Of a DNA stretch of 32,087 nt, positions 1 through 32,087 are shown piece by piece. Each line of letters opens with the position of its first letter. Positions within the stretch are counted from its first letter, which is position 1. This stretch comes from Candidatus Aminicenantota bacterium (GTDB lineage: Bacteria; Acidobacteriota; Aminicenantia; JAMOAD01). The notes below the pieces were generated by a model that was given only the letters and a program-made list of their open reading frames with translations, had not been told where the DNA came from and did no database searches. The stretch spans positions 1-32,087 of the forward strand of contig JAMOUT010000076.1 of assembly GCA_027061995.1 (NCBI GenBank), read 5' to 3'. The position numbers and the translations under genes are program-made.

Positions 1-802
1 TATTATTGGGAATCTCAACATAAATCTTATCGTTTGATATTATCAAATCTTTCATAGGGGGGAAGAATTCGGGAAATTTAATAAGATTTTTCAAAATATT
101 CCAATAAGCTTTATTCGATTCTTTCATATGTTTCATAAATTTTAATTTAAAAGCTTTTGATATTTTGATTTTATTATAACTGTTCTTTATTGTTTGAACC
201 GAATTCCCGTTTGTATCAAAAACTTTTATTATAAAACCTTTATCGTTTTCCATTATATATAATCTTTTTTTATAAACCGCTATTTTGACGAGATATTTTG
301 TAGGGTCCATGGATTTCAAAGGGTTGCCAAGCTGAACTTTGTAAACTTCCTTTAATTTTTCCAAATTTGAATTCAGGATTTCAACCACATAAGTCCAATC
401 TTTTGAATTCATCCTTAAAACCGCATAACCTTTACCAAACGGATAAATATAATTGATATTGTTTTTCAGTTTATATTCTTTTAGATATTTACCTTTTTTT
501 GTAAAATAAGTTATTTTAAAATTAGAGTATAAAAAGAATTTATCTTTAAGTGGAATCAATGAAGGGCAACTTCTGAATTCCCCCGGACCTTCCCCTCTTT
601 TACCGAGAGTCATAATATATTTACCATCTTTAAGTGAATAACAGACAATTGAGCGAGTTGATATCTCGGGAATAAAAATATATTGATTATCAATACTGAT
701 TTTATGGGAAGGTTTAAATGTTTTCCTTAGTATTAATCCATCGGAATAAAGCAAAAAACTTATAAAAAAAATGATAATCATAATAAAGATTATTTTTTTC
801 AT
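1..802 (-). CDS. Six-bladed beta-propeller protein, secreted, C-terminus beyond window edge (partial)
   Basis: An open frame runs from ATG at 802-800 to the left edge without a stop (267 codons seen). The product starts with a hydrophobic signal-like segment (residues 3-19). It then shows repeating beta-strand blocks and the motif GKRGEGPGEF at about residues 67-76. That motif is a hallmark of the six-bladed beta-propeller (DUF4934/NHL-like) family that is abundant in envelope proteins. The start is coupled to the permease gene: the permease stop (806-804) and this ATG are separated by one base, with GAGAGGA as ribosome binding site. It is the fourth gene of a GntR/ABC operon, so it may be the exported partner of that transporter; its ligand is unknown. 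Lipidation is not evident, as there is no clear lipobox. Confidence 0.75.
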   Translation of the reverse strand, partial: MKKIIFIMIIIFFISFLLYSDGLILRKTFKPSHKISIDNQYIFIPEISTRSIVCYSLKDGKYIMTLGKRGEGPGEFRSCPSLIPLKDKFFLYSNFKITYFTKKGKYLKEYKLKNNINYIYPFGKGYAVLRMNSKDWTYVVEILNSNLEKLKEVYKVQLGNPLKSMDPTKYLVKIAVYKKRLYIMENDKGFIIKVFDTNGNSVQTIKNSYNKIKISKAFKLKFMKHMKESNKAYWNILKNLIKFPEFFPPMKDLIISNDKIYVEIPNN

Positions 803-803
803 T

Positions 804-1547
804 TTATCCTCTCTTAATAAATAATGATATTAAGCTTAATAGTATCGGGATTATGAGATAAATTGAAAATTTTTTCATATGCATTTTTACGGGTGATAGA
901 TCAAATTTTAAAAAGGTAAATATGATTCCGAGAATCGTAAATATATCAAAGAAAAAAAGAGAAAGAATGAAACCACTGAAAAACGGGGAAACATAATGTA
1001 ATTTTTGCAAAAGCGGCAAATGTCTTTTAAAAAAGAAAGCAAGGGAAAAGATTCCTATATATGTAAAAAAAACGATAAGAGCCATGGTATCTCTTATTTC
1101 GAAAAGGCTGAAAGAAAAAGATAGGATAAAGAGTAAAATGATGAGAATCGGAAAATATAATGGTTTGAAAAGTGAGGTTTTTATGAAATAAAATGAAAAA
1201 TGGTAAAATATCTCATAAACTATAATTAATGAAAATAGAATTAATAGTCTCGGAAAAAATTTGTAAAAGATGAGTTTTAATTTTTTTACCGGAAATGTAA
1301 GCATATATTCAAAAGCATTGTTTTTTCTCTCGGATTCAAAAGCTGAAGTTCCCAGCAGGATTGAGGATAATAGAATGATAACCCAAAGGAAAAAGACAAT
1401 AATATCTATATAATCTTTTACACTTAAAGAAAAATAATCCAAAACAGGGAAAAGACGAAGGATGAAAAATATCAAAGGAATAATAAGAAAAACAATGAAA
1501 ATATTAAGAACTTTTTTTAATCCGTGTTTAAATTCTTTAATTAACAT
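804..1547 (-). CDS. ABC-2 type transporter permease
   Basis: This 247-residue, very hydrophobic protein has about six membrane segments. Between the second and third lies the cytoplasmic motif FESERKNNAFEYMLTFPVKK. This matches the 'E..ngT.e.LLt.P.sr' region of ABC-2 (ABC-type exporter) permeases, which couples to the ATPase. The start ATG at 1547 follows AGGAGGGG, which lies inside the 3' end of the ATPase gene (11-bp overlap), so the pair is translationally coupled. With the ATPase it should form an exporter, or a non-transporting remodelling pump as in YtrA-regulated systems. The substrate cannot be read from sequence. Confidence 0.8.
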   Translation of the reverse strand: MLIKEFKHGLKKVLNIFIVFLIIPLIFFILRLFPVLDYFSLSVKDYIDIIVFFLWVIILLSSILLGTSAFESERKNNAFEYMLTFPVKKLKLIFYKFFPRLLILFSLIIVYEIFYHFSFYFIKTSLFKPLYFPILIILLFILSFSFSLFEIRDTMALIVFFTYIGIFSLAFFFKRHLPLLQKLHYVSPFFSGFILSLFFFDIFTILGIIFTFLKFDLSPVKMHMKKFSIYLIIPILLSLISLFIKRG

Positions 1548-2361
1548 ATTCCCCTCCTATGAAAGCTTTTATAATATCGGTTAAATCAAGCTCCACCAAT
1601 TCACCTTTTATTTTATCTTTTTCATTATCAAAAGGATAAATAAATGATTCAAAATTATCTCCGAACCTTTGATTGAAAATTACGGGGAGATTCTCAGGAG
1701 GTTTTTCACAAATCAGCTTTTTGACTCTGCATTTTAAAACATCTATGGGCTCGTCAACGGCAATTAATCCGTTTTTTAATAGAATAACTCTGTCAACAAT
1801 ATTTTCAATATCATAAAAATTAAGATTAACCATTACAACTGTTACTTCCCTTTTTGAAATAACATTTAAAAGTTCATTAAGAAAAAGATCTCTTAAATAA
1901 GCATCTATTGATGGTAAAACCTCGTCTATAAGAATAATATCCGGATTCTGAGAAAGAATGAGATTCAGGTGTAATAAAACCCTTTGACCGATAGAAAGTT
2001 TTCCCACTGTTTGAGAATATGAGATTTTAGTATGTTTTATGAGAGAATCATGAAATTCTTCTATTCCAAACATATTCATATGAAAAGAGATAATTTCGGA
2101 AACCTTCATATCATTATAAAGACTCATTGAGTCGGAAATAAAGCCGATTCTTTTCTTGATTTTATAAATGGATTCACCCTCGTATGTGATTTCCCCCTCT
2201 TTAGGTAAAAGAACACCTGCAATTAGTCTTAAAAGAGTGCTTTTCCCGACTCCGTTTATACCTGTGATAAGAAGAGTTTGGTTCCGGTGAATCTCAAGAT
2301 TAAAACCTTTGAACAAGGGTTGTTTTCCGTAAGAAAATGAAAGATTACTAATCCTTATCAT
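1537..2361 (-). CDS. ABC transporter ATP-binding protein, unusual H-loop
   Basis: This is a 274-residue nucleotide-binding subunit. Walker A is GINGVGKST (residues 34-42), the signature is LSIGQ (122-126, versus LSGGQ), and Walker B is IILIDE with the catalytic Glu at 147. The D-loop reads PSID. The switch His expected about 30 residues after Walker B is missing: the local sequence is VVMVNLNFYDIE, with Asn/Leu where TH is usual. About 70 residues follow the core, probably a small regulatory tail. The start has GGAGGGAT upstream and overlaps the GntR gene by 14 bp. It partners the permease encoded immediately downstream. ATP binding is likely; the hydrolysis mechanism may be altered. Confidence 0.85.
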   Translation of the reverse strand: MIRISNLSFSYGKQPLFKGFNLEIHRNQTLLITGINGVGKSTLLRLIAGVLLPKEGEITYEGESIYKIKKRIGFISDSMSLYNDMKVSEIISFHMNMFGIEEFHDSLIKHTKISYSQTVGKLSIGQRVLLHLNLILSQNPDIILIDEVLPSIDAYLRDLFLNELLNVISKREVTVVMVNLNFYDIENIVDRVILLKNGLIAVDEPIDVLKCRVKKLICEKPPENLPVIFNQRFGDNFESFIYPFDNEKDKIKGELVELDLTDIIKAFIGGEYVN

Positions 2362-2767
2362 TTTTTATCCCTCCTTTATTAATCTTTTTTTTAATCTCAT
2401 TTATGGCTTCCATAGGTGAATAACCCATTGAAACAATCTTTGCTATATAATCATCTGTCTCTTTTTTAAAAAAACCGTATTTTTCTTTTTTTACTTTATC
2501 TTCATTTGTCTTTACAATATACGAGCTTCCCGGTTTTGAAAAAATATATCCCTCCGATTCAAGTTGGTAGTAAACTTTAATAATTGTGTTCGGGTTTACT
2601 TTGAGTTTTGCGGCAAGCTCTCTTATGGAGAGAATAGAGTCCCCGTTTTTAAGATATCCCGATACAATTAGAAGTTTGATTCCCCTTTTAATCTGTTCGT
2701 ATATCGGAACAGCCGACTTATTATCAATCTTAATTTCAAAATCCTTTTTTTCTATTTTGTTTGTCAT
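2348..2767 (-). CDS. GntR-family transcriptional regulator, YtrA subfamily
   Basis: At 139 residues this is the short YtrA-type GntR. An N-terminal winged helix covers about residues 15-85, with PIYEQIKRGI at its start, the recognition segment SIRELAAKLKVNPNTIIKVY, and the wing YIFSKPGSSYIV. A short helical tail (residues 95-130) replaces the large effector domain of other GntR proteins. YtrA regulators usually repress their own operon, which encodes ABC transporters, exactly the arrangement here. An inverted repeat covers the promoter and start codon, fitting autorepression. There is no Shine-Dalgarno sequence before ATG 2767, and the -10 box ends 9 nt upstream, so the mRNA probably has 0-3 leader nucleotides. 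Confidence 0.88.
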   Translation of the reverse strand: MTNKIEKKDFEIKIDNKSAVPIYEQIKRGIKLLIVSGYLKNGDSILSIRELAAKLKVNPNTIIKVYYQLESEGYIFSKPGSSYIVKTNEDKVKKEKYGFFKKETDDYIAKIVSMGYSPMEAINEIKKKINKGGIKNDKD

Positions 2768-2805
2768 TGCTCTACAATAATAGAACAGTAGAGCAATAAT
2801 GTCAA
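2766..2805 (-). promoter_or_regulatory. gntR operon promoter with overlapping operator
   Basis: Read on the minus strand: TTGACA at 2805-2800, a 17-nt spacer, and TATTAT at 2782-2777. A perfect inverted repeat with 10-nt arms (ATTGCTCTAC at 2766-2775 and GTAGAGCAAT at 2788-2797, 12-nt spacer) contains the -10 box between its arms and ends inside the ATG at 2767-2765. It is the obvious candidate operator for the GntR repressor encoded immediately downstream. Confidence 0.85.
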
Positions 2806-2910
2806 GTGTTTTTTTTATTTTTTGTAATTTTTTATAATAATTTGATTTATCCTTCCTTCCGAGGTTTATTATTTGACTTTACACTTATTACCGGGGTTTT
2901 ATACCATAAA

Positions 2911-2939
2911 TTAACAATCATAATAAATTAGTGTATAAT
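2911..2939 (+). promoter_or_regulatory. Promoter of sulfatase-fold gene pair, probably leaderless
   Basis: TTAACA (2911-2916), a 17-nt spacer and TATAAT (2934-2939) are followed by only 5 nt before ATG 2945. Transcription expected about 7 nt after the -10 box would begin at or within a base or two of the start codon. An in-frame TAA (2936-2938) lies inside the -10 box, so no start upstream is possible. There is no Shine-Dalgarno sequence. Confidence 0.8.
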
Positions 2940-2944
2940 CTTTA

Positions 2945-5161
2945 ATGAAGAAATTGAAAAAAATTTTAATCTTTTTTTTAATATTATTAGTTTTCCTTTT
3001 TATAGGGTTTGAATTATTTTTTGTCCTGCCTTACCCTTGGTATGCAGGGGAAAATCTGAAACTATACCCGGTTAAAACAAACAGATATGTAAATTATGAT
3101 ATTATGAAAAATCTTTCAAATGACTATTTTAAAAATAGTTATTACGGCAAAAGGTGGATTAGAAAAGATTATTATAAAAAGGGGTATAATATAAGTCTCG
3201 GTAAGTTTTTATGGCTTCTTGAAACAAGAAGGGGGATTCCCTCCGAACGACCCTTTTCTTTTGAATATACACCAACAAAAGATTCTGTTTTAATATTCGC
3301 AATCGGTGTTAATAAAAAACAATCTGAATTTAAGATATCGATTAATGATGAAATTGTATTTTATAAAAAACTGCTTCCTGCTCCGGATAAGAATTCCATT
3401 ATTTTTAATAAATTTTTAAAGGTTTTTTATTTTAAACTTTTTCCTCAAAAAGGGTATTGGAAGGATTATAAGATTGAGTTAAAGCAATGGGCAGGTAAAA
3501 AAGTAAAAATCAAGATGACAGGTGATGATGGTTTTTGGGGAAACCCCGTGATAACTGAAAAAAGGGGGAAAGAATTCAAACATCCCAATATTATTCTTAT
3601 CCAGATTGATGCTTTAAGAGCTGATCTTGTTAAAAACGGTTATCTTAAATTTATTAATGAGTTAAAAAATAACGGGGCTTTTTTTAATAATGCTTATAGT
3701 AATGCTAATTGGACAAGAGCATCCAATTATGTCCAATTTTACGCAAAAAGAAATTCCGAGTTGGGACTTTCAACAATAGATTTTTATCTTCATCCCATGG
3801 AAAAAAGATTTTTTTACCAAAACAGGTTCAAATCTTTACCTTTGTTTTTTGAAGAGAAAGGTTATAGGACAGCTGCATTTGTTGATAATGTATTTATACA
3901 CGGATTCACTGATTGGGGAGTTGATATCGGTTTTCAGCAGGTAATGGATTTTGAGAAAATGAAACATGAAGCTGTTTATATAACTGATGAAACAATAAAA
4001 TGGATTAAGAAAAACAGAGGGCAACCTTTTTTTCTTTTTCTGGATTATAATGTAACACATTTCCCGTATCATCCCCCTGTAAAATATATAAATTTAAATG
4101 AATTTATTAAGAATCCAGGGTTTGCTCTTTACAAAGCGTGTGCGAGATATACTGATGATTATGTCAAAAAACTGATTAAAACGATTGAGAAAGGTGGGGA
4201 CCTTGAAAATACAATTATAATTGTTAATGCTGATCATGGGGAAACTTTTTATAATGCAGGGAGAATAAAAACGGATTGGGATATGGAACCCGTTAAAGTA
4301 AAAGCGCATAGTTATTCATTATGGAGTGAGGAGATAAAGGTTCCCATACTTTTTTATTGGAAAAATAGGATAAAAAATATTAATAGTGATGAAAAGATAT
4401 CAATTATTGATATTCCTAAGACAATAGTAGGTTTATCAGGTTTCGACTCTCCGGAGGATTGGGGAGGTGAAAACATGTCCGAATATCTTCTCGGCAAGGT
4501 TGTTGCACATAAGGGGCATTCTATTATTATAGAGGGAAGAAATGAGATAGGGATAATAGAGGGGAATTATAAATATATAACCGGTTTTGATAATAGGAGA
4601 ATTGAAAATCTTTACGACATAAAAAAAGACCCTTTAAATAAAATTAATATTTTAGATAAATACCCCGCGAAAGCTAAAGAATTAAGAAAAAAGATATATG
4701 AGTTATATCCCTCTTATTATCCTGTGCTTGTTATTGATTTTGACTTAGGGGAAAAGGAGGGAATTATTGAATTTGATTCATTAAGTCAATTAAAATTTTT
4801 CGGAGGAGAAAACAAAGTAAATATTGATAATAATAGAATAGTTATTTATGGAAAAGGCAGCTTGTATTTTGTTTTTAAAAAATTCCCTTCTTCTATGAAA
4901 TTCAGGGGGGGAAAAGTAAGAGTAGGGGATGAACAGATTATTTTATCCGGGAAAGATTTAATAACCAATATTTTTATAAACAAACAAAACATCCCGTTAT
5001 TATTAAATCCGTATAATCAAAAATTAAGACAAATTAAAGGGTTTTGGTTATATATAACCGATGTTCTGAGTTTTGTCAGCTCTGAGCAAACGAATATAAA
5101 GAATGGAGCAGGGGAGGAGATGAAACAACTTTTAATTGATTGGGGATATGTGAAACAATGA
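2945..5161 (+). CDS. Membrane-anchored sulfatase-fold hydrolase/phosphotransferase with N-terminal beta domain
   Basis: This 738-residue protein has one N-terminal membrane anchor (about 7-28). A beta-sandwich-like region (about 103-205) ends in GFWGNPVITEK, a layout seen in large multidomain sulfatase-family proteins. The alkaline-phosphatase/sulfatase domain starts at IILIQIDALRAD (metal Asp about 222). It continues with the nucleophile region ANWTRAS (Thr about 257), THFPYH (about 371) and NADHGE (about 429-433). A C-terminal beta region ends in EEMKQLLIDWGYV, the usual sulfatase tail. No Cys or Ser sits in a C/S-x-P-x-R sulfatase signature, so formylglycine cannot form there and Thr would act directly, as in LtaS/EptA-type phosphotransferases. 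It is co-transcribed with and overlaps the second sulfatase-fold gene by 4 bp. The substrate is unknown. Confidence 0.82.
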   Translation: MKKLKKILIFFLILLVFLFIGFELFFVLPYPWYAGENLKLYPVKTNRYVNYDIMKNLSNDYFKNSYYGKRWIRKDYYKKGYNISLGKFLWLLETRRGIPSERPFSFEYTPTKDSVLIFAIGVNKKQSEFKISINDEIVFYKKLLPAPDKNSIIFNKFLKVFYFKLFPQKGYWKDYKIELKQWAGKKVKIKMTGDDGFWGNPVITEKRGKEFKHPNIILIQIDALRADLVKNGYLKFINELKNNGAFFNNAYSNANWTRASNYVQFYAKRNSELGLSTIDFYLHPMEKRFFYQNRFKSLPLFFEEKGYRTAAFVDNVFIHGFTDWGVDIGFQQVMDFEKMKHEAVYITDETIKWIKKNRGQPFFLFLDYNVTHFPYHPPVKYINLNEFIKNPGFALYKACARYTDDYVKKLIKTIEKGGDLENTIIIVNADHGETFYNAGRIKTDWDMEPVKVKAHSYSLWSEEIKVPILFYWKNRIKNINSDEKISIIDIPKTIVGLSGFDSPEDWGGENMSEYLLGKVVAHKGHSIIIEGRNEIGIIEGNYKYITGFDNRRIENLYDIKKDPLNKINILDKYPAKAKELRKKIYELYPSYYPVLVIDFDLGEKEGIIEFDSLSQLKFFGGENKVNIDNNRIVIYGKGSLYFVFKKFPSSMKFRGGKVRVGDEQIILSGKDLITNIFINKQNIPLLLNPYNQKLRQIKGFWLYITDVLSFVSSEQTNIKNGAGEEMKQLLIDWGYVKQ

Positions 5162-7236
5162 AAAAAAATTTTATTTTCTCTTTATTAACTTCTTTTACTA
5201 TTTTTATTATTTCAGTATTATTATATGCAAAATTCAGTTATATGGGTGTTTCTAATTCTGAAATTCAAAATTATATTATGAAACATTACAAAGGCTACAT
5301 ATTGGGATACAACCTTAAAATACTGTTTTATTATCTATTGATAGGTGGTTTTATCGCTGTTTTTTCAATATTTTTAAAGATTAAAAAAGTTAAAATAATA
5401 ATTTTGTTTAATCTTTTAATATGGGTATTTTTTTGGATTAGGGCAATTAAAATATATCCTCAGATGTTTGCGGAACAGCTTTTTTTAAAAGGCTGGATTT
5501 TAAAACATTTTCAGATATTTATAACTGATTTTCTTCCTTTATGGAGTGTTTATATTTTATTTGTTTCTGTTATAGTGTATATGGCGTATAAGAAAAAAAC
5601 TTATATGGGGGGTGGTTTAATATTATTTGTGCTTTTTTTAATTCTTTATCCTTATAAAGTGAGACCTTCAAAAAACAAAAGTAAAAGAGAAAGACCTAAC
5701 ATTTTGATTCTTGCATCCGATTCTTTGAGACCCGACCATATATCATACAATGGTTATAAGAGAAATACCCCGAATATTGATTATCTGTTTAAAAACGGAG
5801 TCAATTTTCTTAATTTGACAGCTTCAATGGGAAGAACCTTTCCGTCTTGGGTTAGTGTTTTAACTTCTCTTTACCCGCCTGATCATGGGATAAGACATAT
5901 GTTTCCGAATTTTGAGGTTAGGAAAAAAAGATGGATAACTCTCGTTGACATACTAAGAAAACAGGGGTATCTGACCGGAGTCATAAGTGATTTTGCTGGT
6001 GATATTTTCTCAAGAATTGATCTTGGTTTTCAATATGTTGATTCCCCGTATTTCTCAATAAACACTATGATAAAGCAAAGAAGTCTTGAAATTCACTACT
6101 TTTTTCTTTCATTTTTTCTCACACCTCAAGGAAAAAGGGTTTTTCCTGTTATGTATGAAATGGCTTTTGATCCTGATCCGTATTTACTAACACAAAAAAC
6201 GAAAATTAGAATAAAACAATCTGATAAAGAAAATAAACCTTTTTTCATATTAACATTTTATTCCTGCAATCATTTTCCCTATTCTCCAATGTATCCTTAC
6301 TATACTCTTTATACTGATAAAACATACAAGGGGGGGAACAAGTATAAAAAGGAGAATCTTTTATCAGGATACAATAACGGGAAAATAATGAAAAAAGACA
6401 AAGAACAGATTGTAGCTTTATATGATGGCGGGATAAGAATGTTTGATGATCAAGTGGGAGAGATTATTGATTACCTTAAAAAAAGTGATCTTTTAAGAAA
6501 TACAATTATAATTATTATGTCTGATCATGGAGAAAACCTGTATGAATACGGTTATGGAATGGGACACGGTGATCATTTGAGAGGAAATTTTGCAAATAGG
6601 ATGACATTCGGAATATATTCCCCTTTTGAACGATATAAAGGTAGAAAAATTAAACCTACCGCAAGAGATATAGATATTTCCCCCACAATACTTGATATGT
6701 TAAAGATTGAAAAACCAAAACAATTTAAAGGAGAATCATTATTGCCTTATATGAGAGGAAATCCTTATAATGGAATTCCGGTCTATATGGAAACAGGAGT
6801 ATGGTATACTAAAAATATCCCCGCAATACCAAATAGTTGCAGGTTCAAATATCCGCAGATTACCGAGCTTATGACGGTTGACAAGATAACAGGTGAAATT
6901 TATCTTAAAAACAGATATAAAAGGGTAATAATTAATTCAAAGCAAAGAGCCATATTAATGAATAGATACAAGTATATATATATGCCATGCGAAAATGGAG
7001 TTATTAATGAGATGTATAATGTAAAATATCCGCAAACTCCGTCATATAGAAATAAAATAAGATTAACCGGAGTTTTAACAAAGGATTTTATAAATAAAAT
7101 GATGAAGTATTTTCCTGATAAATTTCAATTGATAAATGGTAAATATATAATTGAAAAAAACAGTTTGCCCGATAATCTGAAAACAAAATTATTATTATAT
7201 GATTTAAGTAAAAGGTATATTAGTGATAATAATTAA
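5158..7236 (+). CDS. LtaS/EptA-architecture sulfatase-fold membrane phosphotransferase
   Basis: Starting at ATG 5158, which overlaps the upstream stop as ATGA, the protein has 692 residues. About five membrane segments (4-23, 52-73, 79-95, 127-143, 150-166) precede an extracytoplasmic sulfatase-fold domain. That domain begins at NILILASDSLRPD (metal Asp about 188). The nucleophile region is SMGRTFPSW with Thr about 227, and the DHGE metal motif lies near residue 455. Five membrane helices plus a Thr-nucleophile domain is the plan of lipoteichoic-acid synthase and phosphoethanolamine transferases, which move phospho-head groups from phospholipids to surface acceptors. Sequence alone does not identify donor or acceptor. 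A TTG 18 bp upstream is possible but less likely. Its stop shares TTAA with the convergent phosphatidyltransferase gene. Confidence 0.8.
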   Translation: MKKNFIFSLLTSFTIFIISVLLYAKFSYMGVSNSEIQNYIMKHYKGYILGYNLKILFYYLLIGGFIAVFSIFLKIKKVKIIILFNLLIWVFFWIRAIKIYPQMFAEQLFLKGWILKHFQIFITDFLPLWSVYILFVSVIVYMAYKKKTYMGGGLILFVLFLILYPYKVRPSKNKSKRERPNILILASDSLRPDHISYNGYKRNTPNIDYLFKNGVNFLNLTASMGRTFPSWVSVLTSLYPPDHGIRHMFPNFEVRKKRWITLVDILRKQGYLTGVISDFAGDIFSRIDLGFQYVDSPYFSINTMIKQRSLEIHYFFLSFFLTPQGKRVFPVMYEMAFDPDPYLLTQKTKIRIKQSDKENKPFFILTFYSCNHFPYSPMYPYYTLYTDKTYKGGNKYKKENLLSGYNNGKIMKKDKEQIVALYDGGIRMFDDQVGEIIDYLKKSDLLRNTIIIIMSDHGENLYEYGYGMGHGDHLRGNFANRMTFGIYSPFERYKGRKIKPTARDIDISPTILDMLKIEKPKQFKGESLLPYMRGNPYNGIPVYMETGVWYTKNIPAIPNSCRFKYPQITELMTVDKITGEIYLKNRYKRVIINSKQRAILMNRYKYIYMPCENGVINEMYNVKYPQTPSYRNKIRLTGVLTKDFINKMMKYFPDKFQLINGKYIIEKNSLPDNLKTKLLLYDLSKRYISDNN

Positions 7237-7850
7237 TCTTTTAAAACTTTCTTTCCGTAAAGTATTCTTTGAACTGCCGTTATATTTGCTCCTATCCCTA
7301 TAAGAAGAATCCCATAGAAAAGAATCCGCTGATCAAACACGGAGAGTATGGAGAAAGAAACGAAAAGGGTGAGCCTTTCGAGTCTTTGAATTAACCCCAC
7401 TTTACATTCTTCCCCGAGACTTTCTATTTTAGCCCTTGTATAAGAGGTCAATACAGAGCCTAAAAGGTAAAAAAGAGCTATAAAAGAGAACTCAGGTTTC
7501 CCTGTTTTATTAAAATAATAGATTAAGCCGGCAAGTTGAAAAATTTCAACATATCTATCAGCCGTTGAATCAAGAAGAGAGCCGAATTTACTTCCTCTAT
7601 CATATCTTTTTGCAACCAGACCGTCGAAAACATCAAATAAGCCTGAGATTATAAGTAAAATCCCCCCGAATAAGAAAAATCCTTGAGAGAAGAGGTAAGC
7701 GCTACCGAGTGAAATAATTATCCCTATGATAGTAAGAGTATCCGGTTGTGATTTTAATGTTTCAGCAAATAATTTTAGAAACAATTCTCTAAAAAAAACA
7801 AGCCCATTATTAATCAGATTATAAAAAAAATTGTTTTTCAAAATATTCAA
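7233..7850 (-). CDS. CDP-alcohol phosphatidyltransferase, probable phosphatidylinositol-phosphate synthase
   Basis: This 205-residue integral membrane protein carries the CDP-alcohol phosphotransferase motif D-x2-D-G-x2-A-[K]-x8-G-x3-D-x3-D at residues 73-98. The usual Arg after Ala is Lys (Lys81). The four Asp residues that bind metal and the CDP-lipid are all present. PDTLTIIG before the first core helix is also typical. It lies just downstream of inositol-phosphate synthase, so the likely reaction joins CDP-diacylglycerol with myo-inositol 1-phosphate. Phosphatidylglycerol-phosphate synthase or a di-myo-inositol-phosphate enzyme are alternatives, but no cytidylyltransferase partner is nearby. 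The start appears to be TTG at 7850, without a strong ribosome binding site. It is the last gene of the tetR-led operon. Confidence 0.8.
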   Translation of the reverse strand: MNILKNNFFYNLINNGLVFFRELFLKLFAETLKSQPDTLTIIGIIISLGSAYLFSQGFFLFGGILLIISGLFDVFDGLVAKRYDRGSKFGSLLDSTADRYVEIFQLAGLIYYFNKTGKPEFSFIALFYLLGSVLTSYTRAKIESLGEECKVGLIQRLERLTLFVSFSILSVFDQRILFYGILLIGIGANITAVQRILYGKKVLKD

Positions 7851-7874
7851 TGTATTATCCCGTTTTATATTTTA

Positions 7875-7901
7875 AAGAGAGGGGATTCATCCCCCTCTCT
7901 T
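7875..7901. terminator. Perfect 10-bp hairpin between ino1 and the phosphatidyltransferase gene
   Basis: AAGAGAGGGG (7875-7884) pairs with CCCCTCTCTT (7892-7901) around a 7-nt loop. It lies 6 nt past the ino1 stop. On the minus strand only a short TTTAAAAT follows, so termination would be partial at best. An intrinsic attenuator or an mRNA 3'-end stabiliser inside the operon is plausible. Confidence 0.55.
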
Positions 7902-7907
7902 ATTAAA

Positions 7908-8999
7908 CTATTTTGAGTATTTTTTTATAAAATCTTCCGTCAATTGTTTTGCCTTGTGGTCATCATATTGAATGGGAGGTGATTTCATTAAAAAGGAGGC
8001 GGGTCCTTCTAGAGTTCCCGATATCCCGTTGTTTTTTGCGAGTTTTATTAATCTGACAGCATCTATGATTATTCCAGCGGAATTGGGAGAATCTTCAACT
8101 GATAGCCTGCATTCCAAGTTCATAGGGACATCTCCGAAATGTTTACCTTCAATTCTAAGATAGCATACTTTATTATCTTTAAGCCATGGAACATAATCCG
8201 ACGGACCGACATGAACATTATCAGCATCAAGTTCTATACCTCTGTTTTTTAATTGGGATGTTACAGCATTTGTTTTTGATATTTTTTTTGAATCCAATCT
8301 CTCCCTTTCAAGCATATTTAAAAAATCGGTATTGCCTCCGACATTTAATTGATATGTTCTATCTATGAGCATGCCTCTGTCCATAAAAAGGTTAACAAGG
8401 GTTCTATGAAGTATTGTCGCACCTACTTGAGATTTTATGTCGTCTCCTATAATGGGTTGTCCGTATTCTTTGAATCTATCCTGCCAATATTTTTCTCTTG
8501 CTATGAATACGGGAATTGCGTTTACCATCCCGGCTCCGGCTTCAAGTATCTGTTCAACATACCATTTGGTTGCCATTTCGGAACCGACCGGAAGATAATT
8601 GATAACAACATCGGCTCCTGAATCCTTTATAACTTTTGCCACATCCGCGGTTGAACCGGGAGCTTTTTTTATGACTCCTGCAAGGTATTTACCGATTCCA
8701 TCATGTGTCATTCCTCTATGAACCTTTACATTAAGATTAGGAACCTCGGAAAATTTAGTCGTATTGTTAGGATTAGCAAAAATTGCTTCGGAAAGATCTT
8801 TTCCTACTTTTGTTTCATTAATATCAAAAGCTGCAACAAACTCAATATCCGAGATATGATACCCTCCGAGATTCACATGCATTAAACCGGGAACGAACTC
8901 ATCCTCTTTAGCATTTTTATAATATTCAACACCTTGAACCAAAGATGATGCACAATTACCGACTCCGATAATTGCAACTCTTACTTTATCCTTTACCAT
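7908..8999 (-). CDS. ino1: Inositol-3-phosphate synthase (myo-inositol-1-phosphate synthase)
   Basis: This 363-residue cytosolic enzyme would convert glucose 6-phosphate to inositol 3-phosphate using NAD. The N-terminal Rossmann motif is [16 protein letters not shown] (residues 8-23). Family motifs follow, including [26 protein letters not shown] and GPSDYVPWL. Length and sequence resemble the short actinobacterial/archaeal type rather than the roughly 500-residue eukaryotic type. A strong AGGAGGT precedes ATG 8999, and the upstream MCE gene ends 8 bp before. Its position with a CDP-alcohol phosphatidyltransferase supports inositol phospholipid synthesis; its position behind lipid-transport genes suggests the product is an envelope lipid. 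Confidence 0.93.
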
Positions 9000-9007
9000 A
9001 ATACCTC

Positions 9008-9886
9008 CTAAAATAATGATAATTTTACATATTTTTTCGGGTGTTTTTTAACATCCGCAATTAATTTCTTTAATTCTTCTATTGTTTCATTGAGATTCTC
9101 AATATATTTTTTATCATTTAAAAATTTTCCTGCGCTACCTTCACCTCTATTTATTTTATCTGAAATACTGTCTAATTTGTCTGTTAAAGAAGTTAGAGAA
9201 TTTATTAATTTATCCATTTTTTCAAAAGATTCTCTTCCCTTTTTAGTTGTTAATAAGAGTTCTTTTTTGCTCTCTTTTAAAAATTCTGATAAATTATCTC
9301 CTGCTGTTCCGATTTTATCAATCTGTTTATTGTATTTTGAAATATTCACTTTATCCAATTTAGTATTGATTTTATTAAGTGATGAATACAAAAGATCAAT
9401 TGCTTTGGAAAGTTTTCCCATCTTTGATTCAAAACCACCCTTATCTATTTTACCCTTTATCGTATCCATAATCTCTTTTGCTTGAATCATAAGATCTCTG
9501 TTAGTCCCTTTGACTCTGTCTCCGGCAGTCAGATATTTATTTGATTTCCCCGGATTTATTGTGATTGCTTTTTCCCCCATAAAATTTAGTGTGTTAATTT
9601 CAAAGACCGAATCGGCAGGGATCTTATATCTCTTTTTAATATCAACCCTTACAAGAACTCCGTCTTTTTCAAATTTAACCCCTTTTGTCCATCCCACTCT
9701 GTAACCTCTCATAAAAACCTGAGAATGATCTCTCATCCCTATAATATTGTTAAATTTAATAAAAATTTTGTAATCGTTAGTGAAAAATATTCTTTTATCC
9801 GCAAGCCAAAGTATTGAAACAAGAATCAGTATAAAACTGACAAAAATAACTATTCCCGAAATAAAACTCATTTTTTTATATTTCAT
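9008..9886 (-). CDS. MCE-domain lipid-binding protein (MlaD-like)
   Basis: The 292-residue protein has one N-terminal membrane anchor (about 8-29). A single MCE domain follows (about 38-115), with the typical [20 protein letters not shown] and [13 protein letters not shown] segments. The C-terminal part (about 130-280) is a long coiled coil of charged heptads. MCE proteins form hexameric rings that carry phospholipids across the periplasm, fed by an MlaE/MlaF pump. The start at 9886 is set by AGGAG upstream and overlaps the ATPase gene by 11 bp. The coiled coil is longer than in enterobacterial MlaD (about 180 residues) and is closer to PqiB/LetB- or Mce-style proteins that build a tunnel. 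Confidence 0.88.
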
Positions 9887-10607
9887 ATGTATCTCCTATT
9901 GAATATAGATATTCTAATGTTTCATCCGAAATTTCCTTTTTTTTGCCTATGAAAAATATTTTCCCTTCTTTTAAAAGGGCGACTCTATCCGACACCTTTT
10001 CCATTAACTCAATATCATGAGTGACTATTATGGATGTTGCGGATATTTTATCTTTTAAGACCTCAATTAATTCACTTACTAATTGTGCATTTTTTTTATC
10101 AAGCCCTGTAGTAGGTTCATCATAAAAGATATATTTCGGTTCTTTTATCATTGCCCTTGCAATAGCCACCCTTTTTTTCATCCCTCCGCTAAGTTCTTCA
10201 GGGAATTTTTCAAGGATGTCATCCGTTAGTCCAACAAAAGATAGAGCTTGTCTGATTCTATCGTCTATATCATCATTTTTCATTTTTTTATGCATTCTTA
10301 GAAAAAGAGCCAAGTTTTCCCTGACATCCAAAAAATCAAAAAGAGCGCTGTTTTGGAAAACATATGCTATATGTTTTCTAAAATTTTCAAGCTCCCGTTT
10401 TTTGAGTTTCGTAATATCTTCACTATCAAAGTAGATTTCTCCGGCATCAGGTTTTATAAGTCTTATCATGGATTTTATCAAAACGGTTTTTCCCTGGCCG
10501 CTCGGACCTAAGATAACCATTGTTTCATTATCCATAATATCTATATAAACCCCTTTTAAAACCTGTTTATCATCAAATTGCTTTTTTAATCCTTGAACTT
10601 TTATCAT
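9876..10607 (-). CDS. ABC transporter ATPase of MCE lipid transporter (MlaF-like)
   Basis: The 243-residue ATPase has Walker A GPSGQGKT (about 34-41), signature LSGGMKKRVAIARA, Walker B YIFYDEPTTGLD and H-loop IIVTHD. LSGGM in place of LSGGQ is characteristic of the MlaF/TtgA group. It pairs with the MlaE-like permease encoded 4 bp upstream (ATGA overlap) and powers lipid movement through the MCE protein encoded just downstream. All catalytic motifs are intact. The direction of transport (toward or from the outer membrane) cannot be decided from sequence. Confidence 0.9.
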   Translation of the reverse strand: MIKVQGLKKQFDDKQVLKGVYIDIMDNETMVILGPSGQGKTVLIKSMIRLIKPDAGEIYFDSEDITKLKKRELENFRKHIAYVFQNSALFDFLDVRENLALFLRMHKKMKNDDIDDRIRQALSFVGLTDDILEKFPEELSGGMKKRVAIARAMIKEPKYIFYDEPTTGLDKKNAQLVSELIEVLKDKISATSIIVTHDIELMEKVSDRVALLKEGKIFFIGKKKEISDETLEYLYSIGDTYEI

Positions 10608-11386
10608 AGCAATAGTTCTCCCAAATAATAATCAAAAATGACAATCATGATTGCGGAAACAACAACGGCAAGTGTGGATGATTCTCCGACACCTTTGGCT
10701 CCACCCTTTGTTCTTAATCCGAAATAACTTCCTATAAGAGCTATGAAGAAACCGTAAACAGAGGGCTTTATAATACAACCGTAAATTATTTCAAAACTTT
10801 TGTAATCCATCTTGAGCCCATTTATAAATTCATGAGCGGTAACCCATTGACTTATTGCGGTTGAAACAAAAAAAGAGCTGAAGATGGCAAGAAAATTGGC
10901 AAAAATGGTGATAACGGGGAGCATTATAAGTCCTGCTATTACCCTGGGCATAACAAGAAAACCAACAGGGTCCAACGACATTGTTTCAAGTGCTTCAACC
11001 TGTTCGGAAATTTTCATGCTCCCAATCTCAGCCGCAAGAGACGCTCCGAGTTTTCCTGCAAGAACAAGTGCTAAAATTACCGGTGAAAGTTCGATAACAG
11101 TGCTTTTAAAAATAACATTAACAACAACATACCTCGGTATAAGACTTGAGGATTGATAATTTCCTTGAACTGTTGAGCCGAGTCCGACAAATATTGATAT
11201 TATTGCCGCAATAGGTAGTGTTTTGGCGGAAAAATTATACAATTGTTCAACAAGCTGTCTTCTGTAAAACCAAATCTTGGGAATAGCTTTTAAAGAATCT
11301 ATGAAGAGGATGAATATTTCATAAATCATTGTGAAAAAGTTGATTCCTTTATCACCGAGATCTTCAAAAAAGTTTTTCTTAATCAT
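10604..11386 (-). CDS. MlaE-family ABC permease
   Basis: This 260-residue protein has about five to six membrane segments. It carries the MlaE/YrbE signature around residues 100-150: LALVLAGKLGASLAAEIG, then MKISEQVEALETMSLDP and PRVIAG. The later motif YFGLRTKGGAKGVGESST is the other conserved cytoplasmic loop. The permease forms the membrane part of an MCE lipid transporter with the two genes downstream. It overlaps the TetR gene upstream and the ATPase gene downstream by 4 bp each, so the whole set is one translationally coupled message. Confidence 0.9.
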   Translation of the reverse strand: MIKKNFFEDLGDKGINFFTMIYEIFILFIDSLKAIPKIWFYRRQLVEQLYNFSAKTLPIAAIISIFVGLGSTVQGNYQSSSLIPRYVVVNVIFKSTVIELSPVILALVLAGKLGASLAAEIGSMKISEQVEALETMSLDPVGFLVMPRVIAGLIMLPVITIFANFLAIFSSFFVSTAISQWVTAHEFINGLKMDYKSFEIIYGCIIKPSVYGFFIALIGSYFGLRTKGGAKGVGESSTLAVVVSAIMIVIFDYYLGELLL

Positions 11387-11970
11387 AGGTTATCATCCTT
11401 GCTTATTATTATTGTTTTTATCGTATCAATCAAAATTTTACCTTTTTCAACGAGTGAGAAACTGAAATTTTCCATTCTCCAATTGACAATTAAAAGCATT
11501 ATGGAGCCGGCTATCATTTTTGTAAGATGATCAGGATCCATTTTTTTTATTATCCCTTTTTTCTGAGCTTCTTTTATAAGGGAAATCATAAGATTCTCTC
11601 TCTCCTTTAAAATGGGTGATATTTTGTCTTTTATTTTTTTAGAATATGAGAATGCATCAGAAGAAAAAATGAGAGCCGTAATCTCTCTGTTTTTTTCATA
11701 ATATTTAAGTTGCTCTAAAAGAATATTCTCAATTTTATCAAGTTCATTAAGATTATCATTATATTTATCGGCAATCTGTTTATGTATTGATATTATTTTA
11801 TTAAAAATCTCATTAATAAGAATTTCTTTACTTTTAAAGTATCTGTAAACAGCGGGTTCGCTTATTCCCGCTATTTTTCCAACTCTTTTCATTGATAGAG
11901 CCGAGAACCCTGCATCATCAATTATTTTTATTGCGATATTTAAAATCTCCTCTTTTCTTTCATTTCTCAT
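11383..11970 (-). CDS. TetR/AcrR-family transcriptional regulator
   Basis: This is a TetR-type repressor of about 195 residues. The N-terminal helix-turn-helix contains GFSALSMKRVGKIAGISEPAVYRYF, followed by KSKEILINEIF, the standard family layout. The helical ligand domain is divergent, so the inducer is unknown. ATG 11970 is preferred because GGTGA sits 5 nt upstream; a GTG at 11979 in frame would add three residues. It is the first gene of the mlaE/mlaF/mlaD/ino1/phosphatidyltransferase operon and has an 18-bp palindrome at its promoter, so it probably represses this lipid operon and itself. A lipid or amphiphile as inducer is an inference from context. Confidence 0.9.
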   Translation of the reverse strand: MRNERKEEILNIAIKIIDDAGFSALSMKRVGKIAGISEPAVYRYFKSKEILINEIFNKIISIHKQIADKYNDNLNELDKIENILLEQLKYYEKNREITALIFSSDAFSYSKKIKDKISPILKERENLMISLIKEAQKKGIIKKMDPDHLTKMIAGSIMLLIVNWRMENFSFSLVEKGKILIDTIKTIIISKDDNL

Positions 11971-11981
11971 ATTTTTCACCG

Positions 11982-12031
11982 TTAGTTAGTCCTAACTAAT
12001 GTAGTATATAATATAAAAAATCTCATGTCAA
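11982..12031 (-). promoter_or_regulatory. tetR-mla-ino1 operon promoter and operator palindrome
   Basis: On the minus strand: TTGACA (12031-12026), a 17-nt spacer and TATACT (12008-12003). Directly downstream, the palindrome TTAGTTAG-2 nt-CTAACTAA (11982-11999) covers the expected transcription start. Its size and place are typical of a TetR autoregulatory operator. The leader would be about 25 nt and holds GGTGA. Confidence 0.85.
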
Positions 12032-12144
12032 TAGTTTTTTACAGTTTTTGTTAAATTGTTCAAACATTGAATAAGACAAGAGATAAGAAATTATAATAAT
12101 ATATATCATATAATAATATTTACATATTGATATAAGGTAAACAA

Positions 12145-12966
12145 TCAATTAGTTTTTATCTTTTGGTAAAACAGAGCTGTAAAAAGAATTGATGTTGAAA
12201 AAAGCACTATTGTGGCTCCGGGAGGAACATTAAGATAAAAAGAGATTATTATCCCTCCTATTGTTGATAGAATTCCTATACTTGCGGATAAGAACAAAAA
12301 TATAAGATAGTTTTTACTGAATTTTAATGCTGTTATTGGAGGTATGACTATTAAAGCTGAGACAAGTATAATCCCTACTATTTTTATTGAAACCACTATA
12401 ACAAGGCTTACGAGAGAGATAAATATATAATCGAATAATTTTACGGGAATTCCCATAATTTGTGAAAATTCATAATCAAATGTTATATAAATTAATTCTC
12501 TGTAAAAAACTGATACAAAACCTACTATTATTACCAAGGAAATTATTGCAAGGATTAAATCCGTTCTATTTACGAGAAGAATATCTCCGAAAAGATAAGA
12601 TAATAGATTAGGGGTATATCCTTTGACAAAACTTAAAAGGATTATCCCGAGAGACATCATTGCCGGAAAATATATCCCTACGCTACTGTCTTCTGTTATA
12701 TTAAAGTTTCTTGAAGTAAAGGCAATGAGAAAGCCTGTTAAAATGCAAAAAACAAGAGCCGCAAAAAAAGGATCAACCCCCATAAGTATTCCGAGAGCTA
12801 TTCCTCCGAATGAGGAGTGTGAAATACCGGCTCCTATAAAAGATAATCTCCTTAAAATTATAAAGGTTCCTATGATGGCTGTTATAATTCCCACTATTGC
12901 TCCGGCAAGAAGAGCATTCTGAAGAAAAGGTTGTTTTATAAGATCAAAAAAACTAATTCCCGCCAT
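12145..12966 (-). CDS. Zinc/manganese ABC importer permease (ZnuB/MntB family)
   Basis: This 273-residue permease has about eight or nine membrane segments. It has the ABC-3 family marks GAIVGIITAIIGTFIILRRLSF-like at the N-terminus (residues about 17-42), SHSSFGGIALG, and SALIVIPPITALKFSKN near the C-terminus. It forms the channel of a metal importer with the ATPase upstream (14-bp overlap; GGGAGAT precedes ATG 12966). The metal is most likely Zn(II) or Mn(II), as for the family; the permease itself does not discriminate. Confidence 0.9.
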   Translation of the reverse strand: MAGISFFDLIKQPFLQNALLAGAIVGIITAIIGTFIILRRLSFIGAGISHSSFGGIALGILMGVDPFFAALVFCILTGFLIAFTSRNFNITEDSSVGIYFPAMMSLGIILLSFVKGYTPNLLSYLFGDILLVNRTDLILAIISLVIIVGFVSVFYRELIYITFDYEFSQIMGIPVKLFDYIFISLVSLVIVVSIKIVGIILVSALIVIPPITALKFSKNYLIFLFLSASIGILSTIGGIIISFYLNVPPGATIVLFSTSILFTALFYQKIKTN

Positions 12967-13747
12967 TAATATCTCCCTTTTTTACAACTATATGAGGTAT
13001 ATCCCCGTGTCCGAAAAGCATAAAATGTTTTCCGTAAAGACATTTTAAATTTTCTTCGGTAAGAACTGTTTCGGGTTTTCCGTGAACAATAAGATTCCTG
13101 TTTAAACAAGCGATATTACTTACAATTTCAGACACTGCCATAACATCATGGGTTACGAGAAGAATTGTTATTTTAAGTTTTTTATGAAGCTTGTCAAGTT
13201 GTGAATATAATCCTTCGCTTGTATTCACATCAAGTCCTGAAGTGGGTTCATCAAGAATAAGGAGTTTCGGTTCATTAACAAGAGCCCTTGCTATAAGAAC
13301 TCTCTGTTTTTGACCTCCCGAAAGCTCTGAAAAAAGTTTGTGTTTGAAATTATCTATGTTTAAAAAACCGATTATATCATCTATTATTTTTTTATCATTT
13401 TTTTTGAGATATTTTAACACACCGAGGTGAGGATATCTTCCCATCTTGATAGCATTTAAAACGGTTATCGGTATATTTGTATTTTCCTTAATATACTGGG
13501 GAACATAACCGATAAATTTACTTAGATTTCTGCCGATTCGTTCAACCGGTTTACCGAGAATTTTAACAGAGCCTTTTGTAGGTTTTATAATCCCTGTTAT
13601 TACTTTTAAAAGTGTTGTCTTCCCCGCACCATTAGGTCCGAGTATGGCTGTAAATTCATTTTCTTTTATATCTAAATTAATATCGGACAAAACAATCTCT
13701 TTTCCGTATTTTACTTCAAGATTTTTTATCTCGATTATTTTTTTCAT
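12953..13747 (-). CDS. Zinc/manganese ABC importer ATPase (ZnuC/MntA-type)
   Basis: The ATP-binding subunit has Walker A GPNGAGKTT, Q-loop YVPQY, signature LSGGQKQRVLIARAL, Walker B LLILDEPTSGLD and H-loop LLVTHD, all intact. The ATG at 13747 is chosen because it gives the usual short N-terminus before IIEIKNLEVKYG and sits one base after the substrate-binding gene's stop. An upstream ATG at 13765 would add six residues and overlap by 17 bp; neither has a clear Shine-Dalgarno sequence. It energises metal uptake with the permease downstream. Confidence 0.9.
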   Translation of the reverse strand: MKKIIEIKNLEVKYGKEIVLSDINLDIKENEFTAILGPNGAGKTTLLKVITGIIKPTKGSVKILGKPVERIGRNLSKFIGYVPQYIKENTNIPITVLNAIKMGRYPHLGVLKYLKKNDKKIIDDIIGFLNIDNFKHKLFSELSGGQKQRVLIARALVNEPKLLILDEPTSGLDVNTSEGLYSQLDKLHKKLKITILLVTHDVMAVSEIVSNIACLNRNLIVHGKPETVLTEENLKCLYGKHFMLFGHGDIPHIVVKKGDINGGN

Positions 13748-13748
13748 T

Positions 13749-14615
13749 TTATAAGAGGTTTTCATATATTTTTTTAAAATTTAAAATTATCAAATCTTCA
13801 TAATTTTTTATTGATTTGTCAAATCCGAGAGGATCAAGTATTATTATTTTTGTTCCCGTGGAATCACTGATAGTTTTAACCCATTTAAGAGATGTTCCGG
13901 GTTCCGTAATGATTATTTTAACATTATTTTTTTTAATTAATGATATTATGTTAATCAATCTTTTGAGTGTTGGTATTTCCCCTGCTTTTCTTTCTATATT
14001 CGCTATTATATGAAAATGATAATCGTTTAAAAAATAGTTCCATACCGGATGAAAAACAACGATATTTTTATTTTTTATCTTTAAGGATGAATCATAAATC
14101 TGTTTGTCTATCTTTTTCAATTTTTTCATGAAAATATTGAAATTAGATGTATAAAAATCTTTGTTTTCAGGATTTATTAGGATAATTTTATCTTTGATGA
14201 AAGGGAGAACTTTTATAACTCTTTTAACCGATAACCAAAGATGGGGGTTTATATTATTATTTTTTTCTATAAAATCATTGATATGGTTACTGAAAACAAA
14301 AAGTTTTCCCCGCTTTTTAAAATCTTTTTTAAGGTTGTCAAGCCAATTTTCCAGATTTGCTCCGATTATAAAAAGAGTATCAGCTTTTTTTAATAATAAT
14401 CTGTTTCTTATTGTTAATTGAAAAGTGTGGGGAGAAGCTCCGGGGGGAACTATCGTGTAAATCTTGATTTTATCTCTGACAATCTCTTTAATAATCAATT
14501 TTAAAGGATTTATACTTACGGCAATAACAGGTTTTTCTTTTGCAAAAAGAGATGGATTAAAGAGTGTAAAAAAAAACAGAGTGAAAAGTAAAAAAATAAT
14601 TTTGATTTTTTTCAT
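13749..14615 (-). CDS. Zinc/manganese ABC importer substrate-binding protein (ZnuA family, cluster A-I)
   Basis: The 288-residue protein has a signal peptide (about 1-25, cleavage near LFAKEK). Metal ligands can be read from the family pattern: His63 in SPHTFQ, His125 in NPHLWLS, His189 in VVFHPVWNYF and Asp261 in ILDPLG; TEPGTS (Glu238) is also conserved. The His-rich loop found in many zinc-specific ZnuA proteins is absent, so manganese or iron remains possible. It is the first gene of the three-gene operon. No Shine-Dalgarno sequence precedes ATG 14615, and TATAAT ends 7 nt upstream. Confidence 0.88.
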   Translation of the reverse strand: MKKIKIIFLLFTLFFFTLFNPSLFAKEKPVIAVSINPLKLIIKEIVRDKIKIYTIVPPGASPHTFQLTIRNRLLLKKADTLFIIGANLENWLDNLKKDFKKRGKLFVFSNHINDFIEKNNNINPHLWLSVKRVIKVLPFIKDKIILINPENKDFYTSNFNIFMKKLKKIDKQIYDSSLKIKNKNIVVFHPVWNYFLNDYHFHIIANIERKAGEIPTLKRLINIISLIKKNNVKIIITEPGTSLKWVKTISDSTGTKIIILDPLGFDKSIKNYEDLIILNFKKIYENLL

Positions 14616-14622
14616 TTTATCT

Positions 14623-14641
14623 ATTATATCAAATTATTGAT
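14623..14641 (-). promoter_or_regulatory. znuA-like operon -10 box and small inverted repeat
   Basis: TATAAT at 14628-14623 (minus) is followed by AGATAAA and ATG 14615. A convincing -35 is not visible. The sequence ATCAA-4 nt-TTGAT (14628-14641) abuts the -10 box and could be a regulator site (Zur/MntR-like), but 5-nt arms are weak evidence. Leaderless or 1-2-nt-leader initiation is likely. Confidence 0.5.
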
Positions 14642-14728
14642 GGAAAAAGAATAAAATAAAATATACCTGAACATAAATCGTGTTGTATGGAAATTCAGAA
14701 GCTTTGGATTGTCATAAACAGGATTATC

Positions 14729-14757
14729 TTGAATCATATGAGATTTTCGGATATTAT
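14729..14757 (+). promoter_or_regulatory. Promoter of sugar transporter/ROK kinase operon
   Basis: TTGAAT (14729-14734), a 17-nt spacer and TATTAT (14752-14757). The leader would be about 23 nt and contains AGGAGA before ATG 14787, so this unit uses ordinary Shine-Dalgarno initiation. Confidence 0.7.
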
Positions 14758-14786
14758 TATTAATTCCGGTATATTAGGAGAGAAAA

Positions 14787-15941
14787 ATGAGTAAAAAAAC
14801 CATACCTATATTTCTTGTTTTTTTGATTATGGGTTTCGGCGATGCTGTAGGTCCGTTTGTGGGGCTTGCTAAAAATGAATTCCATTTGAGTAATACACTT
14901 GCTTTTATTATTCCGTTTCTCGGATTTTTGATGTTCGGATTATTATCTGTTCCTATGGGTATTTATCAGGATAGAAAAGGGAAAAAGTTTATCCTTGAAT
15001 TAGGATTAATCATAGCTCTTCTCGGATTAATAATCCCTATTTTCGGATTGAATTCTTTCCCAAAATTTCTTTTAACGGTTTTATTGCTCGGAATCGGAGC
15101 AACCATTCTGCAAGTTGCTGGAAATCCGATAATGAGAGATGTCTCTGAAGAGGGGAAATACTCGAGGAATCTTTCTCTGGGGCAGTTTGTTAAAGCGATA
15201 GGTTCTTTATCGGGGCCTATTATCCCTGTTATAGCTGCAAGATATTTTAATGCTGATTGGAGAGTCATGTTTCCCATATACAGCTTTTTTATATTAATAA
15301 CAATTATAAGTGTGGCCTCTTTAAAAATAGAGGAGAAAAAAGATGATAATCAAAAGCCAGCAACCATTAAATCATGTTTATCACTTCTTAAAAACAGATA
15401 TGTTTTAATGATGGTCCTCGGTATTTTCCTTTATGTTGGGGCAGAGGTAAGTATAAGTTCCGGTATTCCGGTTCATCTTAAATCAAGGTTCGGTATGGAT
15501 ATTCAAAAACTCGGACTTCTCGGCACAGGTTTATTTTTCACCGCTCTTGTTGCGGGAAGGTTTTTGGGAGGGGTTATTTTAAATTGGATTAAAGCGGAGA
15601 AGTTTTTTATTATAACCTCTTTTATCTCGATAATCTCTCTTATGGGGCTCTTTACCGGGATAAAACTTATCGTTATTATAAGTGTGGTATTTATCGGACT
15701 TGGATTTGCAAATATATTTCCTTTGATATTTTCCATTACGATTGAGAGGATGCCGGAGAAAACGAATGAACTTTCCGGTTTGATGATTACCGCAATAGTG
15801 GGGGGGGCGATACTTCCCCCGGTAATGGGATTTTTATCCGATATATTTTCGACAACGACAGGTTTTCTTGTTCCTGTTCTTGCCATTCTTTATATTTTAT
15901 GGCTTGCTCTGAGTAATAAAAACAGGGAGGTGAAAGTATAA
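14787..15941 (+). CDS. MFS sugar transporter (FucP/GluP-like)
   Basis: This 384-residue protein has about 12 membrane segments. Features of the fucose/glucose-galactose MFS group are visible: GIYQDRKGKKF in loop 2-3, and ILQVAGNPIMRD in helix 4, which matches the QxaxNP motif of FucP-like carriers. The second half has GRFLGGVIL. It probably imports a sugar by proton symport. It is followed without a gap by a ROK-family kinase (stop 15939-15941, next ATG 15942), suggesting uptake and phosphorylation of the same hexose or amino sugar. The specific sugar is unknown. Confidence 0.85.
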   Translation: MSKKTIPIFLVFLIMGFGDAVGPFVGLAKNEFHLSNTLAFIIPFLGFLMFGLLSVPMGIYQDRKGKKFILELGLIIALLGLIIPIFGLNSFPKFLLTVLLLGIGATILQVAGNPIMRDVSEEGKYSRNLSLGQFVKAIGSLSGPIIPVIAARYFNADWRVMFPIYSFFILITIISVASLKIEEKKDDNQKPATIKSCLSLLKNRYVLMMVLGIFLYVGAEVSISSGIPVHLKSRFGMDIQKLGLLGTGLFFTALVAGRFLGGVILNWIKAEKFFIITSFISIISLMGLFTGIKLIVIISVVFIGLGFANIFPLIFSITIERMPEKTNELSGLMITAIVGGAILPPVMGFLSDIFSTTTGFLVPVLAILYILWLALSNKNREVKV

Positions 15942-17042
15942 ATGGATTATAGTGAAGATAAAAGAGTTGTTCTTACTCTTGATGCGGGAGGAACCAACTT
16001 TGTTTTTTCAGCGATTCAAGGGAATAATGAGATAGTTGAAAAAGTAAGATTTGATTCAAACGGAGACAATCTTGAGAAATCATTAAATTCAATAATAAAG
16101 GGATTTGAGACAATAACCGAGCAATTAAGAGAGAAACCCGTAGCTATAAGTTTTGCTTTTCCGGGGCCTGCAGATTATCATCTCGGAATTATAGGAGACC
16201 TTGGGAACCTTCCCTCATACAGAGGGGGAGTTGCTTTAAAACAGATGCTTGAAGACAGGTTTAAAATACCTGTGTTTATAAATAATGACGGTAATCTTTT
16301 TGTCTTGGGTGAAGCTATAGCGGGTTTTTTACCCTATATAAACGGATTACTCGAAAAAGCGGGTTCTCCCAAAAGATATGAAACTCTTTTCGGAATTACG
16401 CTCGGGACTGGTTTTGGCGGCGGGTTTGTCAGTAATGGAAAACTTCTCATAGGTGATAATTCAAATGCTGCGGAAGTATGGCTGTTGAGAAATAAACTTG
16501 AAAGAGAGATGAATGCCGAAGAGAGTGTGAGTATAAGGGGGATAAAAAGATTTTATTCACAAGAGAGTGGAATTTCTTTTAAAGAAACACCTGAACCGAT
16601 TGATATATATGAAATCGCAACAGGTAAGAAAAAAGGGGATAAAGAGGCTGCTATAAAAGCTTTTAAAAGATTCGGGGAAATTATAGGGGATGCACTTTCA
16701 AATGCTGTTACTTTATTTGATTCACCCGTGGTTATAGGGGGAGGCCTTTCGGGAGCATATTCTCTGTTTTTACCTGAAATTATGAAGGAGATGAATTCTG
16801 TGTTTCATGTTTATGAGGGGCAAAAAATAGATAGGTTGGAAGCAAAAGTTTTTAATATAGAGGATGGTAAAGATAGAGAAAATTTCGTTAAGGGGGAGGT
16901 GAGAAAGATAAAAGTTCCTTTTAGCGAAAAAACAATTGAATATGACCCTTTAAAAAGAATATGCGTAGGTCTTTCAAAACTCGGGACGACAAAAGCGGTA
17001 TCTATCGGAGCTTATGCTTTTGCTTTGGATATGTTGGGATAG
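15942..17042 (+). CDS. ROK-family sugar kinase lacking the zinc-binding cysteine motif
   Basis: This 366-residue ROK kinase has phosphate loop 1 LDAGGTN (13-19), FAFPGPAD (71-78), the catalytic Asp in INNDGN (Asp116), GITLGTGFGGGFVSNGKL (a glycine-rich ATP/sugar loop) and VVIGGGLSG. In most ROK proteins a CxCGxxGC zinc site follows the glycine-rich loop. Here that region reads DNSNAAEVWLLRNK and has no cysteines. It is also longer than typical ROK glucokinases (about 300-320 residues), with an insertion before the C-terminus. The start has GGAGGTGA about 9 nt upstream inside the transporter gene. It probably phosphorylates the sugar imported by that transporter. Confidence 0.85.
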   Translation: MDYSEDKRVVLTLDAGGTNFVFSAIQGNNEIVEKVRFDSNGDNLEKSLNSIIKGFETITEQLREKPVAISFAFPGPADYHLGIIGDLGNLPSYRGGVALKQMLEDRFKIPVFINNDGNLFVLGEAIAGFLPYINGLLEKAGSPKRYETLFGITLGTGFGGGFVSNGKLLIGDNSNAAEVWLLRNKLEREMNAEESVSIRGIKRFYSQESGISFKETPEPIDIYEIATGKKKGDKEAAIKAFKRFGEIIGDALSNAVTLFDSPVVIGGGLSGAYSLFLPEIMKEMNSVFHVYEGQKIDRLEAKVFNIEDGKDRENFVKGEVRKIKVPFSEKTIEYDPLKRICVGLSKLGTTKAVSIGAYAFALDMLG

Positions 17043-17044
17043 AA

Positions 17045-17956
17045 TCATATCAATATTTTAAGAGCTTTCGGTAAAACGGTTAATTTTAACGGAGTTTGTT
17101 TTAAAACTTCCCCGTCAGCCATTAGCAATAATTGAGGTTCGGAGTCAATCTCTATTTCAGAAGCTTTTATATGTTTTACCTTTTTGTGATTCATGTGTGA
17201 ACCTTTGAAAACACCTGCAAATATCTTTATTATGTCTATTCTTGAAACTTCATTGAATATTACGATATCAACTTTACCATCTTGAGTATCCGACAGGGGA
17301 GAGATTTTCATCTTGCCACCCGTATATTTTGAATTGGAGATAACCATTGCACTATTTTTTAATTCAATGAATTTTTTATCGTATCTCATGTTTATTTTAT
17401 TTTTTAATCCTTTGAATATATGTGTAATGACTGAGACACTATAACCTAATTCACCCATAAATTTTAATCTCTCATTCGTTAATTTTAAAATGTCTGCTAT
17501 AAGTCCCACTCCGAGTATATTTAGATAATATTTCCTTTTTTTTTCTTTCCCTTTACCATACTCTATCTCAACCACATCTACGAGGCGGGTTTTACCTATT
17601 TTGATTCTATCTATAATCTTTTTATAATCGATATCAATGAAATCTCTCAAAAAAGAGTTCCCTGTTCCCGCGGGAATAATCCCAAGCTCAATACTACCAA
17701 GCTCCTCCCTGCTCTTTATTCCGTTTAGAACTTCATAAGGGGTTCCGTCTCCTCCTATCGTAAGTATTCTTTTAAAACCATTGTTAATTGCATTTCTGCT
17801 GATTTTAGATATATGTCCTCTGTATTCGGATATTACTATCTCAATATTCTTAAATTTTTCTTTTAAAAGAGAATGGATAATATCAAAATTTTTCTTGCCT
17901 TGTCCTTTTCCCGCTGCAGGATTTAAGATCAACAAGATTTTATCATCTTTTTCCAT
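17045..17956 (-). CDS. Diacylglycerol-kinase-type lipid kinase (YegS/DgkB family)
   Basis: The 303-residue protein has the DAGK catalytic domain: ILNPAAGKGQGKK (10-22), TIGGDGTPYEVLNGI (66-80) with the GGDGT ATP site at 68-72, and GIIPAGTGNSFLRD. The C-terminal beta domain includes SPLSDTQDGKVDIVI and MADGEVL. Members phosphorylate diacylglycerol or related lipids at the inner membrane, returning them to phosphatidate and then CDP-diacylglycerol. That fits the inositol-lipid genes in the window, though it is a separate transcript. It is convergent with the ROK gene with only 2 bp between stops. There is no Shine-Dalgarno sequence; the promoter abuts the ATG. Confidence 0.9.
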   Translation of the reverse strand: MEKDDKILLILNPAAGKGQGKKNFDIIHSLLKEKFKNIEIVISEYRGHISKISRNAINNGFKRILTIGGDGTPYEVLNGIKSREELGSIELGIIPAGTGNSFLRDFIDIDYKKIIDRIKIGKTRLVDVVEIEYGKGKEKKRKYYLNILGVGLIADILKLTNERLKFMGELGYSVSVITHIFKGLKNKINMRYDKKFIELKNSAMVISNSKYTGGKMKISPLSDTQDGKVDIVIFNEVSRIDIIKIFAGVFKGSHMNHKKVKHIKASEIEIDSEPQLLLMADGEVLKQTPLKLTVLPKALKILI

Positions 17957-17962
17957 AATCTT

Positions 17963-17992
17963 TTTATATCATAAATATATAATTTGTATCAA
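17963..17992 (-). promoter_or_regulatory. Lipid-kinase promoter, probably leaderless
   Basis: Minus strand: TTGATA (17992-17987), an 18-nt spacer and TATAAA (17968-17963), then 6 nt to ATG 17956. An in-frame TGA lies at 17971-17969, so the ATG is the first possible start. No Shine-Dalgarno sequence is present. Confidence 0.7.
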
Positions 17993-18108
17993 GGAGGAAT
18001 TTTTAGAAAATGTATAAGTTAATGTAAAATAGGATTTTTGCATTTTATTAGATTAATCGGATATTTTAAGCAGGAAGAAATAAAAAATAATCAAAAAAAA
18101 ATACTAAG

Positions 18109-18143
18109 TATGATAAAATAATTATAATATGATAAAATAATTA
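18109..18143. repeat. Direct repeat, 16 bp twice at 19-bp period
   Basis: TATGATAAAATAATTA occurs at 18109-18124 and again at 18128-18143, just upstream of the 411-residue gene. TATAAT occurs at 18123-18128, between the copies. It could be a pair of regulator sites or a slippage duplication in AT-rich DNA. Confidence 0.6.
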
Positions 18144-18173
18144 ATTGAATAAAGAATAGAGTATTTAATAATC

Positions 18174-19409
18174 ATGAATATAAAATATTTGTTGTTATTA
18201 AAAGATATTGTTCTTAATGAGAAAACAGGTGAACTTACGGCTGTAAGCAAAAAAAGTGTAAGATCACTGGGTTTTCAAAAAGGGGAAATAACTTATTGTG
18301 CGACTACGAGAGAGAAAGAGAGAATTCTCAATATAATGTATGATGAATTAAATTATATGGGGAAAAAAAGATATAAAGGATTATTAAAATATTTAAGCAA
18401 TCCTGAAAGAGAAAAAATAAAATTAGGGCAAAAACTCGTTTTTGATAAAATTATAACTTCTTCTCAACTTTATACCGCTCTGATAAAACAAGCTGAAATA
18501 ATAGCCTTGAATATATCAAAGGAAAAGAATAATATCAATTTTACTGAAAAACCAATGGAACAAATAAAAAATTACGGTTTTAAAATACCCGCCATAAAAA
18601 TATTATCAGAAGTATTTATAAAAGGGAAAATAGATAAAAATAATGAAAAACTTTTGGATGGGAAAATATTGGTAAAAGAGGAAAACAGACTATATGAATT
18701 ATTGTCGGAAAAAGATAGGGATATTCTTGAAAAACTAAAAAAGAATAAAAAAATTACAAAGCAAATGGGTAAGAAAGTTGAAATAATAAGAATTATTTTC
18801 AAACTATATATTTTGGGATATATAAATGTGGTTCCGATAGAGAAAAATGGTTTTCCATTAGATAATAAAAAGATGACATTGAAAAGGAAAATATCGAATA
18901 AAATTTTCAATAATTTGGATTCGGCCATAAATAATGAGGAAAAAATCGATATCTCTTCGAATACAACTGACACAGATTCTTTTGTAAAAGATAGTGCGAT
19001 AAAAGAGAAAAAAATAAAGGGAGATGATAAGGAAGATATTACAGTAATACTAAAAAAAGCGAAGCTATTATATAATAATCGAAAATATAAAGAGGTTGTT
19101 AATTTTATAAAAGATATTCCCAATTATGACGAACTGTCCGGCAAAATAATACTTCAGTTAGCAAAAGCCGAATCGAAAATTGAAATTTACAAACCTGATG
19201 CTGAAAAACGATTATTATCATTAATAAAAAAGGAACCATGGGTGAAGGAATCTTACTATGAATTATTATCTTTGTATGAACAAGAAAATTTAACTTCCCG
19301 AGCGAAACCAATAATAGAAAAAGCTTTAAAATTTTTTCCTGATGAACATGAATTTAATCATTTTAAAGAAGTCTTTCTAAAATCGAAAAAAATCAAACTA
19401 TTTTCTTAA
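18174..19409 (+). CDS. Uncharacterised protein, DUF4388/PATAN-like N-terminus and TPR-like C-terminus
   Basis: I do not firmly recognise this 411-residue cytosolic protein. Its start (about 1-90) has the rhythm of DUF4388/PATAN domains: NEKTGELTAVSKKSVRSLGF, then FQKGEITYCATT, then a helix 'REKERILNIMYDEL'. PATAN modules occur in bacterial signalling and gliding-motility proteins. The middle is Lys/Glu-rich helical with a low-complexity linker (about 235-285). The end (about 290-405) forms helical pairs resembling TPR repeats. Base composition and lysine content are more extreme than in neighbours. ATG 18174 lacks a Shine-Dalgarno sequence. A hairpin terminator follows, so it is monocistronic. 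Confidence 0.5.
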   Translation: MNIKYLLLLKDIVLNEKTGELTAVSKKSVRSLGFQKGEITYCATTREKERILNIMYDELNYMGKKRYKGLLKYLSNPEREKIKLGQKLVFDKIITSSQLYTALIKQAEIIALNISKEKNNINFTEKPMEQIKNYGFKIPAIKILSEVFIKGKIDKNNEKLLDGKILVKEENRLYELLSEKDRDILEKLKKNKKITKQMGKKVEIIRIIFKLYILGYINVVPIEKNGFPLDNKKMTLKRKISNKIFNNLDSAINNEEKIDISSNTTDTDSFVKDSAIKEKKIKGDDKEDITVILKKAKLLYNNRKYKEVVNFIKDIPNYDELSGKIILQLAKAESKIEIYKPDAEKRLLSLIKKEPWVKESYYELLSLYEQENLTSRAKPIIEKALKFFPDEHEFNHFKEVFLKSKKIKLFS

Positions 19410-19422
19410 TCAACTATTTTTT

Positions 19423-19448
19423 CAGATTATTCACTGAATCTGTTTTTA
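19423..19448 (+). terminator. Rho-independent terminator after the 411-residue gene
   Basis: CAGATT (19423-19428) and AATCTG (19437-19442) form a 6-bp stem with an 8-nt loop, followed by TTTTT. It lies 13 nt past the stop at 19409. Confidence 0.65.
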
Positions 19449-19477
19449 TTGATTTTAACCTTTTTTTGTTTTAAAAT
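19449..19477 (+). promoter_or_regulatory. Histidine ammonia-lyase promoter
   Basis: TTGATT (19449-19454), a 17-nt spacer and TAAAAT (19472-19477). A leader of about 22 nt carries GAGGTGA before ATG 19506. The promoter starts right at the end of the upstream terminator. Confidence 0.65.
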
Positions 19478-19505
19478 TATTGCCGTAAATAAAGAGAGGT
19501 GAATT

Positions 19506-21035
19506 ATGAAGAAGATATTTCTTGATGGTAATAGTTTGAAAATTAATGATTTGATTGCCATAGGTAGAAAAGATGCTTTCGTGGAATTGACCGAAGAAGC
19601 GAGGCAAAGGGTATCCGAGGGGAGAGCTGTCGTAGATAAAATTGTCAGGGAAAACAGAGTTGTTTATGGTGTTACAACAGGATTCGGACAGTTTGCATCC
19701 GTTGTTATTGATAAAAAGGATGTTGAGGAGCTTCAATATAATCTCTTAAGATCTCATGCAGCGGGAGTAGGTAATTTTTTCCCTGAAGATATTGCAAGAA
19801 TGATCATGACTCTTAGAGCTAATGTTCTTGCAAAGGGAAGATCGGGAATTGCTCTTGAAACACTTGAGCTTCTGATTGATATGATAAATAAAAATGTATA
19901 TCCTTTAATTCCCGAGAAAGGTTCTGTCGGAGCTTCGGGTGATCTTGCTCCCCTTGCTCATCTTGCTTTGGTTTTAATAGGGGAGGGTAAGGCAAGAATA
20001 GGGGAATTTGAAGGGACAGGAGAACAAGTGCTTGAAAAAGAGGGACTTAAACCTGTTAAATTGAAAGCAAAAGAGGGACTTGCGCTTATAAACGGAACAC
20101 AGGTTATGACTGCGATAGGTGCGAAAGTTTTATATAAAGCTATAAACCTTGTTAAAAACAGTGATATTGCGGGGAGTTTAACCTTGGAAGCATTAAAAGG
20201 AACTGTTGTGGCATTTGATAAAAGAATTCATAATGAAAGACCCTATAAAGGGCAGATTGGGACAGCTGAGAATTTCAGAAAAATATTGGTTGACAGTGAA
20301 ATTGCGAAATCTCATAAGGATTGCGGTAAAGTTCAGGATAGTTATACACTGAGATGTATTCCGCAGGTGCACGGACCTGTCAGAGATACAATGAATTATG
20401 TAAAAAAGATGCTTGAGATAGAGATGAATTCCGCAACCGACAATCCAATGGTTTTTGCGGAACAAGGGGAACTTGTATCAGGAGGAAATTTCCACGGAGA
20501 ATCCGTAGCTTTTTTAATGGATTTTCTAAAAATTGCAATTGCCGAACTTGGCAATATTTCGGAGAGAAGAACGGAAAGATTGGTTAATCCCGCTCTATCC
20601 GAACTTCCCCCTTTTCTCGTTAAAGACGGTGGTTTAAATTCAGGTTTTATGCTTGCTCATGTAACGGCAGCTGCCCTTGTATCGGAAAATAAAGTTTTAT
20701 CTCATCCCGCAAGCGTTGATTCAATCCCAACCTCCGCAAATAAAGAGGACCATGTAAGCATGGGAACTATTGCCGCTCGAAAAGCTCTTGAAATTGTTGA
20801 TAATGCTGAAACAATTGTCGGGATAGAGATTCTATCGGCTGTTCAAGCCCTTGAATTTTTAAAACCTTTAAACCCTGCAAAACCTCTTATCCCTGTCATA
20901 GAAAAAATAAGAAAGCAAGTTCCATGTTGGGATAAAGACAGATATATGGCAGATGATATCGGAAAAATAAAAAATATCGTGGAATCCGGTGAATTAATTG
21001 ATTTAATTGAGAAACTCATCGGTAAACTTAATTAA
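19506..21035 (+). CDS. hutH: Histidine ammonia-lyase
   Basis: The 509-residue length is standard. The self-processing Ala-Ser-Gly triad that forms the MIO electrophile is in GSVGASGDLAPL (residues 143-145). YGVTTGFG (54-61) and the NATDNP-like segment SATDNPMVF are present. The selectivity pair is Ser-His (RSHAAGVG, 82-89), the histidine-specific version; tyrosine/phenylalanine lyases have other residues there. The enzyme deaminates L-histidine to urocanate in the cytosol. GAGGTGA sits before the ATG. No urocanase, imidazolonepropionase or other hut gene is in the window, so it stands alone with its own promoter. Confidence 0.95.
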   Translation: MKKIFLDGNSLKINDLIAIGRKDAFVELTEEARQRVSEGRAVVDKIVRENRVVYGVTTGFGQFASVVIDKKDVEELQYNLLRSHAAGVGNFFPEDIARMIMTLRANVLAKGRSGIALETLELLIDMINKNVYPLIPEKGSVGASGDLAPLAHLALVLIGEGKARIGEFEGTGEQVLEKEGLKPVKLKAKEGLALINGTQVMTAIGAKVLYKAINLVKNSDIAGSLTLEALKGTVVAFDKRIHNERPYKGQIGTAENFRKILVDSEIAKSHKDCGKVQDSYTLRCIPQVHGPVRDTMNYVKKMLEIEMNSATDNPMVFAEQGELVSGGNFHGESVAFLMDFLKIAIAELGNISERRTERLVNPALSELPPFLVKDGGLNSGFMLAHVTAAALVSENKVLSHPASVDSIPTSANKEDHVSMGTIAARKALEIVDNAETIVGIEILSAVQALEFLKPLNPAKPLIPVIEKIRKQVPCWDKDRYMADDIGKIKNIVESGELIDLIEKLIGKLN

Positions 21036-21052
21036 TAAAAATATTAAGTTTT

Positions 21053-21073
21053 AATAAAAAAATATTTTTTATT
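21053..21073 (+). terminator. AT-only hairpin after hutH, weak terminator candidate
   Basis: AATAAAAAA and TTTTTTATT form a 9-bp stem with a 3-nt loop, 18 nt past the hutH stop. It is made only of A/T pairs and merges with the -35 box of the next promoter, so its function is uncertain. Confidence 0.3.
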
Positions 21074-21101
21074 TAACATTTCATTATTTTCCTCGTATAA
21101 T
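21073..21101 (+). promoter_or_regulatory. M14 peptidase promoter
   Basis: TTAACA (21073-21078), a 17-nt spacer and TATAAT (21096-21101). The box sequences and spacing are the same as at the leaderless sulfatase-fold gene, but here a leader of about 35 nt with AAAGGAGGA precedes the ATG. Confidence 0.75.
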
Positions 21102-21142
21102 TAAGGTATGAAAATTGTCTCAATTTTATAAAAGGAGGAATA

Positions 21143-23773
21143 ATGAGACCAAAACATTTAAAAACATTTATTATTTTTATTTTATCATTTTTTATTCTAT
21201 TATCCTTTTCCATCAATCTTAAAGCGAGTAAGAAAATTATGACACCTGAAGAATATTTCGGATTTAAGCCGGGGACTGACAGAATGCTTTTGGATTATGA
21301 ACAATTGATAGGTTATCTTAAAAAGATAGAAAAACAAACCGATAGATTAAAACTTATTAAAATAGGGGAAACCCCTCTTGGTAAAGAGATGTTTATAGCT
21401 TTTATCTCTTCACCTGAAAATATTAAAAATCTGTATGCGTTAAAAAAGATTAACAAGGAGCTTGCATTAAATCCTGATCTTACAATAACCGAAAGAAAAA
21501 CCTATATAAAAAATGGAAGAGTTTTTGTTTTGGGAACTTTGTCTATGCACTCGGGGGAGGTAGGTCCCTCTCAAGCGGCACCTTTAATAGCTTATGAATT
21601 GATTACCTCGGAATCTCCGAGGATTCTTAATCTGCTTGATAAAGTTGTTTACGCTATGGTCCCTTGTCATAATCCGGACGGGATGGATATGGTTGTAAAA
21701 CACTATAGAAAATATAAGGGGACAAAGTATGAAGGAGCGAGCATGCCGGGTGTTTATCACAAATATGTGGGGCATGATAATAACAGGGATTTTGTATCAT
21801 TAACTCAGAAAGATACAAAAGCCATAGCAAGAATATCGAATAAAGATTGGTTTCCTCAGGTTATGGTGGAGAAACATCAGATGGGCTCCACTACCGCAAG
21901 ATATTTTGTTCCCCCATTTCATGATCCCATAGCTGAAAATATTGATGCGGGTATATGGGATTGGATTGGTGTTTTCGGTTCCTCCCTTATGAAAGATATG
22001 ACAAGAGACGGGTGTGCCGGTGTATCACAGCATTATTTGTTTGATGATTATTGGCCCGGTTCCACTGAGACAACATTATGGAAAAATATTATATCCATGC
22101 TTACCGAGTGTGCAAGTGCAAAATATGCCACTTCTGTTTTTGTTGAGCCGACCGAACTTAATGCTCATGGTAAAGGTCTATCAGAGTATAAAAAGAGTGT
22201 GAATATGCCTTTGCCTTGGAAGGGGGGATGGTGGAGATTGTCAGATATAGTAAAATATGAGATATCCTCGACATTTTCCATCTTAAATACAGCAGCTCTT
22301 CATAAAAACGAGATTTTAAAATTCAGAAATTATATGTGTAAAAGAGAGGTTCGACTTGGGAAAACGACTCCTCCATATTATTATATTCTCCCGAAAAAAC
22401 AGCATGATGAAGGGGAGTTTGCGGCTCTTGTTAATCTTCTTGATGAACATGGTGTTTCAGTATATAAATTAAACAAAAAAATTCTATATAATAATACTGT
22501 ATATAATAAAGGGGATATTGTGATTCCTCTTGCTCAACCATTCAGAGCCTTTATAAAAGAGGTTATGGAGAAACAGCATTATCCGGTCAGACATTATACT
22601 CCCAATGGTAAAATTATAAAGCCTTATGATATAACATCATGGTCATTGCCTTTACATAGAGGTGTTAAATCTTTTGAGATAGAAAAAAGAATCCCCTCCC
22701 TTGAATCTTCAATAGATCTCGTTAAATTTCCGTTTGTCTTAAAAAATAAAATTCCTGATAATTATAATTTTGCTTTATTCAGCGTAAATAATAATGAAAG
22801 TTATAAAGCTGCATTTCTTGCAAAAAAACTCGGGTTAAAAGTTTTAAGATTAAACAAAAATCTTAAATATGATAACAGATGTTTTAAGAAAGGGAGTTTT
22901 ATTATTAAAGGGGATATCTGGAAAATAATTGGCAAATTAACGGTTGCTCCTGTTTTTGTTGAGGGAAAGATTAAATATTCAGCCGATAAGTTTATAATTC
23001 CGAGAATTGCGCTTGTAGAAACTTTTTTTCATGATATGGATGCGGGTTGGACAAGATTTATTTTTGATACATATTTTATCCCCTATAAAGTTATTCATCC
23101 GAGAGATTTTAGTAAAACGGATTTTGAAAAAAACTTTGATATTGTGATTTTTCCTGATGCAAACAGTCAAGTGATTATGTCGGGCAAGTATGGTAAAGAG
23201 GGGCATTATTATATCCCGAGTTATCCGCCCGAATATACAAAAGGGATAGGTAAAAAAGGACTCTCTAAAATCGTAAAATTTATCAATGATGGTGGAACTG
23301 TTATATCTTGGGGGCAATCAACAAAACTGTTTCTTTCAACCTTAAGTTTTAAATATGGTAAAGATAAAACCGAGCAGTTTAATCTTCCCGTGTCCGATAT
23401 ATCAAGCGGGTTAAGAAACAGGGGGTTATATTGTCCGGGTTCTTTGGTTAATATTAAACTTCTGGAGAATCATCCGCTAACACTTGGTATGGAAAAAGAG
23501 ATAGGGGTGTTTTTCAGAGGTCGCCCCGTTTTTGCAACGAGAGTTCCAAGTTTTGATATGGATAGAAGAGTAATAGGTTATTTCCCACAAAGGAATATTT
23601 TAAAGAGTGGTTATTGTGAAAACTGCAACCTTCTTGAGAATCATTCTATCCTCGTATGGTTAAAGAAAAACAGGGGACAACTTATAATGCTCGGGTTTAA
23701 TCCTCAGTTCAGAGCTTCAACCCCTGTTTCATATAAATTGATATTTAATTCAATACTAATGTTTAACAGATAA
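21143..23773 (+). CDS. Secreted M14-family zinc carboxypeptidase-like protein with C-terminal GATase-like domain
   Basis: This 876-residue protein has a signal peptide (about 5-29). The M14 zinc site can be read as His136-x2-Glu139 (SMHSGEVG) with His245 in EKHQMGS. NNRDF (Arg about 215) is the substrate-carboxylate Arg region, and a Glu in MLTECAS (about 319) is the likely catalytic base. Residues about 650-800 (ALVETFFHDMDAGWTRF, VIFPDAN, GGTVISWGQST) resemble a class I glutamine-amidotransferase-like/ThuA-like fold, a combination typical of large environmental M14 proteins. It should digest peptides or peptidoglycan stems outside the cytoplasm. Strong Shine-Dalgarno; monocistronic. Confidence 0.88.
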   Translation: MRPKHLKTFIIFILSFFILLSFSINLKASKKIMTPEEYFGFKPGTDRMLLDYEQLIGYLKKIEKQTDRLKLIKIGETPLGKEMFIAFISSPENIKNLYALKKINKELALNPDLTITERKTYIKNGRVFVLGTLSMHSGEVGPSQAAPLIAYELITSESPRILNLLDKVVYAMVPCHNPDGMDMVVKHYRKYKGTKYEGASMPGVYHKYVGHDNNRDFVSLTQKDTKAIARISNKDWFPQVMVEKHQMGSTTARYFVPPFHDPIAENIDAGIWDWIGVFGSSLMKDMTRDGCAGVSQHYLFDDYWPGSTETTLWKNIISMLTECASAKYATSVFVEPTELNAHGKGLSEYKKSVNMPLPWKGGWWRLSDIVKYEISSTFSILNTAALHKNEILKFRNYMCKREVRLGKTTPPYYYILPKKQHDEGEFAALVNLLDEHGVSVYKLNKKILYNNTVYNKGDIVIPLAQPFRAFIKEVMEKQHYPVRHYTPNGKIIKPYDITSWSLPLHRGVKSFEIEKRIPSLESSIDLVKFPFVLKNKIPDNYNFALFSVNNNESYKAAFLAKKLGLKVLRLNKNLKYDNRCFKKGSFIIKGDIWKIIGKLTVAPVFVEGKIKYSADKFIIPRIALVETFFHDMDAGWTRFIFDTYFIPYKVIHPRDFSKTDFEKNFDIVIFPDANSQVIMSGKYGKEGHYYIPSYPPEYTKGIGKKGLSKIVKFINDGGTVISWGQSTKLFLSTLSFKYGKDKTEQFNLPVSDISSGLRNRGLYCPGSLVNIKLLENHPLTLGMEKEIGVFFRGRPVFATRVPSFDMDRRVIGYFPQRNILKSGYCENCNLLENHSILVWLKKNRGQLIMLGFNPQFRASTPVSYKLIFNSILMFNR

Positions 23774-23862
23774 ACCTTATCTCCCTAACACTTCTTTGTC
23801 AATCAGGGAGTGGTTCCCGGTATTGCCTGTGTTTGTCCATATTAACGGGATAGAGATAATAG

Positions 23863-23868
23863 TATAAT
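23863..23868 (+). promoter_or_regulatory. Candidate -10 for the small-membrane-protein/methyltransferase pair
   Basis: TATAAT at 23863-23868; the -35 is unclear (TTAACG at 23842 would need 15 nt spacing). An alternative is TTGTCC-16-GATAAT (23833-23860). The leader carries AAGGAG before ATG 23898. Confidence 0.45.
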
Positions 23869-23897
23869 TTAATTTTATTAATTTTAAGGAGCAAGTT

Positions 23898-24065
23898 ATG
23901 ATAGGAAAAAAATTGAATAATATCTTTTTAGTTCTCGGAGCAGTATGGGTTATTTTTGGATTATTTATATATAATGATTTTTCAGCATTGCCATTGGGTT
24001 TTGTCTTTCTTTTAATCGGTTTTATCGGTAAATTAAGGAAGGAAAGATTCTGTCAAAGAGGATAA
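23898..24065 (+). CDS. Small two-helix membrane protein (55 residues)
   Basis: This gene is short and easily missed. ATG 23898 has AAGGAG at good spacing. The 55-residue product has two hydrophobic helices (about 8-25 and 30-45) and a basic tail, KLRKERFCQRG. The stop at 24065 is 3 bp before the ATG of the methyltransferase-like gene, whose ribosome binding site (AGAGGA) lies in this gene's end, so the two are probably coupled. No family is recognised. It may be a partner of the downstream membrane enzyme or an independent small membrane protein. Confidence 0.7.
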   Translation: MIGKKLNNIFLVLGAVWVIFGLFIYNDFSALPLGFVFLLIGFIGKLRKERFCQRG

Positions 24066-24068
24066 AAG

Positions 24069-24578
24069 ATGTTTCTCAGGGTTTTAATATGGGTTGTTTT
24101 CATAATTGGTGGAAGCTTAGGTGGAATTTTACTCGATAGGAGATTATTTTATCAGATTCGGCATAATATCATATGGCATATAATAAGTTTTTTAATTGGT
24201 ATTATATTATTATGGTTTGTTATGAAAATAAGTGGAAATACAGGTAAGACACTTGCAAAATATGGCAGAGAAGGAGATGTCCCAAGAATGGAAACAAATA
24301 AAATTGTCACGGAGGGTGTTTACGGATGTATGCGCCATCCGATGCATTTGGGGTTGATGCTGTTTCCTGTTTCTATGGCTTTTATAATCGGAAGCATCTC
24401 ATTTATTGTTATTATTTCCCCTATTGAAATTTTATTGATAATTATAATGATATATCTTATTGAGGAACCTGAAGCAATAAAAAAATTTAAAAATGAATAT
24501 CATGAATATAAGAAAAAAGTGCCGTTTTTTAGTTTTAAAAAAGAATGTCTAAAAAAACTATTGAAACCCCCTGATTAA
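24069..24578 (+). CDS. Isoprenylcysteine carboxyl methyltransferase-like membrane protein (ICMT/PEMT family)
   Basis: The 169-residue protein has about four or five membrane segments. The family block is visible at about residues 77-150: TEGVYGCMRHPMHLG, then EEPEAIKKFKNEYHEYKKKVPFF. This is the RHP..lg / EE..l...fg.eY..Y...vp pattern of the ICMT/PEMT/NnrU-like methyltransferase superfamily, which binds S-adenosylmethionine at the membrane. The substrate (a lipid, a small thiol or a protein) is not predictable. It follows the 55-residue membrane protein and is convergent with the FKBP gene 20 bp away. Confidence 0.75.
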   Translation: MFLRVLIWVVFIIGGSLGGILLDRRLFYQIRHNIIWHIISFLIGIILLWFVMKISGNTGKTLAKYGREGDVPRMETNKIVTEGVYGCMRHPMHLGLMLFPVSMAFIIGSISFIVIISPIEILLIIIMIYLIEEPEAIKKFKNEYHEYKKKVPFFSFKKECLKKLLKPPD

Positions 24579-24598
24579 AAAAAATATTCAAATAAATT

Positions 24599-25036
24599 CT
24601 AATTTTTTATCCCTTCCAATTTAATTTTGAAATTTAGGGTTAACCCTGCAAGAGGGTGATTTAAATCAACCGTAATATCATTTTCATTAATTGCGAGAAT
24701 TGTAGCCGGGAATACCTGACCTTCAGGGGTTGCCAGCTCTATCGGCATCCCAACTTCCATCTCTTCCATATCTTCAAAACTTTCTTTGGGAATGTTTTGA
24801 ATAAGTTCATCGCTTTTATTTCCGTATCCGTCTTCGGGTTTTATTGTAATCTCTTTCTCTTCTCCTATCTCCATACCTTCAACAGCTTTATCGAAACCCT
24901 TAATAATATTTCCTGATCCAATTTCAAATTCAATCGGATGAGTATGGTCCCCATGATAGCTTGAATCAAATATTGTTCCGTCTTCGAGTGTTCCGGTATA
25001 GTTTACCACAACAGTATCTCCTTTTTTAGCAACCAT
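24599..25036 (-). CDS. SlyD-type FKBP peptidyl-prolyl cis-trans isomerase
   Basis: This 145-residue protein shows the two-domain SlyD plan: an FKBP half (KGDTVVVNYTGTLEDGTIFDSS, residues 4-25) with IEFEIGSGNIIKGFDKAVEGM, then an inserted chaperone flap (about 70-125), then the last FKBP strand HPLAGLTLNFKIKL. It catalyses proline isomerisation and binds unfolded chains. The His/Cys-rich nickel tail of E. coli SlyD is absent. AGGAGG precedes ATG 25036. It is a single-gene unit with its own promoter. Confidence 0.92.
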   Translation of the reverse strand: MVAKKGDTVVVNYTGTLEDGTIFDSSYHGDHTHPIEFEIGSGNIIKGFDKAVEGMEIGEEKEITIKPEDGYGNKSDELIQNIPKESFEDMEEMEVGMPIELATPEGQVFPATILAINENDITVDLNHPLAGLTLNFKIKLEGIKN

Positions 25037-25063
25037 AATTGCCTCCTTTTTTATTGATATTCT

Positions 25064-25092
25064 ATTATAACATAGAAATATAATTGTGAAAA
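25064..25092 (-). promoter_or_regulatory. FKBP gene promoter
   Basis: Minus strand: TTTTCA (25092-25087), a 17-nt spacer and TATAAT (25069-25064) with an upstream TG (extended -10). The leader is about 20 nt with AAGGAGG. Confidence 0.6.
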
Positions 25093-25186
25093 ATTAAACT
25101 GTAAATAATCAATAATTTGATATTATTACAAAAACAAGCATATTCTTTTGGTGCGATTAAGAAAATATGGTAATTTATCTTAAAAA

Positions 25187-27052
25187 ATGTTAAGCTATTT
25201 TATGAAGGATTCTAATGAAAAAATAAAACATATCGCAAAGATTGTATTAATAATAGCTTCCGTAATATTTACTCTCCACCTTTTATTATTTAATTATACT
25301 ATTATTGTTCTTCTTCCTTTAATAAAAGCTTTTTATATTATTATTGAGATGTATTTGATAGGGTATTTAATATTATATAAATTAAGTAGGCAGGAAAAAA
25401 CAATAATTGAATATATAGGTGTAGGACTTATTTTCACGAGTTTCTTTTTTTATATATTCTCTTTTTTTAAGTTTCTTAATATTATAGCTTTTTTAATCTA
25501 TTTTATTATACCGGTTATAATTTTTAGTGTTTTAAGAAAAGATGATGAATTAAAGGAAAAACTGATTAAAATAACTGTAAACTTTATGAATAGGAATCCT
25601 CTTGAATATCTTGTTCTAATTTTCCCTTTTATTTATGCTTCTCTTCCTCCTACATTTTATGATTCTCTTGTATATCATCTCGGTATTCCAAACCTTTATA
25701 TTCAAAACGGGGGTTTTTTTCAAACCCCTTTCATGGTTTACTCAAACACTTCTATCTATTATGAGTTGTCATTGATCCCCTCGGTATTTACGAGTAATAT
25801 TACTCCGAGATTATTTCATTTTATATTAGCAGTTCTGTTCATCTTATGTTTTGTTGATTATTTTGAAAAAAAATATGAACTTAAAAAGAAATCTTATCTT
25901 CTGATAACAATTTTCTCTATTCCGACTACAATGTTTTTAATGACAACGGTTAAAAATGATATTATTGCAGCTCTGTTCATATTCATGGGAGTTAAAGCGT
26001 ATCTTGAAAATGACAGGATACTTTCGGCTGTTTTTTTCGGCTTTTCAATTGGAGTTAAATATTTTAGTGTTTTACCGATTATAATTTTTATTTTTATAGA
26101 GATAATAAAAAACGGAAAATTGGAGATTAAAAAACATGTTATGATTTTTTTAATGGTTTTTTTTATGCTTATTCCATTGTTCGTAAAAAATTATATCTAT
26201 GTGGGAAATCCTGTCTTTCCTTTTTTCAGCAAGTATTTTCATGCTGAAAATTGGGATAACTCAAGGATGCAAATCATGAAAAGAGATGTTGGGCAAATGT
26301 TTCATAATATAAAGGATTTTATAAGATCTCCTTATGATATCTCCTTTAAAAATTATGGTTCGGGAGGTAGAATAGGACCTGTTTTTTTAATATTTTTACC
26401 TTTTTTAACGATTTGGGGAGTAAAAAAACTGGATATTCTTATATTTGCTCTGTTAACTATTTTTATAGGGGGATGGTTTACGGGAAGTATAAGGTTTATG
26501 TATATAGGGATTATAATAGCTGTCCCATTTGTTATTATAGCCCTTGAAAAGCTTGATAACAGATTGATGAAAACCATCTTTTTAATAATAATAGGTATGA
26601 ATTTCATAAATTCATTTTCTATATTGGAAAGGATCTATGATTCAAATAGTTTGTATTCGGGAGAATTCTCCATATATGAATATAAAGTAAAACATTTCCC
26701 GGCATACAGAATCTATTCATTTATTAATAAGATGATAAGACAAGGAAAGACGATACTTATTGTGGGTGAGGCAAGAAGTTTTTATTTGAAAAAAAGATAT
26801 ACCGTAGCATCCGCAATTGATTATTCCATATTAAAACCATATATTGATAATAGTAAAAATAGTGCTGATTTTATAAGTTTACTTAAAAAAGACGGATATG
26901 ATTTCATGTTTATTAATTTTTATGAATTTGAAAAACTTCAAAAGAAATACAATAGACTAAGTGATATTGAAATAAAAAAAATGTACTCTATTTTGAGGAG
27001 GATAAAACCTGTTTTTCATAAAGAAGGGATGTTTTTGTATAAAATAAAATAA
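25187..27052 (+). CDS. GT-C membrane glycosyltransferase-like protein (GT39/ArnT-like), copy 1
   Basis: The 621-residue protein has about 11-12 membrane segments and a C-terminal soluble tail. PTFYDSLVYHLGIPNLYIQ (about 150-170) carries the acidic residue in the first large loop, where polyprenyl-phosphate-sugar-dependent GT-C enzymes have their catalytic Asp. VGNPVFPFF is also family-like. Such enzymes transfer a sugar from a polyprenyl carrier to a surface glycan, lipid or protein. It is a paralogue of the 609-residue protein at 29188-31017; both share GEARSFYLKKR/GEDRSFYIKKR. No Shine-Dalgarno sequence precedes ATG 25187 (a second ATG is at 25202). Acceptor and sugar are unknown. Confidence 0.72.
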   Translation: MLSYFMKDSNEKIKHIAKIVLIIASVIFTLHLLLFNYTIIVLLPLIKAFYIIIEMYLIGYLILYKLSRQEKTIIEYIGVGLIFTSFFFYIFSFFKFLNIIAFLIYFIIPVIIFSVLRKDDELKEKLIKITVNFMNRNPLEYLVLIFPFIYASLPPTFYDSLVYHLGIPNLYIQNGGFFQTPFMVYSNTSIYYELSLIPSVFTSNITPRLFHFILAVLFILCFVDYFEKKYELKKKSYLLITIFSIPTTMFLMTTVKNDIIAALFIFMGVKAYLENDRILSAVFFGFSIGVKYFSVLPIIIFIFIEIIKNGKLEIKKHVMIFLMVFFMLIPLFVKNYIYVGNPVFPFFSKYFHAENWDNSRMQIMKRDVGQMFHNIKDFIRSPYDISFKNYGSGGRIGPVFLIFLPFLTIWGVKKLDILIFALLTIFIGGWFTGSIRFMYIGIIIAVPFVIIALEKLDNRLMKTIFLIIIGMNFINSFSILERIYDSNSLYSGEFSIYEYKVKHFPAYRIYSFINKMIRQGKTILIVGEARSFYLKKRYTVASAIDYSILKPYIDNSKNSADFISLLKKDGYDFMFINFYEFEKLQKKYNRLSDIEIKKMYSILRRIKPVFHKEGMFLYKIK

Positions 27053-27114
27053 TGTTTTAGTTATTAATTAGTATCAACCCAAAACCTCGAATAAGAGAAT
27101 GATAAAAAAACGGA

Positions 27115-27390
27115 GAGAAAACGGGTAAATTCTCTAAAATTAACATGCTTTAAACAGACTGCTCCATCAAACTTTTATCTTGCTTTGTTTTTTCATAAGA
27201 TTCAATTCAATAGCTTCTTAATATCTCTATATCATCAGCTTCTTAATATCTCTATATCATCTGTCCGTTTTCCTCCGCTTAAAAATATCCCCGGCATTGA
27301 GTTTATTATTCGGACAGCTTTTTCCGTGCGAGCTCTTTTAAATATTCCACCGAGTATTCTCCTTAAAATCTCACCACCTCCCGTTTTCTC
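27115..27390. repeat. Inverted pair, 11 bp, 254 bp apart
   Basis: GAGAAAACGGG at 27115-27125 is matched by CCCGTTTTCTC at 27380-27390. With 11-bp arms a chance pair is possible; it is noted because it frames the remnant and the tandem repeat. Confidence 0.35.
27212..27261. repeat. Perfect 25-bp tandem duplication
   Basis: AGCTTCTTAATATCTCTATATCATC occupies 27212-27236 and is repeated exactly at 27237-27261. The unit is not a multiple of three and falls at the 3' end of the minus-strand remnant frame, consistent with a decaying, recently duplicated sequence. Confidence 0.9.
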
Positions 27391-27405
27391 AAATTCATTC
27401 AGCAT
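27235..27405 (-). pseudogene. Possible remnant coding frame (56 residues)
   Basis: ATG 27405 to TGA 27237-27235 reads 56 residues, beginning MLNEFEKTGGGEILRR, with KRARTEKAVRIINSMPG in the middle. It is rich in charged residues and uses AGA/GGA codons like genes in this window, unlike the low-complexity plus-strand frame opposite. There is no ribosome binding site; an in-frame stop precedes the ATG, and the frame ends in the tandem duplication. No family is recognised. It could be the tail of a lost gene or a chance frame. Confidence 0.3.
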
Positions 27406-27524
27406 TCACTGTTTCAGGTGATCTTGTTACCCTTCCTTTTAAACGATTCTTAACCTTGATGTCTCGACACCTTGATTTTTTTTCTTTTTTTCGTTCATCA
27501 TTTCACCGGTTTTTGTGGTTTCTT

Positions 27525-27612
27525 TCCCGCACCAATTTATGAATCAGGAATGAAACAATAAAAAAGGAACTTTCAGGTTTATTAATAAAGGAATACGAAA
27601 ATTGGTGCGGGA
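27525..27612. repeat. 88-bp block bounded by perfect 14-bp inverted repeats
   Basis: TCCCGCACCAATTT (27525-27538) is exactly inverted at 27599-27612 (AAATTGGTGCGGGA), enclosing 60 bp. Size and ends recall a miniature transposable element (MITE) or a large RNA hairpin. No target-site duplication is obvious in the flanks. Arms of 14 bp with GC-rich ends are very unlikely by chance in this AT-rich DNA. Confidence 0.7.
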
Positions 27613-27694
27613 TACTATATTTTATAATATTCTTCGCTTTCTTGCCACTGCTTTTATCTTTATTATTCGATTTTTAGGGATAAATAAAGTTAAC

Positions 27695-27723
27695 TTGTTT
27701 AAATATATTATTTTAATTATAAT
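27695..27723 (+). promoter_or_regulatory. Promoter of GT2-methyltransferase-GT-C operon, probably leaderless
   Basis: TTGTTT (27695-27700), a 17-nt spacer and TATAAT (27718-27723), then 5 nt (AAAAT) to ATG 27729. An in-frame TAA (27723-27725) overlaps the -10 box, so no upstream start exists. There is no Shine-Dalgarno sequence. Geometry matches the sulfatase-fold promoter at 2911-2939. Confidence 0.75.
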
Positions 27724-27728
27724 AAAAT

Positions 27729-28613
27729 ATGAGAGAAATAAAAGGAATCTCTATAGTTATTCCATGTTTTAATGAAGAAGAATCTGTTGAAAGTACAATA
27801 AATGCTCTTATTAAATTATTTAGAGATGTAAAAATAAAAACGGAAATCATTGCTGTGGATGATTCCTCTACGGATAACACACAAAAAATATTAAGGAAAA
27901 TTAAAGAAGATTTTAAAGAATTAAAAATTATATCAAATGAATTAAACTTCGGATATGGTTATTCATTAAAGGTGGGTATAAAAAATTCCAAATATGATTA
28001 CATTGCTATAATTGATGCTGACGGAACATATCCGGTTGAAGAGTTTAGAGAGTTTTTCCCGTATATTGGTGCTTATGATATGGTAGTCGGAATAAGAACC
28101 AAAAAAGGGGTAAAAATCCCATTGTTAAGAAAGCCTGCAAAGTGGTTTTTAAATAAATTTTCATCATTTATAGCTCAGCGAAAAATCAGAGATGTAAATA
28201 CAGGAATGAGAATATTTAAAAAAGAGTTAGTATTAAGATATTGGAAATTGTTTCCTGACAGGTTTTCATTTACTACAACTTTAACATTATCTTCAATAAT
28301 CGGTAAAAACAGGATTAAAGAGATAGAGATAAATTATCATAAAAGAAAAGGTAAATCAAAAATAAATCCTTTAAAAGATACTTATAATTTTATTATGCTT
28401 ATATTAAGAATAACAATGCTTTTTAATCCGTTAAGAATCTTTGTCCCGATATTTATGCTGTTTTCATTTTTTACTACTATATCCATAGCGCGAGATTTAT
28501 ATAATGTAAATCTATCCGATACAACTGTAATATTATTTCTTTTCTCTATTTTAATACTTATGATGGGGTTAATTGCAGATCTGATAATAAAAGCTCTAAA
28601 TCTGTTTGATTAA
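27729..28613 (+). CDS. GT2 glycosyltransferase, DPM1/polyprenyl-phosphate-sugar synthase-like
   Basis: The 294-residue protein has a GT-A fold: ISIVIPCFNEEESV (8-21), IIAVDDSSTDNT, the metal-binding DADGTYP motif (about 98-104), DVNTGMRIF and YHKRKGKSKI, as in dolichol-phosphate-mannose-type synthases. Two C-terminal membrane helices (about 238-257 and 266-288) anchor it at the membrane. It should load a sugar onto a polyprenyl phosphate, the donor used by the GT-C enzymes on either side. The stop and the next start share an A (TAATG). Confidence 0.87.
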   Translation: MREIKGISIVIPCFNEEESVESTINALIKLFRDVKIKTEIIAVDDSSTDNTQKILRKIKEDFKELKIISNELNFGYGYSLKVGIKNSKYDYIAIIDADGTYPVEEFREFFPYIGAYDMVVGIRTKKGVKIPLLRKPAKWFLNKFSSFIAQRKIRDVNTGMRIFKKELVLRYWKLFPDRFSFTTTLTLSSIIGKNRIKEIEINYHKRKGKSKINPLKDTYNFIMLILRITMLFNPLRIFVPIFMLFSFFTTISIARDLYNVNLSDTTVILFLFSILILMMGLIADLIIKALNLFD

Positions 28614-29191
28614 TGAAAAAGAAAACAACATTAAACGGGATATTATCACCGCTTCTAAAGTATATAAGAATAAAAAAAATTCTAAAATATATAGATAAAG
28701 ATGCAAGTATATTAGATATAGGTTGTGATGAAGCATATATTCTTAAATATATCAACAATTATAACTGTTATTTGGGTATAGATATAAATTCTGAAATTAT
28801 TAAATACAATAAAATAAAATATTCAAAGATGAAAAAAATATCTTTTTATAGTATGGATATTGAACAATCAATAGGGAATATTGATAAAAAATTTGATACT
28901 GTTATATTAACGGCTGTTATTGAACATTTAAAAGATTTTTACGGATTACTCTCCAAACTGTCTGATATAACCACGGATAAGGCAATATTAATTATTACAA
29001 CCCCTGCTAAAGTTTCCGATAAAATCCTTAAAATAGGAGCTAAAATCAAAATATTTTCAAGTGAATCTCTTGATGAACATGAACAATATTTTAAAAAGAC
29101 GGATTTTAAAGAACTGGAAAAATGGGAATTAAAATATTATTCCCTTTTTGAGTTATTTATGAATCAATTAATTATTCTTAAAAAAAGATGA
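28613..29191 (+). CDS. Class I SAM-dependent methyltransferase
   Basis: This 192-residue cytosolic protein has motif I ILDIGCDEAYILKYI (about 34-48), the acidic ribose-binding stretch YLGIDIN (about 58-64), and VILTAVIEHLKD (about 102-113) as post-II/motif III. HEHEQYF-like DEHEQYFKKTDF is common in methyltransferases of the type 11 group found in glycan and lipid loci. It lies between a GT2 and a GT-C gene with 1- and 4-bp overlaps, so it probably methylates a sugar, lipid carrier or glycan end in the same pathway; the substrate is unproven. Confidence 0.8.
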   Translation: MKKKTTLNGILSPLLKYIRIKKILKYIDKDASILDIGCDEAYILKYINNYNCYLGIDINSEIIKYNKIKYSKMKKISFYSMDIEQSIGNIDKKFDTVILTAVIEHLKDFYGLLSKLSDITTDKAILIITTPAKVSDKILKIGAKIKIFSSESLDEHEQYFKKTDFKELEKWELKYYSLFELFMNQLIILKKR

Positions 29192-31017
29192 TTTCAATTA
29201 TACATATTATTTTATTTATTTTTATTGTATTATCAACAATAGGGTTCTCTCACCTTTTAAAAATATTGGATATCTTGGAATTGAATAAATCAATTGAAAT
29301 AGTAGTAAGATTTGCTATTGGTATAGGAATAATATCATATATCTATTTTTTGTTAACCTTTTTCCATTTATTAAATATTTATTCTTTCTATTTAGTATTG
29401 ATAATAGGGAATATATTGTTGATAATAAATCATCAAAAGTATAGAATAAAATTATTTTCATTTAAAAAAACCGATAGAATCCATATTTTTTTACTTTTAT
29501 TATTCATGTTAGTAAATCTGTTTTACTCACTTTTTTATCCTGTCTTTTATGATTCTATGTTATATCATCTTGCTGTTCCGAATTTTTATTATCAAAATAA
29601 TGGATTTAAACTCTGGGAGAATAATTTCCTATCTAATCTTCCGTTAACAATAGAGTTTTATTATCTTTATTTTATAACAGGTAAAGTTTTTATGTTAACG
29701 AAACTGATAAATCTTATTTCTTCATTCGGAATTCTTATTGTAGTTCATAATATTTATAGAGAAACAATAAATAAAAGCTCTACTTTATTATTATTGGTTG
29801 TATATTCAATTCCTCAATTCGGTTTTCTTTCTTCATCTTCAAAACCTGATATAACATCAATACTATTTGTTTTATTAACTGTTTTCTTTTTTATAAGATA
29901 TGTTAAAAAAGGGGATAGGGAATTTTTGTTAATGTCTGCAGTTTTTAGCGGATTATCAATTTCATCAAAATATATAAATGTTTTTTATATAGGTGCAATG
30001 ATTTTGGCATATATATTCATGGAGGGAAAAATCAATAAAAAGATTATAAGTAATGTGATGATAGTTTTGATAATTTCCTTTATAATTATCTCTCCTTGGT
30101 TGGTAAAAAATATTATCCTTACGGGAAATCCGGTTTATCCATATCTGAACAAAATCTTTAAAAGTAGATATTGGACTCCGGAGTTAACCAATAATTTTTC
30201 ACAAACTATAAAAAGGGGGAATTTTACAATAATTAAAATGATATCGTATCCTTTTGAGATATTAACTAAACCTTATAATTATGGAATGACAGCTGTATAT
30301 GGATATTTATTGATTACATTATTAATCTTTGTGTTTTATTTTAAAAGAAATTATGAGTTGAAATTCATATTATTAATAATTTTGTTTTCATTTATATCCC
30401 TTTTATTTTTTTCGAGAGTTCCAAGATATTTTTTGACTACCTTTATTATGCTTTCTATTCTTATAGTATCAGGGGTTGAGGAGTATTTTAAAGAGAGAAA
30501 GAGGCAAAAAAAAATATTGAATTTACTTATAATTTTATTAATGTTTGTAAATATTTTTTATCAAATTATTTTGCAAGAAAAATTTTTTAAAGGAATTAAG
30601 TATTTAACTCTTAAAAACAAATATAAAAAAAATATAGAATATCTTGAAATTCTCCCTTATTATAAAGCTTTTAAGTTCATAAACAAATATTTGAGAAATA
30701 AAGATAAAATTATATTTCTCGGAGAGGATAGAAGTTTTTATATTAAAAAAAGATTTGATGTTTCCTCTTTTAATGATAAAAATCTTCTTGTGGAATTAAT
30801 TAAAAAAAACGATGATAATGATTTATTATTAAAAAGTTTAAAGAAAAGGGGGATTACTCATATTCTTTATTCTGAAAGAGGATTAAAAAGAATGGAAAAA
30901 AAATCGGTTAGTTATCATATGACTAAAATTCAACACGAGCAATTAATCGGTTTTTTAAATAGTTTAAAACTCATTTATGCTGATAATAATTTATATAGAA
31001 TTTATGAATTAAGATAG
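29188..31017 (+). CDS. GT-C membrane glycosyltransferase-like protein (GT39/ArnT-like), copy 2
   Basis: The 609-residue protein has about 11-12 membrane segments. PVFYDSMLYHLAVPNFYYQ is the same first-loop motif as in the 621-residue paralogue, along with TGNPVYPYL and the C-terminal GEDRSFYIKKR. It is translated from ATG 29188 by 4-bp overlap with the methyltransferase. It probably uses the polyprenyl-linked sugar made by the GT2 enzyme upstream. Having two diverged paralogues in one locus suggests two different acceptor or linkage steps. It ends 13 bp before the convergent transglutaminase-like gene. Confidence 0.72.
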   Translation: MISIIHIILFIFIVLSTIGFSHLLKILDILELNKSIEIVVRFAIGIGIISYIYFLLTFFHLLNIYSFYLVLIIGNILLIINHQKYRIKLFSFKKTDRIHIFLLLLFMLVNLFYSLFYPVFYDSMLYHLAVPNFYYQNNGFKLWENNFLSNLPLTIEFYYLYFITGKVFMLTKLINLISSFGILIVVHNIYRETINKSSTLLLLVVYSIPQFGFLSSSSKPDITSILFVLLTVFFFIRYVKKGDREFLLMSAVFSGLSISSKYINVFYIGAMILAYIFMEGKINKKIISNVMIVLIISFIIISPWLVKNIILTGNPVYPYLNKIFKSRYWTPELTNNFSQTIKRGNFTIIKMISYPFEILTKPYNYGMTAVYGYLLITLLIFVFYFKRNYELKFILLIILFSFISLLFFSRVPRYFLTTFIMLSILIVSGVEEYFKERKRQKKILNLLIILLMFVNIFYQIILQEKFFKGIKYLTLKNKYKKNIEYLEILPYYKAFKFINKYLRNKDKIIFLGEDRSFYIKKRFDVSSFNDKNLLVELIKKNDDNDLLLKSLKKRGITHILYSERGLKRMEKKSVSYHMTKIQHEQLIGFLNSLKLIYADNNLYRIYELR

Positions 31018-31030
31018 ATAAAAGCCACAA

Positions 31031-31930
31031 TTATTTGGGGATATAATATAAATCTTTTAAGGATGAAGTGGTTAGATGCTTGAAAAAAACATAAGCTGGA
31101 AGTTCATCAATTTGTTCATAATAGTAAACTTTATAATATTCTATATCCTTGAAATTTATGGGAGAGGAAATATGGTCATTTTTTAACCAAACAGAGAAAT
31201 TCTTGAATTTATTTAAATGAGTTTTAATATTTTTCACCTTATATTTTGAAATAATAAGAATCTTTTCATTACCTTTAACTCTTTTATAAATTTCATATAC
31301 GGATAATGGAGTATTATTTTTATTAATATAATATGCCGCGTATAAAGGGTCAAAACATACCCATTTTGATAATTCTTTAATAAAAACTTCGGTTACCTCA
31401 TGGTGGTTAATTGTTATATATCTGGCTTTTATTCCAAAACTTTGAACTGCTTGAACAAATACATAGTTATATTGAGCGCAAAATCCCCCTGTTTGATGAG
31501 TTCTTATAAGCCTTAATATTACTTTTGCATTGATGGGAGGGTAGGGGTTTGGAATGCTAGGGTTCCATTGTTTTCTTGTCCAAAACATTAGTTTTAAAAC
31601 AAGATCGAATCTGTTTTTACTATTTAAGACAATTTTATCAAGATCCTCATCCTTTCTTAAAGAATATAAAATATCAGGTGAGTCATAGCTAAATCTAAAC
31701 CTGGATCTATGTTTAACAATAGCAGGGTTAACGAATAAAGGGACTTTAATCAGATTTTTATTTATTTTTCCTTTTTTTGTTTTATTCTTTTTTAAAAGTA
31801 GAAGGCATCTTGATTTGATGTTTATTTCACCTATTTTATAAGAAATTATGTTTGTAAGTATTATCAACAACCCTATCAAAACTACAAAAAAACATTTTTT
31901 GGAGATTTTCTTATTTAATAAATTACTCAT
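31031..31930 (-). CDS. Membrane-anchored transglutaminase-like cysteine hydrolase
   Basis: The 299-residue protein has one N-terminal membrane segment (about 13-33) and then an extracytoplasmic domain. The papain-like transglutaminase core is visible: Cys151 in TGGFCAQYNYVF, His176/177 in ITINHHEVTEVFI and Asp194 in WVCFDPLYAAYY, the Cys-His-Asp triad in proper order and spacing. Bacterial members usually act as peptidases or amidases on envelope proteins or peptidoglycan. It faces the glycosyltransferase operon, hinting at an envelope role. No Shine-Dalgarno sequence; an in-frame TAA directly precedes ATG 31930, and TATAAT lies 5 nt upstream. Confidence 0.82.
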   Translation of the reverse strand: MSNLLNKKISKKCFFVVLIGLLIILTNIISYKIGEINIKSRCLLLLKKNKTKKGKINKNLIKVPLFVNPAIVKHRSRFRFSYDSPDILYSLRKDEDLDKIVLNSKNRFDLVLKLMFWTRKQWNPSIPNPYPPINAKVILRLIRTHQTGGFCAQYNYVFVQAVQSFGIKARYITINHHEVTEVFIKELSKWVCFDPLYAAYYINKNNTPLSVYEIYKRVKGNEKILIISKYKVKNIKTHLNKFKNFSVWLKNDHISSPINFKDIEYYKVYYYEQIDELPAYVFFKHLTTSSLKDLYYIPK

Positions 31931-31935
31931 TTATA

Positions 31936-31941
31936 ATTATA
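31936..31941 (-). promoter_or_regulatory. -10 box of transglutaminase-like gene, probably leaderless
   Basis: TATAAT at 31941-31936 on the minus strand is followed by TATAA and ATG 31930. The stop codon TAA (31933-31931) directly abuts the start. No convincing -35 is visible (only a T-run at 17 nt). Confidence 0.6.
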
Positions 31942-31976
31942 ATATATTTTAGTGTTTTAAAAAATAGATATTATGT

Positions 31977-32087
31977 TTAATAATTATCCGGCTCTATGTG
32001 GATTGATACGAAGGTTTCTTCTCCGAACTCATTTTTCAGACCTTTTTCAACTGTGGTTGCAATTGAATGTGCTTCTGATATATTTAA
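31977..32087 (-). CDS. Cation diffusion facilitator (CDF) transporter, C-terminal end only (partial)
   Basis: A frame entering from the right edge encodes the last 36 residues of a protein, with stop at 31979-31977. It reads SEAHSIATTVEKGLKNEFG and then VSIHIEPDNY. The 'eaH..a..vE..l...f......v.iH.EP' pattern is the hallmark of the CDF cytoplasmic C-terminal domain, which binds metal and dimerises. CDF proteins export Zn(II), Fe(II), Mn(II) or Co(II). Only the tail is visible, so the membrane metal site cannot be read. Confidence 0.8.
   Translation of the reverse strand, partial: LNISEAHSIATTVEKGLKNEFGEETFVSIHIEPDNY

Follow-up and report, generated by a model that had tools for sequence, protein, structure and literature searches.

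A co-inherited pair of threonine-type PF00884 proteins as candidate enzymes for lipopolysaccharide-core decoration

Two adjoining genes in a 32,087-nucleotide contig of a Candidatus Aminicenantota bacterium (JAMOUT010000076.1; this whole stretch is referred to as the window) encode PF00884-type proteins, P1 and P2, that form an old, co-inherited pair. It is considered probable that they make up a two-enzyme system that moves a phospho-linked group to the lipopolysaccharide (LPS) core, or to a similar glycolipid, using catalytic domains of the sulfatase/phosphonate monoester hydrolase (PMH) branch. Many PF00884 proteins of uncultured bacteria that are annotated as sulfatases carry a threonine, from which formylglycine (FGly) formation is not known, and have no assigned role. 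The P1/P2 pair gives one such Thr-type group a concrete candidate role in LPS-core decoration.

Both open reading frames lie where the sequence-only reading had placed them, P1 at 2945..5161 (+ strand, 738 aa) and P2 at 5158..7236 (+ strand, 692 aa from ATG 5158). The listed P2 frame opens upstream, at TTG 5140; the start is very probably ATG 5158, because there it overlaps the P1 stop in an ATGA (5158..5161, + strand), an arrangement repeated in the G002 and G011 loci. Judging from the sequence, this overlap is likely to couple translation of P2 to that of P1. By hydropathy, P1 has one N-terminal transmembrane (TM) segment, and its layout continues with a beta-rich N-terminal region (residues ~47-206), a Thr-type domain of the alkaline-phosphatase superfamily (~214-589) and a tail ending in WGYVKQ. 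P2 has five N-terminal hydrophobic helices, with which the helices of its AlphaFold2 model (pLDDT 89.3) are consistent, together with a Thr-type domain (~178-545) and an RTFPSW-like signature. Pfam PF00884 (Sulfatase) matches P1 at 108 bits and P2 at 128 bits (cut-off 25), and an N-terminal fragment of P1 has no Pfam match.

The fold, the metal site and the threonines at 257 (P1) and 227 (P2) that had been claimed are borne out by Pfam and by an alignment of 120 sequences. In this alignment Thr257 and Thr227 (Thr233 when numbered from the TTG-started frame) share a single column, occupied by Cys or Ser in FGly sulfatases. The metal site of both proteins follows an Asp/Thr/His/Asp-His pattern, comprising D222, T257, H372, D430, H431 and H455 in P1 and D188, T227, H372, D456, H457 and H470 in P2; the P2 residues are invariant in 51/51 family rows, and the P1 site is nearly invariant in its family alignment. 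Thr occupies the nucleophile position in 52/52 P2 and 22/24 P1-family proteins, with Ser in 2/24 P1 partners. The threonine was rejected as an unusual feature of the pair, as it is also present in 41 of 44 further PF00884-type proteins that were compared; 30/59 Pfam seed sequences have it according to PMC5066984. In order and spacing, the P2 site residues match those of EptA, MCR-1 and LtaS, a correspondence of alignment and spacing rather than of superposition, with an H457-H470 spacing of 13 in P2 versus 12 for H453-H465 of EptA (active-site residues from PMC7576196). These features support a phosphotransferase-type site that P1 and P2 would both retain.

The folds nearest to P1 and P2, among the matches listed, and the nearest sequences are S1 sulfatases and PMH (S1_0), from which the pair differs in its Thr nucleophile, its membrane module and the lack of an FGly signature. 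S1 sulfatases are the top matches among the best 50 structural matches listed for each protein; 6hr5 aligns with P2 at Z 35.2 and with P1 at Z 39.3, and structural alignments of P2 start at residue ~177. LtaS and EptA are absent from these 50, an absence that carries no weight as evidence. On the best reading, the catalytic domains belong to the sulfatase/PMH branch rather than to that of LtaS/EptA. The LtaS/EptA plan proposed for P2 thereby stands for its topology, five TM helices followed by an extracytoplasmic catalytic domain, but not for the catalytic domain itself, and P1 departs from that plan in having one TM segment only. By alignment and spacing, both proteins nonetheless share with LtaS and EptA the nucleophilic Thr and, as ligands, Asp/Glu, Asp-His and additional His.

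P1 reaches 22 bits against a cut-off of 970 for LtaS (NCBIfam NF053595), where P2 is unlisted at E 0.1; P2 scores 25 bits against 500 for EptA/MCR (NF028537), over a C-terminal stretch only, and 15 bits against 572 for the phosphoglycerol transferase I OpgB (NF009027). EptA, EptC and MCR resemble P2 in their five TM helices, Thr nucleophile, Asp-His with two further His, and LPS as presumed acceptor, whereas P2 occurs paired with P1. LtaS/LtaP, a precedent for a two-enzyme system (PMC4192460), likewise combines five TM helices, as in P2, with an extracytoplasmic Thr-nucleophile domain, but the P1/P2 catalytic domain is nearer to the S1 sulfatase/PMH branch. The design of five TM helices with an alkaline-phosphatase domain may have arisen more than once.

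Evidence for the pairing comes from gene order and from phylogeny. A second PF00884-type gene lies adjacent on the same strand for 24/53 P2 ORFs, compared with 2/28 background sulfatases, and 10 of the 12 P2-only genomes outside Aminicenantes encode a P1-family protein elsewhere. Distances within the two families correlate (r=0.795, 24 pairs), a value reached by 0/5000 permutations and owed in part to shared species history. P2 forms a single clade (52/52, support 0.965), while the WGY tail is a diagnostic mark of P1, found in 20/24 P1 partners, 0/52 P2 and 1/44 others, that one being a P1 fragment. The pair ranges across Spirochaetes, Myxococcales/Deltaproteobacteria, Oligoflexales and Elusimicrobia. 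A P1 orthologue is missing from most P2-bearing Aminicenantes, and therefore P2 can act without P1. No account of the pair was found among the papers listed by searches of the PubMed Central open subset.

Elusimicrobia and their phylum-mates stand out as a lineage with the P1/P2 genes inside an LPS operon. P1 adjoins P2 in all seven of their P2 genomes; KdtA, DUF374/GT9 genes, P2 and P1 are consecutive in 5/7, and genes for O-antigen ligase and LpxK lie close by where checked. Outside this lineage the LPS context is limited to one KSB1 locus (L118), with GT9, GT4, GT2 and an ABC exporter. The operons of Elusimicrobia and phylum-mates lend independent support to the earlier proposal of transfer to a surface acceptor, but not to the inositol link in it. 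The source genome itself encodes LpxC, KdtA and three GT9 proteins. Across the class, KdtA is present in 18/19 P2 genomes versus 75/123 others (p=0.003), a weak association that is not significant inside the P2-holding families f1, f4 and f5 (p=0.21), and LpxC was not found in five P2 genomes (G002, G031, G044, G050 and G137). Glycosyltransferase genes, counted with three HMMs within 3 kb of the first 51 P2 loci, showed no clear enrichment (7/51 loci versus 2/29 background). A tally of neighbours outside Aminicenantes, taking in 97 of 112 listed proteins, gave MaoC 6, GT9 3 and SpoIIE 3 with no common or dominant pathway, and no LPS context shared by unlinked P1 genes was found.

From the fold, residues, topology, pairing, co-inheritance and LPS-core context in one lineage that are observed for the pair, we infer its catalysis, donor, acceptor and division of labour. 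P1 and P2 would constitute a co-inherited module at the inner membrane, in which the extracytoplasmic Thr-type domain of P2 would form a phospho-Thr227 intermediate by accepting a phospho-linked head group, the donor being probably a membrane phospholipid. The acceptor to which P2 then hands the group would be a glycan with a lipid anchor on the periplasmic side, the LPS core or lipid A being the likeliest. P1, held by its one-helix anchor, would act on the product of P2 as a further Thr-type enzyme, carrying out either another transfer at a different position or trimming or recycling. A more specific version, for which we see only a slim chance, has P1/P2 arise from the sulfatase/PMH branch as an equivalent, in diderms, of LtaP/LtaS, with one enzyme priming and the other extending or repeating phospho-polyol transfer on the LPS core. 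If true, the LPS of several uncultured phyla would carry a phosphodiester decoration resembling teichoic acid.

The principal rival to a transferase system is that P1 and P2 are periplasmic phosphodiesterases or phosphatases with a Thr nucleophile, in the manner of PMH/NPP, whose role would be to strip off or recycle phospho-substituents or to cleave phosphodiesters by hydrolysis. Their closeness to sulfatases and PMH in sequence, and in solved folds among the matches listed, points this way, as do the match of P2 to Phosphodiest (PF01663; 55 bits), whose best stretch spans the nucleophile region, and the reported phosphatase activity of the five-TM relative YejM (PMC7576196). A five-helix membrane module and a site between heptosyltransferase and O-antigen-ligase genes are nevertheless easier to reconcile with a transferase than with a hydrolase that scavenges, and this alternative is judged unlikely. 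PbgA/YejM itself, which like P2 has five TM helices and a sulfatase-fold periplasmic domain tied to LPS, aligns with both proteins (6xlp; Z 31.0 over 322 residues of P2, Z 32.2 over 316 of P1), as it might if P2 were an LPS sensor in the inner membrane and P1 its partner in a silent or regulatory pair. The family scores are distant (P1 26 bits, P2 16 bits, cut-off 825), P2 keeps the Asp-His pair, and the conservation of a complete metal/nucleophile site argues against such a role, which appears quite improbable.

A best structural match to sulfohydrolases, which the sequence-only reading had named as counting against it, was found in part: the best folds among the matches listed are sulfohydrolases and PMH, but the FGly position and both sulfatase signatures are absent. 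PS00523 (C/S-x-P-x-R, pattern from PMC5066984) and PS00149 (G-Y-x-T...G-K-x-H) match none of the 120 sequences, with PS00523 in 0/52 P2 and 0/24 P1-family proteins and PS00149 in 0/76 of both families together. A loosened signature-II pattern gave chance matches in 4 P2, 6 P1 and 10 other sequences, the full published patterns none. According to the same source, Thr is not known to yield formylglycine. True sulfatases desulfating a glycan, suggested by the top structural matches and by sulfur-activation genes close to P1-P2 in two genomes, were rejected on the missing signatures and are barely credible.

Also rejected was the inositol donor as a conserved link. The convergent mlaEFD-ino1-CDP-alcohol phosphotransferase operon described earlier is indeed present beside P2: the phosphotransferase (7233..7850, - strand), archaetidylinositol-phosphate/PIP-synthase-like (PIPS) below curated cut-offs, overlaps the end of P2 by 4 bases, and inositol-3-phosphate synthase (Ino1) is encoded at 7908..8999 (- strand). 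The proposal that phosphoinositol is transferred from this operon's phospholipid to a surface acceptor draws on that adjacency, seen in the source genome only, and is very unlikely. Other P2 loci compared have no Ino1 homologue in their flanks, and only one (L141) has a phosphotransferase homologue. Ino1 occurs in 11/19 P2-positive versus 78/123 P2-negative genomes (142 genomes of the class; p=0.80) and is missing from the remaining 8/19. The association thus failed the comparison with relatives that the sequence-only reading had set for itself, both in adjacency and in co-occurrence. The position of P1/P2 beside these genes appears accidental, and the phosphotransferase and Ino1 are judged to lie outside the system. 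Four genomes of the same family (G001, G002, G003 and G004) keep ino1-PIPS without P1/P2 alongside, and in G002 the pair sits on a different contig. Separately, the surroundings of P1-P2 include an ATP sulfurylase in G002 and, in G011, a weak match to a sulfotransferase.

Two adjoining genes occur where the sequence-only reading had placed them, P1 (2945-5161, plus strand, 738 aa) and P2 (5158-7236, plus strand, 692 aa), and both proteins match PF00884. ATG 5158 is the most likely start of P2, so that its nucleophile is numbered Thr227; this start overlaps the P1 stop as ATGA, as it does in G002 and G011, the two further Aminicenantes genomes that carry the complete tandem. Thr227 and Thr257 of P1, the nucleophiles named by that reading, share one column in an alignment of 120 sequences (52 P2, 24 P1-family and 44 other PF00884-type proteins). 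Five N-terminal hydrophobic segments are present in P2 and one in P1. The closest P2 relatives in a profile search were mostly metagenome-assembled genomes of Candidatus Aminicenantes or Acidobacteria. The host assembly (2.36 Mb, 95% complete) contains 11 PF00884 matches. The right part of the window is A+T-richer (G+C about 0.23-0.29) and holds a 621-aa ORF (25187-27052, plus strand) with no Pfam match.

AlphaFold2 models of P2 (pLDDT 89.3, pTM 0.92) and P1 (pLDDT 81.2, pTM 0.86) gave S1 sulfatases as top structural matches, with phosphonate monoester hydrolases (PMHs) close behind. P2 aligned to 6hr5 with Z 35.2 (353 residues, 2.9 Å) and to PbgA/YejM 6xlp with Z 31.0 (322 residues, 3.0 Å); the values for P1 were Z 39.3 (336 residues, 2.3 Å) and Z 32.2 (316 residues, 2.9 Å). 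Profile searches of solved structures were concordant, and both sets of matches place the catalytic domain on the sulfatase/PMH side of the superfamily, joined in P2 to a five-TM module. LtaS and EptA also carry a five-TM module, possibly homologous to that of P2, whose structural alignments begin near residue 177. The main rival to a transferase role is that P1 and P2 are instead hydrolases. Two published formylglycine signatures were matched by none of the 120 sequences, and the order and spacing of residues match, by alignment rather than superposition, those of EptA, MCR-1 and LtaS as given in the residue listing of PMC7576196. D188, T227, H372, D456, H457 and H470 are the same in all 51 P2 rows; among 24 P1-family rows, H372, D430 and H431 never vary and conservation of D222 and T257 is at least 90%, with Ser replacing the nucleophile Thr in two partners. 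Both proteins keep phosphotransferase-type residues, and a phosphotransferase role, as first proposed, is plausible. The threonine itself is not a special feature, being present in 41 of 44 other PF00884-type proteins, mostly from the host's class. It also occurs in 30 of 59 Pfam seed sequences, and formylglycine formation from Thr has never been demonstrated, according to PMC5066984.

A P2 profile recovered 80 loci, about 50 of them coding for genuine P2 relatives that share 25-52% identity with P2 of the window, from Aminicenantes, Spirochaetes, Myxococcales/Deltaproteobacteria, Oligoflexales, KSB1, Elusimicrobia and others. A second PF00884-type gene adjoins P2 on the same strand at 24 of 53 P2 ORFs, frequently overlapping it by 1-4 bases, as compared to 2 of 28 background loci from the same scan (those of 29 having a called ORF); one further partner, at L135, exceeded the overlap limit and is outside this count. 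The partners are P1-like (for example, 27% over 742 aa, E 8e-44, at the Elusimicrobia locus L127). All 52 P2 proteins form one clade (support 0.965), and all 24 partners lie within a 29-member clade (0.927), two of whose remaining five members are P1 copies or fragments. A C-terminal WGY tail (window 5140-5161; L127 near 12400) is found in 20 of 24 partners and 0 of 52 P2; the single case among the 44 other proteins is a P1 fragment. This conserved tail, which may serve for docking, is similar to an LGY-type motif present in 35 of 44 background sulfatases. P1 comes first in Aminicenantes, L136 and L142 and second in most others; adjacency persists despite this variable gene order. P1 and P2 distances are correlated (r=0.795, a value that none of 5000 permutations attained), with a contribution from shared species history. 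A P1-family protein is encoded elsewhere in 10 of 12 searched P2-only genomes outside Aminicenantes (E <= 1e-100), and was not found in the KSB1 genome and one Akkermansiaceae genome. P2 seems to be the core part of the pair, since most P2-bearing Aminicenantes have no P1 orthologue. At L130 (10353-15055, minus strand), a second P2 precedes a P1 that is divided between two ORFs, owing either to gene breakage or to faulty assembly, and the first P2 adjoins on the opposite strand.

At L127, P1-P2 follows KdtA and is flanked by heptosyltransferase-family genes, with GT4 downstream. Seven of 247 genomes searched from this phylum have P2, all with a P1-family protein beside it (one across a 231-aa ORF), and five share an operon of SecF, KdtA, DUF374 and GT9 genes, P2 and P1, followed by GT4 in four. 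P2 of the other four operon genomes is about 45-48% identical to that of L127, so this arrangement, judged from sequence divergence, is old. Pfam-confirmed O-antigen ligase occurs at L218 and L220, and LpxK at L218. A DUF374-GT9 fusion (555-566 aa) lies between KdtA and P2 at L218-L221, the two being separate genes at L127, where a third PF00884 protein (15669-17627; 652 aa, domain 290-561) ends the operon. In KSB1 (L118), P2 stands amid GT9, GT4, GT2 and an ABC exporter; surroundings beyond these loci were uninformative on pathway. P2 directly follows a GT4-type gene in five Aminicenantes loci, which fits a glycan acceptor and names none. In Aminicenantes family f5 (genus g7), P2 adjoins a proteasome/HslV-like gene (L086, L088, L089, L093), at some loci with an AAA_2 (HslU/ClpX-like) gene, with no evident link. 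With LpxC, KdtA and three GT9 genes, the host can probably make lipid A with Kdo.

From sequence, fold and context, we propose that P2 would load Thr227 with a phospho-group drawn from a membrane lipid and deliver it, at the periplasmic face, to a lipid-linked glycan, of which the LPS core is the likeliest, and that P1 would act on this product in a further step. EptA and EptC are precedents for such a transfer. The LtaP/LtaS pair, as described in PMC4192460, is one for a two-enzyme system.

P1-P2 is an uncharacterised, widely distributed module with an LPS-core genomic address in one phylum, a better finding than the link to inositol lipids that had been drawn from the convergent CDP-alcohol phosphotransferase (PIPS; 7233-7850, minus strand) and inositol-3-phosphate synthase (Ino1; 7908-8999, minus strand) genes. 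Comparison did not support that link. Of 60 relatives, 12 have a P2 orthologue (E < 1e-100), 29 have Ino1 and 2 have a full-length P1 orthologue, besides fragments. In four genomes of the same family (G001-G004), ino1 is grouped with the phosphotransferase gene and mla genes and not with P1/P2, which in G002 lie on a different contig. P2 is present in 19 of 142 genomes of the class (E <= 1e-150, leaving out six with matches of 1e-55 to 1e-67), and Ino1 was not associated with it there (11 of 19 with P2 versus 78 of 123 without, p=0.80). No Ino1 homologue flanks P2 at any other compared locus, and a phosphotransferase homologue is near P2 at only one (L141). Among the genomes examined, the adjacency is private to the window genome. 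The order mlaE-mlaF-mlaD-ino1-PIPS (7233-11386, minus strand) is common to G004 and G002 and partly visible at contig ends of G001 and G003 (loci L097-L100), which suggests a coupling between Mla-type lipid transport and the synthesis of inositol lipids.
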